Assembly (NCBI GenBank): GCA_902771225.1
Contig: CACXWH010000005.1
Coordinates: 1-52,789, forward strand
Direction of reading: 5' to 3'
Length of the DNA stretch: 52,789 nucleotides
DNA from: an uncultured Methanobrevibacter sp.
GTDB lineage: Archaea > Methanobacteriota > Methanobacteria > Methanobacteriales > Methanobacteriaceae
Below the pieces are notes generated by a model. It searched no databases. It saw nothing but the letters and a program-made list of their open reading frames with translations, and was not told the DNA's origin. The translations under genes were made by a program, and so were the position numbers. Shown piece by piece: positions 1 through 52,789 of this stretch. Positions within the stretch are counted from its first letter, which is position 1, and the number at the start of each line of letters is the position of its first letter.

Positions 1-1
1 C

Positions 2-871
2 ATGGGTACTTACTTACCTGTAAGAAGAGCAAGAGCAGAAAACGAACTTGGTGGAGTTCCATTCGGATTCATGGCAGATATCTGTCAAGGTTCCAGAGCA
101 TACCCAGATGACCCTGTAAGATCAACTTTAGAAGTAGTAGCTTTAGGTGCTGCTTTATACGACCAAATTTGGTTAGGTTCTTACATGTCTGGTGGTGTAG
201 GATTCACTCAATATGCTACAGCTGCATACACCGATAACGTATTAGACGACTTCACCTACTATGGTAAAGACTACGTCGAAGACAAATTCGGAGACTTATG
301 TTCAGCACCTAACAACATGGACACAGTTCTTGATGTAGGTACTGAAGTAGCATTCTACGCATTAGAACAATACGAAGAATACCCAGCTTTACTTGAAACT
401 CACTTCGGTGGATCTCAAAGAGCTTCAGTTATTTCCGCAGCTGCTGGTGCTTCTACCGCATTCGCTACTGGTAATGCTCAAACTGGTTTAAGCGCATGGT
501 ACTTAGCTATGTACTTACACAAAGAACAACATTCCAGATTAGGATTCTACGGTTTCGATTTACAAGATCAATGTGGTGCAGCTAACGTATTCTCCATCAG
601 AAACGATGAAGGATTACCACTCGAAATGAGAGGACCAAACTATCCTAACTACGCAATGAACGTAGGTCACCAAGGTGAATACGCTGGTATTGCACAAGCA
701 CCTCACTCCGCACGTGGAGACGCATGGGCATTTAACCCATTAGTAAAAATCGCATTTGCTGACAAAAACTTAGTCTTTGACTTCGGTAAAGTACGTGAAG
801 AATTTGCTAAAGGTGCATTAAGAGAGTTCGAACCTGCTGGTGAAAGAACTGCTATTACCCCAGCAAAATAA
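2..871 (+). CDS. mcrA: Methyl-coenzyme M reductase alpha subunit, C-terminal half (5' end outside window)
   Basis: This is the large subunit of the nickel-F430 enzyme that reduces methyl-CoM with CoB to methane and the CoM-CoB heterodisulfide in the cytoplasm. About 289 residues are present, roughly the second half of a ~550-residue family; the coding frame enters from upstream. Visible hallmarks are the active-site stretch with [24 protein letters not shown] (the Gln methylated in characterised enzymes) and [12 protein letters not shown], which holds the thioglycine, the didehydro-Asp position and the S-methyl-Cys of the family. The protein ends [15 protein letters not shown], a typical McrA terminus. 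The mtr operon follows on the same strand, the usual Methanobacteriales arrangement, which favours the mcr over the mrt isoenzyme. Modifications themselves cannot be seen in DNA. Identification is very secure. Confidence 0.98.
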
Positions 872-886
872 ATAGTTGAACACGGT

Positions 887-909
887 GATAGGTGATTTTT
901 TCACCTATC
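887..909 (+). terminator. Hairpin just downstream of mcrA
   Basis: Perfect 9-bp arms GATAGGTGA / TCACCTATC with a five-T loop start 15 bases after the mcrA stop. Only a modest T-rich stretch follows, so it may act as a partial terminator, an attenuator or an mRNA 3'-end stabiliser between the mcr and mtr operons. Confidence 0.6.
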
Positions 910-921
910 TCCAATTTTATA

Positions 922-1022
922 AAATCAAGTTTACTTGAAAAAAATCAAAAGATTTATAAGAACAGTAATTAAATATTAATATAGCAAATCAAGTTTGCTT
1001 GAAAATTATCAAAAGATTTATA
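922..1022 (+). promoter_or_regulatory. Duplicated 37-bp repeat with dyad cores in the mcrA-mtrE spacer
   Basis: Two near-identical 37-bp units lie at 922-958 and 986-1022, offset by 64 bp. Each holds a dyad, TCAAGTTTACTTGA at 925-938 and TCAAGTTTGCTTGA at 989-1002, followed by the conserved block ATCAAAAGATTTATA. Duplicated dyads upstream of mtrE suggest a regulator-binding region or an A/T-rich promoter region for mtr. The function is inferred; no known operator was recognised. Confidence 0.5.
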
Positions 1023-1077
1023 TTAACATTATTAACAAAGATTATTGTAAGTAATAATTTTGGTAATTATTCACTTG

Positions 1078-1135
1078 GATTTTTGTATGGAACAAAAATC
1101 AAATTTCATGTTTATTAAATGATCAATTTAATAAA
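1078..1135 (+). promoter_or_regulatory. Two inverted repeats in the mtrE leader
   Basis: GATTTTTGT / ACAAAAATC (1078-1086 and 1092-1100, 5-nt loop) is followed by TTTATTAAAT / ATTTAATAAA (1111-1120 and 1126-1135, 5-nt loop). They end about 20 bases before mtrE, just ahead of its GGAGG ribosome-binding site. They could fold in the leader RNA or be protein-binding dyads; the A/T richness makes chance occurrence possible. Confidence 0.4.
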
Positions 1136-1155
1136 AAATATGGAGGAAAAAAATT

Positions 1156-2049
1156 ATGGACCCTGTAACATTAGGTGTTGTTGCATTAATGGGCGCAGTT
1201 GCTACTATTGGAGGGGCTGCAGAAGACTTAGAATCAGATATTGGTTCTCAAAGTAACCCTAACTCACAAGTTCAACTTGCTCCACAAATGGGACATTTAC
1301 ACCGTATGATAAACAAAGCGGCTTCTGGTGAACCGGTCGCTTATGGTGTTTGGTGTGGTATAGCTGGTGCTGTTGCATATATTTTAATTAATGCGTTTGG
1401 TGCAATCCCTGGATTCCCTGTAATCGCTATTGCAATTGGTGCTGCTGTTGCTGCATGTGTTCACTCTATTTATACTGTTACATCCCATATGGGTAGGATT
1501 GTTGGTCAATCACAATTCGAACAACCATTATTTATGGATGTATTAACTCAATCTTTAGGACCTATCGCAGGTCACGGATTTATAACTAGTTTTTGTATTG
1601 TTGGAATTTCATACTTAATGATTATCCCAACAGGTACTACTGGACCGTTACACGTATTCCCATTACCTCTCTTAGCTATGCTTTGGGGTATTGCTTTAGG
1701 AGCTATCGGTTCCTCAACTGGGGATGTTCACTACGGTGCAGAAAGTGAATATCAAAAATTCGAATTTGGTGGAGGTACTCCTGTAGCTATTCAAGGAGAC
1801 ATCGTTACTAAAGCTCCATTAGGTGCTAAAAACTCTATGGATGTTGTAAACTTCTGTGCTAAATTCGGTGGACCATTAACTGGTTTATGTTTCGGTCTCG
1901 TTGTATTCTTTAGTTTCTGGAATACAGTTGTATTTGGAATAACTGGCGGTATTATTGTAGGTATTATAATTGTTATTTTATTAATTATTATAAATGACAG
2001 ATTAGAAGTATTTGCAAGAAATAAATACGGACCATATGAGGAAGAATAA
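1156..2049 (+). CDS. mtrE: Tetrahydromethanopterin S-methyltransferase subunit E
   Basis: This is an integral membrane subunit of the MtrA-H complex, which moves the methyl group from methyl-H4MPT to coenzyme M and couples this to Na+ export. The 297-residue length fits the family. The N-terminus (MDPVTLGVVALMGAVATIGG) and the polar segment with LESDIGSQSNPNSQVQLAPQMGH are characteristic. Several long hydrophobic helices follow, including a strongly Ile/Val-rich one near residues 255-280. ATG 1156 is preceded by a clear GGAGG. It is the first gene of the mtrEDCBAFGH operon, with dyads upstream. MtrC, MtrD and MtrE are regarded as the likely sodium-translocating core, which is family knowledge rather than something seen here. 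Confidence 0.98.
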   Translation: MDPVTLGVVALMGAVATIGGAAEDLESDIGSQSNPNSQVQLAPQMGHLHRMINKAASGEPVAYGVWCGIAGAVAYILINAFGAIPGFPVIAIAIGAAVAACVHSIYTVTSHMGRIVGQSQFEQPLFMDVLTQSLGPIAGHGFITSFCIVGISYLMIIPTGTTGPLHVFPLPLLAMLWGIALGAIGSSTGDVHYGAESEYQKFEFGGGTPVAIQGDIVTKAPLGAKNSMDVVNFCAKFGGPLTGLCFGLVVFFSFWNTVVFGITGGIIVGIIIVILLIIINDRLEVFARNKYGPYEEE

Positions 2050-2062
2050 GGAGGTTTCGATT

Positions 2063-2785
2063 ATGGATCCAATTAGTTTAATTTTATTTATCGCAATAGG
2101 CGGTATTATGATTGGTGCAGGTGTGCACTTTATTCCTGTAGGAGGAGCTCCTGCAGCTATGGCAACCGCTACCGGTGTAGGTACTGGTACTGCTATGTTA
2201 GCTGCTGGTGCAGGTTTAACAGGATTAATCACTGCTGCAGCTATGGCTAATCAGCCAGTATATATAATAGGTATAAGTGGTGCATTAGGTGCAATGATTA
2301 TGATGGGTATTACCATGCTCATTGCTAACTTAATTTATGTCTTTGGTGTAGGTATTGTTCCTGCAGCATCAAAAGTACCTGTTGACTGGATTACTAAACG
2401 TAACCAAGAAGCTTATAAAACTCCTGGTACTGAAGGTCACGGTGTACCTACTACTTCATTTATAAGTGGTCTTATTGGTGGACTTCTTGGTGGTCTTGGT
2501 GGTGGATTAGTATTCTACGGTATTAATAATGCTGTTGAAACTAGTAGTTTAATTGCTAATTTCTTCCCTAAAAATTTAGTTGACCCAGTAAGTATTGGTT
2601 TAGCCGCAATTTTAGGTATAGGTGTGTTCTTCATTAATTCAGTTATTGCTTCATATAATATTGGTGGTACTATTGAAGGTATGCACGACCCTAAATTTAA
2701 AAGAATCGGTACTGGAGCACTTGCATGTGCTATTGCATCTGTAGTGCTTGGAATTTTCTGTGTTATCTTAACTGGAGGTATATAA
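2063..2785 (+). CDS. mtrD: Tetrahydromethanopterin S-methyltransferase subunit D
   Basis: This is a membrane subunit of the Na+-pumping methyltransferase, about 240 residues with multiple Gly/Ala/Ile-rich transmembrane helices. The start at 2063 (MDPISLILFIAIGG) is chosen because AAGGAGG lies just upstream; an upstream in-frame codon would overlap the end of mtrE and add an unrelated charged leader. A Gly-rich stretch (LIGGLLGGLGGGL, roughly residues 136-148) lies in a helix. Thirteen bases separate it from mtrE, and mtrC starts one base after its stop, so translation is probably coupled. Assigned with high certainty from sequence character and operon position. Confidence 0.97.
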   Translation: MDPISLILFIAIGGIMIGAGVHFIPVGGAPAAMATATGVGTGTAMLAAGAGLTGLITAAAMANQPVYIIGISGALGAMIMMGITMLIANLIYVFGVGIVPAASKVPVDWITKRNQEAYKTPGTEGHGVPTTSFISGLIGGLLGGLGGGLVFYGINNAVETSSLIANFFPKNLVDPVSIGLAAILGIGVFFINSVIASYNIGGTIEGMHDPKFKRIGTGALACAIASVVLGIFCVILTGGI

Positions 2786-2786
2786 A

Positions 2787-3602
2787 ATGTCTGCTGGTGG
2801 AAGTGCTGACGGTGCAGCTGCAGGTGCAGTAAGTTCAACTCACCTTTTAATCTTAGGTATCGTCGGTTCATTACTATGTATATATGTTTCAGGCTTTTTA
2901 GGCGAAACTTATGGTTCAGTTATTGCTGGTCTTGGTGCTGTTTGTGCAATTGTATGGGGAGCAGATGCTATTCGTAGAGTAGCAAGTTACGGTTTAGGTA
3001 CTGGTGTACCATCTATCGGTTATATGTCATTATCCGTAGGTATTATCGCATCATTAGCTGCTATCTGTTTAGCTGCTGTTCTTAAAATGAATATATTAGG
3101 ACCTATTTTTGCTTTAATTTTTGCAGCTATCATCGGTGCTATTATCGCTATTGTAGCAACTAAAATTGTTGGTATGAAAATCCCTATCATGCTTCAATGT
3201 ACTATTGAAATATCTTGTGCTGCTGCTTTATCTATTTTAGCATTTTCAGTTGGTATTGCAGGTTCTTATACTATGACTGCAGTTTATGAGCATGTTGTTG
3301 CTACTGGTTTTATTGCTGTACTATTTATTATGTGTACTATGGCTATCCAACATCCATTCAACGCATGTTTAGGACCTAACGAAGATCAAGTAAGAACTTT
3401 AAAATGTGCTGCTTCAACCGGATTTTTATCCATGACTGTTGTAGGAATATTATCCTCAACTAGTGGTGGACTTGGATGGGTTTTTGTTTTAGTAGTCGGT
3501 TTAATCGGTTGGCTTATTTCATTCAGATCATTCGTTCAAGCTTCATGTGATGATGCGGCATCAACAAAATGGTCTGGTTTATGGCCTAATGTAGAGGAAT
3601 AG
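2787..3602 (+). CDS. mtrC: Tetrahydromethanopterin S-methyltransferase subunit C
   Basis: This is a polytopic membrane subunit of the methyl-H4MPT:CoM methyltransferase, 271 residues with about seven hydrophobic helices after a short Gly/Ser/Ala-rich N-terminus. The loop HPFNACLGPNEDQVRTLKCA near residues 191-210 resembles the conserved cytoplasmic loop of MtrC. A GGAGG inside the end of mtrD (about 2774) serves as its ribosome-binding site, and the genes are one base apart. It belongs to the third step from the end of the hydrogenotrophic pathway, which builds the sodium gradient. Confidence 0.97.
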   Translation: MSAGGSADGAAAGAVSSTHLLILGIVGSLLCIYVSGFLGETYGSVIAGLGAVCAIVWGADAIRRVASYGLGTGVPSIGYMSLSVGIIASLAAICLAAVLKMNILGPIFALIFAAIIGAIIAIVATKIVGMKIPIMLQCTIEISCAAALSILAFSVGIAGSYTMTAVYEHVVATGFIAVLFIMCTMAIQHPFNACLGPNEDQVRTLKCAASTGFLSMTVVGILSSTSGGLGWVFVLVVGLIGWLISFRSFVQASCDDAASTKWSGLWPNVEE

Positions 3603-3614
3603 GAGGAATAAAAT

Positions 3615-3932
3615 ATGGCTCAAATGTTACCTATGGTACAAATTGTACCTGAAATGAATTTCGCATATGACCCAGTAACTGGGATTATTGGATCATCTTT
3701 AGGTTCAGGAGTTGTTCTCCTTTCTATGGATGAAGTTGCTGAGGCTGTGGATAAAGTAGACGCAGCTGCAGATGAATTAATGGCAGCATTAGATCCTTAT
3801 ACTAGTCCAGCTGGATCTTACCCTGGAAGGGAAGGTTCCTTTGTAACTGCTGGTTTGTTAACTAACATGGTTTATGGATTCTTAATTGCTATATTTGTGA
3901 TATTTGCTGCAATCTCAATTGGGGGTATCTAA
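3615..3932 (+). CDS. mtrB: Tetrahydromethanopterin S-methyltransferase subunit B
   Basis: This is a small subunit of 105 residues: a soluble N-terminal part with a short amphipathic segment (EVAEAVDKVDAAADELMAAL) and one C-terminal transmembrane helix (about residues 82-103). This single-anchor topology is that expected of MtrB. A GGAGGAATAAAAT ribosome-binding region precedes the start. Its stop codon directly abuts the mtrA ATG, so the two are likely translationally coupled. Length and topology match the family. Confidence 0.95.
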   Translation: MAQMLPMVQIVPEMNFAYDPVTGIIGSSLGSGVVLLSMDEVAEAVDKVDAAADELMAALDPYTSPAGSYPGREGSFVTAGLLTNMVYGFLIAIFVIFAAISIGGI

Positions 3933-4646
3933 ATGGCTGATAAAAAAGCTCCTGCAGACGGCTGGCCAGTTATCAGTGGGGATTACATTGTAGGTGATCC
4001 TGAAAGTCCTGTTGCAGTAACTACTTTGGCTTCACACATTGAAGCTGATTTATCTGGAGCAGCTATTGCAGGCCCATGTAAAACAGAAAACTTAGGTATA
4101 GAAAAAGTTGTTGCTAATATTATATCTAATCCAAACATCCGTTTCTTAATCTTAGCTGGTGCTGAAGTACAAGGCCACATTACTGGTCAAAGTTTCAAAG
4201 CATTACACGAAAACGGTGCGGATGCTGATAAAAAGAAAATTATTGGCGCAACTGGTGCTATTCCATTTGTAGAGAATGTTCCACTCGAGGGTGTTGAAAG
4301 ATTCCAACAACAATTAGAAATTGTTGATTTAATAGATACTGAGGATGTTGGAACTATTCAATCTAAAATTAATGAATGTGTAGAAAAAGATCCTGGTGCT
4401 TTCGAAGAAGAAGCTATGGTCATTTCAGTAGATGATGATGACGGCGACGATGATGATGGAGAAGAAATGAAAGTAGTTGCTGCCGAAACTGCTCTTATTG
4501 AAGCAAGAATCAGAAATATTAATACTAAAATTGATATGGTTGGTGCTGTTCAAAGAAACATGGCTGGTAATTATGCTGGTAAAGTCCAAGGTATAATGAT
4601 TGGTTTAATCTTCACTTTAGTTATCGGATTTTTATTCTTGATATAA
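3933..4646 (+). CDS. mtrA: Tetrahydromethanopterin S-methyltransferase subunit A, corrinoid-binding
   Basis: This subunit carries the 5'-hydroxybenzimidazolyl-cobamide that shuttles the methyl group between the MtrH half-reaction and coenzyme M. The 237-residue protein has a soluble cobamide domain (residues 1 to about 160) with conserved [20 protein letters not shown] and EVQGHITGQ. His82 in the latter corresponds to the histidine reported to bind cobalt in the Methanothermobacter protein. A very acidic linker (about residues 167-178, almost all Asp and Glu) leads to a C-terminal transmembrane anchor, [20 protein letters not shown]. The start abuts the mtrB stop. The acidic linker is the only unusual feature; linkers vary in this family. 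Confidence 0.98.
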
Positions 4647-4658
4647 GGAGGAATAATT

Positions 4659-4865
4659 ATGGTGCAAATTTCTAATAAACCTAATGTAGGCGGACTTAAA
4701 AAATCTGCTGAAGATGCTGAATACAGTTCAAAACTTATTGCAAGAGAAGGTAAACTTTTCGCAGGATTACTTGCAACTAGAGTTAAAGGAATGGCTTTAG
4801 GAATATGTATAGCACTTCTTTTAGTTGTTATTATTCCTTTCATTGCAATGGCATGTGGATTATAG
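4659..4865 (+). CDS. mtrF: Tetrahydromethanopterin S-methyltransferase subunit F
   Basis: This is a small 68-residue subunit with a soluble N-terminus ([20 protein letters not shown]) and one C-terminal membrane helix (about residues 45-66). The N-terminal pattern resembles the segment of MtrA preceding its membrane anchor, a relation known within the complex. A strong AAGGAGG precedes ATG 4659. It sits between mtrA and mtrG in the standard order. Confidence 0.95.
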
Positions 4866-4875
4866 AGGTGTTAAA

Positions 4876-5130
4876 ATGAGTGATGAAGAAAATTCAATAC
4901 CTCAAGTAATGGTAGCTGCAGATGATTTCAATGCTTTGGCCGCTAAATTAGATGAGGCTGAGGAAAAAGTCGATTTCACTGTAGGTGAATACTACCAACG
5001 TTTAGGCCAACAATCCGGAAGAGATGTTGGTATTTTATATGGTATTATACTTGGATTATTTATATTGGGTGTATCTATAAAATTTGGAATGGTTGCAATG
5101 TTTCAAACATTGTTATCTAGTCTTTTATAG
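4876..5130 (+). CDS. mtrG: Tetrahydromethanopterin S-methyltransferase subunit G
   Basis: This is a small 84-residue subunit: an N-terminal soluble part with a predicted helix (residues about 17-35, [13 protein letters not shown]) and a C-terminal membrane helix. The start at 4876 ([13 protein letters not shown]) is preferred because GAGGTG lies immediately upstream and the length fits MtrG; an earlier in-frame codon would overlap mtrF. mtrH follows after 12 bases. Confidence 0.95.
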
Positions 5131-5142
5131 GAGGATTATTTT

Positions 5143-6075
<933 letters not shown>

Positions 6076-6088
6076 ATATACAGGGTTC

Positions 6089-6131
6089 CGATTAGATGAT
6101 TTTTATCATCTAATCTATTTTATTTTTTTTT
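6089..6131 (+). terminator. mtr operon terminator
   Basis: Perfect 11-bp arms GATTAGATGAT / ATCATCTAATC (6090-6100 and 6105-6115) enclose a four-T loop. A long T tract follows at once (TATTTTATTTTTTTTTAG). It lies 14 bases after the mtrH stop and is the clearest terminator in the window. Confidence 0.85.
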
Positions 6132-6149
6132 AGCTACTTTTTTTAGAAA

Positions 6150-6219
6150 ATATTTTAATAAAATTTATATTATCTTAATAATAGATTATTATTTAACTTT
6201 AATTTGGAGAGGTTAAATA
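6150..6219 (+). promoter_or_regulatory. Probable promoter of the marker-14/cobY genes
   Basis: After the mtr terminator, an A-rich element followed by AAATTTATATTA (6161-6172) resembles an archaeal BRE/TATA box. It lies about 50 bases before the next start codon, which has a GGAGAGG ribosome-binding site. Confidence 0.5.
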
Positions 6220-7689
6220 ATGTCTTTTTTAAGTAAAATTTTTAATAAAGGTCCTAAGCCTATCATTGCTCATTCTAAAGAAGGAAATCTTGATGTTTTA
6301 AGGTCTCAAAGAGCAGGTCCTGCCAGTCCTGGTGCTGTTAAAAAGCCAGATGTTTTTTATGTAACTGCTTCTGTTGAATTAGGTAACACTACTACTAAAT
6401 GTATTGTCATGGCCACTAATCTTAACACTAGTGAGTCTTATTTATTGAATAAAACAGTTAAAATGACTCGTGATATCAGACCACCTAAAGCCAATGAGGA
6501 AGTTTTCGGTAAAACTGTTTGGGGTATCGAACTTTCTAAAGAGGCAGTAACAGAGCTTATCAGCGATACTGTTTTGGAAGCACTTAGAAAATGTGGTGTT
6601 GATAAGGATGAGGATTTGGATTTTGTTGTCAGATCTACTGGTGTAACTGCAGGTTTTGCCACTGCTGAAGAGGCAGGGCAGTTGATTATTGCTCTTGCAG
6701 ATGGCTGTCTTGAAGCAGACATTCCGCCACGTAAGATGTCTCCTGCTATGGGTATTTCTCAACTTCCTGAAAGGTTGCAAAAGCATTCTCTTTTAGAAAA
6801 TATTCTTTTTGATGGTGCTGTTGTTAGTGTAGTTCCTCCTAAAGGTAAAGAAGTTGTTGCAAATGAGATGGAAGGTGAACTTGTAACAGCAGGTATTAAA
6901 TTAGGTGCTAAATGGACTGAGGTGGATTATAGAAACCCTTGTGTTTCTCTAGACTTTGGTTCTACATTGGCCGGCCGTATTGTTAATGATAATGAACCTT
7001 ATGCTGATACAGTCGGTAACTTTTTAGGTTTGGCTGGTGTTGTAAGTGACTCTTTAGCTCGTGGTTCAGGTATGATTGATAAGAAAAATGGTGCTGCTTT
7101 AGATTTATATAATGAAAAAGATGCTAAAAAGGCGGATAAGAAGAAAGCTGAAGCCAATGCACTTGAAGCTCATAAATTAGTTAATATTCAAAAAGTTCCT
7201 ATGGATGTTGAAAGGTTTGGAACTGTTCCCGTCAACCCTGTTTCTGCTGAAGCTGCAGGCACTACTTTAATTGGTTGTGATGTTGGTTTTAATGGTGATA
7301 AATTGCCTGAATTAATGGATTTGGGTGCACAATTCTTTGATGAGGATGGCCTTGGAACTTTGCTTTCCACTCTTGATTATGTAAGTACCAATATTGTTAC
7401 CCGTGTTTTGGATGTTGCATTTGAAGAAAATGTAATTGCTCCTGGTTCTGCTTTAGGTATTACCGGTAGGGCAGGTATTACAGGACGCAAACCTGAACTT
7501 ATTTTGGCGGCTGTTCAAGATAAATTTGAAAAGGTTGTTTTTGTTGAAGATGGTTTGGCTCTCGGTTCTGCTATTATGGCTCGTTGTATGAATTCAATGG
7601 GTACTCCAAAAGTTCCTATTGGAGGTAAACAAGGCGGTAGATGTATATTGAAAGATCGTATGAAAATGGCTGGCGGTAAATTCGCTTAG
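6220..7689 (+). CDS. Methanogenesis marker protein 14 (ASKHA-like ATPase motifs)
   Basis: The 489-residue protein matches what I know of methanogenesis marker 14, a family almost confined to methanogens whose biochemical role is not settled. Phosphate-binding-like motifs of the actin/Hsp70/sugar-kinase fold are visible: VELGNTTTKC (about residues 52-61) and SLDFGSTLAGR (about 243-253). Gly-rich segments at ITGRAGITGR and EDGLALGSAIMARC lie near the C-terminus. No membrane segment is seen. It sits just after mtrH and before cobY. Corrinoid enzymes often need an ASKHA-type ATPase to reactivate oxidised cobalt, so a role in maintaining MtrA cobamide is attractive, but this is inference from fold and context. 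Confidence 0.85.
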   Translation: MSFLSKIFNKGPKPIIAHSKEGNLDVLRSQRAGPASPGAVKKPDVFYVTASVELGNTTTKCIVMATNLNTSESYLLNKTVKMTRDIRPPKANEEVFGKTVWGIELSKEAVTELISDTVLEALRKCGVDKDEDLDFVVRSTGVTAGFATAEEAGQLIIALADGCLEADIPPRKMSPAMGISQLPERLQKHSLLENILFDGAVVSVVPPKGKEVVANEMEGELVTAGIKLGAKWTEVDYRNPCVSLDFGSTLAGRIVNDNEPYADTVGNFLGLAGVVSDSLARGSGMIDKKNGAALDLYNEKDAKKADKKKAEANALEAHKLVNIQKVPMDVERFGTVPVNPVSAEAAGTTLIGCDVGFNGDKLPELMDLGAQFFDEDGLGTLLSTLDYVSTNIVTRVLDVAFEENVIAPGSALGITGRAGITGRKPELILAAVQDKFEKVVFVEDGLALGSAIMARCMNSMGTPKVPIGGKQGGRCILKDRMKMAGGKFA

Positions 7690-7700
7690 TGGTTTTTGTT

Positions 7701-8312
7701 ATGATTTATGCAATTGTTATGGCTGGAGGTAGAGGAACAAGACTCAAAACTCCAGTCGAGAAACCTCTTTTCAAATTACATAACAAACCTTTGATTAAAT
7801 ATGTGCTTGACAATTTAAATTCATCTAAATTAGTTGAGAAAATAATTATTGCAACCAGTCCAAACACTCCCAAAACAAATGAATATATTAAAGATTTCAA
7901 TCATGAGATTTTAGACACTCCCGGTGTGGATTTTCTTAATGACTTATCTTATATATTGGATTATTTTGAAAACAAATCCTGTGAGGATATACTACTTTTT
8001 ATTAATGCAGACCTGCCATTTATTGACGGAAATTGCATTGATTATATTTTAAAATCTTATTTTGAATGTCAAAAGGATGCTTTATCTACTTTAATGCCGG
8101 TTAATGTCTTTAAAGATTTAAATTTAAAGTATGAATATGAGTATAATGGTCTTGTTCCCGTTGGAGTTAATATTTTAAAAAGTATAAATAAGGTTCAGGA
8201 GGAGTATCAATTAATCATTGAAAAAGATGAGCTTGCATTTAATATCAATACTCTTCAGGATGCAGAAATTGCTGATGAATATACTTTTAAATATAATGAA
8301 AAAAATATATAA
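7701..8312 (+). CDS. cobY: Adenosylcobinamide-phosphate guanylyltransferase
   Basis: This archaeal, non-orthologous replacement of CobU activates adenosylcobinamide phosphate with GTP during assembly of the lower nucleotide loop of cobamides. The 203-residue protein starts MIYAIVMAGGRGTRL, the nucleotidyltransferase signature. It contains IATSPNTPKTNEY, NGLVPVGVN and DELAFNINT, all conserved in the characterised Methanocaldococcus enzyme. ATG 7701 is preferred; an in-frame GTG at 7689 would overlap the previous stop by one base and add four residues. The 11-base gap to the upstream gene suggests co-transcription. The product would supply the cofactor of MtrA. Confidence 0.92.
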   Translation: MIYAIVMAGGRGTRLKTPVEKPLFKLHNKPLIKYVLDNLNSSKLVEKIIIATSPNTPKTNEYIKDFNHEILDTPGVDFLNDLSYILDYFENKSCEDILLFINADLPFIDGNCIDYILKSYFECQKDALSTLMPVNVFKDLNLKYEYEYNGLVPVGVNILKSINKVQEEYQLIIEKDELAFNINTLQDAEIADEYTFKYNEKNI

Positions 8313-8352
8313 TATGTAATAAATTTAATATTTTTTATCAGTAGGTGATTTA

Positions 8353-8619
8353 ATGGAAAATAAACAAATTCCTAAAAGAGAAGAAAAATTATGGAGTGAA
8401 ATTAGAAACTACCAAGTAGCTACTAATAATGCTCGTATCCTTGGTGTTTTAGATGAACTTATTGTTAACGAAAAAACTGGTAAAATCGTTGATATTGCTA
8501 TTCGTGTAGAGGCTGACCGTAATATTCATGTTAAAGGTGCTAAAAGAAATGGTGACTTATTATTAGTTCCTTTTGCTAAAGTTGAAAAAGTCGGCGAATT
8601 TATAATCGTAACTGAATAA
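8353..8619 (+). CDS. PRC-barrel domain protein
   Basis: This is a small 88-residue soluble protein. The segment with GVLDELIVNEKTGKIVDIAI and VPFAKVEKVGEFIIV has the alternating beta pattern of PRC-barrel domains, seen in RimM, photosynthetic reaction centre H subunit and many short archaeal proteins of unknown role. TAGGTGAT lies six bases before the ATG. It stands alone between cobY and sufC, with a T-rich stretch downstream (8640-8650) that may end transcription. The function cannot be inferred beyond the fold. Confidence 0.75.
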   Translation: MENKQIPKREEKLWSEIRNYQVATNNARILGVLDELIVNEKTGKIVDIAIRVEADRNIHVKGAKRNGDLLLVPFAKVEKVGEFIIVTE

Positions 8620-8726
8620 TTATTTCAGTTATTTTCTATTTTTTTTTAAATTTAAAATAAACATTGTTATTTATACTAGTTCAACCAAACTTTTATTATT
8701 GTATATGAATTAATTAGGTGATTATA

Positions 8727-9482
8727 ATGTTACTTGAAATTGAAAATTTGGCTGTTGAAGTGGGAGGAAAAAGGGTTTTAAAAGATATCAATCTTTCTAT
8801 TGCTGAAGGAGAAACCCATGTACTTTTAGGGCCAAATGGAGCTGGAAAAAGTACTTTATTTTTAACTATATTAGGTTTTCCTCAATATACTGTTGTAAAT
8901 GGTACAATCAAATTTAAAGGTCAGGATATTACTGATTTAACTACTGCAGAGCGTGTTAAGTTAGGCATAGGTGTAAGTTTTCAGACACCTCCTTCAATCA
9001 GGGGTGTTTCCGTAAGGGATTTGCTTAAAATTGAATCCCATCAGGATATGGATGAAGATTTAAACCCAAGAATGAAAGAACTTGCAGCTCAGCTTAAATT
9101 TAGTGATGAATTTTTAGACAGAGATGTGAATTTTGGATTTTCAGGAGGGGAAGTTAAAAGATCTGAAATATTGCAGCTTTTAGCACAAATGCCTGATTTT
9201 ACCATGTTTGATGAACCGGATTCTGGTGTGGATATTGAAAACGTTGAGTTGATTGCATCAGAAATTGGAACCTTGCTTGATAAAGACAAGCCACAAAGAA
9301 GCAGGGTGAGAAGCGGTCTTTTGATTACTCATTTAGGTTATATTCTTAATTTTGTAAGTGCGGATAAAGCCCATGTATTGATGGATGGTAGAATCTCCTG
9401 TTCAGGCAATCCTACTGAAATTCTTGAAGATATTAGGAAAAATGGTTTTAATGGATGTGTTGAGTGTGCGCAATGTTTATAG
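8727..9482 (+). CDS. sufC: Fe-S cluster assembly ATPase SufC
   Basis: This is the ABC-type ATPase of the SUF Fe-S scaffold. The 251-residue protein has Walker A GPNGAGKST at residues 35-43, Q-loop region VSFQTPPSIRGVSV, signature FSGGEVKRSEI, Walker B FTMFDEPDSGVD and the His-loop LITHLGY. The SGGEVKR signature and DEPDSGVDIE are SufC-specific. ATG 8727 follows TTAGGTGATTATA, giving a better-spaced ribosome-binding site than an in-frame upstream GTG at 8718. The C-terminus ends with a cysteine-rich CVECAQC tail, which is unusual for bacterial SufC. It overlaps the start of sufB. Confidence 0.95.
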   Translation: MLLEIENLAVEVGGKRVLKDINLSIAEGETHVLLGPNGAGKSTLFLTILGFPQYTVVNGTIKFKGQDITDLTTAERVKLGIGVSFQTPPSIRGVSVRDLLKIESHQDMDEDLNPRMKELAAQLKFSDEFLDRDVNFGFSGGEVKRSEILQLLAQMPDFTMFDEPDSGVDIENVELIASEIGTLLDKDKPQRSRVRSGLLITHLGYILNFVSADKAHVLMDGRISCSGNPTEILEDIRKNGFNGCVECAQCL

Positions 9483-10701
9483 TGATGCTGAAAGAGCAAA
9501 AGATAAAAAAGCCCCTATTGGTGCTGATGTTACAATAGAAAATTTCTCTGATGAAGCGGTCAATGCCATGGATTTATTGGATGACTTGGATGATGTTGAT
9601 AAAAAGACCAAAAAAACATTATTGAAAGTTGGTGTTGACACTGAAGAAAATAACCGTTCAGGTTCATTTTTACAGGTAGACCAATCTAATATATTTACAA
9701 ATAATTCAATATCAGATTCCATTGAAGTCATGGGAATGTCTGTTGCACTTGATAAATATAAGTGGTTAGAGGACTATCTGTGGAAAGTTGTCAAACCTGA
9801 TGCTGATAAATACACTGCCAAGACGGCTTTAAGGGAACAGGAAACTGGCGTTACCAGCGGATACTTTGTACGTTCACTTCCCGGAACCAAGGAAGTAATG
9901 CCTGTACAGGCCTGTATGTTCATTGGTGATGAAGCGATAATGCAGACTGCTCACAATGTTATTATTGCTGAGGAAAACTCAGAACTTCATTTGATAACAG
10001 GCTGTGCTACCGGTGATGATATAGCTTCAGCAATGCATGTTGGGGTGTCTGAAATGTATTTAAAGCCTGGTTCCAAAATTACTTTCACTATGGTTCACAA
10101 TTGGGCTGAACAGGTTGAAGTCAGACCAAGAACAGGTGTTAAATTAATGGATGATTCAACTTATATTAACAATTACATCTTAACAAGTCCTGTTTCAACA
10201 ATCCAATCTTATCCTACTGCTTATTGTGATGGTAAAAATTCAAGAGCTATTTTCCAATCTATTCAAGGTGGTAAAAAAGATTCCATTATTGATGTTGGAT
10301 CACGGGTTTTGTTAAATGCTCCTAACGCCAGGGGAGAAGTTATTTCAAGAGCTGTATCTCAGGATGAATCTAAAATATATTCAAGAGGTCATTTGTCCGG
10401 AACTGTTCCTGGAGTTAAAGGACACCTTGAATGTCACGGTTTGGTTTTATCAGATGACAGTATGATTTATGCTGTTCCTGAACTTGAAGCCAGTTCTGCA
10501 AATCTTGAAATGTCTCACGAAGCTGCTGTCGGTAAGATTTCAGAAGAAGAGATTAATTATTTAACTTCAAGAGGAATCAATGAAGAAGATGCCGAATCCA
10601 TGATTGTCAGAGGATTTTTAAACATGGATATTACAGGTCTTCCTGATGAATTGGCTGAACAGACTCAAATGATGATTGATATGAGTGTAGATGGAATGTA
10701 A
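9451..10701 (+). CDS. sufB: SufB/SufD-family Fe-S scaffold protein
   Basis: This is the scaffold partner of SufC, on which Fe-S clusters are built; archaea often have this minimal two-gene SUF system. About 416 residues with the all-beta SufBD core are seen, and the end of the core carries SSANLEMSHEAAVGKI and NYLTSRGINEEDAESMIVRG, the family's C-terminal signature. The start is uncertain: the frame is open well into sufC. ATG 9442, ATG 9451, GTG 9457 or GTG 9466 are all possible, and 9451 is an arbitrary middle choice. All of them overlap the end of sufC (stop at 9480-9482), implying coupled translation. A T-rich tract follows the stop. SufB versus SufD cannot be fully separated by eye. Confidence 0.88.
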   Translation: MDVLSVRNVYSDAERAKDKKAPIGADVTIENFSDEAVNAMDLLDDLDDVDKKTKKTLLKVGVDTEENNRSGSFLQVDQSNIFTNNSISDSIEVMGMSVALDKYKWLEDYLWKVVKPDADKYTAKTALREQETGVTSGYFVRSLPGTKEVMPVQACMFIGDEAIMQTAHNVIIAEENSELHLITGCATGDDIASAMHVGVSEMYLKPGSKITFTMVHNWAEQVEVRPRTGVKLMDDSTYINNYILTSPVSTIQSYPTAYCDGKNSRAIFQSIQGGKKDSIIDVGSRVLLNAPNARGEVISRAVSQDESKIYSRGHLSGTVPGVKGHLECHGLVLSDDSMIYAVPELEASSANLEMSHEAAVGKISEEEINYLTSRGINEEDAESMIVRGFLNMDITGLPDELAEQTQMMIDMSVDGM

Positions 10702-10770
10702 TTCCATTTTCCTTTCTTTTTTTTAAAAATGTTTCATAGTATATAAACCTTTTGACTTATTTTTCTAAGT

Positions 10771-10995
10771 AACCTTTATATTAATTATAATTATAATATA
10801 TTATCAGTACATTAATGTTATGCTGAGCTAGCTCATTAAAGTACATAAATTGTGAAATTAAGGCATACCTAAACTTTTTGCCTTAAAAAACGATTTTAAA
10901 ATTTTTTAAAAAATTCTAAAATTGGTGTTTGAAAGGAGAAATCTTTTCAAAACGAAAAATAAAATAAAAAAATTTGATAGAGGAGGAAATACTCT
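10771..10995 (+). promoter_or_regulatory. mvh operon promoter and long dyad-rich leader
   Basis: AACCTTTATATTA (10771-10783) looks like BRE plus TATA box, which would put transcription start near 10807 and leave a leader of about 190 bases. The leader holds an imperfect dyad GTACATTAATG / CATTAAAGTAC (10807-10817 and 10834-10844) whose loop includes the palindrome GAGCTAGCTC. It also holds a perfect 8-bp stem TTAAGGCA / TGCCTTAA (10858-10865 and 10879-10886) and a stem TTTGAAA / TTTCAAA (10928-10934 and 10945-10951). GAGGAGGAAA precedes mvhD. A regulatory leader is plausible but unproven. Confidence 0.5.
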
Positions 10996-11421
10996 ATGGC
11001 TGATGATGTAAAAATTGTAATGTTTTGTTGCAACTGGTGTTCCTATGGAGGAGCAGACACAGCAGGTACTGCACGTATGCAATACCCACCGAATATTAGA
11101 GTTATTCGTGTAATGTGTTCTGGAAGAATTGACCCACAATTTGTTTTGAAAGCATTCAAAGAAGGTGCTGACGGGGTATTCGTAGCAGGATGTCACATGG
11201 GTGACTGCCACTATGATGCTGGTAACTATAAATTAGATCGTAGAATGAGATTAATTTATAAATTGGTTGACGATATGGGAATTGGAAAAGAAAGAGTTCA
11301 CCACGACTGGATTTCCGCATCCGAAGGTGAAAAGTTCTCTACTGCTGTTAACATGATGGTTAACAGAATTAAAGAATTAGGTCCAGCTCCATTAAAAGAC
11401 CAATTAAACGCTGAACAATAA
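10996..11421 (+). CDS. mvhD: F420-non-reducing hydrogenase iron-sulfur subunit D
   Basis: This small Fe-S subunit links the Mvh hydrogenase to heterodisulfide reductase HdrA for electron bifurcation. The 141-residue protein carries [12 protein letters not shown] near the N-terminus (Cys11, Cys12, Cys15), VMCSGR and GCHMGDCHY, the cysteines that ligate the [2Fe-2S] cluster in the family. It is first of mvhDGAB, with a strong ribosome-binding site GAGGAGG. Sixteen bases separate it from mvhG. Confidence 0.97.
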
Positions 11422-11437
11422 ATTGGAGGAGTTAAAT

Positions 11438-12364
11438 ATGGCAGATAAAGTTAAAATAGGAACTATGTGGTTCGGAGGTTGTTCCGGTTGCCACTTATCA
11501 ATTGCGGATTTCCACGAATCTTTAATCGATGTAATGGAACTTGCAGAATTTGAATTCTCTCCTGTTCTCATGGATACTAAATATGATGAAGTACCTGATT
11601 TAGATATTATCATCGTAGAAGGTGGAGTAAGAAACGACGAAAACAGAGAATTAGCTGAAATGTTAAATGAAAAAGCTAATATGGTTATTGCTTACGGAAC
11701 TTGTGCTTGTTATGGAGGTATTCCAGGTCTCGGAAACTTATGGACTGTTGAAGAGTTAGAACAAGAAGCATACATTAACTCCGTATCTACTGTTAACCCT
11801 GATGGTATCATCCCTCATGAAGATGTACCTCATTTAGAAAGCAGAGTAAGACCAATTAGTGATGCTATGGACGTTGACTTAATCATTCCAGGTTGTCCAC
11901 CACGTTCAGATGTTGTAGCTGAAGCAGTTCTTGCTTTATTAAACGGTGAAACCATCGAATTACCAGCTACTAACTTATGTGAAGTATGTCCTAGAGAAAA
12001 ACCACCTGCTGGTTTAGCTATGGACTTCATTAAAAGACAATTTGAAGTAGGTGCACCTGAACCTGATTTATGTTTAATTTCCCAAGGTTTAGTATGTATG
12101 GGTCCTGCAACCGTATCCTTATGTGGTGCAGAATGTCCTTCCATTGCTATTCAATGTAGAGGATGTTACGGTCCTACTTCAAAAGTATTAGACCAAGGTG
12201 CAAAAATGATCAGTGCAATTGCATCTGACTACGGTGTAACTGAAGATAAAACAGTAGACCCTGAAACTGTTGCTGACCAATTGGACGATATTGTAGGTAC
12301 TTTCTACTCTTACACATTACCTGCAGCATTAGTACCAGTGAAAATGCAAAAAGGAGGAGAATAA
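11438..12364 (+). CDS. mvhG: F420-non-reducing hydrogenase small subunit G
   Basis: This is the electron-transfer small subunit of the cytoplasmic [NiFe]-hydrogenase that oxidises H2 and feeds MvhD/HdrABC. The start at 11438 ([14 protein letters not shown]) follows AATTGGAGGAGTT; an earlier in-frame codon lacks this spacing. Conserved features are CSGCH (Cys15, Cys18), [16 protein letters not shown] and the C-terminal cluster-binding cysteines in [11 protein letters not shown] and [19 protein letters not shown]. There is no twin-arginine signal, as expected for a soluble hydrogenase. mvhA starts one base after its stop. Confidence 0.97.
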
Positions 12365-12365
12365 A

Positions 12366-13793
12366 ATGGTTAAACTTACTATGGAGCCTGTTACTCGTAT
12401 TGAAGGGCACGCTAAAATTACCGTCCATCTTGATGATGCCGGTAATGTTGAAGAAACAAGATTACATGTTATGGAATTCAGAGGTTTCGAAAAATTCTTA
12501 ACTGGTCGTCCTGTAGAAGAATTACCAAGACTCGTACCTCGTATCTGTGGTATTTGTGATGTACAACACCACTTAGCAGCTGCAAAAGCAGTTGACCAAA
12601 TTTTCGGTTTCGATGATTACGAAATCTTACCTGCTGCATACAGAATGAGAGAAATTATGAACTGGGGATCATACATGCACTCCCACGCACTTCACTTCTA
12701 CTTCTTAGCAGCACCGGATTTAATCATTCCAGACGGAACCAGAAAAACCAGAAACGTTTTCCAAGTTATTAAAGATATGCCTGAAATCGCACTTCAAGCT
12801 ATTAATATCAGAAGAAACGGTTTAGAAATGGTTAGAAAAATAGGTGGTCGTCCTATTCACCCAACTTCATCCACTCCTGGTGGTATCTCAACCGAATTAG
12901 ATGACGAAACCCAAAAAGACTTACTTGCTAGAGCTAAAGAAAATGTTGAATTAGCACAAGCTACTTTAGAATTAGCTATCCCAGTATTTGAAGAAAAAAT
13001 CGATTTAGTTTCAAGTTTAGGTAACTTCGGTGACACTAGGCACTGTGGTATCGTAAAACCTGACGGAACTTGGGATGTATATAACGGTAATGTAAGATTC
13101 AAAGACAAAGATGGAAGCGATTTATTCGAATACAGAAACGAAGAATACACTGACATTGTTGCAGAACATGTAAAACCTTACTCCTGGTTAAAATTCCCAT
13201 ACATTAAAGAAATGGGATACCCAGAAGGTATTTACAGAGTTGCTCCATTATCCAGGATTAACGTTTGTGACAAAATGCCAGATGAAGCTCCATTAGCACA
13301 AGCTGCTCTTAAAGACTTCCGTGATGCATTTGGTTATGCTCAAGCACCATTATTATTCAACTATGCTAGACTCATTGAATTATTAGCATCTGCTGAATGT
13401 GCTGCAAATGCATTAGAAGAAGATTTATCTGGTCAAAAATTCCCAGATGAATTAGAAAGAACTGAAGGTAAAGGTGTAGGTATTGTAGAAGCTCCTAGAG
13501 GTACTTTAATCCACCATTACGAATCTGATGATAATGGATTATGTAATTATGCTAATATTGTTGTTGCTACAATCCAAAACAATCCAGCTATGGAAATGGG
13601 TATTCACCAAGTAGCTAAAGACTACATCAAACCTGGTATGGAAGTAGATGATAGTATCTTCAACTTAATGGAAATGGTTATCAGAGCTTACGACCCATGT
13701 TTATCCTGTGCTACCCACACAATGGATAGTCAAATGAGATTAGCTGAAGTAAATATTGTAGACAGTGAAGGAAACCTCATTAAAAGATTCTAA
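12366..13793 (+). CDS. mvhA: F420-non-reducing hydrogenase large subunit A, [NiFe] site
   Basis: This is the catalytic subunit that splits H2. The 475-residue protein carries the N-terminal metal motif [11 protein letters not shown] (Cys61, Cys64) and the C-terminal DPCLSCATH (Cys445, Cys448, His451), the four cysteines binding Ni and Fe(CN)2CO. About 24 residues follow His451, so a C-terminal peptide could be removed by a maturation protease after metal insertion, as in related enzymes. The gene is one base from mvhG and 22 bases from mvhB. GGAGGAGAATAAA lies upstream of the start. Confidence 0.97.
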
Positions 13794-13815
13794 AATTTAA
13801 GGGGGTTTTTTGTAA

Positions 13816-15054
13816 ATGATTATAATTAACGATGATGGCTGTATTAAATGTGGTGCATGTGAAGGTACATGTCCTACATCAGCTATTGAATTAACACCTA
13901 CTACAATTATTCACTGTGACACCTGTGGTGGAGAACCTAAATGTGCAGATGTCTGCCCTGAAGGTGCTTTAAAAGTAGAAGATTATGAAATTGCTGAAGG
14001 CATTGAACAAGCAAGATTAGTATTCAACTCCATCTTATGTACTTCTTGTGGTAAATGTGAAGAAGTTTGTCCACAAGAAACTCTTGTAGTTACAGAAGAA
14101 AAGTTAAAAGAAGTACAAGGTTTCTGTGTAATGTGTCAAAAATGTGTTGACATTTGCCCAGTAGATGTAATTGGTATTCCTGGTGTTGCCGAACCTAAAG
14201 AATATGATTTAGATTTATCTGGTAAAGGACCAGTATACATCGCAGATTGTGTCGGATGTGGAAGCTGTGTAGAACCATGTCCTGTAGGTGCAATCACTCT
14301 CGATGCATATGGAACTCCTATTACTGTAGATGATGACAAATGTATCAGATGCGGATTATGTTCACAAACCTGTCCATGGAATAAAATTTTCATCTCTGAG
14401 AAAAAACCTGTTAAACGTGGAAAAGAAATTAAATCATTTAATTTCGCTGCTTCAAAATGTATTGGTTGTAACACTTGTATCGAAGCTTGTCCTGGAGACT
14501 TCATTAAGCCAAACAAAGGCGATTTAACCGTTCAAATTCCTGCAGTATGTGCAGCATGTAGTTTATGTGTAAACCTCTGTCCTGTTGATGCATTAGAAAT
14601 TGATGTGGAATGGGGTGAAGGTGCACCTGTTGACGCTGAAGGAATTGGCCGTGACGTTGAAAAATGTGAATTTATTGGTGCATGTGCTAATAAATGTCCA
14701 ACCGAAGCTATTCGTGTTGTAACAAAAACAGGTATGTGTTGCCCTTCATTAGAAGAAACTGGCGGAGATCCATCATTTACAAGTTGTATCAGATGTGGAG
14801 CTTGTGCTTCAGTTTGTTCTAACAATGCATTAAACGTTGGATCTATTGAAATTACTATCGACGGCGAAGCTGTTTTAAGAGATAGGATTGAATTCAATCC
14901 ATCTAAATGTGATGCATGTGGTGACTGTATTAGTGCTTGTCCTTACGACATGCTCCACGAAACAGACAATCCTAAATTACCAATTGCAGGATTCTGTACC
15001 TTATGTGGTCAATGTATTGAAGCATGTCCTGAAGATGCATTATGTTACAAATAG
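13816..15054 (+). CDS. mvhB: Polyferredoxin MvhB
   Basis: This is a 412-residue string of ferredoxin-like repeats that can carry [4Fe-4S] clusters and is always found with the Mvh hydrogenase; it probably passes electrons on. Twelve CxxCxxCxxxCP-type motifs can be counted. The second has a longer spacing (CDTCGGEPKCADVCP), the ninth (CEFIGACANKCP) lacks its second cysteine, and the tenth ends CS rather than CP. No membrane segment is seen. A GGGGG motif lies about 10 bases before the ATG. The stop codon is inside the upstream arm of the terminator hairpin. It is the last gene of mvhDGAB. Confidence 0.97.
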   Translation: MIIINDDGCIKCGACEGTCPTSAIELTPTTIIHCDTCGGEPKCADVCPEGALKVEDYEIAEGIEQARLVFNSILCTSCGKCEEVCPQETLVVTEEKLKEVQGFCVMCQKCVDICPVDVIGIPGVAEPKEYDLDLSGKGPVYIADCVGCGSCVEPCPVGAITLDAYGTPITVDDDKCIRCGLCSQTCPWNKIFISEKKPVKRGKEIKSFNFAASKCIGCNTCIEACPGDFIKPNKGDLTVQIPAVCAACSLCVNLCPVDALEIDVEWGEGAPVDAEGIGRDVEKCEFIGACANKCPTEAIRVVTKTGMCCPSLEETGGDPSFTSCIRCGACASVCSNNALNVGSIEITIDGEAVLRDRIEFNPSKCDACGDCISACPYDMLHETDNPKLPIAGFCTLCGQCIEACPEDALCYK

Positions 15055-15088
15055 GTGTTTTTAACACCTATAATTTTTTCTTTTTTTA
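15051..15088 (+). terminator. mvh operon terminator overlapping the mvhB stop
   Basis: Perfect 9-bp arms ATAGGTGTT / AACACCTAT (15051-15059 and 15063-15071) have a three-T loop and are followed by AATTTTTTCTTTTTTTAG. The TAG stop of mvhB lies in the first arm. The next 200 bases up to pyrC are AT-rich without recognised features. Confidence 0.8.
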
Positions 15089-15293
15089 GTTAAAACTATT
15101 TTTTCATTAAATTTTACTGTTTATTAAAATTATTTTTCACCAAATCCATTTATTTTGTATCCTTATTCTGTTCAAATATTTTTTAGGAGTTAAATAAAGT
15201 AGCTGTTATTGTGGTGATGAAGAATTTGCAAAAAAATGTTTTTCCATATCTATTAAAATTTATTCTATAAGATAAATTTTTTAAGAATGTTGT

Positions 15294-16538
15294 TTAAGAC
15301 AAGTCATCAAAAACAACACTGCCGTTAACTATAGTCATTACCGGTGCACCTTTAAACTTCCATCCGTCAAATGGTGAATACCCGGCTTTTGTTTTAAATG
15401 TTGATATATCAAATTTGCCTTCACGTTTCAAATCAAGCACAGTAAAGTCGCCATCTTTTCCAACAGCTATTTCTCCTTTGCTTTCAAGATTAAATACTTT
15501 TGCTGCATTTGCAGAAAATATTTTAGGAATTAAATCCAGACTCAGATTTCCTCTGCTGACTTCAGTTAATAGAAGACTTACAACGGTTTCAAGTGCAGGT
15601 ATTCCTGGTGATGATGTAAATACTCCCCGATGCTTTTCTTCAAGTGTGTGTGGGGCATGGTCTGTTCCAATGATTGAATTTTCATCAATGTCTGAAATTC
15701 TCACGCTAATGTCTTTTGGTCTTAGTGGCGGGTTGCTTTTCACCATTGTTCCGTATGTGTTGTATGCAGTATTGTCCAGCAATAAATGGTGAGGTGTAAA
15801 CTCATAGCTTATATTATTTTTACGTGCAATATTTAGGGCATTTTTACTTGACAAGTGGCAAATATGTAATTGTAAATTGTTTTTCCTTGCAAGCTCAATA
15901 GTTTGTTTAACTGATTCATCTTCTGATGTATATGGTCTTGCATAAGTATAGTCAATTGGGTCAGTTGAGTCTTTAAGCCTTTCACTTTCTTTTTCTACAA
16001 TGCTTTTTTTCTCACAATGGGTGGCAACAAGACCGTTATATGGTGTGGTTTCCTTTAATTTACCTAAATTTTGAAAAATTTCTTCCAGATTTTCGTCAGT
16101 TTCCAAATCCATAAAGACTTTAAAGGATATTGGATTTAGCTCCATCATTTTAGTCATTTCATCTAAGCTGTTATGTCCTGCCTGAAGATAAAAATTAACG
16201 GAGGATTTGGATTTGGCAATATTAATCTTATCTTTAAGCGCATTATATGTGTTTGTTTTTGGAAGGGTATTGGGCATATCGATAACTGTTGCAAAACCCC
16301 CATGAGCAGCTGCAAGACTTCCAGTTTTAAAATCTTCTTTCTGCGTTAGACCCGGATCTCTGAAATGTACGTGGGGATCAATAAACCCTGGAAGCAAATA
16401 ATTTGATTTGATATCAATGACTTTATCTCCAGTCAAATTACCTCTGCTGATTTCTGTAATTTTACCCTCATCCACACCAATACTGTACTCACCGTCTTTT
16501 CCAATTAACTTAGAATTTTTAATAACTAAATCTAACAT
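15294..16538 (-). CDS. pyrC: Dihydroorotase
   Basis: This is a zinc amidohydrolase that cyclises N-carbamoyl-aspartate to dihydroorotate in pyrimidine synthesis. The 414 residues match class I dihydroorotases. Metal-site motifs are DPHVHFRDPG (His56, His58), the histidines in VATHCEKK and LHICHLSS, and GTDHAPH with the catalytic Asp. MPNTLP and NPPLR belong to the substrate site. The position usually held by the carboxylated Lys is less clear to the eye; KVFMD is a candidate region. It is transcribed toward the mvh operon and divergently from the downstream nucleotidyltransferase gene, with only 40 bases between the two starts. Confidence 0.95.
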   Translation of the reverse strand: MLDLVIKNSKLIGKDGEYSIGVDEGKITEISRGNLTGDKVIDIKSNYLLPGFIDPHVHFRDPGLTQKEDFKTGSLAAAHGGFATVIDMPNTLPKTNTYNALKDKINIAKSKSSVNFYLQAGHNSLDEMTKMMELNPISFKVFMDLETDENLEEIFQNLGKLKETTPYNGLVATHCEKKSIVEKESERLKDSTDPIDYTYARPYTSEDESVKQTIELARKNNLQLHICHLSSKNALNIARKNNISYEFTPHHLLLDNTAYNTYGTMVKSNPPLRPKDISVRISDIDENSIIGTDHAPHTLEEKHRGVFTSSPGIPALETVVSLLLTEVSRGNLSLDLIPKIFSANAAKVFNLESKGEIAVGKDGDFTVLDLKREGKFDISTFKTKAGYSPFDGWKFKGAPVMTIVNGSVVFDDLS

Positions 16539-16578
16539 AAGTAATTATTTAAATATTTTAACTTTTATATTTTTTATC

Positions 16579-17649
16579 ATGAGTCTTTTAAGTGAAATTC
16601 TAAATAGGGATATGGATTTATTTTATGAATATTTGGATTGTGATGTGAAAAAGTCTCACTCCACATCAGACGTTAAGTTAGTGGCGGATTTTACAGAGTA
16701 TAATCCTCTGCATAATGGTCATTATCATTGTATGAAAGTTGCAAGGTCCAGTGTTCCTGACTCATTATTTGTAGCTGTTGTACCGGGACTCTTTGAAAGG
16801 AGTGGCCGCGGTATTCCATACATATTGCCGCGTGAAAAAAGGGCAGAAATTGCAGTTTCACTTGGAGCGGATATTGTGGTTGAAGGCCCTCCTATGGGAC
16901 TGATGGGATCCGGACAGTATTCACTGTGCCTGTGCAAAATGTTTGCCGCACTCAATACGGACTATATTCCAAGAGGATACAACCCCCATGAGGGATTTGA
17001 TGAGATTTTGTCTAGAATTAATCAGGGCCATCATATTGCACCAAAACCCTATAAAATTGTTGATAAAACAACAGGTGAAGTTTTGCTTAAAGACAAACTG
17101 AAAGAAGATAACTATGTAATAACATCATTTTCAAACTCCCTTTCAAAAATAGGCTTTGATTATAAAGATAAATTCATATTTGTCAAACGTATTGGGGGAG
17201 TAAGCGGAACAAAAATCCGCGAAGCGGTAACGAACGGTGAGTTTGAAAGCGTTAAGGACATGATGCCAGATAAGACAATTGAAGTATTGACAAATGATAA
17301 AAAATCAATTATCTTTTCCAAAAGATTGGACGGGAGTATAATTGATAATGCAAATAATCTGGATTTAAAGAATTTGAATTTACTGAATGATAAGCTGGCT
17401 TTAGAAATAGAATCAAAAAGGCCCTTTAACAATATGGATGAAGTATTTAGTGCAATACCTCAAGGATTTTCAACCCATTTTAAACAGAGAATTTTAAGCA
17501 TTTTGGAAAATCCAATACCGAAAAAAGACATGTCAGATTTTATTGAAAAATATCCCTCTCAAATAAGAATATTAAAATATAAAAATGATGATGTTTTGGA
17601 AGTATTCAAAGAGAAAGTAAACACTGAGAATATATACTCAGTGAAGTAA
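16579..17649 (+). CDS. HxGH-type nucleotidyltransferase (TmcAL/YlbM-like)
   Basis: The start ATG 16579 gives 356 residues. The frame is open further upstream but overlaps pyrC on the other strand and has no domain there. VADFTEYNPLHNGHYHCM carries the HNGH nucleotide-binding motif, and VSGTKIREAV corresponds to the second signature of the nucleotidylyl-transferase fold. EYNPLHNGH and the following LPREKRAEIAVSLGADIVVEGPP resemble tRNA(Met) cytidine acetate ligase. A helix-hairpin-helix-like tail follows (RPFNNMDEVFSAIPQG). The exact substrate is unknown; an adenylyl- or cytidylyltransferase acting on RNA is a guess. Its last 12 bases overlap the convergent zinc-ribbon gene. Confidence 0.75.
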   Translation: MSLLSEILNRDMDLFYEYLDCDVKKSHSTSDVKLVADFTEYNPLHNGHYHCMKVARSSVPDSLFVAVVPGLFERSGRGIPYILPREKRAEIAVSLGADIVVEGPPMGLMGSGQYSLCLCKMFAALNTDYIPRGYNPHEGFDEILSRINQGHHIAPKPYKIVDKTTGEVLLKDKLKEDNYVITSFSNSLSKIGFDYKDKFIFVKRIGGVSGTKIREAVTNGEFESVKDMMPDKTIEVLTNDKKSIIFSKRLDGSIIDNANNLDLKNLNLLNDKLALEIESKRPFNNMDEVFSAIPQGFSTHFKQRILSILENPIPKKDMSDFIEKYPSQIRILKYKNDDVLEVFKEKVNTENIYSVK

Positions 17650-18627
17650 AGCGTTTAATAGCATACCGGGATTTTTTAAACCGAATATTGCATCAATAAA
17701 TGTTGGATATGTTGCACTCAATTTAATTAGGTATACAATGTAGAATAATACGATTAAAACTACAATAATTAAAACGATTGAAAGTAAAATATCTAAAGCA
17801 CCAAAAGGCTCTTTTTTATCTTCATATTGGATGTTATGGATTTGTTCTCTTCTAATGGAGCTTTTGCCACCTTGTTCTTTTCTCATCAATTCTTCACGAA
17901 TTCTTCTCTCCAAATCATCATCGCTGCCATATTGCTGTTGTGGAGCATTTCTAGGAGGATATTCGTTTCTAGTTAAAGAACCGTATTGAGCTTCATCACG
18001 AGCTAACTGTTCATTTAATGGAATCTCTGCTTCATCAAAGTATAAATCATCCAAATACCTTTCATATTTATCTTCAACATCTCTTCTGGCAGAGGTTTCT
18101 TCCGGCTGATAGGAATGATCAGGATAAATGTAATCATTTGCAGGAGGAGCCTGAGCCTGCCTTTGGACATAATCATATTCGTTTCTCGCCTGACCTGCAG
18201 GTTGGCGTAAAACCTCTTCCATAACAGGTTCTTGTTGAACAGGTTCCTGTCTTACGTCTTGAACAGGTTCCTGTGGAGTTTGAATATTTTCAATGGTTTC
18301 ATAAAGAGAACCTTCAGGCTGGAGATTTTCACCGTATCTGGATTCAAGACCGCCTTCATATTTAATGCTTTCCTTAATGTTATAAGGTGAATCTTCAGCT
18401 ATTTTTGAAAATTGAACTTCTTCCGGTTCTTGTCTTTCAGGCTTAGGAGCCTCTTGAACCGGCTCTTCTTGAGGATTGTTTTTAATGCTAAGCCCCACGA
18501 TCTTTTCTAAACAGTCTTTACAATAAACTTTCCCAGCTATTTCTAATCCGCATTCCTTACAAATGGATTTACCACAAATAGCACAAACATCTGTACTTTC
18601 CACATTTGGATGATAATAACATTCCAT
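17638..18627 (-). CDS. B-box zinc-finger protein with C-terminal membrane anchor
   Basis: The N-terminus, CYYHPNVESTDVCAICGKS followed by CKECG and YCKDC, is a B-box-like zinc-binding domain common in small euryarchaeal membrane proteins. A long Pro/Glu/Gln-rich low-complexity linker follows, and one hydrophobic helix (LLSIVLIIVVLIVLFYIVYL) lies about 50 residues from the C-terminus. The start at 18627 is chosen because GAGAGTG lies at ribosome-binding distance; an in-frame ATG at 18645 would add six residues. The protein is likely tail-anchored with the zinc domain in the cytoplasm. Its function is unknown. Its 3' end overlaps the convergent nucleotidyltransferase gene by 12 bases. Confidence 0.8.
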   Translation of the reverse strand: MECYYHPNVESTDVCAICGKSICKECGLEIAGKVYCKDCLEKIVGLSIKNNPQEEPVQEAPKPERQEPEEVQFSKIAEDSPYNIKESIKYEGGLESRYGENLQPEGSLYETIENIQTPQEPVQDVRQEPVQQEPVMEEVLRQPAGQARNEYDYVQRQAQAPPANDYIYPDHSYQPEETSARRDVEDKYERYLDDLYFDEAEIPLNEQLARDEAQYGSLTRNEYPPRNAPQQQYGSDDDLERRIREELMRKEQGGKSSIRREQIHNIQYEDKKEPFGALDILLSIVLIIVVLIVLFYIVYLIKLSATYPTFIDAIFGLKNPGMLLNALLH

Positions 18628-18718
18628 AAATTTCACTCTCTCCATGAATTAATATATAGTGATATTTGTAGTTTTTAGTTTATATAATATTTGTCTTTCT
18701 AAAGTGATGCTAAAAAAA

Positions 18719-18946
18719 TTATTTATTAATGGAAGTGATTTTTTCTGATAGGATCTCACAAGCTATTAAATCATCAATAGTGGCTAGTGTGGTTATTAAA
18801 GAGTTATTATTAGTTTCATACACGAGGGTATTATCTTTTAAATGGGATTTAAGAAAGTTTTCATTATCAACTTCTAATGTTTTATATATAATCTTGGCAT
18901 CTTTTGATGTTTTAAATTTTAATTCGATTTTGCTTTTTACTTGCAT
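18719..18946 (-). CDS. pcc1: KEOPS complex subunit Pcc1
   Basis: The 75-residue protein has the Pcc1 pattern: beta strands with SKIELKF, a segment with YKTLEVDNENF, then NNSLITTLATIDDLIACEILSEKI, matching the dimerisation helix of Pcc1. KEOPS installs threonylcarbamoyl on A37 of ANN-decoding tRNAs, and Pcc1 is its small dimerisation subunit. It lies alone, upstream of the zinc-ribbon gene on the same strand with a 91-base gap. The short length keeps confidence moderate. Confidence 0.75.
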   Translation of the reverse strand: MQVKSKIELKFKTSKDAKIIYKTLEVDNENFLKSHLKDNTLVYETNNNSLITTLATIDDLIACEILSEKITSINK

Positions 18947-19063
18947 TATTAACTATTTTAGATTTTTTTAGTTAATAAAATTTAGCAATGCCAATAAAAT
19001 AAGTCAGGAATAAACATGTAATTTAAAAAAATAAAAAAAGTAGAAGTCAAAGGAATTTGACCT

Positions 19064-22000
19064 CTAAGAAGTGACTGTAACTCTGTTTGCAATGTTTACT
19101 CCATTATAACTTGAGGTTATAATATATTGGCCTGGAAGTAAGTTGATGTTGAGTCTGGCCATACCAGTATCATCAGTTATCTTATAATAGAACACACCAT
19201 TAATGTTAAATGTGATCTCTTTTTGAGCCAAAGGTTTTCCTTGACCATCAACAAGATTTGCAATAAATGGAGTCTCTTCGCCGTATTTTTTAGTCAAGTC
19301 TTTTGCAGAAAGCACCGGAAGTATTTTAATATTGTTTGCTACCCTGCATCCTTTATATTCGGCAGTGATGACATAATCACTAGGAGGCAAGTTCAACTTA
19401 AGTTCTGCAACACCTTTATCATTGGTTGTGCGTTGATAGAAAACACCGTTGATGTTGAATGTGACAGTTTCGCCTGCTTTTACAGGATTGCCGTTATCAT
19501 CCAAAACAGTAACATAATACTGGGTGTCATTTTTATAGTATTTTGTAACATCAGTATTGTTTACAATTCTTGATTCAATAATAACGGTATTTGCCGTATT
19601 TTCACCAGTTTTCAGGTTGGTTGCAGTAATAGTGTATTTGCCTTTTACTAAGTTAATATTTAATGCACCTTTACCATCATCTCCAATAGTACGTTTGTAG
19701 AAAATACCATTGATGTTAAATTCAATTTCTGTTCCTTTAGCTAATGGTTTACCTGCACTGTCTAAGAATGTCGCTACATACGGTTTTGAAGCCTTTTCTA
19801 TTTTAGTTAGGTCTTGGCCGAATACTGTTGCTTTGATTACAACATTACATGTAGTATTAACGGCTTTATAATCAGCATCTCCTTTAAATAAAATGTCTGC
19901 AGTATAATTGGCACTAGGTAAGTTTAAAGCCATACTTGCAATACCTTTATCATCAGTTGTTCTGTTATATGTTTTTTTATTGATTGTTATCCAAACAGTT
20001 TTTTCTTTTAAAGGAGCACCTGTTTTATCAGTTAATGAAACTGTTAATCTTTCGGATCCGCCATAGTATTTAGTTACATTTTGAGCAGTAATTATAACAT
20101 TATCTGATTTAACATTCAAATCACCATTTACGGTTTGTCCAGTGAAATTATCATTACCTGCATAGGTAACAGTGTATTGATATTTACCTGCCGTCAAATT
20201 AGAAACAGTAATTTTAGCCTTACCTTTTTCTAATGGAGTTTGATAATTTATATTGTTAATATTTAATGTTACGTTACCAGTTGCTTGAGTGTTTGCAGTA
20301 ATATCGAATACAGCATCACTACCTTCTTCAATGTCTTTTGCACTTACTTTTAAGTTAGGATTAGCTTCAGTGATTTTGAGTTTATTTTTTGCTGTTTCAC
20401 CAGTTACAGTGTTGGTGCTTGTTATACTGTACTCACCAATTCTTTTATCGAAAGTTGCTGTTGCAACACCATCAGCTCCAACTTGTGCTCTATAAACATC
20501 ACCTTCAACAGTAAATGAAACATATTCTCCTTTAGCTAGAGGTTTACCATTTGAATCTAAAAATGTTGCATTGTATTTTACATTACCTATCTCAGCAGTC
20601 AAATCTTTGGATTCGATTGTTGATTTAACAGTTACTGTAGCAGTTGCTGTATTTTTATCGTATTCGTCATCGCCTGCAAATGTTGCTGTTGCTTTATAGG
20701 TACCTAATGATAAATCTTTAACATTAATTGATACTTGACCTTTTGTATCAGTTGTCAATTCATAATTTTTATCAATAAAGTTAATAGTAACTTTTTTATC
20801 CGGCAATGCTTGGGAATCACTATCAGTTAATGTAGCAACTATTTTTGCAGTTCTCCCATAATAAACGATAACATCATTTATCGTGATTTTAGTTGAGCGG
20901 TCTTGTTTTTTATAAATATTGTCGCTTACATCATTGTTGTTTCCATCTAATCTAATTAAGGTTTTATCACTTTCTTCACTATTTAAGAATGTATTTTTAA
21001 CAATTTTTGTACCGGAAGTTTCACCGTTTATTGCAGTACCTGTTCTAGCAGTATTTCCATTAAATGTGTTTGAATTAATATCTGCTCCATCTCCTTTAAA
21101 CCAAATTGCCCCACCGAGTTTATCATTTTGAGCTTGGTTTTCGTAAAACTTGTTGCTAGAAATGGTTAATTTAGCACCATCTACATTAATTGCTCCACCA
21201 TTGGATTTTGCAATATTTTTATTAAATGTATTATCATCAATTTTAGTGTTATCACCATTTTCAATTCTTAATGCTCCTCCAGTATTTTCCACAGTATTTG
21301 AATCAAAATTATTATTTGTAATGATTGATCCACTTCCTTTAATATATGCTGCACCACCATTTGTTTTAGCAGTATTTTGTGTAAAGTTGTTGCTATTTAT
21401 ATTGGAATTTTTACCATCAATAGCAATTGCACCACCAAGGTTACCACTAGCAACATTTTTAGTAAAATTGTTTTCTTCTACTTTAGTGGAATCTCCAGAA
21501 ATGTATATTGCACCTCCACTAGCGGTTGCTACTTTATTACTATGAAAAGAATTTTTATTTATTTTACCATTATTTCCTTCATAATTAATTGCTCCACCAA
21601 CTAATGTGGCAGTATTGCTTATATATTTGTTGTTTTCAATTACACATTCATTTCCATGAATATTCATAGCTCCACCAGCACCACCGGTTTTTTCATTTAA
21701 TTTATTATTTTTAAATGTGTTTCCAGTTATTGTACTTTTATTTCCTTCACTAAATATTGCTCCTCCACTAACATCAGCATCATTTTCTTCAAATTGGTTG
21801 TTTGTGATACTACCTGTCGCATCACTAACACCAACCCATCTTATTGCTCCACCAAGTTCTGATGCATGATTTTTGGTGAAATTATTTTCACTTATTGTTC
21901 CTAATTTACCGTTGAAACTTATAGCTCCACCATATGTTGCAGAATTCTGGGTAAAGACATTATTTTCAATTTTATTGTTGATTCCAGGTATACTTCCACT

Positions 22001-22885
22001 ATCAGATACAGAACCTTCAATATCTATAGCTCCACCATCTCTTTTGGCTATATTGTTAGTAAATTTATTATTTGCAATATTGATATTGTTGCCTAAAGCA
22101 ATCACAGCACCACCTAGTGTTCCTTCAGCAGTATTTCTGTTAAAATTATTATTGGTAATTGTGGTGTCATTCCCTTCAACGCGTATTGCTCCACCACTAG
22201 TACTTGCAAAATTAGATGTAAATTCATTATTTAGAAATTTATGTGAATTTCCAACGGCACGTATTGCTCCACCTATTTTTGCAGTATTGTCATTAAACAT
22301 ATTTCCTTCAATTAAAAAATTGTCTCCTTCAATACTTACTACTCCACCACTAGTTTGTGCATTGTTGTTAGTGAAATTACTATTAATTATTTGACCGTTG
22401 CTAGCTCCCCAGTATAATGCACCTCCAGCACTACTTGATGCAGTATTTTTATCAAAAATACAATTTTCAATTTTTCCTTGGTTTCCACTCCAGGAAATTG
22501 CCCCACCGATAGTATTGGCACCGTTTACAAATTTTAAATTCTTCAATACCACATTGTCTGCAGTAACAGTAAAAATTCTAGTTTTTTCATTTCCGTCAAT
22601 TGTAAAACCATTACCGTTTAAAGTAATAGATTTGTCAATTTTTATGGTGGAAGAGTTTGTATTAATATAACTATCATTTAAAATGATTGTATCTCCCTCT
22701 TTTGCACCATAAATTATTTTTCCTAATTCGTCAAAACTCTTATAATTGGATGTATCATCAACACCAATTATATCTCCATTTGATATACTCATAGTTTGAT
22801 TATCTAAATCACTTGCAGATACAAATGATAAGGACATGAAAAATAATATGAATATAGTTGTAATTAATCCCCATTTTGTGCTCAT
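19064..22885 (-). CDS. Adhesin-like surface protein: beta-helix plus seven Ig-like repeats
   Basis: A 1273-residue secreted protein. A signal peptide ends near Ala24 (TIFILFFMSLSFVSA). Residues of about 75 to 660 form a right-handed parallel beta-helix of ~24-residue coils with the recurring patterns NNxFxxNTA and GGAIxxxG, related to chlamydial polymorphic membrane protein repeats. From about 665 to the end are seven Ig-like repeats of ~85-95 residues with recurring motifs such as KYYG, GKPLAKG, FNINGxFYxRTT, DDKGxAxLxLNLxxGxY. Such adhesin-like proteins are abundant in Methanobrevibacter and are thought to bind pseudomurein, host or bacterial surfaces. No C-terminal membrane anchor or sorting motif is visible, so attachment may be through the repeats. 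Start supported by GGTGA. Confidence 0.93.
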   Translation of the reverse strand: MSTKWGLITTIFILFFMSLSFVSASDLDNQTMSISNGDIIGVDDTSNYKSFDELGKIIYGAKEGDTIILNDSYINTNSSTIKIDKSITLNGNGFTIDGNEKTRIFTVTADNVVLKNLKFVNGANTIGGAISWSGNQGKIENCIFDKNTASSSAGGALYWGASNGQIINSNFTNNNAQTSGGVVSIEGDNFLIEGNMFNDNTAKIGGAIRAVGNSHKFLNNEFTSNFASTSGGAIRVEGNDTTITNNNFNRNTAEGTLGGAVIALGNNINIANNKFTNNIAKRDGGAIDIEGSVSDSGSIPGINNKIENNVFTQNSATYGGAISFNGKLGTISENNFTKNHASELGGAIRWVGVSDATGSITNNQFEENDADVSGGAIFSEGNKSTITGNTFKNNKLNEKTGGAGGAMNIHGNECVIENNKYISNTATLVGGAINYEGNNGKINKNSFHSNKVATASGGAIYISGDSTKVEENNFTKNVASGNLGGAIAIDGKNSNINSNNFTQNTAKTNGGAAYIKGSGSIITNNNFDSNTVENTGGALRIENGDNTKIDDNTFNKNIAKSNGGAINVDGAKLTISSNKFYENQAQNDKLGGAIWFKGDGADINSNTFNGNTARTGTAINGETSGTKIVKNTFLNSEESDKTLIRLDGNNNDVSDNIYKKQDRSTKITINDVIVYYGRTAKIVATLTDSDSQALPDKKVTINFIDKNYELTTDTKGQVSINVKDLSLGTYKATATFAGDDEYDKNTATATVTVKSTIESKDLTAEIGNVKYNATFLDSNGKPLAKGEYVSFTVEGDVYRAQVGADGVATATFDKRIGEYSITSTNTVTGETAKNKLKITEANPNLKVSAKDIEEGSDAVFDITANTQATGNVTLNINNINYQTPLEKGKAKITVSNLTAGKYQYTVTYAGNDNFTGQTVNGDLNVKSDNVIITAQNVTKYYGGSERLTVSLTDKTGAPLKEKTVWITINKKTYNRTTDDKGIASMALNLPSANYTADILFKGDADYKAVNTTCNVVIKATVFGQDLTKIEKASKPYVATFLDSAGKPLAKGTEIEFNINGIFYKRTIGDDGKGALNINLVKGKYTITATNLKTGENTANTVIIESRIVNNTDVTKYYKNDTQYYVTVLDDNGNPVKAGETVTFNINGVFYQRTTNDKGVAELKLNLPPSDYVITAEYKGCRVANNIKILPVLSAKDLTKKYGEETPFIANLVDGQGKPLAQKEITFNINGVFYYKITDDTGMARLNINLLPGQYIITSSYNGVNIANRVTVTS

Positions 22886-22914
22886 ATTAATTCACCATAA
22901 TTATTTTTATTTTT

Positions 22915-22938
22915 TAATTATTATATAGGTTTTTATTT
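22915..22938 (-). promoter_or_regulatory. Promoter of the adhesin-like gene
   Basis: Read on the minus strand, AAAAACCTATATAATAAT is a good BRE/TATA box about 35-50 bases before the start codon, predicting a short leader containing the GGTGA ribosome-binding site. Confidence 0.55.
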
Positions 22939-23297
22939 TTCAGTTTTACTAACCAAATTTTTATTATGGGGGTGACTGACTAAACTATAAAAGAATTATC
23001 TGGAAAATTTAAAATTGATGTTTTTAACAAAATGATAAAAACTGCTTAGATAAAAAATAAGATTTTATCTGGCATATCGTAAGTACTATCAAAGTTTATT
23101 GGGCCATAATGGTTAGTAAAGTAAATATAATTGCTAATTTTGCAATTATTATTAGAAAATCTTATCAAAAGTCCATATGTGGATAAAACTTGTGAATCTA
23201 AAGGTTTAGAATGTTTAAATACATCATTGGTGGTGAAAGATCTCAAAATTAACTCATAATTATTGAATTGAATAAAGTCATTGTAAAAACATAAAAT
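22939..23297. other. Intergenic region without a convincing gene
   Basis: AT-rich sequence between the adhesin promoter and the fossil transposase. A 90-codon open frame on the minus strand (23046-23318) has no recognisable domain or ribosome-binding site and partly overlaps the fossil. Nothing else could be supported. Confidence 0.4.
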
Positions 23298-24160
23298 TTG
23301 CCAATAAGAGATGAACATATTCTTGTTAATGAAAAATTCAATGAAGATTATTGTTTAAACCAAATCGGAAAAATTGTGAGAAAATTAGATTACTATTACA
23401 GCAATTCATATCTTAAATTTTTAAAATTTCCTGAAGATGCAGAAGTACTGTTAAAAAGCTTAGAAGAACATAAAATAACATTAAATGATATTATTGTATT
23501 ATTGATGAAGAATCATTTCAAAATGAATCTTGTACTCAAAAATCATTATATAGGAACAAAACATTCCCAAAATTATAAATTCTAATTAATGTAACAGGAT
23601 TCTTAGCAATAAATGAAAATTCAACATTCATAATCATAAATTCTCCAGTAGCGCCAGAGATAATAATATCGCTTCTAAATTTAATATGTGCAAACAAAAA
23701 AATAAAGATACAGTAAAATTATTAAAAATAATTAAAGAAGTTAACTTAAATGATAAAGAAATAGATGAAATTTTAAAAAATGAAAATACAATGTTTTTAC
23801 AGAAGAAATAATAAGTACTATTGGTTAATATAAAGATGATACAACCTCTACATTTGTCAAAATAATTAAAAAACGCTGTAATAGAGAATCATTTAATGTT
23901 GTAAAAAAAAGAAGATAAATAAGATGAAAAATAACATTAAATCCATGAAAAAAGAAGATATAATAACAAAAATACATTAATATGCCTCCAGCATATTCTT
24001 TAAATCTAAATCTAATAGAATAAATGTGGGAGGTAAATAAAACGAGAAATTAAAAGTCATTGACTAAAATTAAAAGAATTTTCACAAGAATTAACAATAA
24101 AAAACTTCAACGAATCGATTTTAGGAATAAAAGTTCATGACAAATGTCTTGAATATTTGT
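23298..24160 (+). pseudogene. Decayed IS630-type transposase
   Basis: An open piece of 95 codons (23298-23585) contains NQIGKIVRKLDYYYSNSYL, KFPEDAEVLLKSLEEHKI and ends GTKHSQNYKF. After a frameshift, NVTGFLAINENSTF and then NLNDKEIDEILKNENT follow, interrupted by further stops. Near 23983 the text reads MPPAYSLNLNLIE, stop, MWEVNK, a damaged version of the IS630 hallmark PPYSPxLNPIExxW around the catalytic Glu. The first catalytic Asp region is mutated. Terminal repeats could not be identified, so the element ends are unknown. The family assignment is good; the boundaries are approximate. Confidence 0.75.
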
Positions 24161-24263
24161 GATAAAAGCTTGGTAAATAATAATAAAACTTTTTTTAATA
24201 AAAAATTTTTAATTTTAAAAATATTCTAATATTAATTAAATAGGTAACATTTATTAATGATTA

Positions 24264-24321
24264 AAATTATAAATATAAGTATTCTATTTATTTATATAAT
24301 TTTTATTTTGGAGGAATTATT
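24264..24321 (+). promoter_or_regulatory. Promoter region of rpl10e
   Basis: AAATTATAAATATAAG (24264-24279) resembles a TATA box about 45-55 bases before the start. A second T/A-rich TTTATATAAT (24291-24300) is closer. GGAGGA lies seven bases before the ATG. Confidence 0.45.
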
Positions 24322-24804
24322 ATGGTTCGTGCTTATACAAGAAGAGATTACATTAGAAAAACCCCTAATTCAAGAATCGTACAATACGATATGGGTAATT
24401 TAAAAGATGAATTTCCGGTTTCAGTCAGTTTGGCTGTAAAAAAACCCGCTCAAATTAGACACAATTCTCTAGAAGCTGCTCGTATTGCTTCAAACAGATT
24501 AATGCAAAGGACAGCTGGAAGATTAGGTTATCACTTAAAATTAAGAGTATATCCTCACCAAATTGTAAGAGAAAACCCAATGGCAACTGGTGCAGGAGCA
24601 GATAGGGTACAAAGTGGTATGAGAAACGCTTTTGGAAAACCAATCAGTGTCGAAGCTATCGTTAAAAAAGATCAAAGAATCATCACTATTGATGTCCAAG
24701 AGAAAAACTTTGAAGATGCAAAAATCGCATTAAAAAGAGCAGGTATGAAATTACCAGTACCTTGTAAAATTGTTGTTGACAAAGGTGAAGAATTAATTAA
24801 ATAA
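24322..24804 (+). CDS. rpl10e: 50S ribosomal protein L10e (uL16)
   Basis: This is the archaeal/eukaryotic L10e protein of the large ribosomal subunit near the peptidyl-transferase centre and tRNA-binding region. The 160 residues include [56 protein letters not shown] and [16 protein letters not shown], all highly conserved. It is monocistronic by appearance: its own TATA-like sequence and GGAGG upstream, and T tracts downstream. Codon use is like the methanogenesis genes and unlike the AT-rich surface island that begins right after it, so it marks the left border of that island. Confidence 0.98.
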
Positions 24805-24845
24805 ACTTATTTTTTTAATTCTATTTTTTCTACTTTTTTTTAGTA
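24805..24845 (+). terminator. T-tract terminator after rpl10e
   Basis: Three consecutive T runs (ATTTTTTTAATTC, TATTTTTTC, CTTTTTTTTAG) follow the stop without a hairpin, the usual archaeal oligo-T termination pattern. Confidence 0.55.
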
Positions 24846-24879
24846 ATATTTTTAACTAACTTTTTATAGAGAATATATT

Positions 24880-25647
24880 ATGTTCGATACATTAGAAGAA
24901 AAAAGATTTTTATTAAAACAACTAATTAAAAGGGATTTTACTACTAAGTATAAGGAATCTGTATTGGGTATTTTGTGGAGTTTTATAAACCCTTTATTAA
25001 TTATGATTGTTTTTACAGTAATTTTTTCAGTTTTATTCAGACGTCAAATTCATAATTTTCCTGTATACTTTTTGTGTGGTAAAATTTTGTATGATTTTTT
25101 TGTAGCTGCTACAAGAGGTGCTATGAATTCTATTAGGGGAAATAGGGGTATTTTAACGAAAATTTTTGTTCCAAGGTATATGTTTGCAGTGGGTTCAATA
25201 TGTTATGAGTTTATTAATTTTTTAATAACGTTGGTTATTTTATTTGGAGTTATGATTGCTACAGGTGAACCATTTCATCTAATGATGTTAGCTTCAGTTA
25301 TTCCTTTTATTTTGCTTATTATAATGATAATTGGTGTGGGTTTAATTTTAGCCGTCATAAATACATATTTTTCAGATATTGGTCACTTTTATTCAGTTTT
25401 TACATTAATATTGATGTATGCCTCAGCTTTATTTTATCCAATGGAAATTGTTCCTGCAGATATCCAGATAGTTTTCACATTAAATCCATTATATGTTGCA
25501 ATTTCTTGTTTTAGAGATACAATGATGTTCAATGTATTTCCGGATATTTCATTATTGCTTTATCTTGCAATTTTTTCTATTATGTTATTTGGGGTTGGAT
25601 TTTTGTTATTTAGAATTCATGAGAAAAAATTAGTTTTAAAACTTTAA
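24880..25647 (+). CDS. ABC-2 type polysaccharide/teichoic acid export permease
   Basis: The 255-residue integral membrane protein has the N-terminal motif of Wzm/TagG permeases: LLKQLIKRDFTTKYKESVLG, then ILWSFINPLLIMIVFTVIF. About six transmembrane helices follow, including YASALFYPMEIVPADIQ and NPLYVAISCFRD, which are typical of this family. It would form the channel that exports a lipid-linked surface glycan or glycerol-phosphate polymer. The ATPase gene follows within 20 bases and the glycosyl/glycerophospho-transferases come next, so it is the first gene of a surface-polymer operon. The substrate is inferred from the neighbours. Confidence 0.92.
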   Translation: MFDTLEEKRFLLKQLIKRDFTTKYKESVLGILWSFINPLLIMIVFTVIFSVLFRRQIHNFPVYFLCGKILYDFFVAATRGAMNSIRGNRGILTKIFVPRYMFAVGSICYEFINFLITLVILFGVMIATGEPFHLMMLASVIPFILLIIMIIGVGLILAVINTYFSDIGHFYSVFTLILMYASALFYPMEIVPADIQIVFTLNPLYVAISCFRDTMMFNVFPDISLLLYLAIFSIMLFGVGFLLFRIHEKKLVLKL

Positions 25648-25664
25648 TTAAATGGATGTTTAAA

Positions 25665-27029
25665 ATGAATACTAAAAAAAATCGCAATGAATTAAATTTA
25701 TTAAATTCAATAAATGGTGCTGATTTAAATTTTGAGGAATTGGATGCTGAAGAGCTTAAACATGAAATATCAATTATTCAAGAATCTATAAATAATGGAA
25801 AAATTAATTTGTCTCCTGAAGAGGAAAAAAGTCTTCTTAAAGAGTTAAATTTAATTTTTCAACATTTAAATTCATCGGAGGATAATAAATCATTTGATGT
25901 GGATGAAATTGTTCAGGATGTTGCTGAAGATTCTGGTTTGGGTGTTGATTCTCGGGATGAATTAAATGATTTTGCTTTTCATGATGAAAATGTTGGTGAA
26001 GTTGATGTTTCTGATGATGTTGTTCGGGATGTAGTTGAGGATTCTGGTTTGGGTGTTGATTCTCGGGATGAATTAAATGATTTGAATTTGAATGATTTTT
26101 ACATATCTGATGATTCTTCTGAGCTGGTTAATGAAGGTATTGATGATGTTTCTGATGATTTTGGGGTCAATGATGAAAATATTGATGAAATTAATGTTTC
26201 TGATGATTTGTCTGTAGATGATGCATTAACTGATTTGGTTCCAAATTACTCTGATGAGATTTCTATTGCTGTAGAAAATGTATCAATGCGATTTGATGTT
26301 TCTAAAGATAAGATAGATACATTAAAGGAATTTGTAATCAGAACTATTAAACGAAATAAAAGTGATACTAGAACAACCACGGCATTAAATAATATTTCAT
26401 TTGAAATTCCAAAAGGAGATCGTGTTGGAATTATTGGTTTTAATGGTGCTGGAAAAAGTACTCTTCTTAAAGTTTTATCCAGAGTATATGATCCTACTGA
26501 AGGTACTATCAAAACAAAAGGTAAAATTGCACCATTACTTGAATTAGGTGCAGGATTTGATAATAATTATACTGGAAGAGACAATATATTTTTAAATGGC
26601 GCTTTTTTGGGATATTCTGAGGACTTTTTAAAGGAAAAATATGATGAAATTTTAGAATTTTCGGAATTAGGTGATGCAATTAATTATCATGTTAAAACAT
26701 ATTCTTCTGGAATGCGTGCTAAATTGGGTTTTTCAATAGCTACTATTGTTGAACCAGATATTCTTATCTTAGATGAAATATTATCTGTGGGTGATATTAA
26801 ATTTAGACGCAAAAGTGCAGATAAAATCAAATCTTTAATAAATTCAGGAATTACAGTTTTACTTGTTTCTCATTCTGTTGCTCAAATAAGAGATTTATGT
26901 AATAAAGCTATTTGGTTAGATAGGGGAGAGCTTATAATGTATGGGGAAGTAAATGAAGTTTGTGATGCATATGTGAAAGCCGCTTCTAGTGCAACAAAAG
27001 ACCAATTAAAAAATATTCAATTAAACTAA
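25665..27029 (+). CDS. Wzt/TagH-like export ATPase with long acidic repeat-bearing N-terminus
   Basis: The ATPase partner of the upstream permease. The C-terminal ~255 residues are a Wzt/TagH-type ABC domain: IAVENVSMRFDVSKDKI, TTALNNISFEIPKG, Walker A GFNGAGKST, ELGAGFDNNYTGRDNI, signature YSSGMRAKLGFS, Walker B ILILDEIL and SHSVAQI. The first ~200 residues are extraordinary: mostly Asp, Glu, Ser, Val and Asn, with two copies of EDSGLGVDSRDELND about 37 residues apart. The underlying DNA repeats exactly for about 44 bases (25929 on and 26040 on). There is no C-terminal carbohydrate-binding extension as in some Wzt proteins. ATG 25665 is chosen for the GGATG upstream; ATG 25656 is the alternative. 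Confidence 0.92.
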   Translation: MNTKKNRNELNLLNSINGADLNFEELDAEELKHEISIIQESINNGKINLSPEEEKSLLKELNLIFQHLNSSEDNKSFDVDEIVQDVAEDSGLGVDSRDELNDFAFHDENVGEVDVSDDVVRDVVEDSGLGVDSRDELNDLNLNDFYISDDSSELVNEGIDDVSDDFGVNDENIDEINVSDDLSVDDALTDLVPNYSDEISIAVENVSMRFDVSKDKIDTLKEFVIRTIKRNKSDTRTTTALNNISFEIPKGDRVGIIGFNGAGKSTLLKVLSRVYDPTEGTIKTKGKIAPLLELGAGFDNNYTGRDNIFLNGAFLGYSEDFLKEKYDEILEFSELGDAINYHVKTYSSGMRAKLGFSIATIVEPDILILDEILSVGDIKFRRKSADKIKSLINSGITVLLVSHSVAQIRDLCNKAIWLDRGELIMYGEVNEVCDAYVKAASSATKDQLKNIQLN

Positions 27030-27044
27030 TTATTAGGTGCTTTT

Positions 27045-30000
27045 ATGAGGGATTTTAAATTTTCTATTATTACATGTTTTTACAATTCTGAAAAATATTT
27101 GGAAGAATCTATCAAATCTATTATTAATCAAACTCTAGATTTTGAGGAAGATATTCAATTAATTTTAGTCGATGATGGAAGTGAGGATAAATCTCTTGAT
27201 ATTGCATTGAAATATAAAGAATTATATTCAGAAAACATTTCTGTTTTAACTCAAAATCATTTAGGTATTTCTTACGCCCGTAATTTAGGATTAAAAAATG
27301 TTAAGGGTAAATATGTAAATTTTTTAGATAGTGATGATTATATTTCTAAAAATGCTTTAAAAGAGGTATTTAATTTTTTTGAAGAAAATTTTGATGAAAT
27401 GGATGTCCTATCTATTCCGATGCATTATGTCGACAGATTAAATACGGATCATGTGGAATATGATTTTTCAAATAAAAATTTGATAATTGATTTAGAAACA
27501 AATCCGAATAACCCTTTGTTTTCTATATCCTCTACTTTTATTAAACATGAGGCTATTGAGAATCTTTCTTTTAATAATGACTTAATCTGTTCTGAGGATT
27601 TGCTTTTATTAAATAAGTTATTATTAAACAAAAGTAAATACGCGATTCTTTACGAACCGGTATATTATTATAGAAAAAGGTATGATTTATCAAATTTCCA
27701 TGAAAATATTTTTTTTGAAAATTCTTTTTACAATGAACGTGTTGAAAAATTCCATTTAAAATTTGTTAAAGAATGTTCTAATAAATATGGATTTGTACCA
27801 AAATTTATCCAATATTCCTTACTTTATGATTTAATAACTGTTATAAAGCAGTCAGAATTACATCTTTCAGAAAATAAGTTTGAATTTTTTATTCTTTTGA
27901 ATGAATTTTTACAATATATTGATGATGAAGTAATATTTGAGAATAAATATATTGATAATGAATTAAAATATTTCATTTTATATCTTAAAATGGGGGATAT
28001 CGATAACGAAATTCAAGATTTTAATGTTATTTCTAAAATTGGAGATTATACTTTAGATGAATTGAATGTACATAAATTTTGGTATGATAATATTGAAATC
28101 AATGAAAATTATTTATATATTTCAGGTATTTTTAATAGTTATTTTGATGTCGATGATTTATCTGTAGTGGCAGTTAAAGAAAAAGATGGAGAATATGAAT
28201 TATTTAAAGGAGCATATCTTCAAAATGACCACCATACTACTACTAGGTTTTTATCGGTGGATTGGGTACAGACATATCCTTTTTATTTTAAAATTCCTAC
28301 TAAGGATTTAATTGATTCAAAAATTAGGATTAGGATTAATTATCATAAAAATGGTGATAACTCGGATTTTGATTGGGATAATATCTCTTTTTCATATTTG
28401 GATGGTAAGTTTACTAAAGGTTGTGTATTCTCAGAAAAAATTAATAATTTTATTAAGGATGATATTCGAGTATCATTTAAAGATAGATCATTTTTTATTT
28501 CAAGAGGATTTAAATTTTCTGTTGTCATGGCTATTTATAACACTGAAAATTATGTAAAAGATGCTATTGACTCAATTATTAATCAAACTATTGGATTTGA
28601 AAATCATATTCAATTAATTCTTATTGATGATGGAAGTACGGACAATACTAATAATATTCTTTTAGATTATCAAAAAAAATATCCTGAAAATATCCTTGTT
28701 TTAACACAAGAAAATCAGGGTCAAGCTACAGCACGTAATAATGGATTGAAATTTGTTCAAGGAGAATATGTTAATTTTTTAGATAGTGATGATTATTTAT
28801 CTGAAGATGCAATGGAAAAGGCATTTCCATTTTTGAAAAAGCATGAAAAGGAGATTGATTTCGTATCTATTCGTCAGAAACATTTTGGAAGAAAAGATAG
28901 CCCCCATATGTTGAATTATAGATTTGATAAAGGGGATAGAATAATTGATTTGATTAAAAATCCAAATAATCCTCAGCTTCCTTGTAATTCTGTATTTTTT
29001 AAAAATAATTTGTTCAATGAATATAAATTCCCTACAAATGTTTTATCTGCTGAAGATGCAATAATGGTAAATAAAATTTTATTTGAAAAGAAAAAATATG
29101 GTGTATTAAAAGACCCAGTTTATTATTATAGAAAACGTGAAGATTTAAGCTCCACAATTGATTTAGTCCCCGCTCAAAAAGGATTTTTTACAGACAAATT
29201 GAAATATTACTTTTTAGAATTAATTAATTATTCTATAGAGCATGAAGGTGAAGTTCTTAAGTTTATTCAGTGTGTGATTGCTTATGATTTGCAATGGGGA
29301 TTAGAAGAACCAAATTTAGATGTTCTTGATACAGAACAAGAAAAAGAGGAATTTTGGTATTACTTGGGACATATCCTTGATTGTCTTGATTTTGATGTTG
29401 TAGAAAATAATCATAACGTTAAAAAACCGATATTAAAAGAATTTTTTGTTGCTTTGAAAAATAAAGATGTTCACACTGAAGTTTTCCCAGATACTGCTAT
29501 AATCAAAGCAGGACGTTATCCATTAGATCGATTTACTAATCATAATTTATGGTTAGATATTATAGAGATACATGATGGTTTTTTAAACATGTCTGGATTT
29601 GTATACAGCCTTTTCAGTATAGATTCTACTTCCATTGGTGCAGTTAAAGAAATGGATGGTGGAACTGAGTATTATGATGGTAAATATGTAAAATATACTT
29701 CTAGAGAAAATTTAACATATTTGGGGATTACTTGGCAATATAAATATACTTTTGATATTAAAATTCCAGTATCTAAAAATGATGTTTTCAATGTTAAACT
29801 TTGTTATAATTATCATATTAATGGCGATAAAAATGATTTTAGTTTAAGTAATATTATTCGAGCATTTTTAGATATAAAATTTACTAAACATGCAAATTTA
29901 TCTGAAATTAGTAATTATTTAATAAAAGATGATATCTCAGTTTTATTTAAAGATAAAAGATTTTTAATTAGGCCATATTCATATTTGCGTATGGTAAAAT

Positions 30001-31190
30001 ACGAATCAAATGTTTTATCTGAGATTAATTTGGGTGAAAATAATCATGCTTTATATGCAATATTCATGAGATTGTTATATTTATTATTATATCCATTTGT
30101 TTCAAGAATGCATAAAAAACATCCAACCTATCTTTTCATGGATAGGATTGATGATGCTGATGATAATGCTACTGTTTTATTTGAGTATGCTGTATCTCAA
30201 AGAGATAATGTAAATAAATATTTTGTTTTATCTAATAAAAGTAAAAATTTCTCAAAAATTTCTAAAATAGGTAAAACTTTAAATTATGGGTCATTTAGAC
30301 ATAAAATGAAATATCTTTTTGCTGATAAAGTTATTTCATCACATACATATCCTTCTGTTATTAATCCATTTTATACGGATGATAATGAAGTTACATTATA
30401 TTCTGGATTAATTAATCCGGATATTTATTTCATTCAGCATGGTGTTGCTGTTGGAGATTTATCTGGTTGGTTCTCTAAATTTGATAAAAATGTTCGTTTA
30501 ATTGTTACTTCATCAGATTTGGAAAGAGAATCATTTTTACAAGAAGGATACAACTATGATGAAAGTATTGTTCATACATTAGGTATTCCACGTCATGACA
30601 ATCTTAAAAATAATGATAAAAAACAAATTTTAATCATTCCGACTTGGAGAAAATATCTTAGAGGTTCTAAAAGTCTATTTTTAAGTTCGGATTACTTTAA
30701 TTCTTTAAATTATGTGTTAAATAATGAAGAATTTATTAATTTGGCAGAAAAAAATGGTTATAAAATTGTATTCAAACCACACCCTGAACTGGAAAAAGTC
30801 ATTGATGGTGAAAAGTATTTGGATTTATTAGAAATCGATGAACGAATTGATGTTGTTAGTGATGTTTCCTATCAAAAATTATTTGAAGAATCTTCTCTTT
30901 TAATCACAGATTATTCTTCAGTATTCTTTGATTTTAGTTATTTGAAGAAACCTATTATATATTATCAACCATATGATGATTATCATTATGATAAAGGATA
31001 TTTTGATTTTGAAACAATGGGATTTGGAGATATTATCACTGAATGGGATTCTTTATTAAGTAAAATTGCATTCTATTTACAAAACGGTTGTGAAATGGAA
31101 GAAAAGTATAAACAAAGGGTCAATAACTTTTTCAAACATCATGATGGTAAAAATTCCATGAGAGTTTATGATTGGATACTAAAACATTAA
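27045..31190 (+). CDS. GT2-GT2-CDP-glycerol glycerophosphotransferase fusion protein
   Basis: A 1381-residue modular transferase. Unit 1 (residues 1 to about 486) starts with a GT2 domain: FSIITCFYNSEKYL, ILVDDGSEDKS, SYARNLGLKN, NFLDSDDYIS. A helical region and a beta-rich domain around residues 340-470 follow. Unit 2 (about 487-985) repeats the same order: FSVVMAIYNTENYV, LIDDGSTDN, TARNNGLKF, NFLDSDDYLS, beta domain. The C-terminal region (about 1020-1381) matches CDP-glycerol:poly(glycerophosphate) glycerophosphotransferases (TagF/TagB): YFIQHGV, FKPHPE, LLITDYSSVFFDFSYLKKP. It probably adds sugars and glycerol-phosphate (or another polyol phosphate) to a surface polymer at the inner membrane face; the substrate is not shown. 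Start preceded by TTAGGTG. Confidence 0.9.
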   Translation: MRDFKFSIITCFYNSEKYLEESIKSIINQTLDFEEDIQLILVDDGSEDKSLDIALKYKELYSENISVLTQNHLGISYARNLGLKNVKGKYVNFLDSDDYISKNALKEVFNFFEENFDEMDVLSIPMHYVDRLNTDHVEYDFSNKNLIIDLETNPNNPLFSISSTFIKHEAIENLSFNNDLICSEDLLLLNKLLLNKSKYAILYEPVYYYRKRYDLSNFHENIFFENSFYNERVEKFHLKFVKECSNKYGFVPKFIQYSLLYDLITVIKQSELHLSENKFEFFILLNEFLQYIDDEVIFENKYIDNELKYFILYLKMGDIDNEIQDFNVISKIGDYTLDELNVHKFWYDNIEINENYLYISGIFNSYFDVDDLSVVAVKEKDGEYELFKGAYLQNDHHTTTRFLSVDWVQTYPFYFKIPTKDLIDSKIRIRINYHKNGDNSDFDWDNISFSYLDGKFTKGCVFSEKINNFIKDDIRVSFKDRSFFISRGFKFSVVMAIYNTENYVKDAIDSIINQTIGFENHIQLILIDDGSTDNTNNILLDYQKKYPENILVLTQENQGQATARNNGLKFVQGEYVNFLDSDDYLSEDAMEKAFPFLKKHEKEIDFVSIRQKHFGRKDSPHMLNYRFDKGDRIIDLIKNPNNPQLPCNSVFFKNNLFNEYKFPTNVLSAEDAIMVNKILFEKKKYGVLKDPVYYYRKREDLSSTIDLVPAQKGFFTDKLKYYFLELINYSIEHEGEVLKFIQCVIAYDLQWGLEEPNLDVLDTEQEKEEFWYYLGHILDCLDFDVVENNHNVKKPILKEFFVALKNKDVHTEVFPDTAIIKAGRYPLDRFTNHNLWLDIIEIHDGFLNMSGFVYSLFSIDSTSIGAVKEMDGGTEYYDGKYVKYTSRENLTYLGITWQYKYTFDIKIPVSKNDVFNVKLCYNYHINGDKNDFSLSNIIRAFLDIKFTKHANLSEISNYLIKDDISVLFKDKRFLIRPYSYLRMVKYESNVLSEINLGENNHALYAIFMRLLYLLLYPFVSRMHKKHPTYLFMDRIDDADDNATVLFEYAVSQRDNVNKYFVLSNKSKNFSKISKIGKTLNYGSFRHKMKYLFADKVISSHTYPSVINPFYTDDNEVTLYSGLINPDIYFIQHGVAVGDLSGWFSKFDKNVRLIVTSSDLERESFLQEGYNYDESIVHTLGIPRHDNLKNNDKKQILIIPTWRKYLRGSKSLFLSSDYFNSLNYVLNNEEFINLAEKNGYKIVFKPHPELEKVIDGEKYLDLLEIDERIDVVSDVSYQKLFEESSLLITDYSSVFFDFSYLKKPIIYYQPYDDYHYDKGYFDFETMGFGDIITEWDSLLSKIAFYLQNGCEMEEKYKQRVNNFFKHHDGKNSMRVYDWILKH

Positions 31191-31205
31191 TTAATTGGTG
31201 CGCCT

Positions 31206-33845
31206 ATGGAATCTGACAATTATTTTAATAATCAAATATTTTTTTCAATAGTAATTGCATGTTATAATGTTGAAGACTATATTGAAGAAGCTATAGATTC
31301 CATTATTAATCAAAATTTTAATTTTGAAAGGCACATTGAAATCATATTAGTTGATGATGGCAGCTTTGATACTACTGCTGAAATTTGTAAAAACTATGTT
31401 GATAAATATCCAAATAATATTAAATATTTTTATAAAGAAAATGCAGGACAAGCTTCTGCTAGAAACTTTGGAATAAAATATGCGTCAGGTAAATATATAA
31501 ACTTTTTAGATGCTGATGATAAATTAAGGGAAGATACGATATGTAATGTTTTTGAATTTTTTGAAGAAAATTATTCAAAAATAGATTTGGTTGCAGTACC
31601 AATGTATTTTTTTGAAAGACAAACTGGGGATCATCCTTTAAATTATAAATTTGATGAAAATAAAGTGGTGGATTTAGAAACTCAATGGAATTATCCTCAA
31701 TTAGCTACTAATTCAGCTTTTTTTAAAAGAAATGTTTTTGAAGATTTTCAATTTGATACTGTTTTAATAAGTTCAGAAGATGCAATAATGGTAAATAAAC
31801 TTCTTTTAGAGAAAAATGCATATGGTGTTGTTAAGGATGGTGGGATGTGTTATAGAAAACGTTTTGATGAAACATCCACTATCGATACTTCAAAATTAGA
31901 TAAACGATTTTATATTGGGCGTTTAAATGGATTTTTCAAGGAATTAATTAGATATTCTATAGAAAAAGTTGGTCATATACCTAAATTTATTCAGTATGTT
32001 ATTATTTATGATATTAAATGGATGTTAATGGCTGAAGAGAGATTTGAGGCTTTGAATGATGATGAATTATCTGAATTTGATAATGGTGTTCATGATGTCT
32101 TGAATTATGTTGAAGACGAAGTCATTGAATGTCATTTAAATAAAGATCCTTGGAAAATAAAAAAATATATCTATGAATTAAAATATGGTGAATGCATAAT
32201 TTCAGTCAAGGATAATGATTTGGTAATTTCAACTAATGATGTTATTTTGGATGAATTGTCTATTCATAGAATTTATTTAGATATTGTTGAAATAAAAAAT
32301 AATCATTTATTAATTTCAGGATTTCTAAAATCTTATTTTAAAAGTAATGATGTTGAGATTATATTGATAAATAAAAATTCTAATGGTGAAGAAATATTTT
32401 TATCAAAAACTTTCAGCTATTTTAACAGAAAAGAAAGTGAATTTTTTGATTCTTATATTAATTTTGATTTTGATATTCCAGTAACTATAAACAATAATTA
32501 TGAATTTTCGATTCATGCAAAATCTAAAGAATTTGATTGTTCTTTCGAATTGCCTATCCATTTTTTAAATTATGCTAGATTATCTGAAGTAAGTAATTAT
32601 GCAGTTTGGGATAATTATATTATTCACTTTAAAAATAATAAAATTTTAGTGGAAGATTATTCTTATTTTAAAATGTTTAAATGGGAATTAAGAATATTGC
32701 TTGTTATTTTAAAACATACTCCTGCCTATTGGACTTCTGTAATATTTTTTAGATTTATTTATTTAATTTTATTCCCTTTTTATAAAGAAAAAGATATTTG
32801 GATGTTTATGGATAGAAGAGATGTTGCTGACGATAATGCTGAACATCTTTATGAATATTGTTGCGATATTGATGATGGAATTGATAAATATTTCACATTA
32901 TCAAAAGATTCAAAGGATTTTAATAGGTTAAATTCATCATTAAAAAATATTATTCCATTTTATTCTATCAAACAGAGGTTTTTATATTTATTTTCAGAAA
33001 AAATAATTTCATCTCATCCCGATGAATTTATTTTAAATCCTTTTTGGGGTAAAAATGTTAAATTGTATTCTGGATTGATTAATTCAAAAAAAATATTTTT
33101 ACAACATGGTATTACTAAAGATAATGTTTCATTATGGCTTAGAAAATATGATAAAAATTTAGATATGTTGCTAACAGTTTCTGAAAGAGAAGCCCAATCT
33201 TTTTTGGATTATGAATATAATTATGATAAAAGTATAATTAAGGTATTGGGATTTCCCCGTTTTGATAATTTGAAGGATAATTCTGATAAAAAACAAATTT
33301 TGATTATGCCCACTTGGCGGCGTAGTATCGATCATCTAAAAAATCAACAGATTATAAAATCATTATATTATGAAAAAATGAATTCATTATTTAACAACAA
33401 ACAGTTAATTAAACTAGCGAAAGAACATGATTATCATATAATAATCAGACCACATCCTAAAATTATTGATATCCTTGATTTATTTGATACTAATGATTAT
33501 GTACATATAGATAAAACTGCCCGTTATCAGGATTTATTTAATAACTCATCAATATTAATAACTGATTATTCTAGTGTAGCTTTTGATTTTGCATATATAA
33601 AAAAGCCAGTAATATATTATCAATATGCTGATGATTATCATTTCCAAGAATCATTCTTTGATTATGAAACTATGGGTTTCGGGGAAGTTATTTCTGATGA
33701 AGATGAATTAATTAAAATAATTGATGATTATATTTCAAATAATTGTGAAATGAAAGATAAATATAAAAAGAGAGTAGATAAATTTTATAAATTTAAAGAT
33801 AAAAATAATTGTAAGAGAGTTTATCATACTATTAAAGATTTATGA
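31206..33845 (+). CDS. GT2-CDP-glycerol glycerophosphotransferase fusion protein
   Basis: An 879-residue paralogue of the upstream protein with one GT2 unit instead of two. GT2 motifs lie in the first ~110 residues: FSIVIACYNVEDYIEEAIDS, ILVDDGSFDTT, SARNFGIKY, NFLDADDKL. A beta-rich linker domain of the same type follows (around 345-500). The TagF-like domain (about 525-879) shows WMFMDRRDVADDNAEHLYE, IFLQHGIT, IIRPHPK and LITDYSSVAFDFAYIKKP. AATTGGTG lies before the ATG and the gap to the upstream gene is 15 bases. It likely extends or primes the same phosphodiester-linked polymer. The pairing of GT2 and TagF domains is common in bacterial wall teichoic acid and capsule loci. Confidence 0.9.
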   Translation: MESDNYFNNQIFFSIVIACYNVEDYIEEAIDSIINQNFNFERHIEIILVDDGSFDTTAEICKNYVDKYPNNIKYFYKENAGQASARNFGIKYASGKYINFLDADDKLREDTICNVFEFFEENYSKIDLVAVPMYFFERQTGDHPLNYKFDENKVVDLETQWNYPQLATNSAFFKRNVFEDFQFDTVLISSEDAIMVNKLLLEKNAYGVVKDGGMCYRKRFDETSTIDTSKLDKRFYIGRLNGFFKELIRYSIEKVGHIPKFIQYVIIYDIKWMLMAEERFEALNDDELSEFDNGVHDVLNYVEDEVIECHLNKDPWKIKKYIYELKYGECIISVKDNDLVISTNDVILDELSIHRIYLDIVEIKNNHLLISGFLKSYFKSNDVEIILINKNSNGEEIFLSKTFSYFNRKESEFFDSYINFDFDIPVTINNNYEFSIHAKSKEFDCSFELPIHFLNYARLSEVSNYAVWDNYIIHFKNNKILVEDYSYFKMFKWELRILLVILKHTPAYWTSVIFFRFIYLILFPFYKEKDIWMFMDRRDVADDNAEHLYEYCCDIDDGIDKYFTLSKDSKDFNRLNSSLKNIIPFYSIKQRFLYLFSEKIISSHPDEFILNPFWGKNVKLYSGLINSKKIFLQHGITKDNVSLWLRKYDKNLDMLLTVSEREAQSFLDYEYNYDKSIIKVLGFPRFDNLKDNSDKKQILIMPTWRRSIDHLKNQQIIKSLYYEKMNSLFNNKQLIKLAKEHDYHIIIRPHPKIIDILDLFDTNDYVHIDKTARYQDLFNNSSILITDYSSVAFDFAYIKKPVIYYQYADDYHFQESFFDYETMGFGEVISDEDELIKIIDDYISNNCEMKDKYKKRVDKFYKFKDKNNCKRVYHTIKDL

Positions 33846-33864
33846 GTATAAGTGTGGTTTTAAT

Positions 33865-34872
33865 ATGGGGCTACCGAAAGTTTCAATTATCATTCCAGTA
33901 TATAATCCAGGAGAATATTTTACTAGATGTTTAGATTCTGTTGTAAATCAATCATTGAAAGAAATTGAAATCATATGTATTAATGATGGATCAACTGATG
34001 GTTCTATGGATGTTTTAATGAGTTATTCAGAAAACGATAATCGTTTTAAAGTTTTTCATCAGAAAAATTCTGGTGCAGGGGCTGCTAGAAATAAAGGTAT
34101 AGATGTTGCTCAAGGAGAATATATTGTATTTTTGGATTCTGATGATTGGATTGAAAATGACATGTGTGAGAAATTATATAATCATGCTAAAGACTTGGAT
34201 GTTGATTTAGTTTTATTTGATGTAATTTGGTATCATAAAAATGATAAAAAAGAAATAAGTAAATTTTTCAATGATAATGAATTTGGCGAAGACTACAAAT
34301 CTTTTGTATTTGATAGAACATCCATATATGATAAAATTGTTAATCCTAGTTTGGGGGTTATATGGTCTAAATTTTATAAAACCTCTTTTATTAAAGAAAA
34401 TAATATAAAATTTTCTACATATAAGATTTATAATGATGTAGTTTTTCATTTTAAAACGATTCTTTCAGCTAATAAAATTGCATATTATCCCCATGTTTTT
34501 TATCATTATATCAAAGTTGGACAACCATCATTACAAACGTCTTATAGGTGGGGAGAATATGAATCTACATGGTTTTTCGTCATGTATGAAGTTCGTAATT
34601 TTTTAATCAAACATGATTTAATGGATGAATTTAAAATGAAATTTATTAACTATTCATTTTCTAGTTTTGAAAGGAAACTTAACGGTACCCAAAAAGAATA
34701 TAAGGAAGAATTCTTTTTAAAAATTAAATATTTCTATGAATCTTTAAGTTTAACTATTGATGAATTTAAAAGTTTAATATTGCAGTATCAAACATACTAC
34801 ATTCATGTGTTATGTTCAAAGGACTATGAAGAGTTTGATTGCATGAATGAAAATTTTAATGGAAGATTATGA
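33865..34872 (+). CDS. GT2 family glycosyltransferase
   Basis: The 335 residues begin PKVSIIIPVYNPGEYFTRCL and continue with IICINDGSTDGS, GAGAARNKGID and the DxD-type metal motif FLDSDDW, the family 2 inverting GT-A fold. A ~200-residue C-terminal part with YNDVVFHFKTILSA resembles EpsJ/WcaA-type enzymes. No transmembrane helix is seen, so it is a cytoplasmic enzyme acting on a membrane-bound acceptor. It is 19 bases after the upstream transferase. The donor and acceptor cannot be predicted from the sequence. Confidence 0.88.
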   Translation: MGLPKVSIIIPVYNPGEYFTRCLDSVVNQSLKEIEIICINDGSTDGSMDVLMSYSENDNRFKVFHQKNSGAGAARNKGIDVAQGEYIVFLDSDDWIENDMCEKLYNHAKDLDVDLVLFDVIWYHKNDKKEISKFFNDNEFGEDYKSFVFDRTSIYDKIVNPSLGVIWSKFYKTSFIKENNIKFSTYKIYNDVVFHFKTILSANKIAYYPHVFYHYIKVGQPSLQTSYRWGEYESTWFFVMYEVRNFLIKHDLMDEFKMKFINYSFSSFERKLNGTQKEYKEEFFLKIKYFYESLSLTIDEFKSLILQYQTYYIHVLCSKDYEEFDCMNENFNGRL

Positions 34873-34902
34873 TTGAATGTATTTTTTAGTGGAATAGATA
34901 TT

Positions 34903-35955
34903 ATGAGTGAGAAAATTCGTGTGGGAATATTGGGTTCATGTGTCACAAGGGAAGTTTTTACTACATACTATAATGATTATAAAAATCATTTTGATTTAAT
35001 TTTTTCCCATGAACGAGAATCCATCATAAGTCTTTTTCAAGATCCTATTGAATTTGATGAAGAAGATATAAAATTATATCCTGATTCTAAAAAAAATAGG
35101 TTTAGATCAAAAAACATTTTCAATGATCTTTCCAAATCATTTTTTGAAGATTTAAAAAAAGGTATAGATTATCTAATTATTGATGTTTATTTTGAAGCTT
35201 TATTTGGAATAATGATTTTAGAAAATGGTTCCATAATCACTAATAATAAATGGGATTTACCAAAAACGAAATTTTATAGTGATTTAAATAATTATACTAC
35301 TTGTGATATGTATGAAAATCAAAATGAATTTTTTGAATTATGGATAACTTATTGTAATAAGTTATTTGAATTTATAAGATCATCATATCCTGGGGTTAAA
35401 ATAATTTTAAATAAAGTTAAATTGGCGGATAAAGTTCTTAAAGAGGATTATTCTTTTTATGTGGATATGGATTTTAAATGGATGGTGCAAACATATTATC
35501 CATTTATCCAAAAATTTGAAAAATACATTGAAGAACATTATGATGTTTTAAAAATCGAGTATGGTGGTATAGTATTTACTAATGTAAATAATCGTTGGAG
35601 TCCATATATAGTACATTTAACTGATGAATATTATAATTTCGTATATTATTCTTTTTGTAAGTTGACTAATGTTGATAATTTACATTTAAATGATTCTAAA
35701 TTAAAATATATGTCTTCTAAGTTAACTATTTATGAAAATATTGTAAATAATATGGGTGGAGAACTTACAAATATGGATAATGAAATAACTGAATTAAATA
35801 TTTTGCTTGAAGAAAAAGAATGTATGATAATTAAATATGATGAAGAATTAAATTATTTTAAAGATTTTAAAGAAGATATTTTAAATTCATCTAGCTGGAA
35901 AATAACTAAACCATTTAGATATTTAAAAAATTCTGTAAATAAATCAAAAAAATAA
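34903..35955 (+). CDS. DUF6270/SGNH-like surface-polymer protein with C-terminal coiled coil
   Basis: The start at 34903 (MSEKIRVGILGSCVTREVF) is supported by GTGGAA upstream; the frame is open to 34873. The N-terminal GILGSCVTRE followed later by VDNLHLND resembles block I and the DxxH block V of SGNH-type hydrolases, as in the DUF6270/WcbI-like capsule proteins, with Cys beside the presumed nucleophile Ser. Residues of about 285-330 are a short coiled coil. The tail ILNSSSWKITKPFRYLKN is shared with the coiled-coil protein at 37255-37737. A role in acyl transfer or removal on the polymer is inferred. It is the last gene of the co-directional run. Confidence 0.7.
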   Translation: MSEKIRVGILGSCVTREVFTTYYNDYKNHFDLIFSHERESIISLFQDPIEFDEEDIKLYPDSKKNRFRSKNIFNDLSKSFFEDLKKGIDYLIIDVYFEALFGIMILENGSIITNNKWDLPKTKFYSDLNNYTTCDMYENQNEFFELWITYCNKLFEFIRSSYPGVKIILNKVKLADKVLKEDYSFYVDMDFKWMVQTYYPFIQKFEKYIEEHYDVLKIEYGGIVFTNVNNRWSPYIVHLTDEYYNFVYYSFCKLTNVDNLHLNDSKLKYMSSKLTIYENIVNNMGGELTNMDNEITELNILLEEKECMIIKYDEELNYFKDFKEDILNSSSWKITKPFRYLKNSVNKSKK

Positions 35956-35989
35956 TTTTAGGGTTTTGAGTATATTTAATTTTTAATTT

Positions 35990-37254
35990 AACCTTGTAGA
36001 AACCCTCATTTAAATATCTGAATTGCTCTGTAAATGTTGTATAATACATCTTTGAGTTTTGTTTCTTTATTTTGGAGTTTTGTACTTCTACTATAGTTTC
36101 CTCCGTTGAATCTTCTTTTTATTACATAAATTACACTTTCTACATTCATTCTTCGTGCGTAAACGTCGTGCCAGAAGATTGTTGCACTATTTAGTCTGTA
36201 ATGTCCTGTTTTTGCTCGTGTTTTTAATGGTATTTGGTCGAATGCACCTACTTCTTCATTTATGCATTTTCTTATTGGTTCTGTGTCATATGCTTTGTCT
36301 GCTAGGATGTAGTGTGGTTTGTATGGTTTTAATTGTCTTATTGATGGTATCGCGAATTGTGTATCGTATTTTGGACCTCGATTTGCTGCATAATTTAAGA
36401 TTATTCTTGTGTTGACATCTATTGCAATATGGTTTTTAATGTAGCTTTTTCTGCATTTGCCTCTTATTTTTGCGTAATAATGATCTGCATAGTCACTTGT
36501 GTGTCCGGTTCCATCCATTGCAGCTAATTCACAATCAATTGGATGTATAAACAATATTAAATTATTTAAATCTTTTAATTTTGTGTCTGACATTCGTACA
36601 AAGAATTTCTGAATTGTTGTGTGGTGTGGAAGCTTGTTAAGTTTTAAATATTTGGTTATTTTATCAGAAACATCTAAAATTTCAATTATTTCACGATATG
36701 TTGTTTTTAAGTAAGTTTTCATTGCTAAAATAGTGAATAATTGGGGTTGATTATAAATATGATTGCTATAATCACAGGAATACTTTGGAAATACCATTTT
36801 GTATAGTTAAATGTCAATTTAACAAAATCAAGCAATCTATTTTGATTTTGACCAATTTTAAATAGTTTTTCTTCTTGAGTTTTTCCATCAATCTTAAGTC
36901 CAAAATCCAAAAGGTTTAAATGTCTTAAATTCAAATAGTAATATGGAGAATAGTTTATTTTAGCGTACATATTAATAATTATTCTCCATTATTCTATTTA
37001 TAACTTATTATTCATTTTTTTAATGAATATCAAGTATTATTTCAAGTGTAAAAAAATTAAAGTAATTAAATCGCTTAAAATTAAAATCCAAGTAATTTAA
37101 TTAAAATTTTTTCGCGAAGAACAAATTCAAGTGTAAAATAAAAAGAACCGAAACATGTTAAAATTAAAAACAAAGAGAAAAAAACAATTATTTAACAAAA
37201 ATAAACAATAAATGTCGATATTCACTTAAATTTTGACAGGGTTTCTACAAGGTT
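35990..37254 (-). mobile_element. IS5-like insertion sequence, copy 1
   Basis: A 1265-bp element with perfect 17-bp terminal inverted repeats, AACCTTGTAGAAACCCT at 35990-36006 and its complement at 37238-37254. It is flanked by an exact 7-bp target duplication TTAATTT (35983-35989 and 37255-37261). The transposase lies on the minus strand. The ~280-base non-coding end (36971-37254) holds two copies of TTCAAGTGTAAAA (37041 and 37126), possibly transposase-binding sites. It inserted at the 3' end of the coiled-coil gene, whose stop codon lies in the duplicated target. Preserved ends and target repeat indicate a recent insertion. Confidence 0.88.
36006..36970 (-). pseudogene. IS5-like transposase, frameshifted
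   Basis: The DDE transposase of copy 1. The N-terminal part (from 36970, MYAKINYSPYYYLNLRHLNL) is in one frame; the main part (36797-36006, 263 codons) is in another. It carries the catalytic residues in AAMDGTGHTSDYADHYYAK, ILADKAYDTEPIRK and RRMNVESVIYVIKRRF. Degenerate copies 2 and 3 read through the junction in a single frame with one extra base (KYSKIVLNKYS against YTK/MVFPKYS), so copy 1 most likely lost one base in an A run near 36795. A programmed minus-one frameshift on AAAA is the alternative. Confidence 0.82.
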
Positions 37255-37737
37255 TTAATTTTTTTTAAAATAATTTCTAAAGTTTCTTAAGGGGGCAGTA
37301 ATTTTCCAACTATTTGAGGATAATATTTCTTTTTCTTTATTTTTTAAAATATTGTATTTTTCATTGGATTTTTTCAATGTCTTATCCAAATCATTACATT
37401 TTTCATTTATTTTTTCATAATCTTTTTTTAGTTTTTTATTTTCAGAATAATAGGTCTTTAATTCAGTATTTTGTGTATTATATTCATTTAATAAATTATT
37501 ATAATCTTCTTTGGAGTTATTTAGTTCTGTAGTTATTTTTTCATAATCTTCTTTTAGCACGTTTAATTCATCTTCTAATTTTTTAATAAAATTTTGATTT
37601 TCATTTAATTCATTTTTAATAGTTTTATTATTATTTTTTTCTTTTTTAAGTAATTTTTCGATAGTGGTAATATATTCAATCATAATAAGTTTTTTTTCTT
37701 CATTATCATTTGGATTTAAGTTATTTTTATACTCCAT
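37255..37737 (-). CDS. Coiled-coil protein with SWKITAPLR tail
   Basis: The 160 residues are almost wholly predicted coiled coil: heptad-like Lys/Glu/Asn/Leu-rich sequence from about residue 20 to 135. They end EKEILSSNSWKITAPLRNFR. The SWKITxPxR tail also ends the DUF6270-like protein upstream and is seen at the C-terminus of various glycosyltransferases, so it may dock such proteins to a common partner or membrane site. It may be a remnant of a larger transferase. The stop codon coincides with the target duplication of the IS next to it. Divergent from the acyltransferase at 37882. Confidence 0.6.
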   Translation of the reverse strand: MEYKNNLNPNDNEEKKLIMIEYITTIEKLLKKEKNNNKTIKNELNENQNFIKKLEDELNVLKEDYEKITTELNNSKEDYNNLLNEYNTQNTELKTYYSENKKLKKDYEKINEKCNDLDKTLKKSNEKYNILKNKEKEILSSNSWKITAPLRNFRNYFKKN

Positions 37738-37881
37738 GTTTCAACCCCTATTTGAAATATTTATTAATAATATATTATTATTTTTAATTATTTATTTTGC
37801 TATGCATATATTTAATGAATTATTGATTTTATATATGATAAAAGATATATTTAGTAATAATAAATTTGTTGGTGAAATAAA

Positions 37882-38688
37882 ATGGAAACTGTAGCTAATG
37901 AAAACGAAATTCAAAATTTACAAAATAATAAAATATTGGGAGAACCTTCATTAAAAAATACAAAAATTAATTTTATAGGGTATGGTAATGTTTTATACTG
38001 TGAAAATAATGTTAAAATAACTGGTAGTTCCATTAATTTCAAAGGAAATAACTCCTTAATTTATTTATCAAATTCTAAACATAATTATGCATTAAACATT
38101 CAAGTTATTCACAATTCTCTTGTTTATATTGGTAAAGATAATAATATTATTCCAACTGTAAGTATTAATGCTCAGGAACATAAAAATGTTATTATTGGTG
38201 ATGATGGTAGTTTTTTAAGCAATGTTTCTATTAGAACAACTGATGCACATAGTATTTATAATTTACATACAAAAAAACGAGTAAATTTTAGTAATAGTGT
38301 CTTCATTGGGGACCATGTTTTTTTAGGCCATAATGCATATATAGAAAAAGGAGTAAAAATTGGTTCTGGAGCTATTGTTGAAAATAATGCACATGTAAAT
38401 AGCAATGTTAGTTTATCTTCTAATACATTATTTGGGGGAAATCCTATTAAAATATTAGAAAAAGATGTTTTTTTCATTAAAGATTATCCTGCAAGTTTTA
38501 ACGCAGAAAGTACTAAAGATTCGACTGACTATATTAGTGATGTGTATTCATATAATAATACTCCTGGAGAGTCTTTAGATTTGGATAAAATCGACAGTAT
38601 GTTAAGTAATTTTTCTGTAGATGAAAAAATTGATTTTATTCAAAAACTATTCGTTCAAAATAAAAGGAATAATAGATTTTCATTATAA
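37882..38688 (+). CDS. Hexapeptide-repeat (left-handed beta-helix) acyltransferase
   Basis: The 268-residue protein has an N-terminal beta-rich part (KINFIGYGNVLYCENNVKIT, SSINFKGNNSLIYLS) and a hexapeptide-repeat region with VFIGDHVFLGHNAYIEKGVK and GSGAIVENNAHV. It then shows FGGNPIKI, the classic end of LbH O-acetyltransferases (GxPAKxI). A ~60-residue C-terminal extension ends FVQNKRNNRFSL. It likely transfers an acyl group, usually acetyl, to a sugar of the surface polymer. The usual catalytic His would be in FLGHNAYI. GGTGAAATAAA precedes the ATG. It is paralogous to, and convergent with, the next gene. Confidence 0.82.
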   Translation: METVANENEIQNLQNNKILGEPSLKNTKINFIGYGNVLYCENNVKITGSSINFKGNNSLIYLSNSKHNYALNIQVIHNSLVYIGKDNNIIPTVSINAQEHKNVIIGDDGSFLSNVSIRTTDAHSIYNLHTKKRVNFSNSVFIGDHVFLGHNAYIEKGVKIGSGAIVENNAHVNSNVSLSSNTLFGGNPIKILEKDVFFIKDYPASFNAESTKDSTDYISDVYSYNNTPGESLDLDKIDSMLSNFSVDEKIDFIQKLFVQNKRNNRFSL

Positions 38689-38730
38689 CATCTGATTTTA
38701 TTTATTATTCATATTTTTTCTGTTTTATTA

Positions 38731-39516
38731 TTACATATAAAAACGGTTATGTGAAGAATTATTTCGTATTTGGATTAAAAATTCAATTTTTTCATCAGTA
38801 TTTTTGTCATTTATTTTTTCAAGATATTCAAACCCTAATGTGTATTTGCTTTTATTATAAATCCATCTTGTATTATCGTAATGCATTGAATTTTCAGTTT
38901 GTTCTTTTGTATATTTGTGAACAGATTTTTCATCAAAAAATACATTTTTTCGGATTTCTTTTGCAGGATTTCCACCCCATATGCAGTTTGATGGAATTTT
39001 TTTGTTTGGCACTAAACTTTTTGCTCCAATAATACTTCCAGATCCAATTTTGGTACCTTTTAAAAGCAGTGTATCTTGTCCAATCCAAACATGATCTCCA
39101 ATACATATACTTTCACTAGGATTAATTCTACGCATGGTATCTATATCGTAAATTAAATGAGGGTCTGCTAATCTAATCCATATTCCAAATGAAAATAAAC
39201 AATTTTTTCCAATAAAAACATTTTTCGATTCAGATAAAATGATATATATTTTATTATTAAAGTAACAGTTTTCATCAATATACAAAACAGAATTATTGTT
39301 TGTTGTAATATGTAGAAAATATTTGTTCGTATTTGAAGATAAATAAATTATGGAGTTATCTCCATCAAAAGTGATAGTGCTATTTTGAATAGTCACTCTA
39401 TCTTCACAAATTAAAATATTATTTTTTCCTTTAAAATCTATTTTTGTATTAATAAGATGGGGGTTGTGACATAATATTTTATTATTTCCATCATATTCTT
39501 CTATTATTTCCATCAT
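38731..39516 (-). CDS. Hexapeptide-repeat acyltransferase, paralogue
   Basis: The 261-residue paralogue of the previous protein has the same layout: KIDFKGKNNILICEDRVTIQ, STITFDGDNSIIYLSS, ICIGDHVWIGQDTLLLKGTK, GSGSIIGAKSLV, IWGGNPAKEIRKNVFF. The C-terminus is again similar (NNSSHNRFYM). GDHVWIG and GGNPAKEI are textbook LbH acetyltransferase motifs; Gln replaces the His that follows WIG in many family members. Two adjacent ATGs exist (39516 and 39513). Convergent with the paralogue, 42 bases apart. The pair probably arose by inverted duplication and divergence. Confidence 0.82.
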   Translation of the reverse strand: MMEIIEEYDGNNKILCHNPHLINTKIDFKGKNNILICEDRVTIQNSTITFDGDNSIIYLSSNTNKYFLHITTNNNSVLYIDENCYFNNKIYIILSESKNVFIGKNCLFSFGIWIRLADPHLIYDIDTMRRINPSESICIGDHVWIGQDTLLLKGTKIGSGSIIGAKSLVPNKKIPSNCIWGGNPAKEIRKNVFFDEKSVHKYTKEQTENSMHYDNTRWIYNKSKYTLGFEYLEKINDKNTDEKIEFLIQIRNNSSHNRFYM

Positions 39517-39693
39517 TTCACTTCATATATATTTTATATTTTTAGATTTATATAAATTATGAAATAAATTACTATAACTGATAAAATTGTGTTATAACTT
39601 AAAAATCAGATATTAATTATTCATGTAAATGCATCTAGGATTTAAATAGAATTTTTATATTATTTGAATATTTTAATTTCAAATATAAATTTT

Positions 39694-41319
39694 GGGACTG
39701 TCAATTTGTTAGGACTTTTGTTAATATTTAGTGTTTATTTTTTCAAAGTCCTTTTTTCAGTCTTCTTTTAATTTTTTAATTCTATATTTTTCGTTAGATT
39801 TATATATTGGTTATGGTTTAAATTTTCTAATTCTTTATTTTTTTATTTTTTGCATGATTTTTTTCTAATTTATTTTTCTTTAATTTTAATTTAAATCATG
39901 AATTATTTTTTAAATTAATTATTTGGTTTTGTGAATAATTAATGTTTGATTTTGAGTTTAATTAACTATTTATATGATGGAAGACAAATAATTATATATG
40001 AACAAAGAAATTAAATGTCTTCCATATCTTAGATTGTTGGTGAGACTTATATATTTATTGGTGTATTTAATGATTCTGTTCGAAAAGGATTTTTGGTTGA
40101 AAAAGATTTTGATGAAAAGTTATATCCTCAATTAATTTTGCTTGTTGAATCTATTCTTGATAATACGTACTTTGTTAATAGTTAAAGCATTTTAGAAGAA
40201 CGTGAACCTTATTGTAAACATTGTAGGGCTAAAAAATACATTAGGAAAGGATATAATTAGAGATTACTTTATTTGAAGAATGAAACTCTCATTAGAATTA
40301 AAGTTAAAAGATATAAATGTAAAAAATGTGAAAGAAATTTCCAAGTTGAATTCACAGAATACTGGGGAAAATTCTGTAATTTTTCCAATAAAATAAAAAA
40401 TAAAGCAAAAATATTATTGTACCATGGATGGAAATCATTAAGAAATATTGGAAATGATTTTAAATCATTACTAGACTTTGATATATCTCACGAATCTGTT
40501 AGAAAAGCTTTAAAAATAAAGGTGGATTGTACTGGCTAAATGAAGAAATAGAACTCTCCGGATATTATTGTTACGACACCCAATGGGTTAGAAACGAAGG
40601 TAAATGGATATACAGACTAGAATTATTCGATATAATCAATAATGTACCGGTATCATGCTTAATATCAGAAAAAGAAACACCAAAAATAATTGAAGATTTC
40701 ATTGACATATCCATCCCACCAAAACACCGTAAAGCAATAATAACAGACTTAAAAGAAGACTACAACAAGTAATGAGAAAATTAGGCTTCGCACACCAACA
40801 CTACACATTTCACCTAATAAAAAACATAACAACAAACTTAAAACCAAAAATAACTAAAAGAACTCGACAAATATGAAACAGAATTCCAAAAAAACAATCC
40901 AAAAGCCTCAAAAAGTAAAATCAAAAAAATACGAAAAGAGAAAAAAGGAGAAATAACAGATAAAATAAAAATCTACATGGAACTATTATATGAATTATTC
41001 CACCAACAATCCTTTGATAAAGCAAAAAGCTATATAAAACTCCTAAAATACGAATTAACCAATTTTTCAAAGATAATGCATGATTACTTAATCAAAAATT
41101 TCTTTCCAGTTTACAGAAAATATCTAATATTCCTAGAAAAACCATTCATAGGAAAATTAGAAAGCACAAATAATAAAATAGAAAATTACTTTGGAAATAC
41201 TCTAGATAAACATACTAAAAAAATTTATAGAACACCAGAAGGAATATTTGATTATATTATGGCGAGAAAAAATGGGTGGATTGAAAACCGAAAAAAAGTC
41301 CTAACAAAATGACAGTCCC
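39694..41319 (+). mobile_element. DDE insertion sequence family B, copy 1
   Basis: A 1626-bp element bounded by imperfect inverted repeats GGGACTGTCAATTTGTTAGG (from 39694) and the complement of GGGACTGTCATTTTGTTAGG (ending 41319). An exact 8-bp target duplication TAAATTTT flanks it (39686-39693 and 41320-41327). It carries a decayed transposase on the plus strand. A second copy lies inverted at 46816-48444. I do not assign an IS family; the zinc-ribbon N-terminus and MULE-like DDE pattern resemble ISL3-type or related transposases. Confidence 0.82.
40009..41312 (+). pseudogene. Family B transposase, broken by frameshifts and stops
   Basis: Readable fragments in order are: MNKEIKCLPYLRL at 40009; CKHCRAKKYIRKGY with a zinc-binding Cys pair; YKCKKCERNFQVEF with a second pair (40273-40539); NEEIELSGYYCYDTQWVRNE with the presumed first Asp (40527-40772); AIITDLKEDY with the second Asp; and KPFIGKLESTNNKIENYFGN with the Glu, ending NRKKVLTK (40977-41312). 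At least four frameshifts or stops separate them. The copy at 46824-48141 repairs several of these breaks and allows the parent protein to be read. Confidence 0.8.
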
Positions 41320-41405
41320 TAAATTTTTCATAAAAACTTTTTTATATGGTTTTAAATAAATTATTAATAAAAAGATATTATTAATAATTTAGAATAGGTT
41401 AGATT

Positions 41406-41912
41406 ATGGATAAGCGATATCTGTTTATATTTATAATTGTTTTTTTATGTTGTATAAATCTGTATTTAATTGTAATTAATTCTGATGAGGTGGGGTCTGC
41501 GAGTGTAGCAGTTGGTGATTATATTTGTACAATACCTCAAGGATTTAGTTTATACGAGTCTAAAAAAAATTCTGTAAATCTATTTGATGAGGATTCTAAG
41601 ATAGTTATTAGTGTATATTCTCATCTAAGTAAAAATGATACATATAATAGGAAAATGGTTGAACTTAACAATAACTCAAATGTTGCGGTTTTAAGTAATG
41701 GTACTATTAATGTGGAGGATATGAATATTTATTCAATATTTTATCGTCGGGTGGATAATAATCAAAATAGGTCTACTTTTTATTTCACAAAAGATAATAA
41801 TACTTTTAGAATATTAATTACAGATTTTAATTATAAAAACGATTATAATAAGATTTTGGAGTATGCTAATATTATTTCTACTTCTATGAGAAGAGATTAT
41901 AGAATGTACTAA
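41406..41912 (+). CDS. Hypothetical membrane-anchored or secreted protein
   Basis: The 168 residues start with a short hydrophobic segment (YLFIFIIVFLCCINLYLIVI) that acts as signal anchor. A soluble domain follows, with IPQGFSLYES, SKIVISVYSHL, and a C-terminal FRILITDFNYKNDYNKILEY. The pattern resembles small archaeal secreted proteins with a PsbP-like fold, but I do not recognise the family with certainty. It lies alone between insertion sequences inside the segment bracketed by the two inverted family B elements. It looks intact. Confidence 0.6.
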   Translation: MDKRYLFIFIIVFLCCINLYLIVINSDEVGSASVAVGDYICTIPQGFSLYESKKNSVNLFDEDSKIVISVYSHLSKNDTYNRKMVELNNNSNVAVLSNGTINVEDMNIYSIFYRRVDNNQNRSTFYFTKDNNTFRILITDFNYKNDYNKILEYANIISTSMRRDYRMY

Positions 41913-41988
41913 TTAATATTTTCTTTTTTTTTTTATTTCTTAATCTATATTTGTTATATTCATTTTTATTATTTCATCATTTGTTTAA

Positions 41989-42345
41989 TTAATGTCTAAA
42001 TATGTTTTTTGGCAGTTGTATTAGAAATTTTGAGTCTAAATCTATTGTTTTCATCATTAATTCAATTGGAAGGTATCCTCGATCATAGACCGTAAATAAT
42101 TTTGTAATATTTATTCTTTCTTTAAGATTCTCCAAATATTCAATTGCCAATTTTATTTCATTTACTGTTGTTTCTACGATTTTAGTTGTTAAAATATGTT
42201 TAAAATGAATATCAATAAAACATGAGACTCTTACCGTATTTTTTTCTTTTAACAAGTATTCATCGCCTAAAGGGAATTCTTGGCGTGTTAAAGTAACATT
42301 TGGTAAATCAACTATACTTCTATCGCAAGTACAAATCTATCAAAA
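41989..42345 (-). pseudogene. IS4-type transposase fragment
   Basis: The minus-strand frame, read from about 42345, gives TCDRSIVDLPNVTLTRQEFP, then GDEYLLKEKNTVRVSCFIDI and, near the end, TKLFTVYDRGYLPIELMMK and SKFLIQLPKNIF. YDRGYxSxELM...FLIRL is the hallmark around the second catalytic Asp of IS4/DDE_Tnp_1 transposases. Both ends are missing, with no terminal repeats recognised. It is an old remnant. Confidence 0.7.
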
Positions 42346-42556
42346 GAATACATCAAAATCAACTCCATTCAGATTAATTTATGATTAAAAAAACTTTAAT
42401 CATTTATATGCATATTTGTAATTGATAATATTTAAAATACTGTGGATAATAATTAAATTAATCCATAATTAAATTAAAATTAATTAATATATTATTAAAA
42501 TAAATAATGAAAGAATTAAGTAAAATTAATAAAAATTAACGATTTGATGAAAAAAT

Positions 42557-43721
42557 GGCTTTGTAGAAACTATTTGATTTTTGCAAAATTTTTTAAAAAT
42601 CTATTTTTATTTCTATTTTCACTTAAAATCTTTTGAAATAATCATATTATTATGTATTCATATTTTCACTTAAAATTCACATCAATTAGAAAAAATAAGC
42701 TATATATAATTATATATACTAAAATGAAGAATAAATATTAATATGAACCAAGAAAATACTCATTTTCCAGTTAGTAGTTTGTTTCCAAAGCAATTAAATC
42801 TTTTGGATTTTGGTTTTGAATAACCAGCACTCAAAAAAATTAAAGAAATTAACAAAGATATTAAACCAAATAAACTATTAAAATTCATCAAATGTGTATT
42901 TAAATACTCTAAAATTGTGTTAAATAAATATTCAACCATTTTTCAAAGCATGACTTCGCACAACCTGTATTATTCACACTTGGAGCAGTGAAAATCTACA
43001 CTCAAGTAAATAAATACAGACAAATAACAGATTTATTGTAGTCATCTGATAAAATACAAAAATATTTACACTTAAAAAAGGTTCCACAGTACACAATACT
43101 CCAAAAATTCGTTTAAAGACTATTAACATCAATATTACAAGAATTAAACAAATAATATTAATAAATCATAAAATTAATGGTGAATAATTGCTTTGGGTGG
43201 GAGCGGATTCACTAACGACTACGCAGACAATTATTATGCAATTATAAGACGAAAAGAAAGAAAAAGCTACGTAAAAAACCATATATCAATCGATGTTGAC
43301 AGCAGATTAATACTCCATTTTGCAGCTCAAAGAGGTCCAATATTCGACACACGATTCGCAATAGTAGCAATATGAAATATAAAGAAATATAATCCAAAAA
43401 ACATCCTAGCAAACAGAGTATATGATACAGAACACATCAGAATGTATAAATGAATAAGCAAAAGCAGAAGATCAAATTTCTCTAAAAACCAGAGCAAAAA
43501 CAATACATTATCGATTAAAAAGTAAAAATAAATTCAATAAAGAAATACATTATCGAAGAAACAATGTAGAATAAATATTTGGTGTATAAAAAGAATATTC
43601 GATGGAACAAACAGAAGTGGAAGTCTACAATTATCTAACAAAGAAACAAAACTCAAAAACACAATCCACAACATCTATCAATCAACCCAAATTCAATAAA
43701 AATGAGGATTTCTACAAAGCC
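42557..43721 (+). mobile_element. IS5-like insertion sequence, copy 2 (decayed)
   Basis: A 1165-bp element with 13-bp terminal repeats GGCTTTGTAGAAA (42557-42569) and TTTCTACAAAGCC (43709-43721). A likely 7-bp target duplication AAAAAAT flanks it (42550-42556 and 43722-43728; weak because A-rich). The transposase, from ATG 42743, is broken by many stops and frameshifts: FPKQLNLLDFGFE, LLKFIKCVFKYSKIVLNKYS, NDYADNYYAIIRRKERKSYV, AAQRGPIFDTRFAI, RRNNVE. At the first catalytic position GAT has become GGT, giving LGGSGF where copy 1 has AMDGTG. Near-identical in plan to copy 3. Confidence 0.85.
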
Positions 43722-43772
43722 AAAAAATATATCTTCTTATAAATTCTAATAAATTCTTTTTTTAAGTATTTG

Positions 43773-45503
43773 AGGATGTGACACGAAGTCACAATTTTTT
43801 CTAATTTTAATTAACTTATTTTTCTTTAATTTTATATGCTATGAAGTACAATCTTTTATTATAGATATTAATATTTATGGTTGTTTTATTTATGGTTTTG
43901 AAAGATGGTAATATTAATCAGAGCATGTTGGTCCCTATTGACTTGCGAAATTTGATTCCTAAAGATCATCCGTGCTATTTTATTAAAAATGTGGTTGATT
44001 TAATTGATTGTTCGAAAGCAAACAATGAGTTTCGTGGAAAGCCTGATAAATTTGCTTATCCTCGAGAATTATTGCTCAGGCTCATTTTAATGAGCATATT
44101 TGATGGAGGATTGTCTTCAAGGGAAATAGAAAGAAAAACAAGAACTTACATTGCATATATGTACCTTGCAGCAATGGAACGCCCATCATACAGGACAATA
44201 GCACGATTTAAAGTCGAGTATTCTGATTTAATCGACGAAGCATTCAAAACAACCATTAAAATTGCAAAAGATAATGATTTAATCAAAATCCATCATTTGA
44301 GCTTGGACGGAACAAAAATCAAAGCAAAAACATCAATTAACAAATTAACAGATGAAAACCAAATCAAATCATGAAAGAACACCTCCAAAAAAGTATTGAA
44401 AGAGATCAACAAGAAGATGAAGAACTTGGATAAGAATCTGGAAATTCAGTTCCAGAATCATTAACAGACAAAGAAAAATTCAAAGAAACTGTAAAAGAAA
44501 TTCATGAATCTTCTAAAAATACTAGAAACAAAGATAAATTATGTTCTTCCAGTTTAAATCTTTTAAAACAAGCAGAAAAAAATCCTGAAAAAGTTTTAAA
44601 AAAACTCAATGAACTCGAAGAAAAAGTAAAAGAATCACCAAAAGACGTAATTAGTATTAATGACCTTGATGCTCGCTTAATGATGAATAAAAAAGGTAAA
44701 TGGGAATGGGATTATAATGCACAAATCATCGTGGACGAATACAAAGGAATAATACTTTCATCATACATTACACAAAATCCTACAGACCATTTCGAACTAA
44801 TTCCATCAATTGAACAATTAGAATCCAATTTAAAATGAATATATGATGAAATGCCCTCTAATTTCCAATTCAGTGCCGATAATGGATATTCCACAGATGA
44901 AAACACAACATATCTTGAAGAGAAAGGGCTAGATGGATACATATCCACCAGAAAACTCTCAAGAAAAGAAAAAAAATATAATTTGTGGGAAAAACCATTC
45001 CAAAAAGACAATTTCTCCTAAGATGCAGAAATTGAAACATATATCTGTCCTTTGGGAGAAATTTTATATAGAAGAAAAACATACGAATACAAAAACAAAC
45101 AAAGAATAACTTACTGGACAAACGAATGTAAAAACTGCATTATGAAAGAAATCTGCTGTAATAAAAAGAATTACAGAACAATTTAAGACTATGGAAACTC
45201 CTTTAAAATCAGAATGCAACGGAAAATGGAAACTGACTGGGCACAAAAAATCTACAAAAAACGATCAAAAACAGCAGAACTACCATTTGCACACATAAAA
45301 CAAAACATGAAACGCCACGAATTCACAACAACAGAACAAAAAACACGAACACAGAATTTAAACTATACACAATTGGACACAATCTAAAAAGAATATACAA
45401 CGAAATAAACCAACAAAATAACAAAACAAATACCTAAAAATGAAAAAATAAAAAAATTTTAAAAACAACACAAAAAATTTAAAAAATTTTGTGGCACATC
45501 CCC
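43773..45503 (+). mobile_element. IS1182-like element (decayed)
   Basis: Imperfect ends GAGGATGTGACAC (from 43773) and the complement of GGGGATGTGCCAC (ending 45503), with a 5-bp flanking match TATTT (43768-43772 and 45504-45508). The transposase on the plus strand fills most of the element. Ends, length (about 1.73 kb) and coding content are consistent with one degraded insertion. Confidence 0.72.
43877..45450 (+). pseudogene. IS1182-type transposase pseudogene
   Basis: The N-terminal 165 codons (43877-44374) are open: NINQSMLVPIDLRNLIPKDH, YPRELLLRLILMSIFDGGLS, SREIERKTRTYIAYMYLA, then LSLDGTKIKAKTSIN with the first catalytic Asp. After a stop/frameshift come NDLDARLMMNKKGKWEWDYN, AQIIVDEYKGII, FSADNGYSTDENTTYLEEKG (second Asp), a Cys-rich CKNCIMKEICC, and a Glu-bearing KTAELPFAHIKQNMKRHEF. 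Stops occur at several points, so the gene is dead. The domain order is that of IS1182 transposases. Confidence 0.82.
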
Positions 45504-45523
45504 TATTTTTGAGATTTGGAAAT

Positions 45524-46756
45524 TTAATCAATAAATTTTGCAGATTCAAGTAAATTTAAAATTATTGAATTAATATTTTTATTTGCATTCCAAGTGTAAA
45601 TATCATATACATCTTGAAGATAACTAAACCAAAAATGAACTATATTTGTATGTTCGTTAATAATTGTTTTATATATTGTCAAATCTTTTGTTTCGAATTT
45701 TGAAAAAGTAACCGATAGATTATCATTATATTTTTTAATTTTATAATCTTCAATACAATCTTTTATTTTATTATTTTCATATACTTTAAAATTGATTGAT
45801 ACACTGTTATTACTTATTTTTGTATCGGCTTTAGATAAAACTTCCTGAAATCCGTTAGGTATTTTAATGAATATATTTTTAATTTGAATTTCATTATTTG
45901 ACTTTAAATAATTTTTTATATATTTGATTGTTAAATTATTGGGTAATGGGTTATGTGGACGTTTCTTTTTTTCATGATAAAAATGTATAGTTAATTTATT
46001 TTTTCCAAAATTAAGTTTTGAAATTTTATTTATAAATGGTAAAGTTTGTGTGTTTATATCAGCTTTTGATTCAGCATTTACATAATATATAATTTCTGGG
46101 ACAAATTTTTCTTTTTTAAATAGTTCTATAACATCGAATCTATGCGGTATCAATTGAATTATTTCTTCTTTACGTAATTGGAAATCTTTTTCTAATATTC
46201 TAAATAATGTTTTTAAAACATGATTAGGGCTTACAAAATTCAATATAAAAAATTGTGCATTATTTACCATGACTTTTGAACCTTGAATTAAAGTTCCTAA
46301 ACATACTGATGCAAATCCCCCTCCACTGCTACCAAAAAATAATATTTTTTCGTAATTAATCTGTTGATTTTTTACAAGTTTTTTAATAATTAATGATATT
46401 GTTTCAAGATACCATTGATATTTGTCACCAATGAACCAACCTAATACAATATCCTCATCATATAAAAACATAGGATCAGAATAAGCAATAAATGAATCAT
46501 TAAAATATTTATGCCAGGACCATCTGTCAAAATATGGTGGATTTATTGATTCACCTGAGGTTTTGACTTCATCCCTTTGATGAGCTCCTGGTCCAAAGCA
46601 AATTAAATTATCACTTTTAGGGCGAAATTTTATAATAAAACAATACAATATGTTTTTATATTTTACATTTAAACCAAATAATTCATTTTGAGGAAAATTA
46701 TATGTATCTAATTCATTAAAATCTAACTCAATTATATAATCAACAAGTTTTTCCAT
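45524..46756 (-). CDS. Asp2-like alpha/beta hydrolase of surface polymer biosynthesis
   Basis: The 410-residue protein starts at ATG 46756 (MEKLVDYIIEL), preceded by GTGAT; an upstream GTG is possible. It contains an alpha/beta-hydrolase nucleophile elbow, ILFFGSSGGGFASVCLGT, with the presumed nucleophile Ser. Upstream are DNLICFGPGAHQRDE and NPPYFDRWSWHKYFNDSFIA. The layout resembles Asp2/XcbB-like proteins found in capsule and accessory-secretion glycan loci, proposed to be acyl transferases or hydrolases. Candidates for the acid and His were not identified with confidence. It lies between the IS1182-like element and the inverted family B element. Confidence 0.65.
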   Translation of the reverse strand: MEKLVDYIIELDFNELDTYNFPQNELFGLNVKYKNILYCFIIKFRPKSDNLICFGPGAHQRDEVKTSGESINPPYFDRWSWHKYFNDSFIAYSDPMFLYDEDIVLGWFIGDKYQWYLETISLIIKKLVKNQQINYEKILFFGSSGGGFASVCLGTLIQGSKVMVNNAQFFILNFVSPNHVLKTLFRILEKDFQLRKEEIIQLIPHRFDVIELFKKEKFVPEIIYYVNAESKADINTQTLPFINKISKLNFGKNKLTIHFYHEKKKRPHNPLPNNLTIKYIKNYLKSNNEIQIKNIFIKIPNGFQEVLSKADTKISNNSVSINFKVYENNKIKDCIEDYKIKKYNDNLSVTFSKFETKDLTIYKTIINEHTNIVHFWFSYLQDVYDIYTWNANKNINSIILNLLESAKFID

Positions 46757-46815
46757 AGATATCACTGTATTATATATGTATGGTATGAATCATATTTAAA
46801 TATTGGAGGTTAGGG

Positions 46816-48444
46816 GGGAACTGTCATTTTGTTAGGACTTTTTTTCTATTTTCAATCCATCCATTTTTTCTTGTCATAATATAATCAAATATTCCCTCAG
46901 GTGTTCTATAAATTCTTTTTGTGTGTTTATCTAATGTATTTCCGAAGTAATTTTCTAGTTTATTGTTGGTACTTTCTAATTTTCCGATGAATGGTTTTTC
47001 TAGGAAAACTAAGTATTTTCTGTAAACTGGAAAGAAGTTGTTGTTTAAGTATTCTTGCATAATTTCTGGAAAATTGGTTAATTCGTATTTTAGTAGTTCT
47101 ATGTATCTTTTTGCTTTGTTGAATGTTTGTTGGTGGAATAATTCATATAATAATCCTATGTATATTTTTATTTCGTCTGATATTTCTTTTTTTTTCTCTT
47201 TTCGAATTTTTTTGATTTTGCTTTTTGAGATTTTTGGGTTGTTTTCTTTTAATTCTGCTTCGTATTTGTCGAGGTTTTCTGTGATTTTTGGTTTTAAGTT
47301 GGTTGTCATGTTTTTTATTAGGTGAAATGTGCAGTGTTGGTGTGCAAATCCTAATTTTCTTATTATTTGTTCGTAGTTTTCTTTTAAATCTGTTATGATT
47401 GCTTTGCGGTCTTTTGGGTGGATTGATATATCGATGAAATCATCAACTATTTTTTGGTATTTCTTTTTTGGATATTGGGCATGCTACCGACATATTATTT
47501 ATTATATCGAATAATTCTAATCTGTATATCCATTTTCCTTCGTTTCTAAGCCATTGGGCGTCGTAACCATAATATTTTGAGAGTTCTATTTCTTCGTTTA
47601 ACCAATGTAATCCGTCGCCATTTTTTAAAGCTTTTCTAACTGATTCGTGAGATATGTTAAAGTCCAATAATGTTTTAAAATCATTTCCAATATTTCTTAA
47701 TGATTTCTACCCATGTTGTAGTAGTATTTGTGCTTTATTTTTTATTTTATTGGAAAAATTGCAGAATTTCCCCCAGTATTCTGTGAACTCAACTTGGAAC
47801 TTTTTTTCACATTTTTTACATTCATATCTTTTAACTTTAACTCTGATGGGAGTTCCATTCTCCAAATAAAGTAATCTCCAATTATATCCTTTTCTAATAT
47901 ATTTTTTAGCCCCACAATCTTTACAATAAGGTTCACGTTCTTATAAAATCCCTTGACTATTAACAAAGTACATATCATCAAGAATAGTTTCAACAGGCAA
48001 AATTAATTGAGGATAAATTTTTTCATCAAAATCTTTTTCAACCAAAAATCCTTTTCGAACAGGATCTTTAAATGCACCAATAAATATATAAGTCTCGCCA
48101 ACCAATCTAAGATATGGAAGGCATTTAATTTCTTTGTTCATATATAATTATTTGTCTTCCATCATATAAATAATTAATTGAACTCAAAATCAAACATTAA
48201 TTATTAAAAAAATCAAATATTTAATTTAAAAAAAATTTATGATTTAAATTAAAATTAAAGAAAAATTAACTGGAAAAAATCATGAAAAAAGTAAAAAAAT
48301 GAAAAATTATAAAATTTAAACCATGGCCAATTATATAAATTTAACGAAAAATATGGAATTAAAAAATTAAAAGAAGACTGGAAAACGGACTTTGAAAAAA
48401 TAAACACTAAATATTAACAAAAGTCCTAACAAATTGACAGTCCC
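46816..48444 (-). mobile_element. DDE insertion sequence family B, copy 2 (inverted)
   Basis: The same element as at 39694-41319 in opposite orientation. The ends carry GAACTGTCATTTTGTTAGGA (within 46817-46838) and the complement of GGGACTGTCAATTTGTTAGG (ending 48444). No clean target duplication was found; the left end has extra G/A bases. The two copies bracket 5.5 kb, so homologous recombination could invert that segment. Confidence 0.78.
46824..48141 (-). pseudogene. Family B transposase, broken
   Basis: On the minus strand, MNKEIKCLPYLRLVGETYIF and EKDFDEKIYPQLILPVETIL form an intact N-terminus (48141-47941). A zinc-ribbon part with CKKCEKKFQVEFTEYWGKF follows in another frame. Then come ISHESVRKALKNGDGLHWLN and YYGYDAQWLRNEGKWIYRLE (47667-47443), and finally a 161-codon open C-terminus with FEKPFIG-like LEKPFIGKLESTNNKLENYF (47309-46824). 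At least three frameshifts interrupt it. Parts match copy 1 closely enough to rebuild a parent of roughly 430 residues. Confidence 0.8.
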
Positions 48445-48533
48445 CCTATTAATTTAAAGTAAGAATTTAAAAAGAATGAAAAACATATATTATATAAATA
48501 CTTAATTTTATATATTATTATTGAGGAATTCAT

Positions 48534-49583
48534 GTGTTTTTTAAAGAAAAAATTTTATCTAAAAGTAATTCTTATAACTATTATAAAAAACAAAATGAAT
48601 TATTAATTGAAGAAAATCAGTTACTTAAAGATGAAATAAAACATTTAAGGGAAGAAAAACAAAAAAATTTAAAAAATGAATTTTTTAAAATATATGATGA
48701 TGCTACTTCATTTTGTAATCATAAATACTTGAATTATTTTTTAAGGGAAGATTTTGAGGATATACTTAAAAATGTTACTGATAATTTAGATAATGAGTCT
48801 AAAAAGAAATTTAAATTGATTTTACTTCGTGTGTTGCTTGTCAATTTAATCAGGCAAGATTCTTTATATTTTGATGAGGAACTACAAAATCAAAAAAAGT
48901 TCATAGAATTTAGAAAAAATAATTGTAAAAATAATAAAATCGAAAAATATAATTTCACTGGTGATTATAACCTACATTTATTTATTAATTTAAATTTTAC
49001 AGAAGAAGAAAAGGAATTTATAAGAAATAGGGATATTATAGATGCTGGAGCATTTACTGGCGATACATCTATTCCACTTTCTACAATCACTGAAAAAAAT
49101 GTTTTTGCTTTTGAGCCGTTTTATGATTCTTTTAATTTACTCAGCAAAAATGTTGAAGATAATAATATTAAGAATATAATTCCTATTAATAAATCCTTAG
49201 GGGATATTGATGGTGAAAGAATTTTATTTTTATCTGGAGATAATATTCAAGGAATTACAATTGATTCAAATCTTAGAAACCATGATAAAGAACTTAAAGT
49301 TAAAGAGATAACTGTTGATAAGTTTGTTAAAGAAAATGATTTGAATATTGGATTGATAAGTATTGATGTTGAAGGTGGAGAACTTAATTTGTTAAAAGGA
49401 GCTATTGAGACAATAAAAACTCAAAAACCTATTTTAACAATAAGTATTTATCATAAAGCATCGGACTTTTTTGAAATTATACCTTGGATCGCAGATTTAA
49501 ATTTGGATTATGAATTTAAAATAGAAAAAGAACATCCTTGGCCTTTTTTAGCAGATACTATTGTAAAGTGTAAGGTAAGATAA
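48534..49583 (+). CDS. FkbM family methyltransferase with N-terminal coiled coil
   Basis: The 349 residues begin with a short coiled coil (LLIEENQLLKDEIKHLREEK). The SAM-dependent methyltransferase domain of the FkbM type lies at residues 175 to 345: IIDAGAFTGDTSIPLS (SAM-binding glycine loop), NVFAFEPFYDSFNLL, NIIPINKSLGD, ITVDKFVKEND, GLISIDVEGGELNLLKGA and ILTISIYHKASDFFEI. It would methylate a hydroxyl of a surface sugar. The start is a GTG at 48534 with GAGGA eight bases upstream; an ATG two bases earlier is in another frame that closes quickly. Intact and directly beside the inverted family B element. Confidence 0.85.
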   Translation: MFFKEKILSKSNSYNYYKKQNELLIEENQLLKDEIKHLREEKQKNLKNEFFKIYDDATSFCNHKYLNYFLREDFEDILKNVTDNLDNESKKKFKLILLRVLLVNLIRQDSLYFDEELQNQKKFIEFRKNNCKNNKIEKYNFTGDYNLHLFINLNFTEEEKEFIRNRDIIDAGAFTGDTSIPLSTITEKNVFAFEPFYDSFNLLSKNVEDNNIKNIIPINKSLGDIDGERILFLSGDNIQGITIDSNLRNHDKELKVKEITVDKFVKENDLNIGLISIDVEGGELNLLKGAIETIKTQKPILTISIYHKASDFFEIIPWIADLNLDYEFKIEKEHPWPFLADTIVKCKVR

Positions 49584-49722
49584 ATTAAAATATTATTTTG
49601 ACCATTTCTCTTACTTCAATAGTTATTAAAAAAATTAGAATGAATTTCATTGAATAAAATTTCAAATATAGAAAAATAATTTAAATGAAGCCTATAAATT
49701 TTAGACTCCAAAAAAATTTAAA

Positions 49723-50823
49723 TCATGGGTCGAAATGTTTTATAAGATTAAATGATTCTTTTATAACTGAACACATATCAAAATACTGATACATACCTAA
49801 TCTTCCACCAAAAATAATCTTTTCTTCTTTTGAAGCTAATTTTTTGTATTTTTCATACAATTTAGAATTTTTTTCATCATTTATAGGATAATATGCTTCT
49901 TCTCCTTTTTTCCAAGTTTTTGGATATTCTTTTGTAATAATAGTTTTTGGGGATGAAGATCCTTCAAAGTGTTTATGTTCAATTATTCTTGTATATGGAG
50001 TTTCGGAATCTGTGTAATTTACAACAGCATTTCCTTGATAGTTTTCAGTATTTAATGTTTCAAATTCAAAGTTTAATCCTCTGTAATCGAGTTCACCAAA
50101 ACAGTAATCATAATATTCATCAATCATTCCGGTAAATAATATTTTATCTGCTATATTCAACCATTTTTCTTTATCATCAAAGAAATTTGTATTTAATTTA
50201 ACTTCTATTCCATCCAACATTTTTTCAATTATTTTTGTGTATCCACCAATAGGGATTCCTTGATATAAATCGTTAAAGTAATTATTATCAAAAATAAATC
50301 GTACAGGTAATCGTTTTATAATAGATGGGGGCAAATCTTCACATTTTCTTCCCCATTGTTTTTCAGAATATCCTTTCACAAGTTTTTCATATATATCTTT
50401 ACCCACAAGTGAAATTGCTTGTTCTTCAAGATTTTTAGGGTTTTTAATATTTGCTTCATTTTTTTGTTTTTCAATAATATCTTTTGCTTCTTGAGGTGTT
50501 TTCACTCCCCACATTTGGTAAAATGTGTTCATATTGAAAGGAAGATTGTATAATTTACCATTATAATTTGCAACTGGGGAATTTGTAAATCTATTGAAAT
50601 CAGCAAATTGATTTATATATTCCCAAATTTCTTTTTCATTAGTATGGAAAATATGTGCGCCATATTTATGAACATTTATATTTTCAACTTCTTCAGTATA
50701 AACATTTCCTCCGATATGGTTTCTTTTTTCTATTATTAAACATTTTTTACCTTTTTTATTCATTTCATGTGCAAAGACTGATCCAAACAAACCTGATCCC
50801 ACAATTAAAAAAGCATATTTCAT
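49723..50823 (-). CDS. glf: UDP-galactopyranose mutase
   Basis: This flavoenzyme converts UDP-galactopyranose into UDP-galactofuranose for surface glycans. The 366 residues carry the FAD-binding Rossmann start AFLIVGSGLFGSVFAHEMN and IIEKRNHIGGNVYTEE. They also carry YGAHIFHTNEKEIWEYIN, GYSEKQWGRKCEDLPPSIIK, RLPVRFIFDNNYFND, QGIPIGGYTKIIEKML and the closing GGRLGMYQYFDMCSVIK. Two adjacent ATGs exist; the second (50823) is better spaced from GAGAGG. It lies apart from the main operon, flanked by an IS copy, but fits its function. Confidence 0.96.
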   Translation of the reverse strand: MKYAFLIVGSGLFGSVFAHEMNKKGKKCLIIEKRNHIGGNVYTEEVENINVHKYGAHIFHTNEKEIWEYINQFADFNRFTNSPVANYNGKLYNLPFNMNTFYQMWGVKTPQEAKDIIEKQKNEANIKNPKNLEEQAISLVGKDIYEKLVKGYSEKQWGRKCEDLPPSIIKRLPVRFIFDNNYFNDLYQGIPIGGYTKIIEKMLDGIEVKLNTNFFDDKEKWLNIADKILFTGMIDEYYDYCFGELDYRGLNFEFETLNTENYQGNAVVNYTDSETPYTRIIEHKHFEGSSSPKTIITKEYPKTWKKGEEAYYPINDEKNSKLYEKYKKLASKEEKIIFGGRLGMYQYFDMCSVIKESFNLIKHFDP

Positions 50824-50865
50824 CATATCCTCTCTTTTATTAATTAATTTATTTTTTTAAAATTA

Positions 50866-52030
50866 AGCTTTGTAGAAATCCTATTTGATTTTTGCAAAAT
50901 TTTTTAAAAATCTATTTTTATTTCTATTTTCGCTTAAAATCTTTTGAAATAATCATATTATTATGTATTCATATTTTAACTTCAAATTTTACATCGATTA
51001 GAAAAAATAAGCAATATATAATTATATATGTTAAAATTAAGAATAAATATTGATATGAACCAAGAAAATATTCATTCTTCAGTTAGTGGTTTGTTTCCAA
51101 AGCAATTAAATCTTTTGGATTTTGTTTTGAAAAACCAGCACTCAAAAAAAATTAAAGAAATTAACAGAGATATTAAATCAAATAAACTATTAAAATTCAT
51201 CAAATATGTATTTAAATAGTCCAAAATTGTGTTAAATAAATATTCAAACATTTTTCAAAGCATGACTTCAAACAACTACATTATTCACACTTGGGGCAGT
51301 GAAAATCTACACTCGAAGTAATGCGGACAAATAACAGATTTATTGGAGTTATCTGATAAAATACAAAAATATTTACACTTAAAAAGGTTCCGTAGTACAC
51401 AACACTCTAGAAATTCGTTTAAAGACCGCCGACATCATTATTACAGGAATTAAACAAACAAATATTAATAAATCATTAAATTAATGGTGAAATAATTGCT
51501 TTAGGTGGGGGTGGATTCATTAACGACTACGCAGATAATATTATGCAATTATAAGACGAAAAGAAAGAAAAAGTTACGTAAAAAACCATGTCTCAATCGA
51601 TGTTGACAGCAGATTAATACTCCATTTTGTAGCTCAAAGAGGCCCAAAATTCGACACACGATTCGTAATAGTAGCAATAAGAAATATAAAGAAAATAATC
51701 TAAAAAATATCCTAGAAGACAGAGAATATGATACAGAACCCATCAAAAAATCCATGAACGAAGAAGCAAAAGCAGAAAATCAAATTTCTCTAAAAACCAG
51801 AGCAAAAACAGTACATTAGTGATTAAAAAGTAAAAATAAATTCAATAAAGAAATATATTCTCGAAGAAACAATGTAGAATTAATGTTTAATGTAATAAAA
51901 AGAATATTCGATGGAACAAAAAGAAACAGAAGTCTATATTTATCTAACAAAGAAACAAAACTCAAAAACACAATCCATAATATCTATCAATCAACCTAAA
52001 TTCAATAAAAATGAGGTTTTCTACAAAGCC
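50866..52030 (+). mobile_element. IS5-like insertion sequence, copy 3 (decayed)
   Basis: About 1165 bp with ends AGCTTTGTAGAAA (left, one base changed from copy 2) and TTTCTACAAAGCC (52018-52030). A near-match target duplication, AAAATTA (50859-50865) versus AAAATAA (52031-52037), flanks it. The transposase starts at 51055 (MNQENIHSSVSGLFPKQLN) and is open for 54 codons, then broken by stops and frameshifts: KIVLNKYSN, NDYADNIMQL-like frameshifted text, VDSRLILHF, RRNNVELMFNVIKRIFDGT. The first catalytic Asp codon is again GGT instead of GAT, as in copy 2. Confidence 0.85.
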
Positions 52031-52315
52031 AAAATAAGTAAAAATATATTAAAAATTAATGAGTTCGTGCAATATCCTTAAAGGGTGTCCGCCAAAATTA
52101 AATTTTGAAGTTTGGCAAAAAAATTTTAGACTTATTTTTCACTATTTTTCAAATATTTTAATTATATATCATTAGATTTTAATTATATGATTTATTTTAT
52201 TGTTTTATCTTTTTTTAATTTGTAACAAGTTTTTATTTTTAATTTAACTGTTTTTTAAACAGTTAAGTTTATATGCTTTGTTGTACATATTTTATATTGG
52301 GTATAAGTTATTTTT
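52031..52315. other. AT-rich spacer with left end of another IS and a hairpin
   Basis: AAGGGTGTCCGCCAAAATTA near 52080 looks like the left terminal repeat of the element whose transposase follows. A perfect 10-bp stem TTAACTGTTT / AAACAGTTAA (52244-52253 and 52257-52266, TTT loop) lies about 50 bases before the coding region. No gene is seen here. Confidence 0.45.
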
Positions 52316-52789
52316 GTGTTGTTATTTGTGGTTAAAAGAAAGTTTGATAAGAATCAGAGCAAATTAGGTATTAAAACTTTGGATTGGAATGTTCCAGAAG
52401 ATCATATTTCTCGTTTTGTGGTTGATTTTATTGAGGATGTTTTTCCTAGTTTGGAAATTGATGAGCCTAAGAAAAAGAAAGAACGTGATTCTTTACCTGC
52501 GGATTCTATGTTAAAATTGCTTGTTTATGCTAAAATTCAACATATTGATAGAACATCAATAATTACAGACATGGTGGGGTATCATGACATTTTTAAATAT
52601 GTTTGTGATGATATTGGGCCTTCTGAACGTTCAATTCAAAGGTATCGTAGAGAATATGGTCGTTATTTCGAAGTATTGTTGCAAATGACATTGAAAAAGG
52701 CTTTTGATGAAGGTTTTACGGAATTTAATCATGTTGCTATTGATGGAACCATCAAAAAAGCATATAATTCCAACAATAATACAATCTCT
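52316..52789 (+). CDS. IS1182-like transposase, N-terminal part (runs off the window)
   Basis: An uninterrupted frame reaches the window end. It reads KFDKNQSKLGIKTLDWNVPE, DHISRFVVDFIEDVFPSLEI, LPADSMLKLLVYAKIQHIDR, GYHDIFKYVCDDIGPSERSI and ends with FTEFNHVAIDGTIKKAYNSN, where the Asp in IDGT is the presumed first catalytic residue. The order (hydrophobic helix, YHD-type segment, IDGTxxKA) is that of IS1182-type transposases but distinct from the copy at 43877. The start is uncertain between GTG 52316 and GTG 52328. No stop is seen, so this could be the only active element in the window. Confidence 0.75.
   Translation, partial: MLLFVVKRKFDKNQSKLGIKTLDWNVPEDHISRFVVDFIEDVFPSLEIDEPKKKKERDSLPADSMLKLLVYAKIQHIDRTSIITDMVGYHDIFKYVCDDIGPSERSIQRYRREYGRYFEVLLQMTLKKAFDEGFTEFNHVAIDGTIKKAYNSNNNTIS

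Follow-up and report, generated by a model that had tools for sequence, protein, structure and literature searches.

The window examined in this study, which is the whole analysed stretch of 52,789 nt, carries on its forward strand the genes of an ABC exporter followed by two fused transferases and a stand-alone GT2, with the following features.

24880..25647, + strand: ABC-2 membrane subunit (Wzm type; PF01061, E 3.5e-14)
25656..27029, + strand: ABC ATPase (Wzt/TagH type), extended at its N terminus by a long acidic stretch (PF00005, E 1.4e-22)
27045..31190, + strand: P0001, double-GT2 and TagF-fold fusion, 1381 aa (ORF and Pfam)
27045..28505, + strand: module A of P0001 (residues 1-487), with GT-A core, helices and beta domain (model, structure comparison)
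27327..27338, + strand: DxD motif of module A, D95-S-D-D98 (motif alignment)
28506..29999, + strand: module B of P0001 (residues 488-985; alignment to module A, structure comparison)
30000..31187, + strand: TagF-fold phosphotransferase domain of P0001, PF04464 (residues 986-1381; Pfam, structure comparison)
30438..30440, + strand: catalytic His1132 (QHG), invariant in 60/60; A1135 (His+3) is the donor-selectivity site
30780..30782, + strand: catalytic His1246 (KPHP), invariant in 60/60
31206..33845, + strand: P0002, 879 aa, single GT2 module and PF04464 (ORF and Pfam)
33865..34872, + strand: stand-alone GT2 (PF00535, E 3.8e-37)

The top NCBIfam match of the permease was the galactan exporter Wzm, and those of the ATPase were teichoic-acid and galactan exporter ATPases, all under their cut-offs. 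Judged by these families, the ABC system that the original prediction placed beside P0001 is of the Wzm/Wzt type; its genes adjoin the fusion here and are also present in the examined loci of four relatives. The host genome and G003, which encodes the nearest orthologue of P0001, share the gene order of a 160-aa gene, permease, ATPase, double fusion, single fusion and GT2. The 160-aa gene heading the operon is presumably that of ribosomal protein L10e.

P0001 had been described as a module of GT2, helical and beta domains present twice and followed by a phosphotransferase domain, with the same module once in its neighbour, and both descriptions were confirmed. Pfam assigned Glycos_transf_2 to two stretches (E 2.4e-63 for the whole protein) and Glyphos_transf to one (residues 1018-1380, E 1.8e-48), and the PF04464 score was 165.8 bits against a cut-off of 22.1. 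Copies A and B are colinear, with 194 of 487 columns identical (40%, E 2e-109) and 40% identity over 485 residues; the global alignment score was 908, and 200 shuffles reached 73 at most. The AlphaFold model of copy A (mean pLDDT 89.3) contains a GT-A core, a helical stretch and a beta domain, the mean pLDDT of copy B with the C-terminal domain was 94.2, and these models bear out the predicted domain order. P0002 has one module and the same C-terminal domain. An assembly chimera was rejected as the source of P0001, because three other genomes encode proteins matching residues 1 or 2 to 1381 (68, 45 and 45% identity) and G003 has the same gene order. The double-fusion genomes are four, namely the host, G003, G013 and G060.

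Beyond its domains, motifs, folds and synteny, the computed record of P0001 includes an old duplication and a wider module series. The duplication within the protein, which was also predicted originally, is seen in the A/B alignment and in the module tree; a recent duplication was rejected, and the event looks old. In Methanobrevibacter, Methanosphaera and their kin, 1, 2, 3, 4 and 5 GT2 domains are fused to one PF04464 domain, and the five-GT2 member comes from a single-contig genome. Counting only ORFs read from DNA, fusions of PF04464 with more than one GT2 domain occur in at least 22 of the 138 family genomes. A 1745-aa open frame of G001 was rejected as a multi-module gene, as it spans two neighbouring genes, each about 870 aa long. 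No multi-module protein was found in bacterial loci among the best 80 matches to the archaeal profile. The module trees left out 7 truncated or near-duplicate proteins. In the first tree (FastTree, 162 rows), L153_7986, a bacterial sequence on a long branch, and the first L232 module fell inside the group of upstream modules. In the IQ-TREE analysis (83 rows, including 36 single-module rows chosen from the list of loci, with those two rows dropped and eight short upstream GT2 domains not included), 16 upstream modules from 13 genomes formed one group. Because two rows were dropped, the support for a single origin of the upstream modules comes from 16 of the 17 full-length ones that had been kept, and several of them sit on long branches.

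The DDGS, LDSDD and ED catalytic-base motifs are intact in both copies of P0001, as had been noted for DDGS and LDSDD, and the N-terminal GT-A domain with DxD that is typical of the GT-A/TagF family occurs twice. TarS, TarP and RmlT, enzymes that decorate ribitol-phosphate chains, were the best structural matches of both modules (Z about 26-29). The model of copy A matched TarS with Z 27.7 over 308 residues at 4.6 Å and TarP with Z 26.7 (TarP-RboP complexes, Z 26.6-26.7), and module B, in the model that includes the C-terminal domain, matched TarS with Z 28.7. Full-length TarS aligned with copy A over 417 residues, though at 7.8 Å. Copy A thus has the GT-A fold and the motifs of TarS. GT2 motifs are not proof of sugar transfer, because the TagF of S. 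epidermidis has an N-terminal half that is GT2-like by sequence and also keeps NDGS and DADD motifs, yet TagF is reported to polymerise plain glycerol phosphate (PMC10299916).

The C-terminal domain resembles TagF (Z 20.2), TarL with CDP-ribitol (Z 19.0) and Cps3D (Z 18.7), and it shares with TagF/TarL (PF04464; Z 19-20) the catalytic pair H1132 and H1246. For the phosphopolyol transferase proposed originally, the fold and both histidines speak in favour, whereas glycerol is not supported. Donor selectivity is reported to lie at catalytic His+3, with Pro for glycerol-phosphate donors (PMC10299916). This residue is Pro in TagF and Gly in the ribitol transferases TarL and CroT, and it is Ala (A1135) in P0001; by this residue, the domain fits neither the published glycerol nor the published ribitol signature. 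Among 176 distinct domains of the fused class (truncated repeats removed; one further match had no pattern), His+3 was Thr in 104, Ile in 59, Leu in 4, Met in 3, Asn in 2, Ala in 2, Pro in 1 and Val in 1, and Gly in none. Two other PF04464-type residues occur in the host genome: Gly in the C24 protein (361 aa), which could be a ribitol enzyme, and Pro in the PF04464 protein C14. A PF02397 sugar-phosphate transferase sits in the C24 cluster.

Absence of any CDP-polyol synthesis gene had been named as evidence against the original prediction; because TarI and TarJ are present, the genome does not refute it. Host TarI matched a solved ribitol-5-phosphate cytidylyltransferase (E 1.5e-93) and scored 373.5 bits where its family cut-off is 166, and TarJ matched a solved ribulose-5-phosphate reductase 1 (E 4e-114). 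The two genes adjoin each other, at a site outside the 52,789-nt window. TarJ was found in 65 of the 67 genomes of the genus, and the host and the three genomes with the 68/45/45% orthologues all have both genes. The proposed search for a CDP-glycerol synthase gave no TagD over the TIGR01518 cut-off in any of the 67 genus genomes. In the host, four CTP_transf_like matches were found, of which one was listed for TIGR01518, far under the cut-off (33.1 against 165.4 bits); it is a 153-aa gene that we take to be FAD synthetase RibL. In 14 control genomes, TIGR01518 was over cut-off in 2 and NF001183 (TarI) in 0. Among CDP-polyols, CDP-ribitol has the clearest supply genes in the host genome.

We infer the activity of P0001, the order of addition and the export as follows, and hold the whole with moderate confidence. 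P0001 would be a cytoplasmic polymerase with three active sites that makes an anionic glycopolymer of the cell surface. Its two modules, A and B, would be GT-A glycosyltransferases of the TarS/TarP/RmlT type adding one sugar each, and the C-terminal TagF-fold domain would add a phosphate-linked unit. The product would consist of alternating sugars and phosphodiesters, or of a phosphodiester chain decorated by sugars, and Wzm/Wzt would export it; P0002 would be its sister, a polymerase carrying a single sugar module. The reading that fits best is a glycopolymer with phosphodiester links that leaves the cell through the neighbouring Wzm/Wzt, and this much of the predicted teichoic-acid-like repeat of two sugars and glycerol phosphate is retained, whereas glycerol is disfavoured. 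A repeat of two sugars and one phosphopolyol is one reading among several, because the folds of TarS, TarP and RmlT are those of ribitol-phosphate decorators.

Studies have shown that bacterial GT-A/TagF-like two-domain polymerases are active (PMC5974469). For example, the Cps1B type of Actinobacillus pleuropneumoniae has, like P0001, a GT-A domain N-terminal to a TagF-like domain and two catalytic histidines, and such capsule polymerases also belong with ABC-exporter systems (PMC5974469). In contrast, P0001 is archaeal, has two GT2 domains (up to five in relatives), carries a beta domain of the TarS type in every full module and differs in the donor-site residue. TarS, TarP and RmlT are separate proteins, whereas P0001 fuses such modules serially to a polymerase domain. 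Bcs3 of Haemophilus influenzae b also joins several catalytic domains in one polypeptide, including a TagF-related ribitol-phosphate transferase, but its ribosyl transfer is the work of a PRPP enzyme and a phosphatase in place of GT2 modules (PMC10299916). We regard the fusions of this graded series as a novel variant of TagF-like capsule polymerases; titles and abstract openings, covering few subscription journals, gave no description of archaeal TarIJ or of multi-GT TagF fusions.

A high phosphate content, similar to that of walls with teichoic acid, has been reported for the cell wall of Methanobrevibacter ruminantium, together with a proposal of 'as-yet unidentified' glycopolymers in the wall (PMC2812497). 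Now that genes for CDP-ribitol, a graded set of polymerases and three classes of PF04464 residue have been pointed out, the question of wall glycopolymers becomes testable. The graded GT2 series has the look of a modular apparatus that builds charged surface polymers akin to bacterial teichoic acids. Its naturally occurring members can be compared to ask whether the number of modules determines the repeat, and the polymers themselves would offer targets on the surface of methanogens that are common in gut and rumen. As a speculation that we rate as rather unlikely, gut Methanobacteriaceae might have evolved assembly-line polymerases of 1-5 serial GT2 modules with a TagF-fold end, in which the oligosaccharide repeat depends on how many modules are active and of which kind, and a third PF04464 donor class, neither glycerol nor ribitol, yields an undescribed phosphoglycan.

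As to the donor, CDP-ribitol is a serious candidate, though we give it less than an even chance. Both supply genes, TarI and TarJ, are clearly recognised and occur in nearly all genomes of the genus, and among the top structural matches of the GT modules are enzymes whose structures contain ribitol-phosphate oligomers. However, the Gly signature is carried by the C24 protein instead of P0001, and none of the seven Methanosphaera-group genomes with multi-module enzymes had a TarJ match at E 1e-10; TarI was over cut-off in one of them (G125). A third donor, in which this PF04464 class transfers hexose 1-phosphate, as CslB-type capsule polymerases do, or another CDP-activated alcohol, is likewise credible while short of probable. 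The Thr/Ile-rich, Gly-free His+3 of the fused class is consistent with it, and so are the seven Methanosphaera-group genomes, where TagD was also under cut-off; in four of these, a multi-module gene has an IspD-family gene at a distance of about 6-10 kb, and the latter forms a pair with a fusion of cytidylyltransferase and choline kinase (seen by Pfam for the G116 pair only). TagF-like domains are reported to be able to transfer hexose phosphate (PMC5974469). Nevertheless, a single published residue is a weak predictor, and other cytidylyltransferases may have escaped detection.

The closest folds, TarS, TarP and RmlT, would also suit a C-terminal domain that polymerises polyol phosphate while A and B add side-group sugars only. 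We consider this unlikely, as the tested bacterial GT-A/TagF-like fusions are reported to place sugar in the backbone (PMC5974469).

The prediction of two active sugar transferases agrees with the intact motifs of P0001, but it is no rule of the architecture, since copy A of the G003 orthologue has LDIGG in place of LDSDD (D97 and D98 to Gly) and has lost the DxD. The dN/dS values of A, B and the C-terminal domain were 0.32, 0.20 and 0.20 for P0001 against G003, and 0.14, 0.03 and 0.05 for G060 against G013. All three parts are under purifying selection in both ortholog pairs, and copy A evolves faster than the other two by alignment and dN/dS. Because of this and of the G003 copy, module A may be dispensable or non-catalytic. 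Among the modules detected by profile in 25 multi-module proteins (three truncated repeats left out), strict DxDD is absent in 14 of 34 upstream modules, and the C-terminal-most modules keep it in 25/25. A non-catalytic scaffold or polymer-binding role for module A is still doubtful, given that every motif is intact in P0001 and DxDD is kept in 20 of the 34 upstream modules.

A repeat of two sugars and glycerol phosphate made from CDP-glycerol is very improbable: the Pfam family name of PF04464, a GpsA-like (E 3.9e-48 to G3P dehydrogenase) and a LicC-like cytidylyltransferase gene (E 2.8e-12) side by side elsewhere in the genome, and TagD-like domains under cut-off in G013 and G060, two of the four double-fusion genomes (114.9 and 113.5 of 165.4 bits, frames of 449-450 aa), with a similar protein of G029 joining such a domain to an oxidoreductase domain, speak for it, but no TagD was over cut-off in the 67 genus genomes, the Pro signature is absent from the P0001 domain and the LicC-like gene had no match at E 1e-25 in G003, G013 or G060. 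The GpsA-like and LicC-like pair is a possible non-TagD route to CDP-glycerol. Because C14 carries the Pro signature and lies about 10 kb from this pair, it is a better glycerol candidate than P0001.

The two neighbouring fusion genes are listed below.

27045-31190 (+): P0001, 1381 residues, two GT2 modules followed by one PF04464 domain
31206-33845 (+): P0002, 879 residues, a single module followed by PF04464

The original prediction described P0001 as a GT2 + helical + beta domain module present twice before a CDP-glycerol glycerophosphotransferase-type domain, with the module present once in the neighbour, and this description was borne out. The 1381-residue frame was recovered; Pfam assigned two GT2 domains and one Glyphos_transf domain (PF04464) to P0001, and one module with the same type of C-terminal domain to P0002. 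Self-alignment confirmed the duplication: copies A (residues 1-487) and B (488-985) were colinear from end to end, with identity at 194 of the 487 columns (E 2e-109), and their global alignment score was 908, compared with a maximum of 73 among 200 shuffles. Structure prediction showed the expected layout in copy A, namely a GT-A core, helices at about 226-316 and a beta domain at about 320-486. The DDGS and LDSDD motifs are kept in both copies, as is the ED base.

The top solved-structure match of the copy A model was TarS (Z 27.7, 308 residues, 4.6 A), followed by TarP structures solved with ribitol-phosphate oligomers (Z 26.6-26.7) and by RmlT, which scored Z 26.3 although its 378 aligned residues deviate by 16 A. 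In the model that joins copy B to the C-terminal domain, TarS was again the top match (Z 28.7), and the phosphotransferase portion matched TagF, TarL with CDP-ribitol and Cps3D, with Z scores of 20.2, 19.0 and 18.7, respectively. Two-domain GT-A/TagF-like capsule polymerases of Gram-negative bacteria have been described as tested enzymes (PMC5974469). In a profile of 60 relatives, S. epidermidis TagF was colinear with the GT2 module plus PF04464 and carried NDGS and DADD motifs of its own; therefore, GT2 motifs alone are no proof of sugar transfer.

The window is a complete contig of an assembly of 2.36 Mb and 122 contigs. The adjacent ABC system, upstream of P0001, consists of a permease of the Wzm type and an ATPase of the Wzt/TagH type. 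The related genome G003 has the same gene order as the window: a first gene that we take to be L10e, permease and ATPase, then the double fusion of 1380 aa, the single fusion of 877 aa and GT2. Exporter genes also occur in the fetched loci of G060 (about 8 kb from the fusion), G068 and G099 that hold multi-module fusions; none was found in the ORF table of the 19-kb G013 locus. Three further genes of the window were noted.

34873-35955 (+): DUF6270 protein, TTG start codon, immediately 3' of the GT2 gene
36006-36797 (-): DDE transposase separating the polymer operon from further glycan-related genes; gene mobility is possible
49723-50826 (-): UDP-galactopyranose mutase, a possible source of galactofuranose donor for polymers

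Proteins with at least two GT2 modules before one PF04464 domain were searched for in the genus (67 genomes), the family (138 genomes) and named records, with ORFs read from DNA. The motif table had 28 entries, and setting aside three truncated repeats left 25 distinct proteins in at least 22 of the 138 family genomes, a lower bound because only the best matches were followed. In eight of the 25 (1193-1219 aa), the upstream GT2 is short and lacks the beta domain. The proteins of G120, G068, G115 and G113 were 1811, 1996, 1980 and 2553 aa long with 3, 4, 4 and 5 GT2 domains by Pfam, respectively; G116 has a similar 1980-aa protein, and the G113 genome is a single contig of 2.87 Mb. Genus group g12, the Methanosphaera group, includes G113, G114, G115, G116, G120, G123 and G125. 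DxDD was present in all 25 C-terminal modules, with the ED base varying in a few, and in 20 of 34 profile-detected upstream modules. Since the other 14 lack it, a count of modules is not a count of active sites. Single-module fused proteins occur in many Bacillota records, and 61 of 62 bacterial rows formed one group in the module tree; among the bacterial loci listed (best 80 matches to the archaeal profile), none had two full modules before PF04464.

Other genes were noted near multi-module genes. In G113, a cytidylyltransferase/PEP mutase fusion, a TPP enzyme and an Fe-alcohol dehydrogenase, all phosphonate-type genes (L258, 2930-6532), lie about 12-15 kb from the five-GT2 gene. In the Methanosphaera group, an IspD-family gene is paired with a cytidylyltransferase/choline-kinase fusion by Pfam (L254, 5745-8053); similar pairs occur at L255, L256 and L257, each roughly 6-10 kb away from a multi-module polymerase gene.

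The residue three positions after the catalytic His has been associated with the donor, Pro with glycerol phosphate and Gly with ribitol phosphate (PMC10299916). In the five PF04464 proteins of the source genome, it was Pro in the protein of contig C14, Gly in that of C24, Thr in both P0002 and the C59 protein, and Ala in P0001. Over 176 distinct fused-class domains, it was Thr in 104, Ile in 59, Leu in 4, Met in 3, Asn in 2, Ala in 2, Pro in 1 and Val in 1, and in the 25 multi-module proteins Thr in 16, Ile in 6, Ala in 2 and Leu in 1. The C24 protein (361 aa) is clustered with a PF02397 sugar-phosphate transferase (L017, 4333-9645), and PF04464 frames of about 361 aa occur in many genus genomes.

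For donor supply, the source genome has adjoining genes for TarI and TarJ (L015, 8982-10704, contig C10). TarI matches a solved ribitol-5-phosphate cytidylyltransferase at E 1.5e-93 and scores 373.5 bits, where the cut-off is 166; the TarJ match has E 4e-114. Judging by strong similarity to solved bacterial enzymes, the pair is a predicted CDP-ribitol pathway in an archaeon. TarJ was found in 65/67 genus genomes, including 37/37 near-complete ones, and TarI above the cut-off in 84/151 phylum genomes. Many genus genomes, including G013 and G060, have frames of about 435-455 aa with a TagD-like domain that scores about 107-119 bits, below the cut-off. At L064 (550-1878), such a domain is joined to a Gfo/Idh/MocA oxidoreductase domain; below-cut-off matches in frames of that length occur in many genus genomes and not in the source genome. 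A CDP-glycerol route is possible through a GpsA-like glycerol-3-phosphate dehydrogenase gene adjoining a LicC-like cytidylyltransferase gene (L016, 5316-7065, contig C14), about 10 kb from the C14 PF04464 protein. The lipids of this archaeon should need the glycerol-phosphate enantiomer opposite to the GpsA-type product. The LicC-like gene was found in 24/67 genus genomes, with no match in G003, G013 or G060 at E 1e-25; a similar pair lies beside PF04464-type genes at L237.

The proposed teichoic-acid-like polymer containing glycerol phosphate is partly supported, but glycerol is disfavoured, because TagD above the cut-off was found in 0/67 genus genomes and the P0001 residue is not Pro. Among 14 multi-module genomes, TarJ was present in 7 and TagD above the cut-off in 0; in the 7 of the Methanosphaera group, TarJ was found in 0 and TarI above the cut-off in 1 (G125). 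These absences and the residues after the catalytic His raise the possibility of a third donor for the fused class. The bare idea of a teichoic-acid-like polymer in archaea is not new, since homologues of teichoic-acid genes and a high phosphate content of the wall were already noted for M. ruminantium in 2010 (PMC2812497). Among the titles and abstract openings found by literature search, none described the series of multi-GT fusions, the assignment of TarIJ or the split into donor classes.

Proteins matching P0001 from residue 1 or 2 to 1381 were found in 4/67 genus genomes, including the source. In a first tree, the A copies of these four cluster (0.993), and their B copies are intermixed with single-module proteins. 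In an unrooted IQ-TREE of 83 modules, made after removal of two rows and containing several long branches, 16 upstream modules from 13 genomes lie on one side of one branch (SH-aLRT 99), with the C-terminal modules outside; the split took 1 change, compared with a shuffled mean of 13.5. The dN/dS values of copy A, copy B and the C-terminal domain were 0.32, 0.20 and 0.20 between the source genome and G003, and 0.14, 0.03 and 0.05 between G060 and G013, respectively. All three parts are under purifying selection, which is weakest on copy A. In G003, copy A has LDIGG in place of the expected LDSDD.
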